A stretch of DNA of 64,000 nucleotides from Roseicyclus sp. (GTDB taxonomy: Bacteria > Pseudomonadota > Alphaproteobacteria > Rhodobacterales > Rhodobacteraceae), in the NCBI RefSeq assembly GCF_018402035.1, contig NZ_JAGYJN010000001.1, positions 620,001 through 684,000 of the forward strand, given 5' to 3'. Below the pieces are notes generated by a model. The model made no database searches, had not been told where the DNA came from, and saw nothing but the letters and a program-made list of their open reading frames with translations. Of this stretch, positions 1-64,000 are shown piece by piece. Made by a program: the position numbers and the translations under genes. The first letter of the stretch is position 1, and every line of letters starts with the position of its first letter.

Positions 1-168
1 GCGAAAGCCCACGGGATTGCCCTGAAAGCCGTTGCGCGTCAGCGAAACCGTATCGCGCGGGCTCCAAGCCACGCGCCCAACGCTTCCCCAAACCGCCACG
101 CGCGCGGCTGCCGATGCCTTTCTCTCAACCTGCGTTTCCTTGCCCTTATGAAATAATTTCAAACCCAT
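1..168 (-). CDS. HK97-type phage/GTA portal protein, N-terminal fragment (runs off window edge)
   Basis: Minus-strand translation MGLKLFHKGKETQVERKASAAARVAVWGSVGRVAWSPRDTVSLTRNGFQGNPVGFR resembles GTA portal N-termini; lies immediately downstream of terminase. Confidence 0.75.
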   Translation of the reverse strand, partial: MGLKLFHKGKETQVERKASAAARVAVWGSVGRVAWSPRDTVSLTRNGFQGNPVGFR

Positions 169-267
169 GCACCGCACTCCTCAGGCAGAAAGAAAGACAG
201 GGCAGCCCCAAGGTGCGCCCCGTGCCGACCCCGCGGGGCCATGGTTCATTCCAAAAATCGACCTCGG

Positions 268-1678
268 CTAGATCGCCCGGATCTGCGGGCTCAAGGCCCG
301 CATGCCGGGTCGCAAAAGCCCATCGGTCAAAGCCCAGACCAAGGCGTCAAGTCGGTCAGGGCTGCCCCCACCCTCATAGCCACGCAGGGTCATCAGGCAC
401 ATCTCGTCTTCCAGCATCGCCAACCCGCCCAGATGGCGCACCCGCCCCCTGCTCGTACAAAGCCGCGACAGGCTCGGCGCGCGCGGCCTTGCCGATGACC
501 GCGCGCACAGGGCGCAAATTCACATGCGGATCGACCTGCCGCATGATCAGCCCGACCATATCGCCGCCCTGATTGACCTCGGCCACCATCCGCGTGGCCC
601 CATGCCGATGATAGGCCGCCGCTGCAGCCTCGGCCCAAGCCATGGGGCTTGCGGCCTTGACGCTGGCATCTTCCAGCACGACCGCGCGCCATTCATGCGG
701 ACCACCAATCTCTTCGATTGCCACCGCCACGATCCCACAAGCATCCGAGCGGGCATGGCCCGTCACCGGCGGATCAACCGCGATGATCACCCGCGCGTCT
801 TCGGGGGCGTGATCAACCCTAAGCCCGTCCAACATGGCCCGCGTCCACAGCGCATCCTGCGCATCTTCCAATAGCTCGCCATCCAACTCCTGCCGGCCAA
901 GCCGTGACTTGCCATAGCGCGCACGCACTTCGCGCAGGAAACTGGGCGCAAGATTGGCCCGGTTGGCCTCGGTCGCGGCTTGCGTCACCACCGTGCTGTT
1001 GCGCTGCAACAGCGATTTCAGAACCGCCACATTGCGCGGCGTCGTCGTCACCACCTGCCGGGGATGATCGCCCAACCGCAAACCGAATTGCAGCATATCC
1101 CACGTCTCTTGCCCTTTCGGCCATTTCGCCAGCTCGTCGGCCCAGGCCGCGTCGAACTGCGGCCCGCGCAGCGCCTCAGGGTCATGCGCCGAATAAAGCC
1201 GCGCCTCCGCCCCGTTGGGCCATTCCAACCGCCGCTCACCGGCAATCCAGCGCGGCGCACGGTCAGGCGGCGAACAGGCAATGATCCCGCTCTCGCCCTT
1301 CACCATCACCGCCAAGGCCTGATCATAGGTTTCGCCCACCAAGGCCAGCCTGCGCGCCTGCCCCGGTGCCGCCGCCGTTGGCCCCTCGACCATGGCGCGC
1401 ACCCATTCGGCACCCGCCCGCGTCTTGCCCGCACCGCGCCCACCCAAGATCACCCAGCTGGTCCATTCCCCATCGGGCGGCAACTGATGGGCCAAGGCCC
1501 AAAACTCGAACACATAGGGCAGCGCCGCCAAAGCCTCGTCACTCAACCCCTTCAGAAACGCATCCATCGTCGCGGGTGGCGCGCAAGCGAGCCAATCTGC
1601 GCCCGATCTCAGCACGGGCAGAATCGAGATCAAGCTGCCCTGTTCCACGTCGTGTATATCTCTGGCTTCCTGCATCAC
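268..1678 (-). pseudogene. GTA/phage large terminase subunit (TerL), apparent frameshift near 445-449
   Basis: Walker A GGRGAGKT, DEL and TerL nuclease-type motifs (IIAVDPPVTGHARSDACGIV). ORF 374..1678 goes out of frame at YEQG; the expected C-terminus RVRHLGGLAMLEDEMCLMTLRGYEGGGSPDRLDALVWALTDGLL is in another frame and stops at 268. Confidence 0.85.
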
Positions 1679-1892
1679 GCGCTTTCACCTCCACCTGAAG
1701 CGCAGTCTGAAAGGCGGCGGCAACTGCGCGCACATCCTTGACCACCTCGGTTGCATCGCCTTTGGGTGCCGCGCGTGCCGCGTCGAGCGCGCTCTCCAAC
1801 AGCTCGACCGCGACCTCCAGCGCTTTATAGGCCCGCGCCACTGTCCGGTCGGCCTGGGCGAGATCCTCACTCTCGGTCATGTTGTCGATCAT
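1539..1892 (-). CDS. Small protein upstream of terminase in GTA cluster (g1/TerS-like position)
   Basis: 117-aa charged helical protein overlapping the terminase start, consistent with the first GTA gene; start at MIDNMTESEDL. Confidence 0.5.
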   Translation of the reverse strand: MIDNMTESEDLAQADRTVARAYKALEVAVELLESALDAARAAPKGDATEVVKDVRAVAAAFQTALQVEVKARDAGSQRYTRRGTGQLDLDSARAEIGRRLARLRATRDDGCVSEGVE

Positions 1893-2132
1893 CGAAGAAC
1901 CTCGCGTGGGAAACCCTCCCGGACACGAGCAGCACATGAGTTCGGATCAACGCACCTGTTTTGCACGTCAGGCACAAAAAACGGCCAGAGGATCAAACCC
2001 CGGACCGTTGCCCATGTATTCCAGCTTGCCAAAACAGATGCCACGGAGCGCACGGCGGGTCAATATGTTTTTTATTTACAAAGGGTTAACAGCGATTTCC
2101 GTATTAACACCTTGGTAATAAACGCCCCCGCC

Positions 2133-3296
2133 TCACTGGCCCGATGCGGCGCGCTCTGCTTCGATCTGCCGCCAGCGCGCGACATTTCTGTTATGTTCAT
2201 CAAGGGTTTCGGCAAAGGCATGCCCCCCCGTCCCATCCGCCACGAAAAATATCAGATCGGTGTCCTCAGGGTTCACCGCCGCCTCGATTGCCGCGCGTCC
2301 GGGGTTGGCGATGGGCGTCGGTGGCAGCCCATCGATGACATATGTGTTCCATGGCGTCTCTGCGCGCAGTTCGCTGGCGCGAATTCCGCGCCCCAAAACA
2401 CCGCGCCCTTCGGTGATTCCATAGATCACCGTCGGGTCCGTCTGAAGCCGCATGCCCCGGTTCAGACGATTGATAAACACACTCGACACCAGCCGCCGTT
2501 CCTCAGCCACGCTGGTTTCCTTCTCGATGATCGAGGCAAGGATCAACGCCTCCTCCGCACTGGCCAGCGGCAGACCATCTTGCCGATTGGCCCAAGCCGC
2601 CGCCAAGATCGCCGCTTGCGCCGCGACCATATCGTCGACAATCGCTTGCCGATCCTGCCCGCGCCGCACCTCAAAGGTATCGGGCGCCATCGCCCCTTCG
2701 GCCGGTATTTCTGCAATCTCGCCCGACAAGAAATCGGCGGCGCGCAAACCCTCGACGATCTGCCAACTGGTCAGCCCCTCGGGCACCGAAACACGATAGG
2801 CAATGGGCGATCCATCCGAGATCAAGCTGGAATAGACCTCTGGCACCCCATCCTCATAGGCGAAATCGGCCAGCGCCACGACCTCACCAGACCCCGGCAC
2901 GCGTTCGCGCAGCCGCAACTCGCCGCTACCCTCAAGCCGCAACACATAAGTCGCCGTATAGCGATAGGTCGACGGCCCGCCCGTCGTCACGATCGCCAGC
3001 ACCTCCTCCATCGAGGCACGTGGCGGGATCTCGTAATTGCCGAACCGCAGCTGACCGGCCATATCGGCGTAATCAGCACCCAACCGAAACAGCATCGCCG
3101 ACGAGATTACCCCCGCCGCCTCCAACTGCTCCGACACACGCCTCAGCGTAGCACCGCGCGGCACTTCGAAAAACGCCGCTTCCGTCAACGGGCCTTGAGC
3201 ACGAAATTCCCGCTGGCCCCACGCGATTGCCCCCGCCAAGGCGATCAAAACAATGATCAGGAAGCTCATACCATTGGCGGCGACACTCTTCCACAT
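2133..3296 (-). CDS. mltG: Endolytic transglycosylase MltG (YceG family)
   Basis: 387 aa; N-terminal TM; motifs LASIIEKETSVAEERRLVSSVFINRLNRGMRLQTDPTVIYG and FFVADGTGGHAFAETLDEHN. Confidence 0.93.
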   Translation of the reverse strand: MWKSVAANGMSFLIIVLIALAGAIAWGQREFRAQGPLTEAAFFEVPRGATLRRVSEQLEAAGVISSAMLFRLGADYADMAGQLRFGNYEIPPRASMEEVLAIVTTGGPSTYRYTATYVLRLEGSGELRLRERVPGSGEVVALADFAYEDGVPEVYSSLISDGSPIAYRVSVPEGLTSWQIVEGLRAADFLSGEIAEIPAEGAMAPDTFEVRRGQDRQAIVDDMVAAQAAILAAAWANRQDGLPLASAEEALILASIIEKETSVAEERRLVSSVFINRLNRGMRLQTDPTVIYGITEGRGVLGRGIRASELRAETPWNTYVIDGLPPTPIANPGRAAIEAAVNPEDTDLIFFVADGTGGHAFAETLDEHNRNVARWRQIEAERAASGQ

Positions 3297-3303
3297 CAGC
3301 GCG

Positions 3304-4561
3304 TTACACCCGTCCCATGATCAAGCAGGCATTGGTCCCGCCAAAGCCGAAGGAGTTGGATTGCACGATGTTGATCTCGCCCTTCTGCGCGGCATTGGCG
3401 CAAAGGTTGATCGCGGTCTCCGCCGCTGGATTATCAAGGTTGATCGTCGGCGGTGCGATCTGATCACGAATGGCAAGCATCGAGAAAATCGCCTCAATCG
3501 CGCCAGCGGCACCCAGCAAATGGCCGGTGGCCGATTTCGTCGATGACATCATCACCTTGGCCGCGTGATCGCCCATCAGACGCTCAACCGCACCAAGCTC
3601 AATCGTGTCGGCCATGGTCGATGTGCCATGCGCATTCACATAGTCAATCGCCGAAGGTGCCAACCCCGCCCGCTTGAGCGCCGCGCGCATCGCGCGCTCC
3701 GCCCCTTCGTGATTGGGTGGCGGCGCGGTGATGTGATAGGCATCGCCTGACAGCCCATAGCCCAAGATCTCGGCATAGATCTTAGCGCCGCGCGCTTTTG
3801 CATGCTCGTATTCTTCCAACACGACCACACCCGCACCTTCGCCCATCACGAAACCATCACTATCGGCATCCCAAGGACGGCTGGCTTTCTCCGGCTCATG
3901 GCCGCGCTTGGTCGATAGCGCCTTGCAAGCGTTGAAACCCGCGATCCCGATGGCGCAAATCGGGCTTTCGGCACCGCCCGCCACCATCACATCGGCGTCA
4001 CCCCATTGAATCAGCCTTGCCGCATCACCAATCGCATGCGCCCCCGTCGAACAGGCCGTCACGACCGCATGGTTCGGCCCCTTGAAACCATACCGGATCG
4101 ACACCTGACCCGAGATCAGATTGATCAGCGCGCCCGGCACAAAGAATGGCGAAACCCGGCGCGGCCCTTTTTCTTGCAGCGTGATCGAGGTATCGGCAAT
4201 CGACGAGAGCCCCCCGATCCCCGAGCCGATCAAAACGCCCGTGCGCTCTTGCCCATCGGTATCGCTGGGCATCCAACCCGAGTCTGTCACCGCCTGCACC
4301 GCAGCAGCAACACCATAAAGGATAAATTCATCGAACTTGCGCTGGTCCTTGGGCTCCATCCACTGCATCAGGGTTGAAGGTGCCATCGCTGCCATCACCG
4401 CGCGGCAATTCACAGGCATAGGTCGTTGCATGACCGGTGGTGTCAAAGCGCGTGATCGGCCCTGCACCCGATTTGCCCGCCAATAGGCGTTCCCAAGTCT
4501 GTTCAACACCGCAAGCCAGCGGCGTCACCAGCCCTAGCCCCGTCACAACCACTCGACGCAT
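3304..4561 (-). pseudogene. fabF: 3-oxoacyl-ACP synthase II, apparent single-base insertion at about 4366
   Basis: N-terminus [65 protein letters not shown] in one frame, continuing [22 protein letters not shown]... in the next; KAS motifs VTACSTGAHAIGDA, VNAHGTST, SNSFGFGGTNACLI. Confidence 0.9.
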
Positions 4562-4665
4562 GCCCCTGAGCCCCTTTGTCCAACATCTCGACTGTGTATT
4601 CTGATACCGCGCCCAATGGTACGGGCGCAATCCCTCGCCACCCTATGACAGCACGGCCAATGCGA

Positions 4666-4695
4666 AACGGCCCTTGCATCGCTGCAAGGGCCGTT
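4666..4695 (-). terminator. Perfect inverted repeat between acpP and fabF (attenuator/terminator candidate)
   Basis: aacggcccttgca-tcgc-tgcaagggccgtt: 13-bp perfect stem, 4-nt loop, no long T-tract. Confidence 0.55.
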
Positions 4696-4719
4696 CGGAT
4701 CATCCGATCAGAAATCGGC

Positions 4720-4953
4720 TTATTGTGCGCCTTCGATGAATTTCACCGCGTCGCCAAAAGTCTGGATCGTTTCGGCCGCATCATCGGGGATCTCGATGCC
4801 GAACTCTTCTTCGAAAGCCATGACCAGCTCGACTGTGTCGAGCGAGTCGGCACCCAGATCGTCGATGAACGAGGCGTTTTCAGTCACCTTGTCTTCCTCG
4901 ACGCTCAGGTGCTCCACCACGATCTTCTTCACGCGCTCTGCGATGTCGCTCAT
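4720..4953 (-). CDS. acpP: Acyl carrier protein
   Basis: 77 aa with [27 protein letters not shown] phosphopantetheine site. Confidence 0.97.
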
Positions 4954-5149
4954 CTTAATCCTCGTTCGTTACGGTGCCGCTTGTCTTCCGGCGCCTCGTT
5001 TGCACTGTGCCTCTCGGGCCGCTCATGGGGCGCCCGTACAGGCCACGCCCTTGCCTGTCGGAAACGCTCGCCTCCCCGACAAATCTGCGCCGCCTATAGC
5101 ATAGTACAAAACGAAGGCAACTGCCTTAGCGTCATCGCGGCTTGATCCG

Positions 5150-5887
5150 TTACACCATCGCCATGCCGCCATTCACATGCAAAGTGGTCCCCGTCACGTA
5201 ACCCGCCTCGGCACTGGCCAGATACAGCGCTGCCGCTGCGATCTCATCGGCATGGCCCATGCGCCCCGACGGGATCTGAGCCAAGATCTTGCCCTTTTGA
5301 TCCTCGTTCAGCTTATCGGTCATCGCGGTTTCGATGAATCCGGGCGCGATGCAGTTCACCGTGATGCCCCGGCTGGCAACCTCATAGGCAAGGCTTTTCG
5401 ACATGCCCACCATCCCCGCCTTCGAGGCGGCATAGTTCCCCTGCCCCGGATTACCCGTCGCGCCCACCACCGATGAGATATTCACGATGCGGCCCCAGCG
5501 CGCCTTCATCATGCCGCGCAACACCCCCCGGCACAGCCGCATGGTCGAGGTCAAGTTTACCTCGATCACCTCGGCCCATTCTTCATCCGACATCCGCATG
5601 AACAGGTTATCGCGCGTGATCCCCGCATTATTGACCAAGATATCGACAGCGCCCATCGCCTCAATTGCTTGCTTGGGCAAAGCCTCGACCTCGGCGGCAT
5701 CGCCCAGATTACAGGTCAAGACATGCGTCCGCGCGCCTAACTCACTGGCCAGCGCCTCCAACGGGGCCAGCCGTGTGCCCGACAAGGTCACACTCGCCCC
5801 CGCACCATGCAAGCAACGGGCAATCGCCGCACCGATCCCGCCCGAGGCACCCGTTACCAATGCCGATTTTCCTGTCAGATCAAACAT
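5150..5887 (-). CDS. fabG: 3-oxoacyl-ACP reductase
   Basis: SDR with TGASGGIG, NNAGITRDNLFMRM, YAASKAGMVGM; fab cluster context. Confidence 0.95.
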   Translation of the reverse strand: MFDLTGKSALVTGASGGIGAAIARCLHGAGASVTLSGTRLAPLEALASELGARTHVLTCNLGDAAEVEALPKQAIEAMGAVDILVNNAGITRDNLFMRMSDEEWAEVIEVNLTSTMRLCRGVLRGMMKARWGRIVNISSVVGATGNPGQGNYAASKAGMVGMSKSLAYEVASRGITVNCIAPGFIETAMTDKLNEDQKGKILAQIPSGRMGHADEIAAAALYLASAEAGYVTGTTLHVNGGMAMV

Positions 5888-5906
5888 GTTTGCCCCTCTC
5901 CGCCCT

Positions 5907-6479
5907 TCAATTCGCTGTCAAAAGACCAAAGCGCGCTAGATCCGCGTCGGTCAGCAAGTATTCATCACGCGTCGCCCGCATCTGTCGCATGAAATCGGCA
6001 AATTGTGTGCCGCCCAACATGCTCGCGACCAAACGCTGACGATCGGCATCGGCGGCGATACTGCGATCCACGCTCACACCGTTGCGCTGCTGCAAGGCGT
6101 CGGATTGCAAGACCAGCGCGCCACCCGCGCGCCTGCGCTCTGCCCCGCCCAAGAAAAGCAAGATCGCGTCATTAACGACCGCTCCTTCGATCTGCGTGTG
6201 CAACCCCGCCGACCGGATCAGCCCGGCCATCTGCGCGGCCCAAACCACATCATCGGCCCCCGGCATATCACCCAAGGCAATTGCCGCGATCTGGGGGTTT
6301 TCTTCCATCATCCGCTGCAACTTGTCAGCCGCCGCCCCATTCACCGGCCCCGACAGATGCAACACCTGCCCCTCCAGCCGAAAGGCTGTGGCACCCGATC
6401 CGGCAAGCTGGATCAATGCCGCACCCCCCAAGACAAAGGCCAACACAACCGCAGCTATGATCGCAAGCCGCTTACCCAT
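5907..6479 (-). CDS. Membrane-anchored periplasmic protein, hypothetical (COG3904-like)
   Basis: N-terminal TM (MGKRLAIIAAVVLAFVLGGAALIQLA), ClpP-like fold suggested by translation; between fabG and fabD. Confidence 0.55.
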   Translation of the reverse strand: MGKRLAIIAAVVLAFVLGGAALIQLAGSGATAFRLEGQVLHLSGPVNGAAADKLQRMMEENPQIAAIALGDMPGADDVVWAAQMAGLIRSAGLHTQIEGAVVNDAILLFLGGAERRRAGGALVLQSDALQQRNGVSVDRSIAADADRQRLVASMLGGTQFADFMRQMRATRDEYLLTDADLARFGLLTAN

Positions 6480-7416
6480 CGCGCAGGCTTTCGGCAGCGG
6501 CGCGCACCTCATCGGCGGTGCCGATACTGCGCGTTTCAACCTCGCGCGCAATCCGCTTGACCATCCCACTCAGCGCCTTGCCTGCGCCGATCTCCCATGT
6601 CTCGGTAACGCCGTTTTGGGCCATCCAGCCGATGCTTTCGCGCCAGCGAACCCGCCCCGTGACCTGTTCGATCAACCGCGCCCTGATCTCGGCCGGGTCA
6701 CTGCCCGCGCAAGCCGTGATATTGCCCACCAAGGGCACTAATGGCGCGCGCAAATCTACTTCGGCCAAGGCTTCCGCCATCGCATCGGCCGCCGGTGCCA
6801 TCAAGGCACAATGAAACGGTGCCGAGACCGGCAGCAACAAGGCGCGCTTGGCACCTTTTTCCTTCGCGATCTCGACCGCGCGCAGGACAGCCGCCTCATG
6901 GCCAGAGATGACCACTTGCGCCGGGTCATTGTCATTGGCCGCCGCGCAAACCTGATCTTGCGCCGCCTCTGCGGCAATCGCGGCCACGGCGTCGAAATCC
7001 AAGCCCAAGATCGCCGCCATCGCCCCTTGGCCTGCAGGCACCGCTGCCTGCATCGCCTCCCCGCGCAACCGCAAAAGCCGCGCTGCATCGCCAAGCTCCA
7101 AAGCACCCGCCGCCGCCAGTGCCGCATATTCCCCAAGGCTATGGCCCGCCACGAAAGCCGCCGCCGTGACCGTCACGCCCTCTGCCTCCAAAGCCGCCAT
7201 CACCGCCATGGATGTCGCCATCAGCGCAGGTTGTGCATTGCGCGTCAGCGTCAACTGATCCTGCTCGCCCTCCCAGATCAGCGCCGAAAGCTTCTCTCCC
7301 AAGGCATCATCAACCGCGTCAAAAACCGCACGCGCTTGCGGATATGCCATGGCCAGATCGCGCCCCATGCCGATGGTTTGCGCCCCTTGGCCGGGAAAGA
7401 GAAAAGCTCGTGTCAT
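6472..7416 (-). CDS. fabD: Malonyl-CoA:ACP transacylase
   Basis: FLFPGQGAQTIGMG and GHSLGEYAAL motifs. Confidence 0.96.
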   Translation of the reverse strand: MTRAFLFPGQGAQTIGMGRDLAMAYPQARAVFDAVDDALGEKLSALIWEGEQDQLTLTRNAQPALMATSMAVMAALEAEGVTVTAAAFVAGHSLGEYAALAAAGALELGDAARLLRLRGEAMQAAVPAGQGAMAAILGLDFDAVAAIAAEAAQDQVCAAANDNDPAQVVISGHEAAVLRAVEIAKEKGAKRALLLPVSAPFHCALMAPAADAMAEALAEVDLRAPLVPLVGNITACAGSDPAEIRARLIEQVTGRVRWRESIGWMAQNGVTETWEIGAGKALSGMVKRIAREVETRSIGTADEVRAAAESLRDG

Positions 7417-7551
7417 GCGCGACCCCTCGTTTTGCTGGCCTCATGGGCTAGCGCAACCAAGACCAAGGCGCAACGCGCAGCTTGGGATTTTTGGCGTTCC
7501 GACGCCATGGCGCAAGATGCACCCTCGAGGACACTAAAAAAGACAGGCGGT

Positions 7552-7767
7552 TTATTGCGTCCAGCTCGTGTGGAAATAGGGTGCCTGTACCTCGTCGCGG
7601 ACATTTTCACTATAAACGCTGAGCCCGGATTGCCCCAACTCCAGCGTCGCAATGGCCAAGCCAGTGGCCGCCGCGCAAACCACCACCCAATCAACCGTCA
7701 CCGCCCCATCTTCGGCGCGAAGAAACGCCAGCATCAAGGGCTGCGTCTTTGATATCGATCTGCGCAT
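7552..7767 (-). CDS. Flp/pilin-like small single-TM protein
   Basis: EDGAVTVDWVVVCAAATGLAIATLELGQSG: glutamate/hydrophobic-helix organisation typical of Flp-like pilins. Confidence 0.45.
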   Translation of the reverse strand: MRRSISKTQPLMLAFLRAEDGAVTVDWVVVCAAATGLAIATLELGQSGLSVYSENVRDEVQAPYFHTSWTQ

Positions 7768-7950
7768 TGCAACACACCCGCCAATCGACGGCTCCAAACA
7801 GAATCACTCGCCCCCGCTCTACCCGTCAGAATTGGTGAAATTAAGGCAATCGCCCAACCCGGCTTGCGCGGTGCGCCGCCACAAGGGCTTGCCAGCCCGG
7901 CTCACGCGGTGTAAGCGCGGCACATCTTCGCCACATGTCATATGAACGGC

Positions 7951-8028
7951 GTTCTCCCTCGTGGTCCGGGGGGCGGAGATGTGACACCCCGGCCTTTGAA
8001 AGACGCTCGCAACAGAACTGGAGTTTCC
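7951..8028 (+). promoter_or_regulatory. Candidate S6:S18 ribosomal protein leader upstream of rpsF
   Basis: Nested complementary segments GTTCT(7951)/AGAAC(8014) and CCGGGG(7966)/CCCCGG(7987), CCG-containing, directly upstream of rpsF. Confidence 0.35.
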
Positions 8029-8469
8029 ATGCCTCTCTATGAGCATGTGATGATTGCGCGCCAGGATCTCTCCGGCACGCAGGCTGAAGGGCTGGTTGAG
8101 CATTTCGGCACCGTCCTCAAGGACAATGGCGGCAATGTCGTCGAGACCGAATACTGGGGTCTCAAGACGATGGCCTACAAGATCAACAAGAACCGCAAGG
8201 GTCACTATGCCTATTTCCGCACCGATGCGCCCTCGGCCGCCGTGCAGGAAATGGAACGCCTGATGCGCCTGCATGAAGACGTGATGCGCGTCATGACCGT
8301 CAAGGTGGAAGCCCATGAAGAGGGTCCGTCGGCGCAGATGCAAAAGCGTGATGACCGTGATCGCGGCGACCGTGGTGATCGCGGCGACCGCGGTGATCGT
8401 GGTGATCGTGGTGATCGTGGCGACCGTGGTGATCGTGGCGACCGCGGTGATCGCGGCGACCGTCGCTGA
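8029..8469 (+). CDS. rpsF: 30S ribosomal protein S6 with Asp-Arg-Gly repeat tail
   Basis: [18 protein letters not shown]...; operon with rpsR and rplI. Confidence 0.96.
8359..8457 (+). repeat. 11 tandem 9-bp units (GAY CGN GGN) encoding (DRG)n
   Basis: Direct reading of the 3' end of rpsF. Confidence 0.95.
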
Positions 8470-8486
8470 GAGGAAGGAAAGAGATC

Positions 8487-8714
8487 ATGGCATCTAAACC
8501 GTTTTTCCGTCGCCGTAAGTCCGACCCTTTCGAGGGCGAAGGCGCACCCAGCATCGATTACAAAGATGTGCGCCTGCTTCAGCGCTACATCTCCGAGCGT
8601 GGCAAGATCGTCCCGTCCCGCATCACCGCAGTCAGTGCAAAGAACCAGCGTAAGCTCGCGCAAGCGATCAAGCGCGCCCGGTTCCTCGCCCTGCTGCCCT
8701 ACGCCGTCAAGTAA
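8487..8714 (+). CDS. rpsR: 30S ribosomal protein S18
   Basis: 75 aa, [10 protein letters not shown]...[25 protein letters not shown]. Confidence 0.97.
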
Positions 8715-8725
8715 GGAGACAGACG

Positions 8726-9319
8726 ATGCAAGTCATCCTACTCGAACGCGTGGCCAAGCTTGGCCAGATGGGCGAAGTCGTGACCGTCAAGGATGGTTAC
8801 GCGCGCAACTATCTGTTGCCGCAGAAAAAAGCGATGCGGGCCAATGACGCCAACCGCGCCGCTTTCGAAGCGAAAAAAGCCCAACTCGAAGCCCGCAACC
8901 TCGAGACCCGTAAAGAAGCTGAACAGCTTGCCGCCCGTCTTGACGGCCAGCAGTTCATCATCATCCGCTCGGCATCTGACGCAGGCGCGCTTTACGGCTC
9001 CGTCACCACCCGTGACGCGGCAGATGCGGCAACCGCTTCTGGCGTGACGGTCGATCGCAATCAGGTGCAATTGCTGCGCCCGATCAAGGATCTGGGCCTG
9101 CACGCCGTCCGCGTCGTGCTGCACCCCGAAGTGACGCTCGAGATCGTGCTCAACGTCGCACGTTCCACCGAAGAGGCAGAGCTTCAGGCATCGGGCAAAA
9201 CGATCCAAGAACTTGCCGCCGAGGAAGAAGCCGCCGCTGAATTCGAGATCGCCGAACTCTTCGACGATCTGGGTGGTGCGCAACTCGACGACGAGGGCGG
9301 ATCGAGCAACGACAACTAA
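8726..9319 (+). CDS. rplI: 50S ribosomal protein L9
   Basis: [36 protein letters not shown]. Confidence 0.97.
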
Positions 9320-9340
9320 GCGAACGCCAAACAAAGATCT

Positions 9341-9373
9341 TAGGCCGTATCCCCTTGGGATGCGGCCTTTTTC
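9341..9373 (+). terminator. Rho-independent terminator after rplI
   Basis: ggccgtatccc-ctt-gggatgcggcc followed by ttttt. Confidence 0.85.
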
Positions 9374-9586
9374 GTCCCGGACAGCTGAAACAACACCTAA
9401 CCCTAGCGCACGGCACAGCGCTCACAGTAGGGCATGCTGAGCGATGGTGCCGGATCTGGCCTGATAGAAAAGGCTAGCAAAAGAGAAAATCATTGCGTTC
9501 TTGCGGCAATGATGCAAGATAATGCCTCAAAGAAGGGCGTCACGCCTATAAAATAAGCAGTCTGGAAATTCGCTGGATACCCGAAC

Positions 9587-10038
9587 ATGCTGGAAAATCT
9601 AGCAGTCCGCATTTGGGAAAATACGCCAAAGCTATCAATCGTATTTTGGCTAGCCACTGCGCTAGGTTACCTCATTGGGGTAATGGCCATCGTGTCATTT
9701 CTTTCTTCTGACTACAGCCATCTTGATGCAATAGGTGCAGTGGGAGAGCGCGCAGCTTTTCACCTCAGCGTGGTGCGATTGATCTTTGTCAGCATAATAC
9801 TGGTTGTTTTCCCAATACTACTCTTTACGTCCCTACGCCGCCTTTTCTATTTCATGGTAGGCATCACGGCTTGGGTGGTCATCATTTATATCGACGATGT
9901 TTTAGTGCTTTATGAGATCATGCAACGCCCTCAATCAGCTATGGTGAGTATTGTTTGTCACCCTAAGGCCATTTGCTGATAATTGGCCTCCTGTGGATGT
10001 GCTTTGAGTTGAACATGCGACTCAAAAACGGATCATGA
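9587..10038 (+). pseudogene. Small multi-TM membrane protein, probable frameshift near 9971-9975
   Basis: ORF 9587..9979 with about 3 TM helices; another frame continues LIIGLLWMCFELNMRLKNGS and stops at an ATGA overlap with the next gene. Confidence 0.45.
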
Positions 10039-10525
10039 ACCGCATGAACAAGAAGCTAAATGATGAAGAATATCATGCATTTCTTCAGATGTTTGATGGG
10101 CAATCGGTACAAATTCGGCGCCTATCAACGCAGACAAAATCTTTTATATTTCTCATTCCATTTTGTGAACTTATACTCACTAAGCTTTATTTGTATATTT
10201 TTTCTCATGTCGCGGATGTTTGTCGACCTGATCGACAAAAGTATTTTCACCGATGGATATATCGCTGTACTGAATGCAAGAGCATATGCATCACTTTGGC
10301 TACTGGCGGGATTGAACATCGCTTATCTACTTTAGTTTCTATTTCCGCTTCTTCGTCGTGCTTATGCTGATGTATCTCTTGAATGCGACAATTGATCAGA
10401 CCCTGCTTTTTTACATGCATTACAACTTTGAACAAACGCCAATCCTTTTGACCTTTTATTTCACAAGGCCGTTTCTTATTTTGGCATTACTCGTGACGCT
10501 TTTCAGATATAAAGAAGAAAAATAG
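10035..10525 (+). pseudogene. Second small multi-TM membrane protein, at least two frame changes
   Basis: MNRMNKKLNDEEYHAFLQMFDGQ... (frame 1), SFHFVNLYSLSFICIFFLMSRMFVDLIDKS...AYLL (frame 2), SFYFRFFVVLMLMYLLNATIDQTLLFYMHYNFEQTPILLTFYFTRPFLILALLVTLFRYKEEK (frame 3). Confidence 0.4.
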
Positions 10526-10697
10526 GGCGATGTAGATCCGCCACTATCCATTGAAATCTTTTTCTACGATAAGTTAATGAGATAACCGGTGAGAAATTGC
10601 GTGGCCTGCTTCCTTTTCGAAACTTGCCACGCAAGACCTCCATTATTTCAACCGACTTCCAGTTGTTCTCGGCCCATCAGGCCACGCACACAAGATG

Positions 10698-12217
10698 TCA
10701 GTTGGCCCAAGTCTCCATTTCGACCGTAGCCTGGCAATTGCTGTTGCCATCATAGGTACCCATCCAAATATCCAACCGTCCGTTGAGCATCCCGGTATTA
10801 TAAAGATCCAGCATCGGGTTCATGTTGCCATTGCTGTCATCATCGAAATACCAGCTTCCATCCGGGGTGCGGACGAGAAACACGGTATCGCAGGTCGATT
10901 GCCCCTGTATCTCCAACCTTGCGTAATCCTGCATCCCCGACAGGAAGAAAGTCAGGTTCGGCTGGGCCGCAAAAAAGCCCGAGGCAAAAATCGGCAGGCC
11001 GCACTGGCTCACATCTTGCGTACCGCCAGCGGCGACATAGAAATCGGTCGGGGTAAACAGGTTCGCCCCGGTGGTCGTAACAGGCACGCCTTGCAAGCCC
11101 GGATTGGGGCAGCCTTGCATCCCCATCGCAGGGGCGCTTGGTGCCATGCCGACCGCCGAGCGAAACACGACTGTACCTTGGCAAGCGGCGCCAGAAAAAC
11201 TGCCAACCCAGATATCGACACGCCCATTCAACTGCGCGCCGTTCAAGACAATCTGCGGCTGCACCCCGTTGGGACCGTCATCATTGAAATGCCACTGCCC
11301 ATAGGCATCGCGCATGATCATCGTGGGATCGCAATCCGATGCCGTCTCGGCGGTGAACTGGTAGCCATCCATTTGCGACATGTACAAGGTAAAGCTTGGC
11401 GCTTCATAGGCCATGCCATAACCAGTAATGCCGGGGCAGCCATCGATACTATGGTTGCCGCCGATCTGCGCGACATAGGCTTGCGGTGCCACGAGTTGCG
11501 GCCCTGTCACCGTCAAGGATGGCCCAACCAAATTGGGGTTCGGACAAATCGCAGCCGGAACAGGTGCAGGTACCGGTGCGGGTATCGGCACAGGCACAGG
11601 CACAGGGATCGGTGCTGGCATCGGCGCGGGCATCGGCAAGGGCGCAGGCATCGGTGCCTGCGCTTGCACGGGCTGTAGCGCAGATGGATCAACCGCACCC
11701 AGCGGCACAGCTGAAATGGGGCCGCGTGAAAACGGCGTGATCGGTGCAGCGACCGCCGCTTGCGCGATCTGCAACGTCGCTGGGCAACCGTCGTCGTTCA
11801 GGCTCCCGACCCAAACATCAACCGTCCCGTCCAAGGCTGCACCTGCGGCAAGCGTCAATCGCGGGTCCAGATTGCCATTGCCATCATCATTGAACCGCCA
11901 GCGCCCATCGGCACCATGAACCAGCAAGCTCGCGTCGCAATCCGAGGTCACGGCCAAAACAACATCATCTGTGGTTTGATCAGAAACGACAAAGGAATGA
12001 TCGGGGGCTGCACCAAACCGACCAAATCCGAGTGCCGCCATATCGCAGCCTTGCAGCGCATGCGCGCCACCCGCGGTCAGTGCGCGTGTCTGCACCTGCG
12101 CCAATGATGTGCCGCATCATAACCCACCACCTCTGCCGATAGCCCAACATCGGGACAGGCCCAAGCAGCCGTTCCTGCGCTCAAAACACCGATCAAACCT
12201 AGTGCCACAACTCTCAT
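10698..12217 (-). pseudogene. Secreted protein with three homologous domains and a Pro-rich linker; apparent frameshift near 12104-12110
   Basis: Signal peptide MRVVALGLIGVLSAGTAAWAC in another frame from ORF 10698..12104; three copies of a (D/T)CD...DG.W.F(N/D)DD..G...P.L.L......L(D/N)G..D(V/I)W(V/M)G module. Confidence 0.6.
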
Positions 12218-12405
12218 TTGCCGTCCCTCTTGATCCCGCCCCATATCAGCACGGACATGGGGCCAATTCATTCACCGCTGACCGGGCTGTTTGGTCCACG
12301 ACACGCCGCGCGGGCCACAAACGCCGATCACGCTTGACCCATCAAGATTACGCTGCCCTCTGAATTGACGCTAGGTGAATTCGTGGCGGCATCCGGTCCG
12401 CAACG

Positions 12406-12431
12406 AAAAAGGGCGACCCTGCGGCCGCCCT
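12406..12431 (-). terminator. Rho-independent terminator downstream of tig
   Basis: Minus strand agggcggccgcagggtcgccct followed by ttttt. Confidence 0.8.
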
Positions 12432-12462
12432 ATTCCACCAATCCGATCAAAACCGGCGTGAT

Positions 12463-13788
12463 TTATTCCACTTCCAGCGCGTCGACGGCTGCCTTCAGCT
12501 CATCCTTGGTCACGGTCTTTTCGCTGACATCGGCCAACTCGACGATGAAGTCGATGACCTTATCCTCGAACAGCGGCGCGCGGAGTTGCTGCTGAGCGGC
12601 CTGATTTTGCTGGATGAATTCAAAGAAGGCACGCTCCTGGCCGGGATACTGGCGGGCCTGCATCATGATGGCCTGCGTCATCTCGGCGTCCGAAACGGTC
12701 ACCGCGTTCTTCTGGCCCAGCTCGGCCAACAGCAAGCCCAGCTTCACACGGCGCGCGGCCAGCTTCTGATGCTCATCGCTTGGCGTGATCTCGGGGTGAT
12801 CATGGCCATGCACATCGGGGTTTTCTTCATGCCACAGCTGATGGGCGATTTGACCAGCCTCGGCCGCAACCAAGCTGGACGGCAGATCGACGGAAACCTG
12901 TGCATCAAGCTGATCAAGCAGCTTGCGCTTAAGAACCTGACGCGCAGCACCGGCATATTCGACGCCCATACGCTCGCTGATCTGGCCCTTCAGCGCCTCA
13001 AGGCTTTCGGCCCCGTATTTCTTGGCCAATTCGTCATCGACCGTTGCGGGAACGGGCTTTTTGACTTCTTTGACGGTGACGTCGAAGACGACATCCTTAC
13101 CGGCAAGATGCGCGGCACCATATTCAGCCGGGAAAGTCACGTTGACGGATTTCTCGTCACCCGCCTTGGCACCAAGCAACTGCTCTTCGAAGCCGGGGAT
13201 GAACGACCCTGATCCCAAGACCAGCGGGTAATCCTCGGCCGCGCCACCTTCAAAGGGCTCGCCATCAAGCTTGCCCACGAAATCGATCACGGCTTGATCG
13301 CCATCGGCGGCCTTGCCCTTCTTGGTTTCGAAATTCTGCGCGCTGGCGGCAAGATTGTTCAGCGCCTCGTCGATTTCCGCATCACCGGGCTTGGCGACCA
13401 GCTTTTCGATCTTGAGGGCCTTGAAATCGACCGCAGGGATCTCGGGCAGCTTTTCATACGAGAGCGAGACGATAATATCATCGCCCTCTTTCCAATTCTC
13501 GTTGGTCATCTTGACATCGGGCTGCATCGCCGGGCGATCGCCGCTTTGTTCCAGATGCTCTTGCATCGCGCCGTCGACAGCCTCTTGCATGGCTTCGCCC
13601 AAGATGCGCGGGCCAAACTGCTTTTTCAAAAGCGCCATAGGCACCTTGCCCTTACGAAAGCCCTTCATGGCGATCTCGGGCTGCGCTTCGACCAGCTTTT
13701 CGTTCACCTTCGCCTCAAGATCGGCACCGGTGATGGTGATCTGGTATTCGCGCTTGAGGCCCTCGGCCAAGGTCTCGGTGATTTGCAT
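12463..13788 (-). CDS. tig: Trigger factor
   Basis: [19 protein letters not shown]...; FKBP-like [35 protein letters not shown]. Confidence 0.96.
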
Positions 13789-13965
13789 CGCATCCTCACG
13801 AAAGTCGGGGCCGGACCGGGCCGCAGCATGCAACCCAGGACAGCCCAATGGCGTCAAGAAATTTGCGCTCTTCTAGGGTTGGCAGCGGGGCACTGCAAGC
13901 CCAATCCGGCCCGCCCTGCCCTGTTTGCGCGCATCGGACACGGCACGCATAGCCAAGTCAGGTCG

Positions 13966-15285
13966 CTATCCGATGATGCTCGCCCGCCCAATACAATCAT
14001 AGCGCGCAAAACCGGCCCGTTTCGCATCACGCGGGCTATAGATATTGCGCAGATCGGCCATATGCGGGCTTGCCATCTTCTTGGCCAGCTTCTTCAGGTC
14101 GAGCGCCCGAAACTCATTCCACTCGGTCAAGATGACGACCAGATCGGCATTCTGCGCCGCCTTGTAGGGATCATCGTGCCAGACCACGCCGGGCAACAGC
14201 CCCTCGCCCTCGCGCCGCCCTTGCGGATCGACCACCCGCACCTTGGCGCCACCGCCCACCAGCGCCGGCACAATGGTCAGGCTCGGGGCATCGCGCATAT
14301 CGTCGGTGTTGGGCTTAAAGGTCACGCCAAGCACCGCGATGGTCTTGCCGTTGAACGAGCCGTCGCACAGATCTCGCAGCTTTTCGATCATACGGTGCTT
14401 GATCCCATCATTCACCCGGATCACCGTCTCCACGATGCTTTGGGGCACGGCATGTTCTTGACCAATCCGCGCAAGCGCTTGCGTGTCCTTTGGAAAACAT
14501 GACCCGCCATAACCGGGGCCTGCATGCAGGAACTTGTTGCCGATGCGCCCGTCCAGCCCCATGCCCTTGGAGACTTCCTTCACATCCGCGCCCACCCGTT
14601 CACACAGCGCGGCGATCTCGTTGATGAAGGTGATCTTGGTCGCCAGAAACGCATTGGCCGCGTATTTGATCATCTCGGCCGATTCCAGATCGGTGGTGAC
14701 AATCGGGAAATCGCGCAAGAACAACGGGCGGTAAATCTCGGCCAGCACCTCAGCCGCGCGCTCGGTCTGGACGCCGATCACAACCCGGTCAGGCTTCATG
14801 AAATCATCAATCGCCGCCCCCTCGCGTAGGAACTCGGGGTTCGAGGCGACGTCGAATTCCGCATCAGGCCGCGCCTTGGCCATGACCTGTTTGACCTTAC
14901 GGTTGGTGCCCACCGGCACCGTCGATTTGGTCACGATCACTGCATAGCCGGTCAGCGCGCGCGCCACATCTTCGGCCGCCGCCATCACATAGCTCAGATC
15001 GGCATGCCCATCGCCGCGCCGCGTGGGCGTGCCGACCGCGATAAAGATCGCCTCCGCCCCATCAACCGCAGTCGCCAGATCGGTGGTGAAGGAAAGCCGC
15101 CCCGCCTCCACATTGCGCGCCATCAGCTGATCAAGCCCCGGCTCGAAAATCGGCACCTCGCCACGATTGAGTTTCTCGATCTTGCCCGGGTCTTTATCGA
15201 CGCAGATCACATCATGCCCGAAATCCGAGAAACACACACCCGAGACAAGGCCAACATAGCCCGTGCCGATCATCGTAATACGCAT
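13966..15285 (-). CDS. ugd: UDP-glucose 6-dehydrogenase
   Basis: MRITMIGTGYVGLVSGVCFSDFGHDVICVD; GPGYGGSCFPKDTQAL. Confidence 0.94.
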   Translation of the reverse strand: MRITMIGTGYVGLVSGVCFSDFGHDVICVDKDPGKIEKLNRGEVPIFEPGLDQLMARNVEAGRLSFTTDLATAVDGAEAIFIAVGTPTRRGDGHADLSYVMAAAEDVARALTGYAVIVTKSTVPVGTNRKVKQVMAKARPDAEFDVASNPEFLREGAAIDDFMKPDRVVIGVQTERAAEVLAEIYRPLFLRDFPIVTTDLESAEMIKYAANAFLATKITFINEIAALCERVGADVKEVSKGMGLDGRIGNKFLHAGPGYGGSCFPKDTQALARIGQEHAVPQSIVETVIRVNDGIKHRMIEKLRDLCDGSFNGKTIAVLGVTFKPNTDDMRDAPSLTIVPALVGGGAKVRVVDPQGRREGEGLLPGVVWHDDPYKAAQNADLVVILTEWNEFRALDLKKLAKKMASPHMADLRNIYSPRDAKRAGFARYDCIGRASIIG

Positions 15286-15598
15286 GGAAAATACCCTGTC
15301 CTTGTCATGGCGCGCCGCCACTGCCCCGGTGTCGCCCAAAGGCGGCAAGGGATCAAGCAGGCGTACGCAATCAATTGCGCAATGTCACCCTTGCGCCAAA
15401 CCCAGCTTGCGCGCGGATGACCTCTCTCTTGTTGTGCCGATATGACACCCCTGTGCGGCAAAGCTAAAAGTGGCGCGCTGCCACGCCATTGACCGCACGC
15501 AACACATCGCCGGGTTAAACCACAGGTCATGTGCGCCATCGCACGAGACCTTGATGCCATTGTGCGCTAGTTTCCAATCATCTTCAGGAGGAACACCC

Positions 15599-16195
15599 AT
15601 GACCGATACGCAGCCGCGCAAGATCCAGACCCAAGGCGTGCATCACATCACCCTGATCGGTGCGGACCGCCAAAGCAGCATCGATTTTTGGGAAGGTGTG
15701 CTGGGCATGCCCTTCATCTTCGATCAACCAAATCTCGACGATCCCAAAGAGGGGCATCTGTATTTCGATCCGGGCGATGGGCGGCTGATCACTGTCTTCA
15801 CCAATGAAAACCGCACCCCCGATGCCGCGCCGGTGCCCGAAGCGGTGGGCGGGCTGCATCACCTTGCCTTCAATGTCAGCCAAGCGACCTTTTCGCAAAT
15901 CGCTCAACGCCTCGATGCGCGCGGCGTGCGACATTCGGGGCCTGTGGATCGCGGCTTTATGGATTCGCTCTATTTCCGCGATCCCTTGGGCCTCAGGATC
16001 GAGCTTGCATCTTATCGCTTCGCACCACCCGAAGGCATGCGCCACGCAGATGTGCTGCTCGAGGCCCACAAAATCCGCGTCGCGCGCGGCGACCACCATA
16101 TCGACCGCACCCATCTTGCCGATGCCATCGAAACCCTCGTGACCCGCAGCCAAAACTCACTGTCTGAAGATCGCAGCGCCAAACACGGATACTAG
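15599..16195 (+). CDS. VOC-family (glyoxalase/ring-cleaving dioxygenase-like) protein
   Basis: GVHHITLIGADRQSSIDFWEGVLGM...LYFRDPLGLRIELASY. Confidence 0.8.
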   Translation: MTDTQPRKIQTQGVHHITLIGADRQSSIDFWEGVLGMPFIFDQPNLDDPKEGHLYFDPGDGRLITVFTNENRTPDAAPVPEAVGGLHHLAFNVSQATFSQIAQRLDARGVRHSGPVDRGFMDSLYFRDPLGLRIELASYRFAPPEGMRHADVLLEAHKIRVARGDHHIDRTHLADAIETLVTRSQNSLSEDRSAKHGY

Positions 16196-16360
16196 GAGCA
16201 AAACGCTGAACGACATTCGCCGCTGACGCGGAATAAAGATCGGTTGCGCAGTCAAGACATATCCAGATTGGCCTTTCGCGGTAGGCGGCAGCTCAGTAAC
16301 AGCAAGCCTATCGCGGCGACAAGTTCCGGCGCGCGATTGGCTGCCAAGCTACGGATTGGC

Positions 16361-17379
16361 TTAAGGCTGCGAAAGCAGGTCAAGCCAAAGCATTGCGGCA
16401 ATCGCAAGGCCCAGCAAGGCTAGGGTTTCAATCACGACAATCGCCAGATGGCCCGCGCCCACAGCGGTCAATGACTTGAGCGAGGTCTTGATCCCCAGCG
16501 CAGCAATCGCCGTGATCAGGCAGGCGCGCGACACCGTATTCACCTGTGCGACCACATCTTGCGGCAAATCCACAAGGCTACCCAAGGCGACCAGCGCCAG
16601 AAACAGCGCCATGAACCACGGCACAAGGGCGATCTTGCCTTGGCCAGAATTCAGCCCCGTGGCGCGCAGCACCAAGACGATCGTAATAAGCACCAGCGGC
16701 AACATCGCCACGCGAAACAGCTTGGTGACGGTCGCGATCTCGCCCGCTTGGTCAGAGACCGAAAACCCTGCGCCGACCACCTGCGCCACATCATGGATCG
16801 TGGCGCCGATCAAAAAGCCTTGCTGCAAATCCGAGAAACTAAGCGCTTGGAACAGCAAAGGATAGATGACCATGGCGATGGTCGACAAAGCCGTGACCGC
16901 AATAACGGTGAAAAGCGTATTTCCCTCGGATTTGTCATTGGCCGGGATCACGGCGGCAATCGCAAGGGCCGCCGATGCGCCACAGATCGCCACAGCACCC
17001 CCGTCAGCAGCGCAAAACGCCATTTCCGACCAAAAAGCGGCGCGGCCAGAAAGCCCGTGGTGATGGTAAGCGCGATCAAGCCAATCAAGACACAGGCGCC
17101 CAGAACGCCGATCTGCGCCAGATCATCCAGCACGATCCGCATGCCCAATAACCCAACACCTAGCCGCAGAATGAACTTCGCGGCAAAATCAACGCCCGCG
17201 CGGCAAGTGCCATCTTGGTATAGAAAGTTGAAGGCCATGCCCAACAACAGCGCAAAAAGCATCGCTGGTGCGCCGTAATGAGAGGCAAGAAAAGCCGCCG
17301 CTGCCGCAATGGTGGCCGCCAACATCGCGCCGGGTAGAAACATCGCGGCTTTTGCATGCAGGCGGGCTAGCGACGGCAT
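16361..17379 (-). pseudogene. YeiH/TauZ-like putative sulfate/sulfite exporter (UPF0324), apparent frameshift at 16998-17002
   Basis: ...FGRKWRFALLTG in one frame, then GGAVAICGASAALAIAAVIPANDKSEGNTLFTVIAVTALSTIAMVIYP in the next, characteristic of the YeiH family. Confidence 0.8.
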
Positions 17380-17491
17380 GGGTCTGCTTGGCGGCGAAAG
17401 CAGTGATGGGGCGCAAAACGCGGCATGGATGGCAAGATCCTTTTGTGACAGAGATTGGCCCGGCGTGAGGCTGGCAAAGCCGCATGGATTA

Positions 17492-18601
17492 TCAGGCCGA
17501 CATTATCCGACCTTGTTCATCCAGCCTGACGGCCTGCCCTGTTTGGGCCGCTTGCTGCGCGGCAAGACCCATCTGGACCGCCCACAGACCATCGTTCAGC
17601 CCAACCTCGACATGGCCCTGCCCCCGCACGACATTGGCAAAGCGATCATGTTGATAAAAGGTTGATCCGTTATGATCGCCCGCCGCCAACAAGGTGGGGT
17701 CAACCGGCACCTCGATCAAATGCGGCCCCTTTGGGCTGCGCGGGCTGACAATCAACTGCGGCACCGGCGGCGCGCCAAGATGTTCGGGCCAGAACCGGCC
17801 CGGACCCGGCACAAGGCACTCGATGCGCGCATCTGGCCCTACGGCGGTGATTTCTTCTTGATAGCGCGCACCCTCGGCGAACATGCACAATTCCAGCATC
17901 GCGCGTGCGCCCCGCGCGAAATCGACGATCACATAGGCATTGTCCCAGATATCAGAGGGTTGGCCATCATAGCGCTCGTCGCGGTGGTTCACATCTTGCC
18001 CGCCCGAGGCCATGATGCGCACCGGGTTATCTTGCAAGATCACCCGCATCAGGTCGAAGAAGTGGCAGCATTTTTCCACCAGCGTGCCGCCGGTCTTGCT
18101 GTTGAATCGGTTCCAATCCCCGACTTTCTCAAGAAAGGGAAAGCGATGCTCGCGGATTGTCAGCATCTTGATGCCGCCGGTCACCGCTTGCGCTTGTTCG
18201 ATCAACGCGGCCACGGGGGGCATATAGCGATATTCCATCGCCACCCAGATCGGCGCCGGATAATCGAGCGTGGACAGCACGGCAAAATCGGCAGGGTCGG
18301 TGAAGACAGGCTTTTCAACCAAAATCGGCAAAGGGCGCGTGGCTGCGATCTCGCGGATTTGGGGCACATGTAGGTAATTTGGGCTGGCGATCAGCAGGGC
18401 ATCCAAACCCGGACATGCCAAAAGCGCGGCGATGGAGGGCATGAATTGCGCATCCGGCACAAGTGCTGCAGCGCGCGCGCGCATTGCAGCATCAGGTTCG
18501 AAAATCGCGGCCACTTCGGCCCCGTCGATCAGCGCAAGGTTGCGCAGATGCTCTTGCCCCATCATGCCGCAACCGATGATGCCGTATCGTATCTTATCCA
18601 A
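17492..18601 (-). CDS. Gfo/Idh/MocA-family protein; candidate NAD-dependent sulfoquinovosidase (GH188-like) by context
   Basis: Rossmann GIIGCGMMGQEHLRN; VEKPVF; EHRFPFLEKVGDWNRFNSKTGGTLVEKCCHFFDLMR; co-oriented with GntR next to SMO-like genes. Confidence 0.85.
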   Translation of the reverse strand: MDKIRYGIIGCGMMGQEHLRNLALIDGAEVAAIFEPDAAMRARAAALVPDAQFMPSIAALLACPGLDALLIASPNYLHVPQIREIAATRPLPILVEKPVFTDPADFAVLSTLDYPAPIWVAMEYRYMPPVAALIEQAQAVTGGIKMLTIREHRFPFLEKVGDWNRFNSKTGGTLVEKCCHFFDLMRVILQDNPVRIMASGGQDVNHRDERYDGQPSDIWDNAYVIVDFARGARAMLELCMFAEGARYQEEITAVGPDARIECLVPGPGRFWPEHLGAPPVPQLIVSPRSPKGPHLIEVPVDPTLLAAGDHNGSTFYQHDRFANVVRGQGHVEVGLNDGLWAVQMGLAAQQAAQTGQAVRLDEQGRIMSA

Positions 18602-18611
18602 GATCTTGTCC

Positions 18612-19313
18612 TTACTTCAGTCTGACGGTGTAGCGCACGCGGTCGGGGTCGTACCAAGTCCACGAGGCTTCGACGGGGGCATTCTCATAGCCATAGCTGA
18701 CACGGGTGACCATCGGCAGCTGGGTGCCAGCGGCATGTGGAAAATCGCGTGGCACCCAATCGGGCAATGGCCCCAGCCCCACACGGTCCTCGGCACGCGC
18801 AATGCGCAGGTTCAGGTTTCTGGCATAGAAATAATACAGCGACTCAGAGAGTTCTTCGGCCGATAGGCGCACGGCATAACTTGCATCAAGCCAGATTTCT
18901 TCCGCTGCCGCGATCGTGCCCGACAAGAAACGCAAGCGGCGAATACGGTGGCCATGCGTATGTGGGCCGAAATAGGGGAGTGCCGGGTTCTTGGGCAAAA
19001 GGTCCACCGCCAGCACACGCGCCTGTGGCAGACCGCCACCCTCGACCAGTTCCAAGCGCAAGAATGCATAGACCGAACCGGTGTCTGCCTTGGTGCGGAT
19101 ATAGTTACCCGATCCCTGCACCCGCTCCAACAATCCCTTCTCCTGAAGCGAGGCGAGCGCCTTGCGCAATGTGCTTACCGCGATACCGAAACTTTCAGCC
19201 ATATCGCGTTCAGGCGCGAGCCTTTCGCCATCCACAAGGCGGCCCGCCGCGATGTCGCGAATGATGAGTTCTGTGATCTGCATATGCAGCGGCAGAGCGC
19301 CGAGTTTATCCAC
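18612..19313 (-). CDS. GntR family regulator (HutC/UTRA type)
   Basis: MDKLGALPLHMQITELIIRDIAAGRLVDGERLAPERDMAESFGIAVSTLRKALASLQEKGLLERVQGSGNYI. Confidence 0.9.
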   Translation of the reverse strand: MDKLGALPLHMQITELIIRDIAAGRLVDGERLAPERDMAESFGIAVSTLRKALASLQEKGLLERVQGSGNYIRTKADTGSVYAFLRLELVEGGGLPQARVLAVDLLPKNPALPYFGPHTHGHRIRRLRFLSGTIAAAEEIWLDASYAVRLSAEELSESLYYFYARNLNLRIARAEDRVGLGPLPDWVPRDFPHAAGTQLPMVTRVSYGYENAPVEASWTWYDPDRVRYTVRLK

Positions 19314-19418
19314 AGCCCCCTCCCCTGGACAGCTAGGATCGCAAAATTGATATGCTATTGATTTACAAAAATCCGGGTGCTACGCAATTGCAAAAGCGAC
19401 ACGGAGAGCAAGATTTCA

Positions 19419-20576
19419 ATGACCATCGTGCCAGTCACATCGGCCGATTTGAACGGCGCAGAGGTCAGCTGGTTCGCAGCGCTTTGCTCGGATGATTACC
19501 AATTTCTGGGCGTGCCGGACGGGCAGCTTCGCTCAAGTTGGGAGCATTGTTCCAGCATCGTCAAAACGGCCGAGCGCAACGGCTTTCGCAACATCTTATG
19601 TCCCTCAAGCTATCAGGTCGGCCAAGACACGCTGTCTTTCGTGGCGGGGTGCGCGCCGATCACCGACAAGATCAATTTCCTTGCCGCCATCCGCTGTGGC
19701 GAGATGCAGCCCGTGATGCTTGCGCGCACGGTGGCCACGCTTGATCACATGCTCAAGGGGCGGCTGACGCTGAATGTCATTTCCAGCGACTTCCCCGGCG
19801 AAGTGGCCGACAGCGCCTTTCGCTACAAGCGCAGCCACGAGGTGGTCGAAATCCTGCGACAGGCATGGACGCGCGACGAGATCGCATATGATGGCGACAT
19901 CTATCAGATCAGCAAGCTAAGCGCCGATCCCGCCCGCCCCTATCAACAAAACGGCGGACCGCTTTTGTACTTCGGCGGCTATAGCCCCGATGCGCTCGAG
20001 CTGTGCGGCGCGCAATGCGACGTCTATCTCATGTGGCCCGAGCCGCGCGAAGTTCTAGCCCAACGCATGCGCGACGTGCATGCCCGCGCCGCCGCCCATG
20101 GCCGTACGCTCGATTACGGCCTTCGGGTGCATATGATCGTGCGCGATACCGAAGCCGAGGCCCGCGATTACGCGGAACACATCGCCAGCAAGCTTGACGA
20201 TGAATATGGCAAACTCATCCGCGAGCGCGCCCATGACAGCATCAGCCTCGGCGTGGCCCATCAAGCGCGCGCACGCGAGCTGGCCGATAAATTCGGCTAT
20301 GTCGAACCCAATCTTTGGACTGGCATCGGACGCGCGCGCTCTGGCTGTGGCGCAGCACTTGTGGGCTCTGTCGATCAGGTGCTCAGCAAGATCGAAGATT
20401 ACCGCAAGATGGGTATCCGCGCCTTTATCTTCTCGGGCTATCCCCATCATGACGAGGCCGAGATTTTCGGGGCCAAGGTCATGCCGCATCTGCAAACCGT
20501 CTCGCTGCCCCATATCTATGGCCGCGTGCCAACGGATACCCCTGCAACACCTCTTGGAAATGGACCGCGCCGCTGA
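19419..20576 (+). CDS. smoC: LLM-class FMNH2-dependent monooxygenase, SmoC (sulfoquinovose monooxygenase)-like
   Basis: SsuD-like; VSWFAALCSDDYQFLGVPDGQLRSSWEHCSSIVKTAERNGFRN...; followed by SmoB-like AKR and flavin reductase. Confidence 0.7.
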   Translation: MTIVPVTSADLNGAEVSWFAALCSDDYQFLGVPDGQLRSSWEHCSSIVKTAERNGFRNILCPSSYQVGQDTLSFVAGCAPITDKINFLAAIRCGEMQPVMLARTVATLDHMLKGRLTLNVISSDFPGEVADSAFRYKRSHEVVEILRQAWTRDEIAYDGDIYQISKLSADPARPYQQNGGPLLYFGGYSPDALELCGAQCDVYLMWPEPREVLAQRMRDVHARAAAHGRTLDYGLRVHMIVRDTEAEARDYAEHIASKLDDEYGKLIRERAHDSISLGVAHQARARELADKFGYVEPNLWTGIGRARSGCGAALVGSVDQVLSKIEDYRKMGIRAFIFSGYPHHDEAEIFGAKVMPHLQTVSLPHIYGRVPTDTPATPLGNGPRR

Positions 20577-21463
20577 TGGACCGCTCTGACCTGACCCCCG
20601 ATCTGTCGCTGTCGCGCATTGTCTATGGCATGTGGCGGCTTGGCGATGACGCCGACACTTCGCCTGCCCATGTGCAAGCAAAGGTCGAAGCCTGCCTTGC
20701 GCAAGGTATCACCACCATGGATCAGGCCGATATCTATGGCGGCTATACCGCCGAAGACATCTTGGGTGACGCTTTGCGGGCCGCACCCGGGCTGCGCGAC
20801 CAGATCGAGATCGTGACCAAATGCGATATCGTGGCCCCGGTTGGGCGTCACGCGGGCGCGCGCGTCAAATATTATGACACATCAAGCGCCCATATCACCG
20901 CCTCGGTCGAGGCCAGCCTAAAGGCGATGGCGACCGACTGGATCGACCTGTTGCTGATCCATCGGCCCGACCCGCTGATCAACCCCGATGAAACCGGTGC
21001 AGCACTGGACCGGCTGGTTGATTCTGGCAAAGTGCGCGCGGTGGGCGTGTCGAATTTCCGCCCTTGGGATACCGACCTGTTGCAATCGCGGATGGACGCG
21101 CCGCTGACCTGTAACCAGATCGAGTTGAGCTTGATGGCACATGAAGCCTTGGTGAATGGCGATCTCGCGCATTTGCACCAGCACAGGATTGCCCCCATGG
21201 CATGGAGCCCCTTGGCCGGCGGCAAAATGGCCGGGGCCGGCGCGCTGCGCGAAAAACTCGACGCGCTGGGGGCGGCGGCGGATACAGATTGGAGTGCCGT
21301 GGCCATCGCGTGGCTTTTGCATCATCCGGCGGGCATCTTGCCAGTTCTCGGCACCAACAACCTTGACCGCATCGCGCGTATTTCTGACGTGCTGCGCGTG
21401 CCGATGGACCGTCAAACATGGTACGAGCTTTACACGCTCGCCTTGGGGCGCGAGGTCGCATGA
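20576..21463 (+). CDS. smoB: Aldo/keto reductase, SmoB (6-oxoglucose reductase)-like
   Basis: LSRIVYGMWRLGDDADTSPAHVQAKVEACLAQGITTMDQADIYGGYTAEDILG...; overlaps the stop of the preceding gene. Confidence 0.75.
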   Translation: MDRSDLTPDLSLSRIVYGMWRLGDDADTSPAHVQAKVEACLAQGITTMDQADIYGGYTAEDILGDALRAAPGLRDQIEIVTKCDIVAPVGRHAGARVKYYDTSSAHITASVEASLKAMATDWIDLLLIHRPDPLINPDETGAALDRLVDSGKVRAVGVSNFRPWDTDLLQSRMDAPLTCNQIELSLMAHEALVNGDLAHLHQHRIAPMAWSPLAGGKMAGAGALREKLDALGAAADTDWSAVAIAWLLHHPAGILPVLGTNNLDRIARISDVLRVPMDRQTWYELYTLALGREVA

Positions 21464-21981
21464 TGGACGATGGCGGGCAAATGCACCCTGTCGAAATCAT
21501 CCCCGGCCCAGACACGCAGCGTGCCTTGCGTGATGCCTTGGGCTGCTTTGCCACGGGCGTCACGCTCATCACCATCGAAAGCACGGATGGGCCGATGGGC
21601 TTTGCCGCCAATAGCTTTGCGGCCGTCTCGCTGGACCCGGCACTCGTGCTGTGGTCACCTGCCAAATCCTCGCGCCGCTTTGGCCATTACATCGCAGCCA
21701 CCCATTACGCGATCCATGTGCTGTCGCGTGACGATTTTGGGCTGTTAGATCGTTTCGCCCGCGATGGCGCAGGTTTTGCGGGGCTGGCATTTTCGCGCAA
21801 TGCCGAGGGGGTGCCGGTGCTGGATCAGGCCGTGGCACGGTTCGAATGTCGCCAACATGCCACGCATGACGGCGGCGATCACATGATCATTGTCGGTGAA
21901 GTTTTGCGCGCCACCCATCGCGGCGGCGCGGCCTTGGTGTTTCATCAGGGACAATACGGCGGCTTCAACCCACTGGGCTAG
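21460..21981 (+). CDS. smoA: Flavin reductase, SmoA-like partner of LLM monooxygenase
   Basis: ALGCFATGVTLITIESTDGPMGFAANSFAAVSLDPALVLWSPAKSSRRF; ATGA overlap with AKR. Confidence 0.75.
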   Translation: MMDDGGQMHPVEIIPGPDTQRALRDALGCFATGVTLITIESTDGPMGFAANSFAAVSLDPALVLWSPAKSSRRFGHYIAATHYAIHVLSRDDFGLLDRFARDGAGFAGLAFSRNAEGVPVLDQAVARFECRQHATHDGGDHMIIVGEVLRATHRGGAALVFHQGQYGGFNPLG

Positions 21982-22032
21982 GCCAAAGACACGCCCTTTG
22001 GGAGAGGGGCGATAAAGGGAGGAGAGACACGC

Positions 22033-22623
22033 ATGCAGGCGCTCATCGCCCTGTCCAAGCTTGTGGCATTGGTCAATGCCGGCGCGCTGACAATCGGCCG
22101 CTGGCTCGGGGCGTTTTGCATTCTGTTGATGGTCATCGTCATCCTGACACAGGTGTTTTTCCGCTATGTGATCGGCCTTGGCCTGCCATGGCCGGAAGAG
22201 GCTGCGCGCTTTTTGATGCTCTGGTCCGCAGGTTTGATGATCGGGACAGCCTACCGCCGCGGCGGGTTCGTGGCGATTGATCTTATGGTCGCCTTGTTGC
22301 CCCGCCTCTTGCGGCATCTTCTGACATTGACGCTTTTTGCCTTGGCGCTGATCGTGTTGTGGAAAGCATGGCAAATCGGTCTGCGCGAAGTGTCTGGGCT
22401 TGCCGGTCGCTTTGGCACCGACAGCCTGAATGTGCCGACCAGCTGGGATCTGTCGACATGGCACAAGGTGCCGAAATCTTGGCAGATGATGTCGATGCTT
22501 GTGGGCATTGGTGCGCTGGTCATGGTGACGTTTGAATTGATCCTGCGCGAAGTGATCGCGCTCTTTGGTCGTGCGGGCGATCTGCCGCCCATTTCCGATC
22601 AAGTCGTGCTGGGGTCAGAATGA
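22033..22623 (+). CDS. TRAP transporter small permease (DctQ family)
   Basis: 4-TM protein with FFRYVIGLGLPWPEEAARFLMLWSAGLM. Confidence 0.92.
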   Translation: MQALIALSKLVALVNAGALTIGRWLGAFCILLMVIVILTQVFFRYVIGLGLPWPEEAARFLMLWSAGLMIGTAYRRGGFVAIDLMVALLPRLLRHLLTLTLFALALIVLWKAWQIGLREVSGLAGRFGTDSLNVPTSWDLSTWHKVPKSWQMMSMLVGIGALVMVTFELILREVIALFGRAGDLPPISDQVVLGSE

Positions 22624-22624
22624 C

Positions 22625-23914
22625 ATGCTGAGCTTTTTCCTCCCGGTCTTTCTGATCTTCCTCTTTCTTGGCCTGCCGGTGTTTTTCGCCCTGCTGGCTG
22701 CACCGGGCATCTTGCTTTGGGGCGCAGGGATGGAGCGCGACATCACGCTCCTGTATCGCAATGTCTATAACGGGATGGACAGCTTCCCGCTGATGGCGAT
22801 CCCGTTCTTCATGCTGGCGGGCGAATTGATGAACCGTGGCGGCATCACCATGCGGCTGGTCGAGTTCAGCCAAGCGCTTGTCGGCCATCTGCGCGGCGGG
22901 CTTGCGCATGTGAATGTGCTGTCATCGATGCTGTTTGCGGGCATGTCGGGTTCGGCTGTGGCGGATGTGTCGGCGCTTGGGTCCATGCTGATCCCCGCGA
23001 TGGAAAAGAACGGCTACAAAAAGCGCTTTGCGGCGGCGATCACGGCAGCAAGCTCGATCATTGGCCCGATCATCCCGCCCTCGGGCATCATGATCATCTA
23101 TGCCTATGTCATGGGTGAAAGCGTGGCCGCGCTGTTTCTGGCGGGCATCATTCCGGGCATCATGATGGCGGTCGGCCTGATGATTGCCCTGTCACTGCTG
23201 GCTGACCGATACGAGCTTCCGGCCGCCACAAAGCGTGCAAGCTGGGGCCAACGCGGACAGGCAAGCCTGCGCGCCTTTTGGCCGCTGATGACCCCGGTGA
23301 TCATTCTGGGCGGCATCCTTGGCGGCGTGATGACACCCACCGAAGCCGCGGCCGTGGCGGTGGGCTATGCTTTCATCGTGTCGCTGTTCATCATGCGCAC
23401 GCTCAAGCTGTCGGATATCCCCGATGTGCTGATGCGCGCGGGCATTACCTCGGCGGTGGTGCTGCTTTTGGTCGGCGCTGCGATGGCCTTCAAGACCGTG
23501 GCCGCAATGGCGCGCACCCCGGAACAGATGGCCAGCATTATCTTGTCCCTTTCGGATAATGTGTTGATCTTGTTGTTCTTGATCAACCTGCTCTTGTTCC
23601 TTGTCGGCATGTTCTTGGATGCGGGCCCCGCGATTATCATCCTTGGGCCGATCCTTGGGCCGATCTTCATCGAACTGGGCGTCGATCCGGTGCATTTTGC
23701 CATCATCATGGCAGTCAACCTGACCGTCGGCCTTTTGACGCCGCCCATGGGGCTGGTGCTGTTTGTCACCTCATCCGTTTCCGGCCTCAGGCTGGAAACG
23801 TTGTCCAAGGCGATCTTGCCGTTTCTGGCGGTTCAGATCGTCGTAATTTTTCTACTCACCTACATCCCCGCACTGACGCTCACGATCCCGCGTCTGTTCG
23901 GGTTTGTTCAATGA
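22625..23914 (+). CDS. TRAP transporter large permease (DctM family)
   Basis: AGMSGSAVADVSALGSMLIPAMEKNGY; LTPPMGLVLF. Confidence 0.95.
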   Translation: MLSFFLPVFLIFLFLGLPVFFALLAAPGILLWGAGMERDITLLYRNVYNGMDSFPLMAIPFFMLAGELMNRGGITMRLVEFSQALVGHLRGGLAHVNVLSSMLFAGMSGSAVADVSALGSMLIPAMEKNGYKKRFAAAITAASSIIGPIIPPSGIMIIYAYVMGESVAALFLAGIIPGIMMAVGLMIALSLLADRYELPAATKRASWGQRGQASLRAFWPLMTPVIILGGILGGVMTPTEAAAVAVGYAFIVSLFIMRTLKLSDIPDVLMRAGITSAVVLLLVGAAMAFKTVAAMARTPEQMASIILSLSDNVLILLFLINLLLFLVGMFLDAGPAIIILGPILGPIFIELGVDPVHFAIIMAVNLTVGLLTPPMGLVLFVTSSVSGLRLETLSKAILPFLAVQIVVIFLLTYIPALTLTIPRLFGFVQ

Positions 23915-23943
23915 TCTTCATATCCAAAGGGAGGAAAACCAAG

Positions 23944-25002
23944 ATGTTGAAGACAACCCTCAAGTCGATGTTGCTCGCGACAATGTTGGTCGCACCGGTG
24001 ACAACGGCTTTCGCGCAAGAGATTATGCTGCGCGCAACCGCGACCTCGAACGATCAAGACGAGGATTATGACGGTCTCGTCGTATTCAAGAACTTTGTCG
24101 AAAACGCTTCGAACGGCGCGATCGGTGTCGAACTGTTCATCGGCACCCAGCTTTGCACCAAAGGCGATGAATGCTTGGCAGGCGTTGCAGACGGTTCAAT
24201 CGACATTTTCGTGTCGACCTCGGGCGGTGCGGCCGGTCTTTTCCCCTATATTCAGGTGCTCGACCTGCCCTATCTGATGAGCGATGACCGCGTGGCCGAG
24301 CATGTTCTGTCCGGCCCCTTCGTTCACGAAATGCGCGAACTGATGCTGGAAGATAGCGACGGGCTCATCCGTTTGATGACGGTCGGCAACACCGGCGGCT
24401 GGCGCAGCTACGCAAACACCCAGCGCCGCATCGAAACGCCCGCCGATCTGGCAGGCCTGCGGATGCGGACCGTTCCCGCCGATCTGCCGCAGACATTGGC
24501 AACAGCGCTTGGCGCGGCCCCCACGCCGATTGCATGGCCCGAGTTGTTCACCTCGCTGCAAACCGGCGTCGTGGAAGGCACCGCAAACGGTATCACCGAC
24601 ATCATGAACATGCGGTTCACCGATGCCGGGCTGAAATACCTCACGCTCGACAACCACAGCTACATGGGCGCGTTCTGGTTCATGAATAACGAGCGCTTCC
24701 TTGGCATGTCCGATGAACATAAGCGCATCGTGATCGACGGCTTTGCAGCCCTGCAACAGGCCACATTCGCAAGCCCCAAGCGCAAGGAAATCGCCGCCTA
24801 TGAGGCCTTCCGCGCCGCCGGCGGCGAGATCTATGTGCCCACCGAAGCGCAGCGCACCATGTTCATGGAAGCCGCGGCACCTGCCTTTGATTGGTTCCGC
24901 GCGAATGTCCGCCAAGGGCCCGAGGTTCTGGACAGCTTCAGCGCCCATGCCGCCGCTGCGGCAGAGGCCATCGAAGCCGCCCGCATCGCGGATATGAACT
25001 GA
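23944..25002 (+). CDS. TRAP transporter substrate-binding protein (DctP family)
   Basis: Signal peptide; IDIFVSTSGG...; GLRMRTVPADLPQTLATALGAAPTPIAWPELFTSLQTGVVEG. Confidence 0.94.
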   Translation: MLKTTLKSMLLATMLVAPVTTAFAQEIMLRATATSNDQDEDYDGLVVFKNFVENASNGAIGVELFIGTQLCTKGDECLAGVADGSIDIFVSTSGGAAGLFPYIQVLDLPYLMSDDRVAEHVLSGPFVHEMRELMLEDSDGLIRLMTVGNTGGWRSYANTQRRIETPADLAGLRMRTVPADLPQTLATALGAAPTPIAWPELFTSLQTGVVEGTANGITDIMNMRFTDAGLKYLTLDNHSYMGAFWFMNNERFLGMSDEHKRIVIDGFAALQQATFASPKRKEIAAYEAFRAAGGEIYVPTEAQRTMFMEAAAPAFDWFRANVRQGPEVLDSFSAHAAAAAEAIEAARIADMN

Positions 25003-25024
25003 TCGCGTCTGATCACACGATCGA

Positions 25025-25056
25025 AAAGCGCCACGCTCGTCGTGGCGCTTTTTTTT
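25025..25056 (+). terminator. Rho-independent terminator after TRAP operon
   Basis: aagcgccacg-ctcgt-cgtggcgctt followed by T-run. Confidence 0.9.
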
Positions 25057-25196
25057 GCGCTGCGAGGATCATCTCGATCCACTGACCATGAATGCATCGT
25101 CGTGGTTATCAGCATGCCCCTCGCCAGAGCATGCGCCACACCGATCATCTTGAGCGCCCCTGCGTTCAAGCAAGAAGCCCAAGTCACGCATCTCGG

Positions 25197-26320
25197 TCAG
25201 ACAAAGGTAGATTGCAGCAAACGGCGATAGTCCTCCCCGTTCAAAGACGCGGGGTTTGTCGGATGGCTGTGATCTGCCAAAGCACCCTGAATGACGACAT
25301 CAAATTGATCCTCGCGCAGGCCCAATGTCTTGAGGCCCACGGGAATACCAAGGCGGCGGTTACGCGCATCAAGCGCGTCTTCCAATTCGCCCTGCCCCAG
25401 ATCAAGGGCACGTTCGATCCGGGCAAATTTCTCGGGCGCGGCAGAACGGTTCATCCGCATCACCGCAGGCATCAAAATGGCGTTAAGTGTCCCATGGTGC
25501 AGATTGGGGATTTCAGCCCGCCCAAGGCATGCGACAGCGCATGAACCCCGCCCAGACCCTTTTGGAAGGTCAATCCGCCCTGCAAGGAGCCCATCATCAA
25601 GCCATGGCGCGCGGCAAGGTTCGCGCCGTCTTCAAAGGCAGGGATCACATTCGCCCAAATCCGCGCCGCCCCATCAAGCGCAATCGCTTCTGCCGGGGGA
25701 TTGTCGCGTGGCGATAGATAAGTTTCCAGACAATGCGAGAGCGCATCCAGCGCTGTGGCGGCGGTCAGTGCGGGCGGCATGCCCAAGGTGAGCTCGGGGT
25801 CACAAATCGCGGCCTTGGGGATAAGATACGGGCTGACGATGCCCAATTTCCGGCCATCGGCCAAAGTGATCAGCGCGGCGCGCCCCACCTCGGACCCGGT
25901 GCCTGCTGTGGTCGGTATCGCAATCACCGGCGCAACAGCGGCCGTGATCAAGGGCAGCCCCCCTTCGATCAAGGCAAAGCGCGCCAGCGGTCCGCCATGG
26001 GTTGCCAAAAGCGCCACTGCTTTTGCCAAATCGATGGGCGAGCCCCCGCCCAGCGCCACGACACCGTCACATCCCGACGCCTTGTAAAGACCGACGGCTT
26101 GCAGCGTGGCCTCTTCCGTCGGGTTCGAGGGGACATCGAAAAACTGGGCCGTGTCTTTGGGCAAATAGGGCAAGATGCGATCCACCAGACCGGCCGCAAG
26201 CACCCCGCGATCAGAGACCAGCAAAGGCCGCTTCACCCCCAGCCGCTCAAGCCGTGCGGCCACTTGCGCAATCGCGCCTGCGGCAAACTCAATATCAGTC
26301 AGATAAGTGATGACGCTCAT
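25197..26320 (-). pseudogene. Iron-containing alcohol dehydrogenase, apparent frameshift at 25505-25508
   Basis: MSVITYLTDIEFAAG...GGGSPIDLAKAVALL...TTAGTGSEV...[15 protein letters not shown], then [19 protein letters not shown] in another frame. Confidence 0.85.
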
Positions 26321-26508
26321 TCGTCCCGACCCTTCTCGCGTGGATTGTGACCTACTGAGCCATATTTTTGATCGCGATGCTTCCGGAATCGTCAGCTTGG
26401 CGGGCAAATCCGCCCAACCTGTCATGCGCTGCCATCGCAACGGATCGCTTTGTTGGGCCCATTCGGAAATCGATAGACGCGTCTTGGGCGTCATCGTATG
26501 CGAGGTGC

Positions 26509-27456
26509 ATGACAAGCGCGCATGCCGAAACCCCATCGACCGACCGCATCTTGACCGGTGTGGTGCTGATGCTGGGGTTTTGCGTGACAGCCCCCTTGTT
26601 AGATGTGGCAGCCAAGCTTGCGTCAAGCAGCGTGCCGGTCGGCCAAATCACCGCCGCCCGCTTTCTCGTGCAATGCCTTTTGATGGCACCGATCATGTGG
26701 ATCATGGGGCTGACCTTGCGGGTCGCGCGGGCGCAAATGCTGGCGCTGGTCTTGCGCGCCGTATTCTTGCTTGTCTCGACCTTTTGTTTCGTCGCGGCCA
26801 TTCGCGTTATGCCGTTGGCCGATGCGCTGGCCATCGCCTTCATCGCCCCATTCATCGTGCTGTTGATTGGCAAATATTATCTGGGCGAAGATGTCGGCCC
26901 TCGCCGGGTTGGGGCGGCTATGGTGGGTTTTGTCGGTGTTCTCTTCGTGATTCAGCCGAGCTTTGCAGCCTTTGGCGCGCTGTCGCTGTTTCCCTTGGGC
27001 ACGGCGGTGTCATTTGCGCTCTATATTCTTGTGACGCGCGGATTGTCCCGTCGGGTTCATCCCGTCACGCTGCAATTCCATACCGGCCTGCTCGCAAGCC
27101 TCATCTGCCTGCCGGTGCTGATGCTGGCCAATGGCACGGGCTCTATGATGCTCGACCCGGTTTGGCCGCAGGATATCGCATGGCTCTGGCTTTTTGGCGT
27201 CGGGTTTTTCGCAGCCCTGAGCCATATGATGATGACCTATGCGCTGTCGCTGGCACCCTCGGCCACATTGGCACCGATGCAATATCTTGAACTGCCGATG
27301 GCGACCTTGATGGGCTATCTGGTGTTCCAAGATTTCCCCAACACGCTGAGTTTGGCGGGCATCGCGATCATCATCGCAGCGGGGCTATACATGATCCACC
27401 GCGAACGGGTAACGGCGCGACGGTCACACATGCCAAACGTCCTCCCGCCGATCTAG
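26509..27456 (+). CDS. DMT superfamily (EamA) transporter
   Basis: About 10 TM segments with paired EamA repeats. Confidence 0.88.
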   Translation: MTSAHAETPSTDRILTGVVLMLGFCVTAPLLDVAAKLASSSVPVGQITAARFLVQCLLMAPIMWIMGLTLRVARAQMLALVLRAVFLLVSTFCFVAAIRVMPLADALAIAFIAPFIVLLIGKYYLGEDVGPRRVGAAMVGFVGVLFVIQPSFAAFGALSLFPLGTAVSFALYILVTRGLSRRVHPVTLQFHTGLLASLICLPVLMLANGTGSMMLDPVWPQDIAWLWLFGVGFFAALSHMMMTYALSLAPSATLAPMQYLELPMATLMGYLVFQDFPNTLSLAGIAIIIAAGLYMIHRERVTARRSHMPNVLPPI

Positions 27457-27643
27457 AAACGATCACGGTCACAGACCGGTAAAACCTTCGCTCGCGGCGC
27501 AAACTGCGCCGATGGCACAGGTTGGGGCGGCATCTCCCCCGCATCTGTTGAGGTGCGGGTGCCGGCATCCCACCCCTTTTCACAGCACAATGCGCCCGGG
27601 CCGAGACGCAAGATCACGATACATGTCGGCCGGAATAAAAAGA

Positions 27644-27681
27644 TTGCACAATGGTAAAGCGACATACTAGTATACCGGTAT
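27644..27681 (+). promoter_or_regulatory. Putative uxuA promoter with overlapping palindromic operator
   Basis: TTGCAC (27644) -18 nt- TAGTAT (27668); AGTATACCGGTAT at 27669..27681 contains palindrome ATACCGGTAT. Confidence 0.6.
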
Positions 27682-27699
27682 CAGAAGGAGCCTTGCTGC

Positions 27700-28980
27700 A
27701 TGCGACAAACCTGGCGATGGTTTGGCCCGGAGGATCGGGTCACAGTGCGCGACGCGCTTCAGGCTGGCGCGCAGGGCATCGTGAGCGCATTGCATCACTT
27801 GCCGCCCGGCGCGCCCTGGCCCTTGGACGACATCGCCAAACGGCAAGCGCAGATCGCAACGGCATCAGGCGGGGCACTCGCGTGGGAGGTGGTCGAAAGC
27901 CTCCCGGTTTCAGAGGCGATCAAAACACAAGCCTCCGATTGGTCGGCGCATATCGACGCCTACAAGGTCTCGCTCACAGCATTGGCCGCCGCTGGCATCA
28001 GCACGGTATGCTACAACTTCATGCCTGTGCTGGACTGGACCCGCACGAGCTTGCGTGCCGAACTCCCCTCGGGCGCGACGACGATGCGGTTCGACCTCGC
28101 CGCTTTCGCCGCTTTTGATGTGCATATCCTCAAACGTCCCGGCGCAGCAGAGGCATATACACCCGAAATCCTCGACAAGGCCAAAGCGGCTGCAGCGGGC
28201 ATGGATGATGCAGCAAGGCAGGCGCTTGAAAAAGCCGTGCTTGCTGGGCTTCCCGGATCAGCGGAAAGCTGGACACTCGAGGGGGTGCGCGCCGCGATTG
28301 ATACCTATGCCGCCTTGTCGTCCGATGCGCTGCGGCAAAACCATATCGATTTCTTGTCCGAGGTTGTGCCTCTCGCTGAACAGCTTGGCATGAGGCTTTG
28401 CTGCCATCCCGACGATCCACCCTTCGCGTTGCTTGGCCTGCCACGTACCATGTCGACGCTTGCTGATTATCAAACGGTGCTCGCTGCCGTCGATCATCCA
28501 AGCTTTGGTGCAACTTTTTGCACCGGGTCATTCGGCGCAAGGCCAGACAATGACTGCGTGGCCATGGCCAAGGCATTAGCGCCACGAATTCATTTCGTGC
28601 ATTTGCGCAATGTCGCGCGGGAAACATATCGCGTTCCATGCAGCTTCGTTGAATCCGAGCATCTGGCAGGCGATGTCGACATGGTCGGCGTGGTCGAGGT
28701 TTTGCTTGACGAAGAGGCGCGCCGCCGTGAGCAAGGTCGGGCGGATGACACCATCCCCATGCGCCCAGACCATGGGCAAGATATCCTCACAGATCTCATT
28801 GCAGGTGCGCAGCCGGGCTATCCTGCTGTCGGCAGGCTCAAGGGTCTTGCCGAGTTGCGTGGCGTGATGGCTGCCATTTCACACGGGCGTGCCAAGCGCG
28901 CCACAAAAGATCACGAGCAGACAAGAAACGGAAAACAGGATCAAACATTCCAGGGAGGAAACTATGAAAACATCCTATAA
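27700..28980 (+). CDS. uxuA: Mannonate dehydratase
   Basis: MRQTWRWFGPEDRVTVRDALQAGAQGIVSALHH; CCHPDDPPF; FCTGSFG; HFVHLRNV. Confidence 0.94.
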   Translation: MRQTWRWFGPEDRVTVRDALQAGAQGIVSALHHLPPGAPWPLDDIAKRQAQIATASGGALAWEVVESLPVSEAIKTQASDWSAHIDAYKVSLTALAAAGISTVCYNFMPVLDWTRTSLRAELPSGATTMRFDLAAFAAFDVHILKRPGAAEAYTPEILDKAKAAAAGMDDAARQALEKAVLAGLPGSAESWTLEGVRAAIDTYAALSSDALRQNHIDFLSEVVPLAEQLGMRLCCHPDDPPFALLGLPRTMSTLADYQTVLAAVDHPSFGATFCTGSFGARPDNDCVAMAKALAPRIHFVHLRNVARETYRVPCSFVESEHLAGDVDMVGVVEVLLDEEARRREQGRADDTIPMRPDHGQDILTDLIAGAQPGYPAVGRLKGLAELRGVMAAISHGRAKRATKDHEQTRNGKQDQTFQGGNYENIL

Positions 28981-30232
28981 ACTCTTGGCGGCAAGTTCTC
29001 TGTTCGCACTTGCGGCTGGGTCTGCCGCGGCGCAGACCGAACTGCGTATGATGTGGTATAATGACGGCATCGAAGGCGAAGTGATGCAGTCGCTCCTCGA
29101 TGGCTTTCATCAAGCCCATCCCGACATCAACGTGACCCTCGACGTTGTTCCCTACCAGATGGTTTTGGAATCCTTGCCGATCCAGCTTGCGGCTGGCAAT
29201 GGCCCTGACATCGCGCGGGTGACTGACCTTGGCGGCTTGTCCCAGTACTATCTGGATCTGCGTCCACATGTTCAGAACCCGGAATACTGGGAAACGAACT
29301 TTGGTCCCTTCCTGTCCTGGCTTGATCCCGATGGCGACGCGATCAACGGCTTCATGACGCAGCTGACCGTGACCGGCCCCTATGTGAACCGCACATTGTT
29401 TGAACAGGCCGGTATCGATATGCCCGGCGCGGGCGCAACATGGGACGATTGGGCAACCGCGGTAAATGCTGTGGCCAAAGCGTTGGATATCCCAATTCCC
29501 ATGGCATGGGACCGCTCGGGTCACCGCGTTGCAGGCCCAGCAATCTCGCAAGGCGCGATGATGTTCGATGCCGAGGGCGCACCCGCTTTGGTGGACGATG
29601 GGCTGAAGCGCATGGCGCAGATGCTCTATGACTGGCACCAGGACGGCACCATGTCGAAAGAGCTTTGGGGCTCTGTTTCCGGCTCGACCTACCTTGGTGC
29701 GAACGAGGATTTCGCCAACGCCAACGTCGTGATGTATATGTCCGGCTCTTGGCAGATCCCGCAGTTTACCTCGACGATCGGCGATGCCTTTGATTGGTGG
29801 GCTGTCCCCGCGCCTTGTGGTGCCTCTGCCTGCACCGGCATGCCCGGCGGCGCTGCGCTTGTGGCCATCGGGGATACCGAGCATCCCAAAGAAGTTGGCA
29901 TCTTGATGGACTATCTGGCGCAAGAAGAGGTCTTGGCCGAGTTCTATGGCCGCACCCTGTTCATTCCGGGTCACCTTGGCCTTGCAAGCAGCGGCATCGA
30001 TTTTGCCACGGATGACCCCCGCGCGGCCCATGCCTTGTCAACCTTCGCCGCAGCGGTGCCGACGATTTCACCGACAGCCTTCCAACTGCAAGGCTACCCG
30101 TCCAACCGCGTGTTGTTCAACGCGCTCATCTCGCGCCTGAACGAAGCCATCGTGGGTGAATTGACCCTCGAGGATGCCTTTGCCCGGATGGAAGAAGACG
30201 TCGCGAACCAACTGGCCGAGAGCGGTCGCTGA
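28964..30232 (+). CDS. ABC sugar transporter, extracellular solute-binding protein
   Basis: Signal peptide; family-1 SBP-like; adjacent UgpA/UgpE-type permeases. Confidence 0.9.
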   Translation: MKTSYKLLAASSLFALAAGSAAAQTELRMMWYNDGIEGEVMQSLLDGFHQAHPDINVTLDVVPYQMVLESLPIQLAAGNGPDIARVTDLGGLSQYYLDLRPHVQNPEYWETNFGPFLSWLDPDGDAINGFMTQLTVTGPYVNRTLFEQAGIDMPGAGATWDDWATAVNAVAKALDIPIPMAWDRSGHRVAGPAISQGAMMFDAEGAPALVDDGLKRMAQMLYDWHQDGTMSKELWGSVSGSTYLGANEDFANANVVMYMSGSWQIPQFTSTIGDAFDWWAVPAPCGASACTGMPGGAALVAIGDTEHPKEVGILMDYLAQEEVLAEFYGRTLFIPGHLGLASSGIDFATDDPRAAHALSTFAAAVPTISPTAFQLQGYPSNRVLFNALISRLNEAIVGELTLEDAFARMEEDVANQLAESGR

Positions 30233-30304
30233 ACCTCACTCAACCAACGCATGATCGGTCCCGCAGCTTTGCGGGGCCGATTGCCTGAATGGATAGGACG
30301 CGCC

Positions 30305-31327
30305 ATGGCCCGGGTTTATGACAAACCGCAAACAACTGGCGAAGCACTAACGCATGTAGCGGCCACACCGGTGCGTGTCCTGTTCCGGCTGCTTGACTAC
30401 CCCATGTCCGCGATCCAACGCCTGCTTGGTATCGGCGGGATGCCTTGGTTATTTCTGCTGCCGAATTTGGTTTTCTTCGGCATGTTCGTCGTCATCCCTT
30501 TATTTCTCAATTTTGCCTATTCGCTGACCGGTGGGACGGCCCTGTTTCTCAGTGACCGCCCCTTTGTCGAGGGCGAGCAATATGGCTTTCTTTTCGATTG
30601 CGAGAATTACGCCGATCCGTTGAGTTGCCGCGAAGACCGCTTTTGGAAGGGCATATTCAATACGGCAATTTTCATCTTCTTTCAGGTCAGCTTCATGGTG
30701 CTGTTCTCGCTGATCACCGCGCTTGTCTTGAACCGCGAAATCCGCGGGCGCGGTTTTTGGCGCGCTGTCTTTTTCTTTCCCGTGCTGCTTTCGCCGGTCG
30801 TCGTCGCCCTGATCTGGAAATGGATCTTGCTGCGCGATGGGATCTTGAATGCCTTTTTGGTGTCCATCGGGCTTGAGCGCATCTTGTTCTTCGTCAGCCC
30901 CGATTGGGCGATGTTCTGGGCCGTTTTCGTGTCGATCTGGGCGCATATGGGCTTTTACATGCTGATTTTGCTGGCCGGCCTCCAAGCGATCCAGCCCGAT
31001 CTTTACGAGGCCGCCGAAATGGATGGCACCAGCAAAGAGCGCGTTTTCTTCCGCATTACCCTGCCGCTTTTGTGGCCCAACATGCTCGTGGTGATCGTGC
31101 TGGCGCTGATCAAGGGCGTGCAGGTCTTTGACGAGGTCTATGTTTTGACAGGTGGCGGGCCGGGAACGGCGACGCAGTTCATCGTGCAATATATCTACAA
31201 CACGGCCTTCACGAACCAGGTGCAGAACTTTGGCTTGGCGTCAGCGGCCTCGATGGTGCTTGGCGGCGTCTTGTTTGTCTTGACCTTGACGCAGTTGGCG
31301 GCAACCCGGAGGCGCGACAATGCCTGA
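30305..31327 (+). CDS. ABC sugar transporter permease (UgpA/MalF type)
   Basis: EAAEMDGTSKERVFFRITLPLLWPN EAA motif. Confidence 0.93.
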   Translation: MARVYDKPQTTGEALTHVAATPVRVLFRLLDYPMSAIQRLLGIGGMPWLFLLPNLVFFGMFVVIPLFLNFAYSLTGGTALFLSDRPFVEGEQYGFLFDCENYADPLSCREDRFWKGIFNTAIFIFFQVSFMVLFSLITALVLNREIRGRGFWRAVFFFPVLLSPVVVALIWKWILLRDGILNAFLVSIGLERILFFVSPDWAMFWAVFVSIWAHMGFYMLILLAGLQAIQPDLYEAAEMDGTSKERVFFRITLPLLWPNMLVVIVLALIKGVQVFDEVYVLTGGGPGTATQFIVQYIYNTAFTNQVQNFGLASAASMVLGGVLFVLTLTQLAATRRRDNA

Positions 31328-32393
31328 CACGGCACAATCCAGCCATGCGGTCTGGCATGTCCTGACCGCCCGTCGCGGACAAGGCAAGCTGCACTGGACC
31401 GATATCTTTACCTATCTCTACCTTGGCTTTGGCCTGTTCTTGATGTTTGCGCCTGTGGTCTGGCTGGTGCTTTCTTCGTTCAAGACGCCGGCGGGCCTGC
31501 AAGAGTTTCCACCGACACTGCTGCCGCTTGGGCAGGTGAGCGTCGCCGTCGAAGGACATGCAGAACCCCTCTTGCTCTTCGATGTCACAATGGAAGACGG
31601 CAGCGTGCGCCAGCTTGCGCAAATCCGCCGTGTCGGGATCACAGCGCAGATGATCGACCCGGCCAACCCGGAAGAACGCTTGCAGGTTCCAATCGCAACG
31701 CGCGAACCGGTGCGCGAATTTCGGATGGCGTTGGAGAACTACCGCGACCCGCTCGAGCGCTTCAATTTCATGCGCTACTTGTGGAATACGGTCGTCGTGA
31801 CCTTCGCGGCAACCTTGGTGACGCTGCTGATCAACTCGATGGCGGCTTACGGGCTTTCGATTTACGAATTTCGTGGGCGCAATGCGATCATGCTGTTCGT
31901 GATCGGCACGCTCATGATCCCGATCACCGTGATCTTGGTGCCGGTGTACTTGGTGGTGACGAACCTTGGGATGATCAATTCGCTCTGGGCGGTCATTTTA
32001 CCCGGCGCGGCGACACCCACGGGCGTTTTCTTGTTGCGCCAATACATGCTCACAATCCCGCGTGACCTGATCGAGGCGGCGCGGATGGACAAGGCCTCGG
32101 AATGGCAAATCTACTGGCGGGTGGTCATGCCGCTGGCGATGCCCGCCGTGGCGGTGCTTGCGATCTTTTCGATCATGTGGCGCTGGAACGAGTTCCTTTG
32201 GCCGCTCATCGTTCTGAACCGCTCCGAGGTCTATACGCTTCAGGTTGGCCTCAACTCCTTCCAGGGTGAGCTGGATGTGCAATGGCACTACATTCTGGCG
32301 ATGACCGTCGTCACGCTGATCCCGGTCGTCATCGTTTTCGGTTTCCTGCAACGTTTCATAACAACCGGCATTGCCTCCTCAGGGATGAAATGA
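31320..32393 (+). CDS. ABC sugar transporter permease (UgpE/MalG type) with enlarged first periplasmic loop
   Basis: EAARMDKASEWQIYWRVVMPLAMP; insertion of about 90 aa after SSFKTP. Confidence 0.93.
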   Translation: MPDTAQSSHAVWHVLTARRGQGKLHWTDIFTYLYLGFGLFLMFAPVVWLVLSSFKTPAGLQEFPPTLLPLGQVSVAVEGHAEPLLLFDVTMEDGSVRQLAQIRRVGITAQMIDPANPEERLQVPIATREPVREFRMALENYRDPLERFNFMRYLWNTVVVTFAATLVTLLINSMAAYGLSIYEFRGRNAIMLFVIGTLMIPITVILVPVYLVVTNLGMINSLWAVILPGAATPTGVFLLRQYMLTIPRDLIEAARMDKASEWQIYWRVVMPLAMPAVAVLAIFSIMWRWNEFLWPLIVLNRSEVYTLQVGLNSFQGELDVQWHYILAMTVVTLIPVVIVFGFLQRFITTGIASSGMK

Positions 32394-33406
32394 TGACCAA
32401 CGCTCCGTTAATTTTCATGGACCCGTTTCCTCGGAACGAGGCCATGGTCTACACGCCCGACTGCGCCGAGAAACTCTCCCAGATGGGACGCGTCGTTGCC
32501 CATTGGGGTAGCCGCGCACCCGATGATCTGGTCGAGGCGCATCTGGCCGACATGACCGTGCTGATCGGGCAAACCGCCATGCCAAAGGAACGGCTGGACC
32601 GGGCGCCCAACCTGCGCGCGATCTTGAACGTAAAGGCGAATTGGGAACCCAATATCGACTATGCCGAATGTCATGCGCGCGGCATCCATGTGCTGAGCGC
32701 CGCACCCGCCATGGCCCCTGCCGTGGCTGAATTCTGCATTGGTCAGTCCATCAGCTTGCTGCGCGGCTTGCACCGGGCCGACGGGCTGTTCCGCTCTGGC
32801 CAAGAGGCCTATGGCATCGGCGGCAACGGCAAGGCGGAAAGCCTCTATAATGCGACGGTCGCGCTGATTGGATACGGCAATCTTGGGCGCGCTTTAGCCC
32901 CCTTGCTCCGCCCCTTCGGTGTGCAATTGCTTGTGCATGACCCGTGGCTTTCTGATGGCTACCTTGCCAGCGAGGGTCTGGAACCCGTGTCGCTCGACGC
33001 GGCGCTGTCGCGGTCGGATGTGATCTATCTTTTGGCGGGTGTCACCTCGGAGAATGAGGGATTTCTTGACAAAAAGAAGCTGTCGTTGATCCGGCATGAC
33101 GCCTGCGTCGTCTTGGCCTCGCGCGCCGAGATCGTGGACTTCGACGATTTCCTGGCACTGGCCGCCACTGGGGCCTTCCGCGCCGCAGTGGATGTTTTCC
33201 CAGAAGAGCCCGTGCCCGCAGGTCACGCTTGGCGCGAGACACCCAATGTCTTGTTCTCTGCGCATTTGGCGGGCGGGCTGCGCGCCTCTTATGCGCGTAT
33301 CCGGGACATGATGCTGGATGATATCGGCCAGATCCTCAAAGGTCTGCCGCCCCTGCGCATGCAGAAGGCTGACCCACAACTCGCCAATAAGATGCGCAGC
33401 CGGTAA
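32390..33406 (+). CDS. D-isomer-specific 2-hydroxyacid dehydrogenase family protein
   Basis: NAD-binding VALIGYGNLGRALAPLLRPFGVQLLVHDPW; DVFPEEPVPAGHAWRETPNVLFSAHLAGG. Confidence 0.88.
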   Translation: MMTNAPLIFMDPFPRNEAMVYTPDCAEKLSQMGRVVAHWGSRAPDDLVEAHLADMTVLIGQTAMPKERLDRAPNLRAILNVKANWEPNIDYAECHARGIHVLSAAPAMAPAVAEFCIGQSISLLRGLHRADGLFRSGQEAYGIGGNGKAESLYNATVALIGYGNLGRALAPLLRPFGVQLLVHDPWLSDGYLASEGLEPVSLDAALSRSDVIYLLAGVTSENEGFLDKKKLSLIRHDACVVLASRAEIVDFDDFLALAATGAFRAAVDVFPEEPVPAGHAWRETPNVLFSAHLAGGLRASYARIRDMMLDDIGQILKGLPPLRMQKADPQLANKMRSR

Positions 33407-33419
33407 TGAAAGACGAACA

Positions 33420-34508
33420 ATGACCGAAATTCATCTCAAGAACGTGCACAAAGCCTATGGGGAGTTGGAGGTGATCCACGGGATCAACCTTCAGGTTCAA
33501 ACCGGGGAGTTCTGCGTGTTCGTGGGGCCATCTGGCTGTGGAAAATCCACCCTTCTGCGCATCATCGCCGGGTTGGAAGGCATCACCTCCGGCACGGTCG
33601 AGATCGACGGTAGCGTCGTCAATGATGTCAGCGCCGCAGAGCGCGGCTTGGCGATGGTGTTCCAGTCATACGCGCTTTACCCGCATATGTCGGTTTATAA
33701 GAATATGGCCTTTGGGTTGGAAAACTCCAAAATGCCGCGCGCCCAGATCGATGAGCGCGTCAGGAATGCGGCTGAGCTGCTGCAAATCACCGACTATCTG
33801 GACAGAAAGCCAAAGGCATTGTCCGGCGGACAGCGTCAACGCGTCGCCATCGGGCGGGCCATCGTGCGCGATCCCAAGGCCTTTTTGTTTGACGAACCCT
33901 TGTCAAATCTTGACGCGGAATTGCGGGTCGTGATGCGCAAGGAACTGTCCGCGCTGCATGCCAAAATCGGCGGCACGATGATCTATGTGACCCATGATCA
34001 GGTCGAAGCGATGACGCTGGCCGACAAGATCGTGGTTTTGCAAAAGGGTATCGTGGAACAGGTTGGCGCGCCTTTGGAATTGTATAACCGCCCCTGCAAC
34101 GCCTTCGTGGCGGGTTTCATCGGCTCACCCCGGATGAATATGTTCGAAGGCCACGCCGTGCGCGACGCAGCGGGCCTTGCGATCAGCATCGAGGGTCTGC
34201 GCCTTGATCTATCGGATCTGCCCAGCATCAAGGACGGCGACAAGCTCACCATCGGCATCAGGCCCGAGCATATTGCCGTCCACGCCGATGGATTGGGCGA
34301 GTTGACCACGACGGTGAAAGTGACAGAGCAGCTCGGTGGCGAGACCTACCTCTATTGCGATGCTCCGGGACTGCCGCAGATTACCGTCCACCAGCCCGGA
34401 CAATTGCCCATCGTGAAGGGCCAAGCCCTGTCGCTCAGCTTTTCCCGCGCACAGATGCATGTCTTCGATGCAACCGGTAAAACGGTGGCAAATGGCCTGA
34501 CGGTTTAG
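33420..34508 (+). CDS. ugpC: ABC transporter ATP-binding protein (UgpC/MsmK type)
   Basis: GPSGCGKST; LSGGQRQRVAIGRAIVR; FDEPLSNLD; C-terminal TOBE. Confidence 0.92.
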   Translation: MTEIHLKNVHKAYGELEVIHGINLQVQTGEFCVFVGPSGCGKSTLLRIIAGLEGITSGTVEIDGSVVNDVSAAERGLAMVFQSYALYPHMSVYKNMAFGLENSKMPRAQIDERVRNAAELLQITDYLDRKPKALSGGQRQRVAIGRAIVRDPKAFLFDEPLSNLDAELRVVMRKELSALHAKIGGTMIYVTHDQVEAMTLADKIVVLQKGIVEQVGAPLELYNRPCNAFVAGFIGSPRMNMFEGHAVRDAAGLAISIEGLRLDLSDLPSIKDGDKLTIGIRPEHIAVHADGLGELTTTVKVTEQLGGETYLYCDAPGLPQITVHQPGQLPIVKGQALSLSFSRAQMHVFDATGKTVANGLTV

Positions 34509-34552
34509 GGCGTCTTGCGGGAAATCGGTGGCTAGGCTTCACCGGTTCCAGC

Positions 34553-34581
34553 GACGCCGCGTTTGCAATGCAAACGCGGCG
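34553..34581. terminator. Perfect 14-bp inverted repeat between convergent genes
   Basis: acgccgcgtttgca-a-tgcaaacgcggcgt; possible bidirectional terminator, no strong T-tract. Confidence 0.55.
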
Positions 34582-34635
34582 TTGGTTTGATTGAAAGCCA
34601 TCAAACGCGGCGGGCTGCGCGAACAGCCAAGCGGG

Positions 34636-35646
34636 TCACGCCAAACGACCCTCAGCCATGGCTTGTGCCTTGAGTGACAACTCGCACACCTTGAAGACAT
34701 GCGCTTGCGTCATTGCGGTTTCACTGCGGTCGCGCAGATCGGCCGCGAAACGGGCAAAGAAGGGCAGCGGCGCGCCCGATGCGTCGATCTTTTCACAGCG
34801 ATCACCATTGACGAGGATCAGATGATCGGTGCCGGGGATGCCGACATCGACGTATTTACGCAGCTCGATATAGCCTTCGGTCCCAAGGATCGTCAGCCGC
34901 CCGTCGCCCCAGGTCGGCAAAGCATCGGGCGTGTACCAATCAACGCGGATATAGCCATGCCCATTGTCGCTGCGCAGAACGATCTCGCCGAAATCCTGAA
35001 GACCGTGATCATCGGGGCTGGCGTAATTGGCCACACTCGCATGCACGACTTCGGCGTCTGTTGAGCCGGTGAAGAACAGGAATTGGTCGATCTGATGGCT
35101 GCCGATATCGGTGAGGATGCCACCATATGCCTGCCGGTCAAAGAACCAGTCGGGCCTTGTGCTGCGATTAAGCCTGTGCGGCCCCATGCCAAGCGTCTGG
35201 ATCACCCGGCCGATGGCCCCTTCCGCGACCAGCTCTGCGGCGCGGGTGGCGGCGGGCACCTCGAAACGTTCGGAAAAATCGATAGACCAAATGCGCCCGG
35301 TCTTTGCGACCGTTGCCTGGATCGCTGCAAGCTGGTCAAGCGTGGTGCAGCCCGGCTTATCGGTCAAAACATCTTTGCCAGCCTCCATCGCCGCAATGGC
35401 CCAAGCGGCCCGGTCAACGGGGATGCACGAGAGCAAGATAAGATCGATGGACGGATCATTCAGCAGCGCCTCGGCACTGTCTGCGCGTGCGACATCGGGG
35501 AAACGCGCGACAAAGCTGGCCTCGGTATTGGGGTGGCCGGCGGTCCACCATCCAGCGAACTCCGCGCCCACATCCATCATATTGGACGCCATCCCAAAGA
35601 TATGGCGGTGATCAATGCCGATTGCGGCAAATCTAAGGGGGGTCAT
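34636..35646 (-). CDS. Gfo/Idh/MocA family oxidoreductase
   Basis: Rossmann N-term; VLTDKPGCTTLDQLAAI; GGILTDIGSHQIDQFLFFTG. Confidence 0.88.
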   Translation of the reverse strand: MTPLRFAAIGIDHRHIFGMASNMMDVGAEFAGWWTAGHPNTEASFVARFPDVARADSAEALLNDPSIDLILLSCIPVDRAAWAIAAMEAGKDVLTDKPGCTTLDQLAAIQATVAKTGRIWSIDFSERFEVPAATRAAELVAEGAIGRVIQTLGMGPHRLNRSTRPDWFFDRQAYGGILTDIGSHQIDQFLFFTGSTDAEVVHASVANYASPDDHGLQDFGEIVLRSDNGHGYIRVDWYTPDALPTWGDGRLTILGTEGYIELRKYVDVGIPGTDHLILVNGDRCEKIDASGAPLPFFARFAADLRDRSETAMTQAHVFKVCELSLKAQAMAEGRLA

Positions 35647-36692
35647 GCGCTTAACTCCGTGGCTCCGCCGCTGCGGGCGGATGTGATGATGGCGTCAATC
35701 AGGTCGTGGGCCGCGAGCGCGTCTTGGCCGGTGATGGCCGGCCGCCTACCGCTGGCAAGCGCAGACGCGAAATCTTCGATAACGCTTTGGTGCCATTCAT
35801 GGGTAAAGGCCATTGGATCGGCCCCGCCCCCGGTTCCACCCGCCGCACCAAAGCTTTCTTCATGTCCGTCGCGCCACTGCACCACGAGCCGCCCAGACGC
35901 GAGGCCCAGACTGGCCTTTTCAAAGTGCAGTGTGATCGTTTCCGCCTTGCCCGGAAAACTCGCGGTGCTGGCCACCAAAGACCCGACCGCGCCATTGGCA
36001 AATTGCAGACCGGCGGTAACGAAATCCTCGGCTTCCATCCTGTGAAACCGGGTCGTTGCAGCCATCGCGCGGACAGACCGGACGGGGCCAGCCAGTGAAA
36101 GCGCCAAGTCGATGGTATGGATCGCTTGTGAAATCAGAACGCCGCCGCCATCGCGCGCATAGGTGCCGCGCCCGGGTTCGTCATAATAGCCCTGATCACG
36201 CCACCAAGGCACCGCAATCTCCACCAGACCAAGCGCGCCCAGATCGTTGTCGGCGATCATCTGCGCCGCCTTGCGAGACGCTTCGCGCATCCTGTGCTGG
36301 AACACGATCCCCAAGGTCACACCCGCCTCATGACACAGGCGGACCACCTCGCGCGCCTCGGTGGCGTTTCGCCCAACGGGCTTTTCCAGCAAGATATGCT
36401 TGCCTGCCGAGGCCAAGATGCTGACGATCTCGATACGCGCATTTGGCGGCGTCAAGACAATGGCAAAATCAATCTCAGGATCGGCGGTCACGGCCGCGAG
36501 GCTGTCATAGACGCGGATGTTCTCGCCGGTCTGCGCAGTATGCGCGTCCGCAAGCGCGCGGGCGCGATCCGGGCTTCTGGACTGGATCCCATGAACACGG
36601 ACACCCTGCGCAGCGGCACAGGCCGACAGATGCGTCCGCGCCACCATTCCTGCACCGATCAGGACCGCCCGTTTTGGCAATGCATTTCCCAT
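35643..36692 (-). CDS. Gfo/Idh/MocA family oxidoreductase
   Basis: AVLIGAGMVARTHLSA; ILLEKPVGRNATEAREV; GGGVLISQAIHTIDLALSLAG. Confidence 0.9.
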   Translation of the reverse strand: MGNALPKRAVLIGAGMVARTHLSACAAAQGVRVHGIQSRSPDRARALADAHTAQTGENIRVYDSLAAVTADPEIDFAIVLTPPNARIEIVSILASAGKHILLEKPVGRNATEAREVVRLCHEAGVTLGIVFQHRMREASRKAAQMIADNDLGALGLVEIAVPWWRDQGYYDEPGRGTYARDGGGVLISQAIHTIDLALSLAGPVRSVRAMAATTRFHRMEAEDFVTAGLQFANGAVGSLVASTASFPGKAETITLHFEKASLGLASGRLVVQWRDGHEESFGAAGGTGGGADPMAFTHEWHQSVIEDFASALASGRRPAITGQDALAAHDLIDAIITSARSGGATELSA

Positions 36693-36760
36693 AACCGCGC
36701 CCTTTGACCGTCTGCGCTATGCCCTTAAAATGCGGGACATCTCCGTTGCGCTTTCATTAC

Positions 36761-36773
36761 ATACCGGTATACT
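36761..36773. promoter_or_regulatory. Second copy of palindromic motif, ATACCGGTATACT
   Basis: Reverse complement identical (13/13) to the site upstream of uxuA; in the divergent Gfo/Idh-GntR promoter region. Confidence 0.75.
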
Positions 36774-36803
36774 GGCTACTGTCAACTCGGGATAGATCTT
36801 CAA

Positions 36804-37532
36804 ATGAAACAGAAATTAGCGCTGCTTGACGCATCTTTCCGAGATGTGGCGCCCCTGAATATGGCCCGTCCGGCGGCAGAACAAATCTGCTCGGCGCTGC
36901 GGGCCGCGATCCTTAACATGCAGATCCGACCCGGTGCGCTGATTTCGGAAAACGAGGTTGGCCAAGTCTTTGGTGCCAGCCGCACGCCCGTGCGCGAAGC
37001 CTTTGCGCAATTGCGCGAAGACGGTCTGATCATGACCTGGCCAAGCCGGGGAACCTATGTCTCGAAGCTGTCCGAGCAGCAGATCATCGGCGCCCAATTC
37101 CTGCGTGAAGCCTTGGAAAGTGCTGTGGTCGAACGGCTCTGCACGCAAGGCTTGTCGCAGGACTCGCGCGAGAAAATTCTCGCGGTTCTCGAAAGCCAGC
37201 GCATCGCTGTCGCGGCTGGAGAGAAGCTGGAGTTCCAACAACTTGACGATCGTTTTCACCTTCTGCTCGCCGAAGCGACAGGCTTTGAGCGGATCGGAGG
37301 GCTGCTGTTGCGCGAAAAGTCGGCGCTGGATCGGTTACGTGTCTTGTCGCTCAACGACTCCGACCGCATGGGAGAGTTGTTGTCCGAGCATGAAGGCATC
37401 TTTAACGCCATCCAGAAAGGGGACAAGGACCAAGCCTTTGAGCGGATGCGCCAACATTTGCGCCGCGTGTTGGCAACGCTGTCGGACCTGGTCGCTGCGA
37501 ACCGCGATTTCTTCGAAGAGGCGGAGGTCTGA
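36804..37532 (+). CDS. GntR family regulator (FadR/FCD), probable hexuronate regulator
   Basis: SENEVGQVFGASRTPVREAFAQLREDGLIMTWPSRGTYVSKLS plus FCD domain. Confidence 0.9.
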   Translation: MKQKLALLDASFRDVAPLNMARPAAEQICSALRAAILNMQIRPGALISENEVGQVFGASRTPVREAFAQLREDGLIMTWPSRGTYVSKLSEQQIIGAQFLREALESAVVERLCTQGLSQDSREKILAVLESQRIAVAAGEKLEFQQLDDRFHLLLAEATGFERIGGLLLREKSALDRLRVLSLNDSDRMGELLSEHEGIFNAIQKGDKDQAFERMRQHLRRVLATLSDLVAANRDFFEEAEV

Positions 37533-37535
37533 TCA

Positions 37536-38915
37536 ATGACAGCCGGCGTAATCCTCCCGTCAAGCGCCGCCGCTTTATACGCGCGCATCGCCGATCTTCC
37601 CATCGTGTCGCCGCATGGGCATTGCGACCCTGCGTGGTGGGCAACAAATGCCGCTTTTCCCAACCCCGCCGCGCTGTTGATCCAGCCCGATCACTATGTC
37701 TTTCGCATGCTCTATTCGCGCGGGGTACCGCTTGCCGCCTTAGGGATCGGCCCCGGCGGCGAAGACCATGATCCGCGCGCAGTGTTCCAGCTTCTCGCGC
37801 AGCATTGGGATGCGTTTCTTGGGACGCCGAGCCAGCAATGGATGGCGTTCACCCTGACCCAAACACTTCAGATCGATACCCCCCTCTCGCCGCGCACGGC
37901 GCAGGTGCTCTATGATGAGATCGCGGCGAAATTGGCGACGGATGCATTTCGGCCCCGCGCATTGTTCGACCGTTTCGGGATCGAGGTGCTGGCCACGACC
38001 GATCCGGCAACAGACCTGCTGTCACATCATGCCGCCATCGCCGCATCTGCTTGGCAGGGTCGGATCATTCCGACCTTCCGCCCAGATGATGTCTTGAACC
38101 CAACGCGCCCCAAGCATGCGGCCGCTTTGGCGCAATTGGCGCAGATCACCGGCCGCGACGTCGCGCATTATGGCAGCTTTTTGGATGCGCTGCGTGATCG
38201 GCGCGCGGCCTTTCGCGCCTTGGGTGCCACCGCGACAGACCATGATGTGCCAGAGCTTGCGACATGCTGGCTTGATCGCGACCAGATCGAGGCGCTTCAT
38301 GCGCAAGCCATGGCGGGCACATTGCGCAACGCTGAGGCCCGCGCCTATTACGGTCACATGCTGGTCGAGATGGCGCAGATGTCGGTTGACGATGGGCTGG
38401 TCATGCAGATCCATGCAGGCAGCCGCCGCAATACCAACGCGCCGCTATTTGCCAGCCATGGGCCAGACATGGGCGCAGACATCCCCGGTGTCATCGACTG
38501 GGTCGCTGGCATGGGGCCGCTGCTCAATCGCGTGGGCAACGCGCCAGAGCTCAAAGTGATCCTCTTCACACTCGACGAAAGCAGCTATGCCCGCGAACTT
38601 GCGCCAATGGTTGGCCATTGGCCCTGCCTTCGCCTTGGCCCACCTTGGTGGTTCCATGACAGTGTGAATGGCATCCGCCGTTACTTTGACCGGGTGGTGG
38701 AAACAGCGGGATATCACAATCTTTCGGGCTTCAATGATGATACCCGCGCTTTTCTGTCGATCCCGGCCCGGCATGACACATGGCGCCGCGCGGTTGCCCT
38801 ACACCTTGCAGGGCAGGTCGATTGTGGCATCCTTGCGCAAGCGGATGCTGAGCGGCTCGCCCCCTTCTTGGCGCGCGATCTTGCGCTTGATGCCTATGGC
38901 TTGCACGAAAGCTGA
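37536..38915 (+). CDS. uxaC: Glucuronate isomerase
   Basis: LPIVSPHGHCDPAWWATNAAFPNPAALLIQPDHYVFRMLYSRGV; HDSVNGIRRYFDRVVETAGYHNLSGFNDDTRAFLSIPARHD. Confidence 0.94.
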   Translation: MTAGVILPSSAAALYARIADLPIVSPHGHCDPAWWATNAAFPNPAALLIQPDHYVFRMLYSRGVPLAALGIGPGGEDHDPRAVFQLLAQHWDAFLGTPSQQWMAFTLTQTLQIDTPLSPRTAQVLYDEIAAKLATDAFRPRALFDRFGIEVLATTDPATDLLSHHAAIAASAWQGRIIPTFRPDDVLNPTRPKHAAALAQLAQITGRDVAHYGSFLDALRDRRAAFRALGATATDHDVPELATCWLDRDQIEALHAQAMAGTLRNAEARAYYGHMLVEMAQMSVDDGLVMQIHAGSRRNTNAPLFASHGPDMGADIPGVIDWVAGMGPLLNRVGNAPELKVILFTLDESSYARELAPMVGHWPCLRLGPPWWFHDSVNGIRRYFDRVVETAGYHNLSGFNDDTRAFLSIPARHDTWRRAVALHLAGQVDCGILAQADAERLAPFLARDLALDAYGLHES

Positions 38916-38918
38916 GAC

Positions 38919-40211
38919 ATGCCCCGCATCCTGCACCTTGGCCTTGGCAATTTTCATCGCGCGCATCAGGCGTGGTATACCGCGATGGCGGGCGACTGGA
39001 GCGTGACAGGCGTCGTGATGGGCAATGCCGCGCTTTACGCAGCGCTGGTGGCGCAGGGCGGTGCCTATCACCTCGGCATTCGAGGGGCCGATGGGCTACA
39101 TATTCAAAAGATCGCCGTCCATGACCGGTTGCTTCTTGCGCAGGCCGCGCCACAGGCGGTGGTTGCCGCAATCGCCGATCCCGAAGTGCATATCATCACC
39201 CTGACCGTCACCGAGAAAGGCTATGGCTTGGGGGCGGATGGGCGATTGGACCTTAAATCTCCCGCGATTGCGGCGGATCTGACACAAGATCCGCGCAGCG
39301 CGATTGGGCTTCTGGCCCATGGGCTTGCCCTGCGATCTACGCCGGTCACGGTCATCAGCTGCGACAATGTCTCGGGCAATGGTCACAAATTGCGCGCGGC
39401 AATCACCGACTTCGCCCGCGCAGCCGGGTTGCGGCTTTCCGTGGACATCCGTTTCCCCGACACGATGGTTGATCGGATCACGCCGGCGACCACTGACGCG
39501 ATCCGGTCCGAGATCGAAGCCGCCAGCGGCGCAACCGATCCGGCCGCCGTACTGACCGAAGCCTTTTCTGAATGGATCATCGAAGATGATTTCGCAGGGC
39601 CCCGACCCGCGTGGGAGAACGCGGGGGTCGAAATCGTCCCTGATGTGGTGCCCTATGAAGTGCGCAAGCTGCGACTATTGAATGCCGCGCATTCCTATCT
39701 TGCCTATGCGGGCCTGCTTGCCGGCTATCGCTATGTCCATGAGGCAATCGCAGACACCGCATTACGTGCGGCGGTTGAACAGCTCTGGAACGAGGCGCAG
39801 GCAACCCTGCCTGACAATGTGCAGGCCTCAACCCCTGCTTATCGCGCGGCTTTGGTTGAACGCTTCGCGGTTGCCGAAATGCGCCATGAACTGGCGCAAA
39901 TCGCCTGCGACGGCAGCCTTAAGCTGCGGGAACGGATCGTGCCATTGTTGACCGGCGCATCCGATGCGCCGCAAGCCCGCCGAGCCTTGGCGGCATGGAT
40001 CGCCTTTGTCGTTTGGAAACGGGACCGGGGCGAAAGGTTGCAAGATCCAAACGCAAATCAGATCGCCGCGCTCTTGGCCGCAAACCTCGACACTTGGTCG
40101 CTGTGCAAATCACTCATGGGGTTGATCGGCCTGCCGGATGCGCCTTTGGAATGGCATGCGGCGCTCGTGTCCGATGTGGACAAGCTGATTGGGAACGGCC
40201 CTGTCGCCTAA
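38919..40211 (+). CDS. uxuB: Mannitol dehydrogenase family, fructuronate reductase
   Basis: ILHLGLGNFHRAHQAWYT; SCDNVSGNG; KLRLLNAAHSYLAYAG; directly follows uxaC. Confidence 0.9.
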   Translation: MPRILHLGLGNFHRAHQAWYTAMAGDWSVTGVVMGNAALYAALVAQGGAYHLGIRGADGLHIQKIAVHDRLLLAQAAPQAVVAAIADPEVHIITLTVTEKGYGLGADGRLDLKSPAIAADLTQDPRSAIGLLAHGLALRSTPVTVISCDNVSGNGHKLRAAITDFARAAGLRLSVDIRFPDTMVDRITPATTDAIRSEIEAASGATDPAAVLTEAFSEWIIEDDFAGPRPAWENAGVEIVPDVVPYEVRKLRLLNAAHSYLAYAGLLAGYRYVHEAIADTALRAAVEQLWNEAQATLPDNVQASTPAYRAALVERFAVAEMRHELAQIACDGSLKLRERIVPLLTGASDAPQARRALAAWIAFVVWKRDRGERLQDPNANQIAALLAANLDTWSLCKSLMGLIGLPDAPLEWHAALVSDVDKLIGNGPVA

Positions 40212-40395
40212 ACCAAGCGCTCTGGCACCGTACGAATGAGCAGCGTTCACCTCGGGCACCACCGCGGCTTTCGAGACATCAACAGGTGCAAACCTTAGCG
40301 CGGTAGCTTATTGCGATATCTCTGGTCGCGACGGGTTCGAAAGCGGCTCTCAGCCATGGGCCTTGGTTCGCAACAGCGCGACCGGCATGATCCCC

Positions 40396-40812
40396 CTATC
40401 CACGCGCGCCGGTGAAATTCAGCATCCAAGGCGTGCCAAAACGGTCAGTGAACATTGCAAAGCACTCGGCCCATGGCGTCTCACCGGGCGGCACGGGGAT
40501 GTCGGTTGCCCCCTCCGCCAGCGCTGCAAAGATCCTCTCGAACGCGTCCGCCGAGGGCGTCTCGATCTGGACGCGGAAGCCCTGTGGCCGCTCATACATC
40601 TCTTCGGAATTGTCGGACGCCATCATCAGCGTATCGCCAAGCCGCATCGCAAGGTTCATCACCAAATCGTCGCCGCCGGGCATCCGGTCTTCCGGCGCTG
40701 CGTCCTTGTTCAAAAACACCCCCTCGATGGTGCCGCCCAGCGTCTTCGCGTAAAGGGTCATGGCCTCAAGGCAGTCGCCCTTGAAGAACAGATAGAGTTG
40801 TGGGGTCATCAT
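40396..40812 (-). CDS. VOC family PhnB-like protein
   Basis: MTPQLYLFFKGDCLEAMTLYAKTLGGTIEGV...DRFGTPWMLNF. Confidence 0.85.
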   Translation of the reverse strand: MMTPQLYLFFKGDCLEAMTLYAKTLGGTIEGVFLNKDAAPEDRMPGGDDLVMNLAMRLGDTLMMASDNSEEMYERPQGFRVQIETPSADAFERIFAALAEGATDIPVPPGETPWAECFAMFTDRFGTPWMLNFTGARG

Positions 40813-40930
40813 GGGGCCTTTACCTTTCGCGTCACTTGGCCATCGCCACCCTTTCGGCCTTGGCCGATGAAAGGGTCAACGATGGCGTACTGCATTGATC
40901 ATGTCCGATTTAAGTTGATATCAACATATC

Positions 40931-41431
40931 ATGCCAGAATCCACGCGAAAGACACTCGATCGCGCGATTGTTGCAGATGTCGCGCAAACCTGCCTGTGCC
41001 TGCACACGCAGCGCGCGGCGCGTGCCTTGGCGCGGCTCTTTGACATGGCGCTGCGCCCCTTTGGGCTCAACAATGGGCAATTCTCGCTGTTGATGGCGCT
41101 GAACGCGCCCGAACCCCCAACCATTGGCCGTCTGGCAGAGTTCCTCGCGATGGACCGCACCTCGCTTACCGCGGCGCTCAAGCCGCTGGAGCGGCGCGGC
41201 CTTGTGCGGGTCGAGCCGGACAAGACCGACCGCCGCGCGCGGATCGTGCACATCACACAATCCGGCTTGGATGCCTTGACGGCGGCGCTGCCGGTATGGC
41301 GCGACACCCATGCACAGCTCGACGCGGCCTTGGGCGGGGATGCGCCGCAACGCCTGCGCGCCGATCTGGGCCATGTGCTTCGTGCCACGACGCTTGCAGG
41401 TGATGCGCGCACAGACAAACCGGCACCCTAG
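40931..41431 (+). CDS. MarR family transcriptional regulator
   Basis: TIGRLAEFLAMDRTSLTAALKPLERRGLVRVEPDKTDRRARIVHIT. Confidence 0.9.
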   Translation: MPESTRKTLDRAIVADVAQTCLCLHTQRAARALARLFDMALRPFGLNNGQFSLLMALNAPEPPTIGRLAEFLAMDRTSLTAALKPLERRGLVRVEPDKTDRRARIVHITQSGLDALTAALPVWRDTHAQLDAALGGDAPQRLRADLGHVLRATTLAGDARTDKPAP

Positions 41432-41856
41432 CCCTCGGGCGGCCTTAACGCGGAACCAGCGCGCGCATGCGAGCCCACCGAGCGTTGCACATTGCGCATA
41501 AAGGCGCGCGCCAATGTTGCGGCGCTGACACCCGCTGCCACCTTCGCTACGATGCGCGCAGGCTATCAGCTAAGTTGGCCTTGCAATTTATGCAACCTAG
41601 CAAGCCCCATATGCGGCGCGCTGCATAAATAGTGAGTGCCAGAGCGCCCCAATAAAGCAGCGGTGACTTGCGGCCATACGACTGTTGCAAAAAATTTCAG
41701 CAAACAACAAACAACAAAACGACATAAAATATCTTATGATAGAAGTTTTGACCCTAAATTTCGTTTATTAAATCTGATATTATATCCCATTGTGATACCA
41801 AAATACGCCGAAGCAGAGCTTCGCTGGGGATCACAATTGCTAGATGCAGCCGCTTT

Positions 41857-42246
41857 TTGCTACCAAAACTTCTGGAAATCGTCCAAAGAAAAAGCGAACA
41901 TTGCACGCTAGGCTGTTCCCCTGCGGTTTCATTACCGCATATCAATTGGTGTATTTTGGGCAATCAACTTTTAAAGGCGGTCAGCCGATTGCGGGCGACG
42001 CTTCTCGAGATGGAGGCAGACCTCGGGTTAACGACTTTGACCGAGGCCGAAAAGACTGTGCTTGCCGCAGCCGTGCTTGCAGCCGACCACGATGGGATCT
42101 TCGAAATCAGCGTATTGCAAAGCCAGTCAATGGTTGCGCAGATGTCCCACAGTACCTTTTTTCGTGTGATCCGCACCCTCGGAGAGAAGGGGCTCATCTA
42201 TCGCATGACGGACGAGAAGCGCTCCTTGTACCGTCTCAAGGCATAG
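41857..42246 (+). CDS. Winged-helix DNA-binding protein (start uncertain)
   Basis: LTEAEKTVLAAAVLAADHDGIFEISVLQSQSMVAQMSHSTFFRVIRTLGEKGLIYRMTDEKRSLYRL. Confidence 0.55.
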   Translation: MLPKLLEIVQRKSEHCTLGCSPAVSLPHINWCILGNQLLKAVSRLRATLLEMEADLGLTTLTEAEKTVLAAAVLAADHDGIFEISVLQSQSMVAQMSHSTFFRVIRTLGEKGLIYRMTDEKRSLYRLKA

Positions 42247-42292
42247 CGTCCGACCACGGGTGCCATCACCGATCTGTTGCGCGGTCGCTGTC

Positions 42293-42844
42293 ATGAAGCT
42301 GACAGACGCGCTGACGCATCTCTTGATCACCGTACTTTTGTCGCTGTGCTATGCGCTGTCTTTCGAGGCCGTCAAAACCCTCTCCAATCCTGTGCAAGCA
42401 TTGCTGGGGCTTGCTAACCCACAGGCGAGCCTTTTGTTCTTCCCGCATGGCGTTCGCGTCGTTGCAGCCTACTTGTTCGGCTGGCGAAGCGTCGCCTACC
42501 TTTTTCCAGTAAAGCTTTGCTACGCGACATGGGTTTTCCCAGAGGCAGAGCTGGCAGCGCAAGCCGTGACCGCGCTGACCGCGCAGATAGGGTGCGTCCT
42601 GGCGTTTGTTTGCATGGCGAAACTCGGCATCATCGCGCGCGACTGGACCTGCGCAATGATGCCTTGGAAAAGCTTGCTTATATGCGGCTGCGCGGCTGCG
42701 GCATTCAACGCGCTCTTCGTTTTCCTACTTTCCAACTACAGCAGCTTCGCAACCGCCAAGCATTTTCTTGGTGATATCGCCGGCCTCGCCTCTGTCATGG
42801 TCATCTTCATGGCAGGCTTTCGCGCTTGGCGCCTTCGGGCTTGA
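42293..42844 (+). CDS. Integral membrane protein, function unknown
   Basis: Several predicted TM helices; located between HTH gene and Wzz-like gene. Confidence 0.6.
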   Translation: MKLTDALTHLLITVLLSLCYALSFEAVKTLSNPVQALLGLANPQASLLFFPHGVRVVAAYLFGWRSVAYLFPVKLCYATWVFPEAELAAQAVTALTAQIGCVLAFVCMAKLGIIARDWTCAMMPWKSLLICGCAAAAFNALFVFLLSNYSSFATAKHFLGDIAGLASVMVIFMAGFRAWRLRA

Positions 42845-43017
42845 CCGAAAAACATATTACTGCCATTTCGATACCAAATCGGGGGTATCATGAGACAAAA
42901 ATATCTCAAAATGCACTGTTTTTTATTATTTTTGTGATATTTGGATCTCTGGCTTCAACTATCAGTTATGTAGTTTTGATTCTATCTTCCCTGCAATATT
43001 GATGCGGATGTGACACC

Positions 43018-44469
43018 ATGAAAGATGGCATTGCCAATGATCAGCCCTCAGCAATGGATGATGAGATTGATCTCAGCCATCTCGCCCGAACCATTTGGCG
43101 CGGGCGCGGTGTGATCATTGCCACGGTTTTGGCCTCGGTACTGCTTGTGTCAGCTTACGCAATCTTTGATCAATATAGAAAATCTTCGGTTAAATTTGTT
43201 CAATCTTTCGTTTCGCTCAGCGGGATCGTCGATCAGCAATACCCCAACGGATCATCATTCTCGCCATCTGACCTCGTGTCCGAGGAAGTGCTGTCCGAGG
43301 TGATCACCTCGCTTGATTTGCAGGGTGTCAGCGCAGATGCATTGCGGCGCGCTGTTACGGTCCAATTTGGCCACCCTGATACAAACCAAATTCGTATGGA
43401 GTGGCAGGCAACAATTCAAGCTGCTGTCGATCAAAATGCAAGCGCGGCTGAATTAACTGAGATTAACACCCGCTATTCGGACCGGCTTGCAAGATTGAAT
43501 ACCACCTCTGTGTCGATACAGGTGAACTTTGCGCTGTTAAACCTTGATAGCGGTGCGGCGATCATTATTGCTGAGGCTATTCCAGCCGCATGGCAAAAGG
43601 TATTTGTTGAAGTCTATAGCTTTACAGCACCGCCAGAACTTATTCCAGTCAGTGGTCTTTCCCCACCGCGCGATCTATCAACGACACGCAGCCTATTGGA
43701 AGCGCAGCAGTTTCTTGTCGCCGTGAAGCAGATTGCTACCGTCGCGAGCGATGATCCGCGGTTGTCATCGTTGCGCGCTAAAGGGGGTATTAATACCGCA
43801 GAGCTACAGTTCCAAATTGAACGGTTTAATTCATTCTATCTGAACCCGTTGTTGAGTGGTTCAGTGCAAAGCGACGATAGCTTTGCTGCCGTTCGGCTGC
43901 AGCAGTTGCGGCGTGAGCGCTCTCGGATCGCCTCCCTCCAAGACGCGACGAATGCTAGAATTGACCAGTTGGCCAGCCTGCGCGGCAGAGGTGCATCGGA
44001 TAGCGGGTTTATGCCAAATGGGGGAGAGAGGAATAGCACGATGCTATCGCTTGATAATAGCGGATTGGCGTCTGTTATCGATCTTGCACAACAAGCTCAG
44101 CTCAACCAATATGTGATACTTCTGTTTGAGCGCACTTGGGAACTTACAGAGCAGCTTGCGGAGGTGGACTTTCAAATTGCGCAGCTCACGAGCGAGTCTT
44201 ACTCGGGCCTAGATGTGACCGACGAAGCAGAGGTTGCTTTCGCCAACTTATCCCAGCAAATTGAAGCCTTGTTCTCTCGTCTTATGGATGAAGAAATCCA
44301 AGGGATAGGTGTTCTTTACGCCACCCAAGTCCCCCCGCAAGTGTACTCAAACTGGGAACAAACCTCGCAACGGTTTTCGCTGCTTTTTGCGCTGGCCATC
44401 GTTCTTGGGGTGATGCTGGGGTCGGCTACCGTTTTGATCAGAGGTTCAATCGCAAGATCTACCCAGTGA
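43018..44469 (+). CDS. Wzz-like polysaccharide chain-length determinant domain protein
   Basis: DDEIDLSHLARTIWRGRGVIIATVLASVLLVSAYAIF N-terminal TM; coiled coil; C-terminal TM LLFALAIVLGVMLGSATVLI. Confidence 0.75.
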   Translation: MKDGIANDQPSAMDDEIDLSHLARTIWRGRGVIIATVLASVLLVSAYAIFDQYRKSSVKFVQSFVSLSGIVDQQYPNGSSFSPSDLVSEEVLSEVITSLDLQGVSADALRRAVTVQFGHPDTNQIRMEWQATIQAAVDQNASAAELTEINTRYSDRLARLNTTSVSIQVNFALLNLDSGAAIIIAEAIPAAWQKVFVEVYSFTAPPELIPVSGLSPPRDLSTTRSLLEAQQFLVAVKQIATVASDDPRLSSLRAKGGINTAELQFQIERFNSFYLNPLLSGSVQSDDSFAAVRLQQLRRERSRIASLQDATNARIDQLASLRGRGASDSGFMPNGGERNSTMLSLDNSGLASVIDLAQQAQLNQYVILLFERTWELTEQLAEVDFQIAQLTSESYSGLDVTDEAEVAFANLSQQIEALFSRLMDEEIQGIGVLYATQVPPQVYSNWEQTSQRFSLLFALAIVLGVMLGSATVLIRGSIARSTQ

Positions 44470-44496
44470 AAGATCACTCGTATCTGAATTGAGGCG

Positions 44497-45045
44497 ATGG
44501 TGGTACACGACGGATCAGATGCGAGCAAAGCGGTTCAGCTCAATAAGTGCGCCCTTATTGCATCTGTTTTGTGCTGTGCGCTTTCGGTTGCGCCCTCTGC
44601 AACGCTCGCACAAAACGAAGCACAATCGCAACTCGATGGCGATCAAGAAAACTTACCAATAGAAATTCAATCACACATTCTTGAATTCTTTCGATCCCAA
44701 AATGTCGCGACATTCAAAGGCGCTGTGGTAGCACAGCAAGGGGCGTTGATGATCACCGCCGAAACGCTGATCTTGCACTTTTCTGGCTCTGCAGATGGAC
44801 AGAGGTTGAACGAGATCTTCGGTGAAGGTGGCGTATCAATATCACAAGGTGAGGGCACCGCCAAAGGCGCGGCACTGCATTATCCGCTCGATAGTGGCTT
44901 TGCAACATTATCGGGCGATGTTGAAGTGCGTGAAGGGCCATCCACTTTCACGGGTGATCGAGCGACCTTTAACGTCGAAACAGGCAACAGCGTCCTTGAA
45001 GGATCGGTGAAGGCAATTTTTGTCCCGGATGCGCGCATCCCATAG
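44497..45045 (+). CDS. LptA/OstA-like periplasmic protein
   Basis: Signal peptide; repeated beta motifs NVATFKGAVVAQQGALMITAETLILHF...GDVEVREGPSTFTGDRATFNVETGNSVLEG. Confidence 0.75.
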   Translation: MVVHDGSDASKAVQLNKCALIASVLCCALSVAPSATLAQNEAQSQLDGDQENLPIEIQSHILEFFRSQNVATFKGAVVAQQGALMITAETLILHFSGSADGQRLNEIFGEGGVSISQGEGTAKGAALHYPLDSGFATLSGDVEVREGPSTFTGDRATFNVETGNSVLEGSVKAIFVPDARIP

Positions 45046-45172
45046 CGGATCATGCGCGGCCCCTGTCAGAACCACTCCGCTGCCCGCCATGCCACAAAAC
45101 CCACAGAAACCGCCCTTGCGCTTTTCCGATTGGGCGAGCCTCTGATAGGCTACGCGCAGAGGTGCAATCACC

Positions 45173-45520
45173 ATGCCGCAGCCGCAAGATGACGATCCCG
45201 TCACCGCGATCCGCAATATTGGGCCCGCCATGGCGGCCGATATGGCGCGCGCGGGCATCACCACTGCCACCGCCTTGCGCGCGATGGGCGCGGATGCCGC
45301 CTATGGCGCGATGATCACGGCAGGAACACGGCCGCATTTCATCGGCTATTACGTGCTGCACATGGCGCTACAGGGCCGGCCGTGGAATGATTGCAAAGGG
45401 GCGGAAAAGGCCGCGCTGCGCGCAAGTTTCGATGCGCTCAAAGCCGCGCTCGCCGATCCGCTGAATGACAGCGCCTTTGAGCGGCACCTAGATGAAATCG
45501 GGACAGGACGCAGGCGTTAA
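45173..45520 (+). CDS. TfoX C-terminal-domain (helix-hairpin-helix) protein
   Basis: AIRNIGPAMAADMARAGITTATALRAMGADAAYGAMITAG. Confidence 0.75.
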   Translation: MPQPQDDDPVTAIRNIGPAMAADMARAGITTATALRAMGADAAYGAMITAGTRPHFIGYYVLHMALQGRPWNDCKGAEKAALRASFDALKAALADPLNDSAFERHLDEIGTGRRR

Positions 45521-45525
45521 CCCGA

Positions 45526-45557
45526 TAAAAAAAGGGGCCGCCCGGCTGGGCGACCCC
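45526..45557 (-). terminator. Rho-independent terminator downstream of ndk
   Basis: Minus strand ggggtcgcccagccgggcggcccc followed by T7. Confidence 0.9.
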
Positions 45558-45586
45558 GTGATCATGATCGCAACGATCAGCCTGAT

Positions 45587-46009
45587 TTAGCCGACCAACT
45601 CAAGACCTGCGAAGAAATAGGCGATTTCTTCGGCTGCGGTTTCTGGCGCGTCCGAGCCGTGGACCGCATTCTCGCCCTTGGACAGCGCGAAATCCTTGCG
45701 AATGGTGCCCTCGGCCGCTTCGGCCGGATCGGTGGCGCCCATGACAGCGCGGTAGGCCGCGATGGCGTTCTCACCCTCGAGCACCTGCACGACGACAGGC
45801 GCGGAGGCCATGAATTCGCACAATTCGCCATAAAAGGGGCGCTCTTTATGGACAGCGTAGAAATGACCGGCCTGTGCCAGCGTCATGTGGATGCGCTTTT
45901 GCGCGATGATGCGCAGGCCCGCGGCCTCGATCTTGGCGTTGATTGCGCCGGTCAGGTTACGCTTGGTTGCATCGGGCTTGATGATCGAAAAAGTGCGCTG
46001 GATGGCCAT
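45587..46009 (-). CDS. ndk: Nucleoside diphosphate kinase
   Basis: [44 protein letters not shown]. Confidence 0.97.
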
Positions 46010-46113
46010 GTGTTCGCTCCGTGGGGTTGGGATTTGGCGCGGCATTAGCATGGGGGGGGCGGGATGAAAAGCGGGGCGTTGACAGCACCCCCTCGCCCGG
46101 TCAGACAGCGCCC

Positions 46114-47964
46114 ATGTTGCGCATTTCCGATATCTCCTACAGCGTCGCGGGCCGCCCCCTTTTGGAAGGGGCGAGCGTCACGATTCCGGCTGGCCATAAG
46201 GTGGGCATTGTTGGCCGAAACGGCACCGGCAAAACCACGCTCTTTCGCTTGATCCGGGGGGAATTGACCCTTGATGGCGGCAGTATCGACCTGCCCGCGC
46301 GCGCACGCATCGGCGGTGTAGCGCAAGAGGTGCCGGGCTCGGAGGTGTCGCTGATCGATACCGTGCTTGAGGCCGACACAGAGCGCGCATCGCTCTTGGC
46401 CGAGGCCGAGGGCGCCACAGGCACCCGCATGGCCGAAATCCAAACCCGGCTGCAAGATATCGACGCATGGTCTGCCGAGGGGCGCGCGGCCAGTATCCTC
46501 AAGGGCTTGGGCTTTACCGATGAGGAAAGCCGCATGCCCTGTTCGGCCTTTTCGGGTGGCTGGCGGATGCGGGTTGCACTGGCCGGCGTGCTCTTTGCGC
46601 AGCCTGATCTGCTGCTGTTGGACGAACCGACCAACTATCTCGATTTGGAAGGGGCGCTGTGGCTGGAAAGCTACCTGATGCGCTATCCCCATACTGTGCT
46701 GGTGATCAGCCATGACCGGGGGCTGTTGAACCGCGCAGTCGGCCATATCCTGCATCTCGAGGGGCGCAACCTGACGCTCTACACCGGCGGCTACGACATT
46801 TTCGCCCGCACCCGGGCCGAGGCACGCGCGGTGCAAACGGCGGCTGCCAAAAAGCAAGACCTCCAGCGCGCCCATCTGCAATCCTTTGTCGATCGCTTCA
46901 AGGCCAAGGCCAGCAAAGCCAAACAGGCGCAAAGCCGCGTCAAGATGCTGGAAAAGATGACACCGATCCGCATGCCCGAGGATGCGGCGCGCACGGTTTT
47001 CACCTTTCCCACGCCGGACGGGCTTTCGCCGCCCATTCTGGCGCTTGACGATGTGGCGGTGGGCTATGACGGCAAGCCGGTTTTGTCGCGGCTCTCGCTC
47101 AGGATCGACCAAGACGACCGGATCGCGCTTTTGGGCCGCAATGGTGAGGGGAAATCGACCCTTTCCAAGCTTTTGGCCGCCAAGCTTGCGCCGCTTGCGG
47201 GGCAACAGACCGCCTCCTCCAAGCTGCGGGTGGGGTATTTCGCGCAGCATCAGGTCGATGAGCTGCATCTTGACGAGACGCCGCTGCAACATATCCAGCG
47301 CGACCGCCCCGACACGCCACAGGCCAAGCTGAGGGCGGTTTTGGCAGGTTTCGGGCTGATGGCCGAACAAGCGGAAACGGTGGTGGCCAAGCTGTCGGGT
47401 GGGCAAAAGGCGCGGCTGTCGCTGTGTCTTGCTACGCTGCATGCGCCGCATCTGTTGATCTTGGACGAACCGACCAACCACCTTGATATCGAAAGCCGCG
47501 AGGCGCTGGTCGAGGCGCTGACCGCCTATTCGGGCGCGGTGATCTTGGTCAGCCACGACATGCATCTTTTGTCGCTGGTGGCCGACCGGCTTTGGTTGGT
47601 CAAAGATGGCCGCGTCACCCCCTATGAGGGCGATCTTGATAGCTATCGCTCCCTTCTTCTAAAGGGTGAAGAAAAGCCCGCAAAGCCACAGAAAGAAAAG
47701 GAAAAGGTGAAAACCTTTTCGCGCGACGAGATCAAGGAACTCCGCGCCCAGCTGCGCAAATGCGAGGCGCGGGTCGCCACCATCGAAGAGATGCGCGGCA
47801 AGCTTGCCACCAAACTCGCCGATCCCGCCCTTTACGAAGATGGGCGCATCGGTGAGCTTGAGGTTTGGCAAAAGAAATACGCCGAGCTGATGGAAGGGCT
47901 TCAGCGGGCCGAGGCGATGTGGGTGGCGGCCGCCGAAAAGCTGGAAACCGCCGAAAAGACATGA
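46114..47964 (+). CDS. ABC-F family ATP-binding protein
   Basis: Two ABC domains ([20 protein letters not shown]), two DEPTNxLD motifs, no TM. Confidence 0.93.
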
Positions 47965-48578
47965 GTATTTTCGACTATATCCCTGCGTTTGTTGCGCTTT
48001 TCGTGGTGATCGACCCCATCGGGCTTGCGCCGCTGTTCGTGGCACTCACGCGCGGGCAAAGTGTGCGCCAACGCCGCTCGGTCGCTATTCGCGCCACGCT
48101 TGTGGCAGTGGGGATCTTGACGCTTTTCGGTCTGGCGGGTGAGGCGGTTTTGAATTTCTTGGGCATCTCGATGCCTGCCTTCCGCATGGCGGGTGGGATA
48201 TTGCTGTTCCTGACCGCGCTCGACATGCTGTTTGAGCGCCGTAGCCAGCGCCGCCAGGGCCAAGCCGATGGCGCGCCTGCCGATGACCCATCGGTGTTTC
48301 CGCTCGCCATTCCGCTGATCGCGGGACCGGGTGCGATTGCAACCATGATCCTTTTGACCGGCGAGGGTGGCGGCGACACGACGCATATCTTGCTTGTGCA
48401 TCTGGTGATGCTGGCCGTTCTGGCCGTGGTGTTCACGCTATTCTTGCTAGCGGCCCCGCTTGAGCGGCTTTTGGGGCCCACGGGGATCAATGTGGTCACA
48501 CGGCTTTTGGGCATGCTTTTGGCGGCACTGTCTGTGCAATTCGTGATCGATGCGATGCGCGATCTGCAGGTGATCTAG
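47961..48578 (+). CDS. MarC family membrane protein
   Basis: PAFVALFVVIDPIGLAPLFVALTRG; IPLIAGPGAIATMILL. Confidence 0.92.
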   Translation: MSIFDYIPAFVALFVVIDPIGLAPLFVALTRGQSVRQRRSVAIRATLVAVGILTLFGLAGEAVLNFLGISMPAFRMAGGILLFLTALDMLFERRSQRRQGQADGAPADDPSVFPLAIPLIAGPGAIATMILLTGEGGGDTTHILLVHLVMLAVLAVVFTLFLLAAPLERLLGPTGINVVTRLLGMLLAALSVQFVIDAMRDLQVI

Positions 48579-48625
48579 GCCCGCCTGCACCCTATATTGA
48601 TGCGCAAGCGACGAAAGGGCAGCGC

Positions 48626-49207
48626 GTGTCAGGCGATCAGATTGCATCCTTGATGTTTCTTGGCCTCTTGGGCGGCGCGATTGCGCTGTCTTATGTCGCG
48701 GCCAATCGTGGCAATCTAAGCCGCGTGGCGCGACAGGCGGCGCTGTGGGTGCTGATCTTCATGGGGGCCATCGCCGTAGTCGGGCTTTGGCCCTTGATCC
48801 AAGACACGTTGGTGCCGCGCCAAGCCGTGATGCAAGACGGGCGCGAGATTGTCGTGCCGATGTCGCCCGACGGGCATTACTATCTGACCTTGGAACTCAA
48901 CGGCATGCCGGTGCGCTTTGTCGTGGACACGGGCGCCAGCGAAATCGTGCTGACGGCCGAGGATGCCGCGCGGATCGGGTTTGACCCCGCGACACTGGTC
49001 TATTCAGGCCGTGCGCAAACGGCCAATGGCATGGTCGAAACGGCACCCGTGCGGATTGCGACCATCGCCCTTGGCGGTGTCGTCGATGAAGGAGTACGCG
49101 CCGTGGTCAATCGCGGGGATCTGTTCGAAAGCCTGTTGGGGATGAGTTACCTGCGCCGCTTTGCCCGGTTGGAAATCGCCGGCGGGCAATTGCGGCTGGC
49201 GCGTTAG
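48626..49207 (+). CDS. Retropepsin-like aspartic protease family (TIGR02281-type)
   Basis: GHYYLTLELNGMPVRFVVDTGASEIVLTAEDAARIG. Confidence 0.85.
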   Translation: MSGDQIASLMFLGLLGGAIALSYVAANRGNLSRVARQAALWVLIFMGAIAVVGLWPLIQDTLVPRQAVMQDGREIVVPMSPDGHYYLTLELNGMPVRFVVDTGASEIVLTAEDAARIGFDPATLVYSGRAQTANGMVETAPVRIATIALGGVVDEGVRAVVNRGDLFESLLGMSYLRRFARLEIAGGQLRLAR

Positions 49208-49662
49208 CTTTCCGCCTTCATTTCCCAACGCCCGGTTTCCTCGGACCAATATTTCGCTTTGACCCCCGCCTCGGTCAACGCCTTCCACTGCGCGCGCGCG
49301 GTTTGCAAAGCGGTGGTGTCATGACCATCGAACAAGATCATCGCGCGTTTCAGACCGGCCACCTCCTCGGGCGCGATGGGCGCACCCTCGACGGTGACGA
49401 GGCAGTCGGGCTGGTTGGCGGCAATCTGCGACAGGGTCAACAGAATGGGTTGATCGGCGTCATGCGCCCCGCCATCGCGGCCATGGGCCAAGAAGCTTTC
49501 ATCAGGCCCGGCCCAAAGCGCGCGATCAAGCTGGTCGAGCAACGCATCACTTTGGGCGCGCAACGCCACGCGCCAACCCGCGGCGCGTGATTTCTCAAGC
49601 AACAGGCGCAGCGTCACCTCAAGCGGCGTTTGGGTCAGATGGTAGAAAAACACCTCGGCCAA
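49204..49662 (-). CDS. holC: DNA polymerase III chi subunit
   Basis: FYHLTQTPLEVTLRLLLEKSRAAGWRVALRAQSDALLDQLDRALW. Confidence 0.9.
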   Translation of the reverse strand: MAEVFFYHLTQTPLEVTLRLLLEKSRAAGWRVALRAQSDALLDQLDRALWAGPDESFLAHGRDGGAHDADQPILLTLSQIAANQPDCLVTVEGAPIAPEEVAGLKRAMILFDGHDTTALQTARAQWKALTEAGVKAKYWSEETGRWEMKAES

Positions 49663-49672
49663 ATGGCTGTCC

Positions 49673-51136
49673 TCACCCCTCGAAATGGTCGCGGATCAAA
49701 CGATCCAAGGCCATGACACCCCACCCCGTCGCACCCTTGGGCGCAAGCATCGTATCGGATTTCACGCTGGCTACACCCGCGATATCAAGGTGAATCCAAG
49801 GCATCTCGGGCTTGACGAAGCGCTGAAGGAATTGCGCCGCCGTGATCGCCCCGCCATCGCGCCCGCCGACATTCTTCATATCAGCAATGCGGCTTTTGAG
49901 CTTTTCGTCATAGGCCGCACCCAAGGGCATGCGCCATGCCCCCTCGCCCTCGGCCTGTGCGGCCTTGAGAAAGGCGTTGCACAGCGTGTCATTGTTCGAA
50001 AATACGCCTGCGTTCTCATGCCCCAGCGCGATGATGATCGCCCCCGTCAATGTGGCCAGATCGATCATGCCCGTGGGGCTAAAGCGGTCTTGAGCATACC
50101 ACATCACATCAGCCAAGACCAAACGCCCCTCGGCATCGGTATTGATCACCTCGATCGTGTCACCCTTCATCGATGTCACCACATCGCCCGGCCGCTGCGC
50201 CGTGCCAGAGGGCATATTTTCGACCAGACCGATCAGGCCGACCACATGGGCGGGCGCGCGGCGACGGGCCAGCGCATGCATGACACCCGCCACGACACCG
50301 GCACCGCCCATATCCATGGTCATATCTTCCATGCCGCCCGGTGGCTTGAGGCTGATCCCGCCTGTGTCGAAAACCACGCCCTTACCAATCAGTGCCAGCG
50401 GCGCACCTTCTGCGCCTTTCCATTGCAGAACCGCGATCTTGGAAGGGCTTTCCGACCCCTGCCCCACACCCAAAAGCGCGCCCATGCCCATCTTGGTCAG
50501 ATCCGCCTCTTCAAGGATCTCGACCTCAAGCCCAAGTGCGCGCATCCCCTCCAGCCGGGCGGCGAAATCGCGGGTGGTCAAGACATTGGCGGGTTCGTTG
50601 ATTAGGTCACGGGTAAAAAACACCCCCTCGGCCACGGCAAATAGCGGTGCGGCGGCTGCGCGGGCTTCATCAGGTTTGGCCACCATGATGGTCGCATCTT
50701 GCGGCGGCTCTTTCTCGCCGGTCTTGTGGACGGTGAAATCATAGCCGCGCAGCGCAAGCCCAAGGGCCAGATCGGCGATGCGTGCCGTGCCACCCGCAAC
50801 CACCAAGAGCGCCTCGGCCCCTTTGAACTTGGCCAAGGCTGCGCCTGCACGGCGCGCCTCCGCCACGCTGGGGCGGCGGGCGAGCTTGATCACCATCAGC
50901 CCGGTTGCCGCCAGACCAGCGGGCCAGTTCAGCGTCACATCTTCGCCGGGCTTAACCTTTTCCCACGCCGGACCTGCGACCAAACGGGCCAGCGCACCAC
51001 GCGTCAGCCGGTCCAGCCGCCGCCCAGCAGGGTCGAGCTTGCCATCGGGGCTGACCAAAAGACCAAGCTTGCCTTGGGCATGCGACAGCGCTGCAAGATC
51101 GGTGTCGGCGAAAGAGATGGCAATCGGCGATGTCAT
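49673..51136 (-). CDS. pepA: Leucyl aminopeptidase
   Basis: KGVVFDTGGISLKPPGGMEDMTMDMGGAG; NTDAEGRLVLADVMWYA. Confidence 0.95.
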   Translation of the reverse strand: MTSPIAISFADTDLAALSHAQGKLGLLVSPDGKLDPAGRRLDRLTRGALARLVAGPAWEKVKPGEDVTLNWPAGLAATGLMVIKLARRPSVAEARRAGAALAKFKGAEALLVVAGGTARIADLALGLALRGYDFTVHKTGEKEPPQDATIMVAKPDEARAAAAPLFAVAEGVFFTRDLINEPANVLTTRDFAARLEGMRALGLEVEILEEADLTKMGMGALLGVGQGSESPSKIAVLQWKGAEGAPLALIGKGVVFDTGGISLKPPGGMEDMTMDMGGAGVVAGVMHALARRRAPAHVVGLIGLVENMPSGTAQRPGDVVTSMKGDTIEVINTDAEGRLVLADVMWYAQDRFSPTGMIDLATLTGAIIIALGHENAGVFSNNDTLCNAFLKAAQAEGEGAWRMPLGAAYDEKLKSRIADMKNVGGRDGGAITAAQFLQRFVKPEMPWIHLDIAGVASVKSDTMLAPKGATGWGVMALDRLIRDHFEG

Positions 51137-51287
51137 GGCATGGTTCCTTTTGGGCAAGATCGGCGCGTCCCGGGGCCGGTTCACGCATCAACCTAGGGCG
51201 GGCTTTCGCCAATGGCCAGATCACCCTCGCGCGGGACGGCGGTTTAGCCTAAAAGAGGGCAAAGCCCGTCATTGGCGCGGCATTGAG

Positions 51288-52433
51288 GTGGAGGGGCGCT
51301 CTTTGGGGCGATATGATCGCTATATTCTGTCCCAGCTTGTCGTGCTGTTTGGCTTTTTCAGCCTCGTCTTGATCTCGGTCTATTGGATCAACGAGGCCGT
51401 AGACCTGTTCGATTCGCTGATTGCCGATGGCCAGAATTTGCGCGTCTTTCTGGAATTCACCGCGCTGACCTTGCCGCAGATCATGATGATGGTGCTGCCG
51501 GTCGCGGGGTTTGTGGCCACGCTTTACATCTTCAACCGGTTGATCGGCGAAAGCGAATTGGTGGTGCTACAGACCGCGGGGCTATCGGCGGTGCGGCTGT
51601 TGCGCCCGGTCTTGCTTTTTGGGCTGCTGCTTGGGCTTTTGATCGCAGTCTTGGGCAATGTCCTTGCACCTGCCGCGCGGGGGCAGTTCAACGACCGCAG
51701 CGCCGATGTGCAGGCCGATCTGACGGGGCGTTTCTTGCGCGAGGGGCAGTTTATCCACCCTGCCCCCGGCCTCAGCGTCTATGCACGCGAAATCACCGAT
51801 CAGGGCGAGTTTCGCGATATGTTCCTACAAGATCGGATCGATCCGGCGGCAGAGACGACCTACACCGCGCCGCGCGCGCTGTTGCTCGAGGCGGACACCG
51901 GCCCACAGCTGGTGATGTTCGATGGTATGGCGCAGACCTATGACTTTGCCACCGGGCGGCTGACCACGGTGCTTTTTGATGATTTCACCTATGATCTGGG
52001 CGCGCTTGTCGCAGAGCAAGCAAGCGCCGGAACAGAATTGCGCGCGCTATCCACATGGGTCTTGATCGGCGCGGATGCTGAGCTTGCCGCCGCCTTGGGC
52101 CTGTCGCTGGCGCAGATGCGCTTTGTCGGCCATGACCGGATCGCGCGGGCGCTTTTCGTGATCTTCCCGCCCCTGATCGCGGCGGCCTGTTTGATGCTGG
52201 GTGGCTTTTCGCGCTTTGGGGTCTGGCCGCAGATCATGCTGGCCGTGATCTTGGTCATCCCCTTGCAAATGGTGTGGAACGCCGCCGAGGCGAATGCGAT
52301 CCGCAATGTCGATTTGCAGCTTTTGGCCTATGCACAGCCGATTTTGGCGGCAGCCTTGGCCGGGGTCTTGACGCTTTTGGCGATGGCGCGCAAACGCAGA
52401 CGCCGCGCGCCGATCGGGGCGGGTGCGGCATGA
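51288..52433 (+). CDS. lptF: LPS export permease LptF (YjgP/YjgQ family), start uncertain
   Basis: GRYDRYILSQLVVLFGFFSLVLISVYWINEAVDLFD...; ESELVVLQTAGLS. Confidence 0.9.
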   Translation: MEGRSLGRYDRYILSQLVVLFGFFSLVLISVYWINEAVDLFDSLIADGQNLRVFLEFTALTLPQIMMMVLPVAGFVATLYIFNRLIGESELVVLQTAGLSAVRLLRPVLLFGLLLGLLIAVLGNVLAPAARGQFNDRSADVQADLTGRFLREGQFIHPAPGLSVYAREITDQGEFRDMFLQDRIDPAAETTYTAPRALLLEADTGPQLVMFDGMAQTYDFATGRLTTVLFDDFTYDLGALVAEQASAGTELRALSTWVLIGADAELAAALGLSLAQMRFVGHDRIARALFVIFPPLIAAACLMLGGFSRFGVWPQIMLAVILVIPLQMVWNAAEANAIRNVDLQLLAYAQPILAAALAGVLTLLAMARKRRRRAPIGAGAA

Positions 52434-53524
52434 TCTTGCATCTTTACATCGCGCGGCGATTCTTGCGCGCCTTGGGCATCGTGACGGCGGTTTTCATCGC
52501 TATTCTCTTGCCCATCGATCTGGCCGAACAATTGCGCCGGATTGGGCCAGAACTTGGCTTTGGGCCGGTCTTTGAACTGGCCATGCTGAACCTGCCCCGA
52601 ACGCTCTATCAGTTGGTGCCGCTATTCGTGCTTCTGGCGACATTGCTGCTTTTTTTGGGGCTGGCGCGTAGTTCGGAATTGGTGGTGATCCGCGCCTCGG
52701 GCCGCTCGGCGCTGCGCGCGGTCGCCTCGCCGATGATCGTGGCGGCGGGCTTTGGCGCCATGGCCGTGGCGGTGCTGAACCCCATCGTGGCCACCACCTC
52801 GCAGCAATATGACATGAAAACCGCCCAGTATCGCGGTGCCGAGGAACGCACGGTTTCGATCACTGCCGAAGGGCTATGGCTACGCCAAGGCAGCGCGACC
52901 GAGCAGACCGTCATCCGCGCAGGCGCCACCAATGCCGATGGCACACATCTTTTCGATGTCAGCTTTTTCCAATTCGCCCCCGATGGCACGATCACGGGCC
53001 GCATCAACGCCGCCGAGGCGCGGCTGATGGACGGGGAATGGGCCTTGCGCGATGCGCGCCAATGGACCTTGGCAGGCACACCCAACCCAGAGGCGAGCGT
53101 GACGGTCACAGCGGAATATGCGCTGCCCTCCACGCTGACGCGCGACCAGATCCGCGATAGCTTTGGCAAGCCCGAAACCGTGCCGATCTATCAGCTTCCC
53201 GGCTTTATCGGGCAACTTAACCAAGCGGGATTCGCCGCATTGCAACATCGTGTCTGGTTGCAGATGGAGCTTTCCAGCCCGCTGATGCTGGCCGCGATGG
53301 TGCTGATCGCGGCGGGGTTGAGCATGCGCCATACCCGGTCGGGCAAAACCGGCATCTTGGTCTTGGCCGCGATCTTGCTTGGCTTTAGCCTGTTTTTCCT
53401 GCGCTCTTTTGCAGAGGTCTTGGGCGAGAACGGGCAATTGCCCGTCGCCATCGTGGCATGGACACCGCCGCTGGCCGCGATTTTGCTGGCCGTGGGGCTG
53501 ATTTTGCATACCGAGGATGGCTAG
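52430..53524 (+). CDS. lptG: LPS export permease LptG (YjgP/YjgQ family)
   Basis: MILHLYIARRFLRALGIVTAVFIAILLPIDLAEQLRR; SSELVVIRASGRSALR. Confidence 0.9.
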   Translation: MILHLYIARRFLRALGIVTAVFIAILLPIDLAEQLRRIGPELGFGPVFELAMLNLPRTLYQLVPLFVLLATLLLFLGLARSSELVVIRASGRSALRAVASPMIVAAGFGAMAVAVLNPIVATTSQQYDMKTAQYRGAEERTVSITAEGLWLRQGSATEQTVIRAGATNADGTHLFDVSFFQFAPDGTITGRINAAEARLMDGEWALRDARQWTLAGTPNPEASVTVTAEYALPSTLTRDQIRDSFGKPETVPIYQLPGFIGQLNQAGFAALQHRVWLQMELSSPLMLAAMVLIAAGLSMRHTRSGKTGILVLAAILLGFSLFFLRSFAEVLGENGQLPVAIVAWTPPLAAILLAVGLILHTEDG

Positions 53525-53635
53525 GCCGATGCACAGCCATCCACACATGCGGTTGCCTTCGCGCAAGAGGCAGTCCAAAAGAAGGGGCAAAGCCGCGATG
53601 AACGCATTCCACGAGCATAACGGAACAAAGACGCG

Positions 53636-54868
53636 ATGAACAAACGCCCGACATTCACGGTCCGCCGCGTTTTGCGCGCCCTGGCTTTGACTTTGCCCTT
53701 GGGCCTTGCGCTGGGTCAGCCCGCGCAAGCGCAATCACCCTTTTCAGCCGCAGCGCATGTCAATGACGCCATCGTCACCTATTACGAGATCGACCAGCGC
53801 GCGTTGTTCTTGGAGGTGATCCGCACCCCCGGCGATTTGCGCGCCGTGGCGCTCGAGTCCTTGGTCAATGAGCGCCTCCAAATGGCCGAGGCGCGCCGCC
53901 TCGAGGTTGTGGCCAGCGAGCAAGAGATTGCCACAGGCATCGCCGAGTTCGCCGCCCGCGCCGAGTTGAGCGCCGAGGACTTCATTGCTGCCATCGGCCA
54001 AGAAGGTGTCGCGCCCGAAACCTTCCGCGATTTCATGGCCAACAATATTTCATGGCGCAATGTGGTGCAGACGCGGTTTGGCGCCCGCGCCCGCGCCGCA
54101 ACAAGCGATGCAGCCGTGGCCCGCGCGCTTGCCCATGATCCCCAGCTTGGCAGCGGCCAGATCTTGCTGGCCGAGGTGATCGTGCCGGTCACGCCCGAGA
54201 ACCGCGAAACCCTGCGCGATGATCTGGCACAGTTGGCCGTTGATCTGAATTTCGAGATCGATCTGTTCACCGAGGCTGCACGCCGCTTTTCGGCCGCCCC
54301 CACGCGTGAACAGGGCGGTCTGACCGGATGGCGCGCGCTTGATAGCATCCCTGCACAGCTGCGCGAGGATATGGTGTTGCTGTCGGTGGGCGAGACTTAT
54401 GGCCCAGTGGTCTTGGGCCCGGCAATCGGGATTTTCCAACTCCGTGGCCTGTCGCAAGGCAGCTTTCGCGCACCTGCCACCGCTTCGGTCGATTATGCGA
54501 CGCTCAGCTTGCCCGCGCTTGGGTCCGAGGCGGGCCAAGCCGCACTCGCCGCGCTGCGCGCCGAGATCGATCAATGCAATGATCTCTACGCGCTACGCCC
54601 CGGTGCTTTTGTGCGCCAGGATCAACCGCTTTCGGCCATTCCCAATGATATCGCCATGGTGCTGTCGACCCTCGATACGGGCGAGATCGGCGTCACGACC
54701 GCCCCTGACGGCATGGTAACAGCGGTGATCTTGTGCGCGCGCACCATCACCCCGCCCGAGGGCGGGATCGAGGCGGTGCGCCAACGGCTATTCGCCGCCC
54801 AGCTTGAAGCCAATGCCGCCGCATTGCTGGAAGAGCTGCGCGCCGACGCCATCATTACCTTCGACTAA
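53636..54868 (+). CDS. surA: Periplasmic peptidyl-prolyl isomerase/chaperone SurA
   Basis: Signal peptide; VNDAIVTYYEIDQRALFLEVIRTPGD SurA N-domain; parvulin region; upstream of pdxA. Confidence 0.88.
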   Translation: MNKRPTFTVRRVLRALALTLPLGLALGQPAQAQSPFSAAAHVNDAIVTYYEIDQRALFLEVIRTPGDLRAVALESLVNERLQMAEARRLEVVASEQEIATGIAEFAARAELSAEDFIAAIGQEGVAPETFRDFMANNISWRNVVQTRFGARARAATSDAAVARALAHDPQLGSGQILLAEVIVPVTPENRETLRDDLAQLAVDLNFEIDLFTEAARRFSAAPTREQGGLTGWRALDSIPAQLREDMVLLSVGETYGPVVLGPAIGIFQLRGLSQGSFRAPATASVDYATLSLPALGSEAGQAALAALRAEIDQCNDLYALRPGAFVRQDQPLSAIPNDIAMVLSTLDTGEIGVTTAPDGMVTAVILCARTITPPEGGIEAVRQRLFAAQLEANAAALLEELRADAIITFD

Positions 54869-54869
54869 G

Positions 54870-55850
54870 ATGACGCGCCCCGCCCCGATCGCTGTCAGCA
54901 TCGGTGAGCCCGCCGGGATCGGCCCCGAGATCGCGGTCAAGGCTTGGCAACGCTTGGGCGCGCGCCTGCCGTTTTTTGTGATCGGTGATCTGACGCATCT
55001 GGCGGGTTTTGGTGCCCATCCCGTACCTATCGCGCGGCCCCAAGATGCCGCCCATGCCGCCCTCAGCGGCCTGCCGGTACTCTCCCACCCTTTTGCCGCG
55101 CCCGCCGTCGCGGGCCAACCCGCCCCCGAAAACGCCGCTGGCGTGATTGCGGCCATCGCGCGCGGTGTCGATCTGGTGATGCGTGGCGAGGCATCGGCGC
55201 TCACCACGCTGCCGATCCACAAAAAAGCGCTCAAAGATGGGGCCGGTTTCCGCTTTCCGGGTCATACCGAGTATCTGGCCCATCTGGCCGGTGTCGAGAC
55301 CGTGGTGATGATGTTGGCCTGCCCCGCGCTGCGCGTCGTGCCCGCCACGATCCATATTCCGCTTTCCGAGGTGCCAGCGGCGCTGAATGCTGGGCTTTTG
55401 ACCGATACGATCCGCATCACCGATGCAGCACTTCGCCGCGATTTCGGCATTGCGCGCCCCCGCATCGCCATCGCCGGGCTAAACCCGCATGCGGGTGAAG
55501 GTGGCACGATGGGCCGCGAAGAGGACGATTTGATCACCCCCGTCATTGCCGCGCTGCGCGCCGAGGGGCTGACCCTGTCAGGTCCACATTCGGCCGACAC
55601 CATGTTTCACGCAGGCGCGCGTGCGCAGTATGACGCGGCCATCGCCATGTATCACGATCAAGCGCTGATCCCGATCAAGACCATCGATTTCGCGGGTGGG
55701 GTGAATGTGACGCTCGGGCTGCCCTTTATCCGCACATCACCCGATCACGGCACGGCCTTCGATATCGCGGGAACGGGTCGGGCCGATCCAACCAGCTTTA
55801 TCGCGGCACTCGAAATGGCCGCACTCATGGCGCAGGCACGCGGCAACTAA
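54870..55850 (+). CDS. pdxA: 4-hydroxythreonine-4-phosphate dehydrogenase
   Basis: VSIGEPAGIGPEI; GHTEYLA; LNPHAGEGGTMGREE; YHDQALIPIKT. Confidence 0.96.
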   Translation: MTRPAPIAVSIGEPAGIGPEIAVKAWQRLGARLPFFVIGDLTHLAGFGAHPVPIARPQDAAHAALSGLPVLSHPFAAPAVAGQPAPENAAGVIAAIARGVDLVMRGEASALTTLPIHKKALKDGAGFRFPGHTEYLAHLAGVETVVMMLACPALRVVPATIHIPLSEVPAALNAGLLTDTIRITDAALRRDFGIARPRIAIAGLNPHAGEGGTMGREEDDLITPVIAALRAEGLTLSGPHSADTMFHAGARAQYDAAIAMYHDQALIPIKTIDFAGGVNVTLGLPFIRTSPDHGTAFDIAGTGRADPTSFIAALEMAALMAQARGN

Positions 55851-55894
55851 TGGCGTTGCAGTCTGCCAAGCGGGCGACGCAGCTACCCCTTGGC

Positions 55895-56212
55895 CTATGT
55901 CGCGCAGCGGCGGCAAAACGGGGTATAGGGCAAAAGATCAAGCCGCTTTTCGGTGATCTTGGCACCGCATTGCACGCAAATGCCGTAGTCGCCCCGATCC
56001 ATCCGAACCAAGGCGGCGCGGATGCGCGCGATCTCGGCCTCGCCCGATTGGCCCAGTTTCTCAAGCACCTCGTCGCCCTCGCGTTCGGTGGCCAGCTCTT
56101 CCCAATCCTTGGATTGATGGCTGTCCAACTCGGCATCAAGCGCGCGCAGGCGCGCGTCCAACACCGCCAAGCGGCCTTCGAGTTCTGCGCGGCGCGCGGC
56201 CAAATCCTTCAT
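55895..56212 (-). CDS. DksA/TraR family zinc-finger protein
   Basis: RMDRGDYGICVQCGAKITEKRLDLLPYTPFCRRCA. Confidence 0.9.
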   Translation of the reverse strand: MKDLAARRAELEGRLAVLDARLRALDAELDSHQSKDWEELATEREGDEVLEKLGQSGEAEIARIRAALVRMDRGDYGICVQCGAKITEKRLDLLPYTPFCRRCAT

Positions 56213-56367
56213 CTGTGACTCCTTGGGCGCATGCCGCCCGCTCGCTTTCGGATAGGCCCAAACTATCGGCCTGCCCCGCCATCGGCCTTGATATGCATCA
56301 AGCTGGCCTTTTCCTTGCCCGCCGCTTCAGGCACACTGGCACCAAGCACAGCCAAGGAGCCCCAAGA

Positions 56368-56799
56368 ATGGATCTGCGCCAGATCACCGACAGCTACAGC
56401 GTCGCCCCGCAACTTGCCCCGACCGACATGGCCGCCTTGGCCGAAGCGGGCTTTACCACCGTGATCTGTAACCGCCCCGATGGTGAAAACCCCGCCCCCC
56501 TTCAGGCCGCCGCGATGCAGGCCGCAGCCGAAGCCGCAGGGCTGCATTTCGTCTTCAACCCCGTGGTCGGCGGCCAGATGACCATGGATAATGTCGAAGA
56601 ACAGCGCGACGCGATCGATGCCGCCGATGGTCCGGTGATTGCCTATTGTGCCTCGGGCAACCGCTCGACGCTTGTGTGGGCGCTTGGTCAGGCGGGCGAT
56701 CTACCCACCGATGAGATCATCACCCGTGGCGAGGCTTGGGGCTATCAGCTTGCATGGCTGCGCCCCCAGCTGGAGGCGCTGGCCGCCCAGCGGGGCTAA
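56368..56799 (+). CDS. TIGR01244-type phosphatase/sulfurtransferase family (DSP-like)
   Basis: MDLRQITDSYSVAPQLAPTDMAALAEAGFTTVICNRPDGE; VIAYCASGNRSTLVWAL. Confidence 0.85.
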   Translation: MDLRQITDSYSVAPQLAPTDMAALAEAGFTTVICNRPDGENPAPLQAAAMQAAAEAAGLHFVFNPVVGGQMTMDNVEEQRDAIDAADGPVIAYCASGNRSTLVWALGQAGDLPTDEIITRGEAWGYQLAWLRPQLEALAAQRG

Positions 56800-56804
56800 G
56801 GCCC

Positions 56805-57680
56805 TTGGCACGGCTCACGCCGGTCGCACAGGGTATCTTGCTGATGCTGGGGGCGATCTTTTTGTTCTCGGCGATGGATGCGACCGCCAAGATGCTGATG
56901 GCGCGCTATGATCCGATCCAAGTGGTCTGGGCGCGCTACGCCGGCATGATGGCGGTGGTGGCCTTGGTCCTTGCCCCGCGCCTTGGCCCGCTTTTGCGCA
57001 CGCGCCATATCGGGCTGCAACTGCTGCGCTCTGCCTTTCTTTTTGCCGCGACCTACACGTTCTTCACCGCGATCAGCCGGATGGATATCGCCGCCGCGAC
57101 AGCGGTGATGCAGGTCCATCCGATGCTGTTGATGCTGGGGGCGGCAATCGTGCTGCGCGAGGGGTTGGGGCCAAGGCGTATCTTCGGCATCATGGCCGCG
57201 CTGATCGGCGCGCTGATCGTGATCCGCCCGGGATCAGAGGTTTTCACCTTGACCGCGCTCTTGCCACTTTTGGGCGGGCTGTTTTACGCCAGCTATGCGC
57301 TGACCACCCGGTTCTTGGGCCGCGATGAGCCGATCCTGACCTCGTTTCTCTATACCGCGATCATCGGCACAGTTGTGGCCAGCATGTTGAGCGTGCCGGT
57401 TTGGCAAACGCCCAGCGCGGACGATTGGGGGGTATTTCTCGCTTTGGGGGCCATCGGTGCCACCGGTCAGTTCTTGCTCATCCGCGCGCTGACCATTGCC
57501 GAGGCAGGCGCGGTCGCCCCTTTCAGCTATGCGGGCGTGATCTTTGCCACCTGCTGGGGCTATTTCGTCTTTGGCGAATTGCCCGATGCGCTAAGCTTGC
57601 TTGGCGCGCTTGTGATCGTGGGGGCCGGGGTTTATGTCTGGTACCGCGAAACCCGCACAAGTGCCGCAAAACCGGCCTGA
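56805..57680 (+). CDS. DMT superfamily (EamA) transporter
   Basis: 10 TM; duplicated EamA domain; TTG start inferred. Confidence 0.87.
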   Translation: MARLTPVAQGILLMLGAIFLFSAMDATAKMLMARYDPIQVVWARYAGMMAVVALVLAPRLGPLLRTRHIGLQLLRSAFLFAATYTFFTAISRMDIAAATAVMQVHPMLLMLGAAIVLREGLGPRRIFGIMAALIGALIVIRPGSEVFTLTALLPLLGGLFYASYALTTRFLGRDEPILTSFLYTAIIGTVVASMLSVPVWQTPSADDWGVFLALGAIGATGQFLLIRALTIAEAGAVAPFSYAGVIFATCWGYFVFGELPDALSLLGALVIVGAGVYVWYRETRTSAAKPA

Positions 57681-57715
57681 GCCTCCGCGACAGGCTGACA
57701 ACCCCGAAGGATCGC

Positions 57716-58618
57716 ATGGCTAAACCCCGCCGCCTCTGGCTTGACTGGACGGTTGATCGCGCATTGCGCGGCCTGCTGTGGGTTGCGCTGCGCCTGCCCT
57801 ATGCTTGGCGGGTGCCGCTGATGGGGGGCATGTTGCGCGCTTTGGGGGGCATCGCCGGTTACCGCGCGCGCGCCGATGAACAGTTGGCTTGGATTTTCCC
57901 GACACTGACGCCCGCGGCGCGGCGCAAGATCACCGCGGCGGTGCTTGATAACTTTGGGCGGGTGGTGATCGAGAATTACTCCACCGCCGACCAGCTTGCA
58001 CGGGCTGAGCGCTGGGTGCCCCATGGGCCGGGGCTAGAAGCTTGCGAGGCCGCGCGCGCCGCGAACCGGCCAATCCTGTTCGTCTCGGGGCATTTTGGCA
58101 ATTACCAAGCGGCCCGCGCGGCGATGAATGTGCGCGGCTACGCCATGGGCGGGCTTTACCGGCTGATGAACAACCCTTTTTCTAACGCCCGCTACATCGC
58201 CTCGGTCGAGGGGGTTGGCGGGGCGGCCTTTCCGCGCGACCGGCGCGGCTTGGCGGGCTTTGTCAAAACCCTGCGCGAGGGAGGGCAAGGGGCGATCTTG
58301 ATCGACCAATATGTCGCCCAAGGCGCGCTTTTGGACTTTCTCGGCCAACTTGCGCCCACGGCACTCTCGGCTGCTGAAATGGCGCTGAAATATGATGCGC
58401 TTTTGGTGCCGATTTATGCCGAGCGGTTGGAGAACGGGCTCGATTTCGATGTCGTGATCGAGGCACCGATCCCCCATAGCGATGCGTCGCGCATGACCCA
58501 AGCGCTCAATGACAGCTTGGCCGCGCGGGTGCGCGCGCGCCCTGAGCAATGGCTGTGGATACATCGCCGCTGGAAACCGCACCGGGTGAAGGCCTATCAC
58601 CTACCGCCCGAGGTCTAG
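57716..58618 (+). CDS. Lysophospholipid/lipid A acyltransferase family (LpxL/HtrB-like)
   Basis: ILFVSGHFGNYQAA; QGAILIDQYVAQGALLDFLGQLAPT; EQWLWIHRRWKP. Confidence 0.88.
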   Translation: MAKPRRLWLDWTVDRALRGLLWVALRLPYAWRVPLMGGMLRALGGIAGYRARADEQLAWIFPTLTPAARRKITAAVLDNFGRVVIENYSTADQLARAERWVPHGPGLEACEAARAANRPILFVSGHFGNYQAARAAMNVRGYAMGGLYRLMNNPFSNARYIASVEGVGGAAFPRDRRGLAGFVKTLREGGQGAILIDQYVAQGALLDFLGQLAPTALSAAEMALKYDALLVPIYAERLENGLDFDVVIEAPIPHSDASRMTQALNDSLAARVRARPEQWLWIHRRWKPHRVKAYHLPPEV

Positions 58619-58651
58619 CGACAGCTCCGCGCGCCGATTTGAGCCTTTGGC

Positions 58652-59368
58652 TCACTCAAGCCGTGCCGCAGCCAAGATCGGGCCATAACCCGCTTGCTGC
58701 ACAATCACGACATGCGGGTTGTCTTGCTGTGGGATCACGCGAAAGCGCATCGGGGCTTGCCCATCCCACTCGCCTACCACCTGCCATGATGTGACGACAT
58801 TGAAATGTTGGCTGACGGTGCCTGCCCTTTCGCCATGGGCGATATGCACCTCGTTCTGGGGGCTGTAGGTGATGACCTGCACCACCATGCGCGCAAAAGG
58901 CGGCGCGGTCAGGGTCGCTACCTCGACCGCAAAGCCATTATCATCAGCGGCAAAGGCGATGCTGACAGGATCGGGGGCGGCGCGATGGGCCTGCACCAGA
59001 TCCGAAACCGCCATGGGCCGCACACCGACCACCCTGTCGCTGCCGCCAACGATCATCTGCGGCGTGTAAACAACGGTCGAGCCTGCCGCATGGCCATAGC
59101 CATGCTGGCGCGCGGTAAAGGCGGGTTGGGCGAATGTGTCTTGCCAGCCGATATAATCCCAATAATCGACATGCAGCGCCAGCGCGATGACATCGTCGCG
59201 GCGGGCCAATTCACCCAATAGCGCATCAGCAGGCGGACAGGCCGAGCAACCCTGCGAGGTGAACAGCTCGACCACCACTGGCCCACGGACCTCTTGCGCC
59301 GTAGCAGCCGTTACCGCCCAAAGCGCGATCAGACCCGCCGCCAATGTGCTTGCACGCCGCATCCCCAT
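58652..59368 (-). CDS. DUF1223 secreted thioredoxin-fold protein
   Basis: Signal peptide; VVELFTSQGCSACPPADALLGEL; DYWDYIGWQDTFAQPAFTARQ. Confidence 0.9.
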   Translation of the reverse strand: MGMRRASTLAAGLIALWAVTAATAQEVRGPVVVELFTSQGCSACPPADALLGELARRDDVIALALHVDYWDYIGWQDTFAQPAFTARQHGYGHAAGSTVVYTPQMIVGGSDRVVGVRPMAVSDLVQAHRAAPDPVSIAFAADDNGFAVEVATLTAPPFARMVVQVITYSPQNEVHIAHGERAGTVSQHFNVVTSWQVVGEWDGQAPMRFRVIPQQDNPHVVIVQQAGYGPILAAARLE

Positions 59369-59518
59369 TGCCCTGTCCACTCCTGCCTCAGTTTCATCTG
59401 CTACACCTAGCCCCATATGCCAACACAGGCCAATCAAGCCTTTGCGACCGAGGTTACAAACCGCATCGTGCATCTCCGCGATCCCTGATGGATTGCACCG
59501 CGCGACACCGCAGACAAG

Positions 59519-59547
59519 AAAAAGGGGCGCACAAAGGCGCCCCTTTA
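59519..59547 (-). terminator. Rho-independent terminator downstream of acnA
   Basis: Minus strand aaaggggcgcctttgtgcgcccctttttct. Confidence 0.85.
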
Positions 59548-59562
59548 CTCGATTTTGGTAGC

Positions 59563-62262
<2,700 letters not shown>

Positions 62263-62455
62263 CAAAGCCTCCCTTCATCCGGTCATGTGGGGGTCGTCAT
62301 CTCTGCATCGCGATTGCCACCCCGCCGCCTGTCTTTCAAGGTCAAACTGGGGGCTGCGACATTATTGTATGCGATTGCATACCGGATGTGAAGGGCCAAG
62401 CGCATGAAACGGATGGTGCGCCTGTCAAGGCGCACCGCCCGACCATTGCGCCGGC

Positions 62456-63196
62456 CTAAAGCTGCGCCATCACCGCGTCGGAAATCTCGAAATTGGCGGT
62501 GACGTTTTGCACATCATCGTCATCTTCCAGCGCATCGATCAGCTTCATCAGCTTTTGCGCATCTTCCAGACCCAGCTCGGTCGTCGTGCCCGGACGCCAG
62601 ACCAGCTTGGTCGAAAGCGACTCGCCCAAAGCTGCCTCCAACGCGCCCGAGACTTCGGCCAGATCGGTATCTGCGCACCAAACAACGTGACCCTCGTCAT
62701 CGCTTTCGGCATCTTCGGCACCGGCCTCGATCGCAGCCATCATCACGGTGTCGGCATCGCCCACGCTTGCGGGATAGATCACTTGGCCCTTGCGCTCGAA
62801 CATGAAGGCCACGGAATTTGTCTCACCCAAATTCCCGCCATTCTTGCCAAAAAGCGAGCGCACGTTAGACGCGGTGCGGTTGCGGTTATCGGTCATCGCC
62901 TCGACAATCACGGCCACGCCGCCGGGGCCATACCCCTCATAGCGGATTTCATCGTAATTCTCGGCGTCGCCCCCCATGGATTTCTTGATCGCGCGGTCGA
63001 TCACATCCTTGGGCACAGAGCTTGATTTCGCCTCTTTCACCGCAAGGCGCAGGCGCGGGTTCTTATCGGGGTCGGGATCGCCCATCTTGGCGGCCACGGT
63101 GATTTCCTTGGCGAGCTTGGAAAACAGCTTGGAGCGCGCGGCATCCTGCTTGCCCTTGCGGTGTTGGATATTCGCCCATTTGGAATGACCGGCCAT
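62456..63196 (-). CDS. yebC: YebC/PmpR family protein
   Basis: [39 protein letters not shown]. Confidence 0.97.
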
Positions 63197-63275
63197 GAGA
63201 CCCTCGATTGTCTGACAGATTTGAGAACCCGCGCCTCTTAGCGCAGGTCTGGCCGCTTGGGCAATGGGCGGCAGG

Positions 63276-64000
<725 letters not shown>

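Follow-up and report, generated by a model that had tools for sequence, protein, structure and literature searches.

How does a bacterium gain access to sulfoquinovose (SQ) glycosides when the cluster that would degrade the sugar encodes no classical glycosidase? The question is raised by the window, a 64,000-nucleotide stretch of the genome of Roseicyclus sp. in which genes of the sulfo-SMO pathway lie beside a gene for a Gfo/Idh/MocA protein. The answer favored here, with a probability of about 0.95 and on the evidence of sequence, is that this gene encodes a GH188 NAD+-dependent sulfoquinovosidase, an SqgA orthologue opening the sulfo-SMO pathway for sulfoquinovose. The GH188 family was described recently and acts on sulfoquinovose glycosides from plant and algal sulfolipid fragments. 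An NAD-dependent sulfoquinovosidase had been suggested in the initial annotation, and sequence, active-site residues, tree placement and neighborhood all support that suggestion.

The sqgA-like gene (17492-18601) is an open reading frame for 369 amino acids with a TTG start and a TGA stop. It was located correctly from the beginning but had been given no strand, which is corrected here to minus (18601 to 17492). Its prediction as a GH188 enzyme draws on phmmer matches to 8qc3, 8qc2 and 8zn9, residue mapping, conservation and a tree. Like GH188 members, the protein has a two-domain Gfo/Idh/MocA architecture with an NAD-binding Rossmann domain (Pfam PF01408 GFO_IDH_MocA, 4.3e-17; PF02894 GFO_IDH_MocA_C, 4.9e-20). 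The gene for a GntR-UTRA transcriptional regulator lies upstream (18612-19313, minus; PF00392, PF07702), and 10 bp separate its stop from the start of the GH188 candidate. The reading frame, its domains and this neighbor thus agree with the earlier description of a Gfo/Idh/MocA protein in a divergent GntR arm.

Diverging from this minus-strand pair is a plus-strand operon encoding SmoC, SmoB, a flavin reductase and a TRAP transporter. The first gene (19419-20576; PF00296) encodes an FMN-dependent sulfoquinovose monooxygenase of the SmoC/SquD type; the open reading frame as listed starts at a GTG at 19377, but alignments, which begin at query residue 15, favor the ATG at 19419. In phmmer searches it matches 7olf (3.3e-226) and 7oh2 (3.4e-220) over its full length, with 1e-58 the best value for any other alkanesulfonate monooxygenase structure. 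The second (20576-21463; PF00248) encodes a SmoB/SquF-type aldo-keto reductase, for the conversion of 6-dehydroglucose to glucose, with full-length phmmer matches to 7bby/7bbz at 2e-132 and the next structure at 7e-62. Sharma et al. 2022 are reported to have solved SmoC and SmoB from Rhizobium/Agrobacterium, and 7olf/7oh2 and 7bby/7bbz are taken here to be these structures. The flavin reductase (21418-21981, plus; PF01613), whose true start is probably near 21460, is proposed to supply reduced flavin to SmoC; its nearest NCBIfam model is FerA, with a score under the cut-off of that model. The TRAP genes, all on the plus strand, encode the small permease DctQ (22033-22623; PF04290), the large permease DctM (22625-23914; PF06808, TIGR00786 above cut-off) and the solute-binding protein DctP (23911-25002; PF03480). 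DctP is proposed as the receptor for SQ or SQ-glycerol and matches the nearest solved TRAP receptors at only 6e-34. The joint presence of SmoB and SmoC has been used as the criterion for sulfo-SMO (PMC13372026), and the two are encoded together here. Elsewhere in the window, a gene for UxuA (mannonate dehydratase) precedes one for an ABC solute-binding protein (27700-30232), and the two probably form a separate sugar acid operon; a gene at 7942-8469, probably for ribosomal protein S6, carries a long tail of tandem DRG (Asp-Arg-Gly) repeats at its end.

In A. tumefaciens, the known sulfoquinovosidase is a GH31 enzyme. No glycosidase was seen among the scanned proteins of the cluster, and the GH31 catalytic domain PF01055 gave no match in the Roseicyclus assembly or in 12 genus mates, while six control genomes matched. 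The early observation that the SMO-like island lacks a classical glycosidase such as GH31 is thereby confirmed, and a hidden GH31 enzyme elsewhere in the assembly was rejected on the same PF01055 search, although this absence is not absolute because the assembly is about 92% complete. The GH188 candidate, located in an SQ-degradation cluster without GH31, is the only sulfoquinovosidase candidate found in the assembly, and a GH188 gene is carried by all 13 genomes of the genus.

Similarity to SqgA extends over the full length of the protein. When all PDB chains were searched with phmmer, 8zn9 scored 570 bits, ArSqgA (8qc3) 390 and FlSqgA (8qc2) 385, and the next Gfo/Idh structure scored only 53. 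The match to a solved structure reaches E = 1.6e-170 across 358 residues, far beyond chance, and the two characterized SqgA proteins match at 1e-115 and 2e-114. Identity is 54.6% to FlSqgA and 53.9% to ArSqgA (356-357 residues); the SSN clusters of Kaur et al. 2023 were drawn at >53% identity (PMC10755693).

The SQ contacts of ArSqgA have been listed by Kaur et al. (PMC10755693). Every one of the nine SqgA residues with a contact to sulfoquinovose or an implied part in catalysis occurs in the window protein, where the alignment pairs K97, Y124, E151, R153, L157, K159, E176, H180 and H310 with SqgA K107, Y136, E163/164, R166, L170, K172, E189, H193 and H321. R153, L157 and K159 correspond to the sulfonate clamp R-L-K (R166, L170, K172), and the other six to the catalytic and sugar contacts. 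Numbering of the PDB chain and of the paper differs by an offset of 13 except at Glu163, which falls at 164 in the deposited sequence, a shift of one, and is taken here to be the glutamate of the EHRFPFL motif. The nine residues are unchanged in 96 of 96 rows (the window protein, 92 orthologues and three PDB chains), an invariance that is partly built in because similarity and matches to exact peptide patterns were used to choose the 80 named orthologues, and one pattern, EKCCHFFD, spans two of the nine. Two paralogues in the same genome, each 27% identical, differ: one (L003) keeps only K97 and L157 and lacks the other seven, and the other (L002) retains K97, Y124, R153, H180 and H310 but is missing E151, L157, K159 and E176. 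Membership in the Tyr-variant GH188 group, in which Tyr replaces Leu170 (PMC11465081), was considered and rejected, as the window protein has L157.

A phylogenetic tree splits the GH188 rows from these two Gfo/Idh paralogues with 100% SH-aLRT. The tree serves as supporting evidence and not as the main argument, because its outgroup consists of two very long-branched sequences (L002 and L003, out of four paralogues in the genome) and includes no GH109 sequence; a search for GH109 loci to serve as outgroup gave one sub-cutoff match in 190 genomes of the class and none in controls. The placement proposed in the initial annotation, among GH188 and GH109 members, was carried through for GH188, with the two Gfo/Idh paralogues outside; GH109 was compared by sequence match. 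The FlSqgA and ArSqgA structures sit on a long branch (2.34), which makes the exact position of SqgA within the GH188 tree unreliable.

These results bear on three other accounts of the gene. The protein could be an ordinary NAD-dependent dehydrogenase for sugars or inositol, of the IolG or anhydrofructose reductase type, with no glycosidase activity; it has the Gfo/Idh/MocA fold in common with such enzymes, and its best NCBIfam match is an inositol 2-dehydrogenase. That match, however, reaches 87 bits where the cut-off is 355, which places the protein outside IolG. Clustering with inositol or sugar dehydrogenases, named beforehand as the outcome that would speak against a sulfoquinovosidase, was looked for in part and not seen, as the paralogues fall outside and dehydrogenases of solved structure reach at most 53 bits, compared with 385-570 for the GH188 structures and 8zn9. 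The complete set of SqgA residues for catalysis and sulfonate binding, much of it missing from the two aligned paralogues, and a position in an SQ cluster otherwise devoid of a sulfoquinovosidase also argue against a dehydrogenase, and we regard this account as highly improbable. An NAD-dependent glycosidase resembling GH109 and active on N-acetylhexosaminides would have the fold and the oxidoreductive chemistry in common with GH188, and Kaur et al. (PMC10755693) note conserved histidines. Such an identity is scarcely credible for this protein, since GH109 structures are matched marginally and over the first 35-45 residues only (2ixa, E 0.0096, residues 3-48; 6t2b, E 1.2), the GH109 C-terminal domain PF21252 was not found by Pfam in the candidate, and the sulfonate-binding loop is of the GH188 type.

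The remaining account keeps the enzyme within GH188 and assigns it another sulfonated glycoside as main natural substrate in place of SQ-glycerol; a beta-linked SQ glycan and some other sulfosugar are examples. Because published GH188 enzymes act on either anomer, SQ glycosides of alpha and of beta linkage are conceivable, and Tyr-variant groups occur in different clusters (PMC11465081). The window protein has Leu (L157), the canonical residue, where that variant has Tyr, and SmoC and SmoB are encoded alongside; SQ is for these reasons the expected product, and a different main substrate seems very unlikely.

The GH188 sulfoquinovosidase reading thus suggests a route for this cluster, in which catalysis, substrate range, transport, regulation and export are all predicted. 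SQ or SQ-glycerol would be imported by the TRAP transporter. As published for FlSqgA and ArSqgA, bound NAD+ would oxidize C3 of the SQ glycoside with the help of K97 and H180, while R153, the backbone NH of L157 and K159 would hold the sulfonate. Loss of the C2 proton, on the Y124 or E151 side, would expel the aglycone; the resulting enone would take up water with H310 near C1, and NADH would re-reduce C3, giving net hydrolysis with recycling of NAD+. The released SQ would be desulfonated by SmoC together with the flavin reductase, and SmoB would then convert 6-dehydroglucose to glucose. The GntR protein would control both divergent arms through a shared operator.

A candidate for this operator lies in the 105-bp intergenic gap between the GntR and SmoC genes (19314-19418). 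Intergenic comparison delimits an operator- or promoter-like element at 19346-19371 on the plus strand, ATTGATATGCTATTGATTTACAAAAA, with the consensus ATTGATACACTATTGATCTACATCAA. Its core, ATTGAT-N5-ATTGAT, is present in 84 of 85 divergent intergenic regions from clusters of Rhodobacterales, Rhizobiales and Stappiaceae, and may serve as the operator of GntR, as a promoter element or in both roles. Three copies of the 12-base core are present in the Roseicyclus assembly, one of them consensus-like; the other two are identical to each other and have a different spacer, which suggests a local regulator. GntR-UTRA is a likely local regulator of the two arms. No description of a regulatory signature of this type was found in the literature searched, in a search that was incomplete.

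The layout of the locus is largely conserved among the 80 closest named relatives, a sample biased to close relatives in which the counts are lower bounds because several loci are cut by contig ends. The GntR gene adjoins GH188 in at least 79 of them, SmoC is nearby in 78, SmoB in 70 and the flavin reductase in 72; the arms are divergent in 74, and TRAP M and P genes accompany them in 48. The TRAP pair was not found in 25 loci with enough sequence, and in one of these (L017, 4452-9259) an ABC importer adjoins SmoC/SmoB. TRAP and ABC transporters thus appear, from gene content, to replace each other in GH188/sulfo-SMO clusters. TRAP transport of SQ had no recognizable description in the literature searched; that search was incomplete, and novelty is not claimed.

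Within the genus, ten loci were read at length. The TRAP layout of the window recurs in only one of them (G012), and the other nine encode SmoC and SmoB with no detectable flavin reductase or TRAP genes. In the tree, the window GH188, that of G012 and that of a Roseinatronobacter MAG (L006) group together, and the remaining 11 genus members form a separate group with 100% support. This pattern suggests, as its simplest reading, that the cluster has been exchanged between lineages; paralogy or mixed bins are alternatives. The odds are even that the locus works as a self-contained module for SQ glycosides, with intact SQ-glycerol imported for a cytoplasmic GH188 enzyme by a TRAP and not by the known ABC transporter, and with a GntR-UTRA repressor acting on both arms through one near-invariant ATTGAT-N5-ATTGAT operator. 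If so, the module would define an SQ importer of the TRAP type, together with a regulatory signature that can be searched for.

On the other side of the GH188 gene, on the same strand, is a frame-broken gene for a YeiH-type putative sulfate exporter (16361-17379, minus); no second PF03601 gene was found in the assembly. PF03601 matches both pieces and TIGR00698 the C-terminal piece; alignment to 13 homologues places the split near 17000, beside a G run, into two overlapping frames. A sequencing error may account for the break. Of the 80 related SMO loci, 15 have PF03601 genes, mostly behind the TRAP genes, and an intact YeiH-type protein could possibly export the sulfite or sulfate by-product. 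The PF03601/YeiH family is, we presume, linked to an exporter known from cysteate dissimilation. As cited in PMC9594981, a sulfate exporter in that process was reported by Rein et al. 2005.

GH188 is near-universal in Roseobacter sulfo-SMO clusters without GH31 (Kaur et al. 2023, PMC10755693), and the initial statement that such enzymes occur in SQ clusters agrees with that report. Because clusters of this kind had already been reported there, in close relatives of this bacterium, the window gene represents a correct prediction of a known kind. The less documented parts are the TRAP transporter, the near-invariant operator-like element and the frame-broken YeiH-type neighbor. With this cluster the alphaproteobacterium could draw on glycosides derived from sulfolipids, the form that SQ mainly takes in nature, without a classical GH31 enzyme. 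This is in line with published work, in which GH188 is the gateway enzyme of Roseobacter-type bacteria. For the annotation of such clusters, the operator-like element and the TRAP/ABC exchange are practical handles.

Characterized GH188 members come from Flavobacterium, Arthrobacter and Cryobacterium, and for the two of known structure, identity to the window protein is about 54%. The window protein has the same active-site and sulfonate-binding residues as FlSqgA (8QC2, 8QC8) and ArSqgA (8QC3, 8QC5, 8QC6), along with full-length homology, and the SqgA family is likewise known from SQ gene clusters without GH31 (PMC10755693). The host lineage differs, the cluster is of the sulfo-SMO type in contrast to the sulfo-EMP cluster of Arthrobacter, and the window protein is assigned by its sequence. 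The closest solved structure, 8zn9, has all nine residues and 69.8% identity (~357 residues); it belongs to a different branch of the alphaproteobacterial GH188 group, adjoining Ruegeria in the tree. Its entry is named only ‘Oxidoreductase, putative’, and no paper describing it was found in the literature searched. The GH109 alpha-N-acetylgalactosaminidases (6T2B, 2IXA) have the fold and the NAD-recycling glycosidase logic in common with the window protein, which lacks their C-terminal domain and any significant full-length match to them. As in the sulfo-SMO (sulfo-ASMO) pathways of Agrobacterium and Novosphingobium (PMC12890257, PMC9594981), SmoC and SmoB are encoded in one cluster, and a clustered flavin reductase is found in Agrobacterium as well. 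The window cluster differs in its GntR-UTRA regulator, in the GH188 gene where A. tumefaciens has a GH31 sulfoquinovosidase, and in a TRAP transporter where Agrobacterium/Novosphingobium-type sulfo-SMO employs an ABC SQ-glycerol importer.
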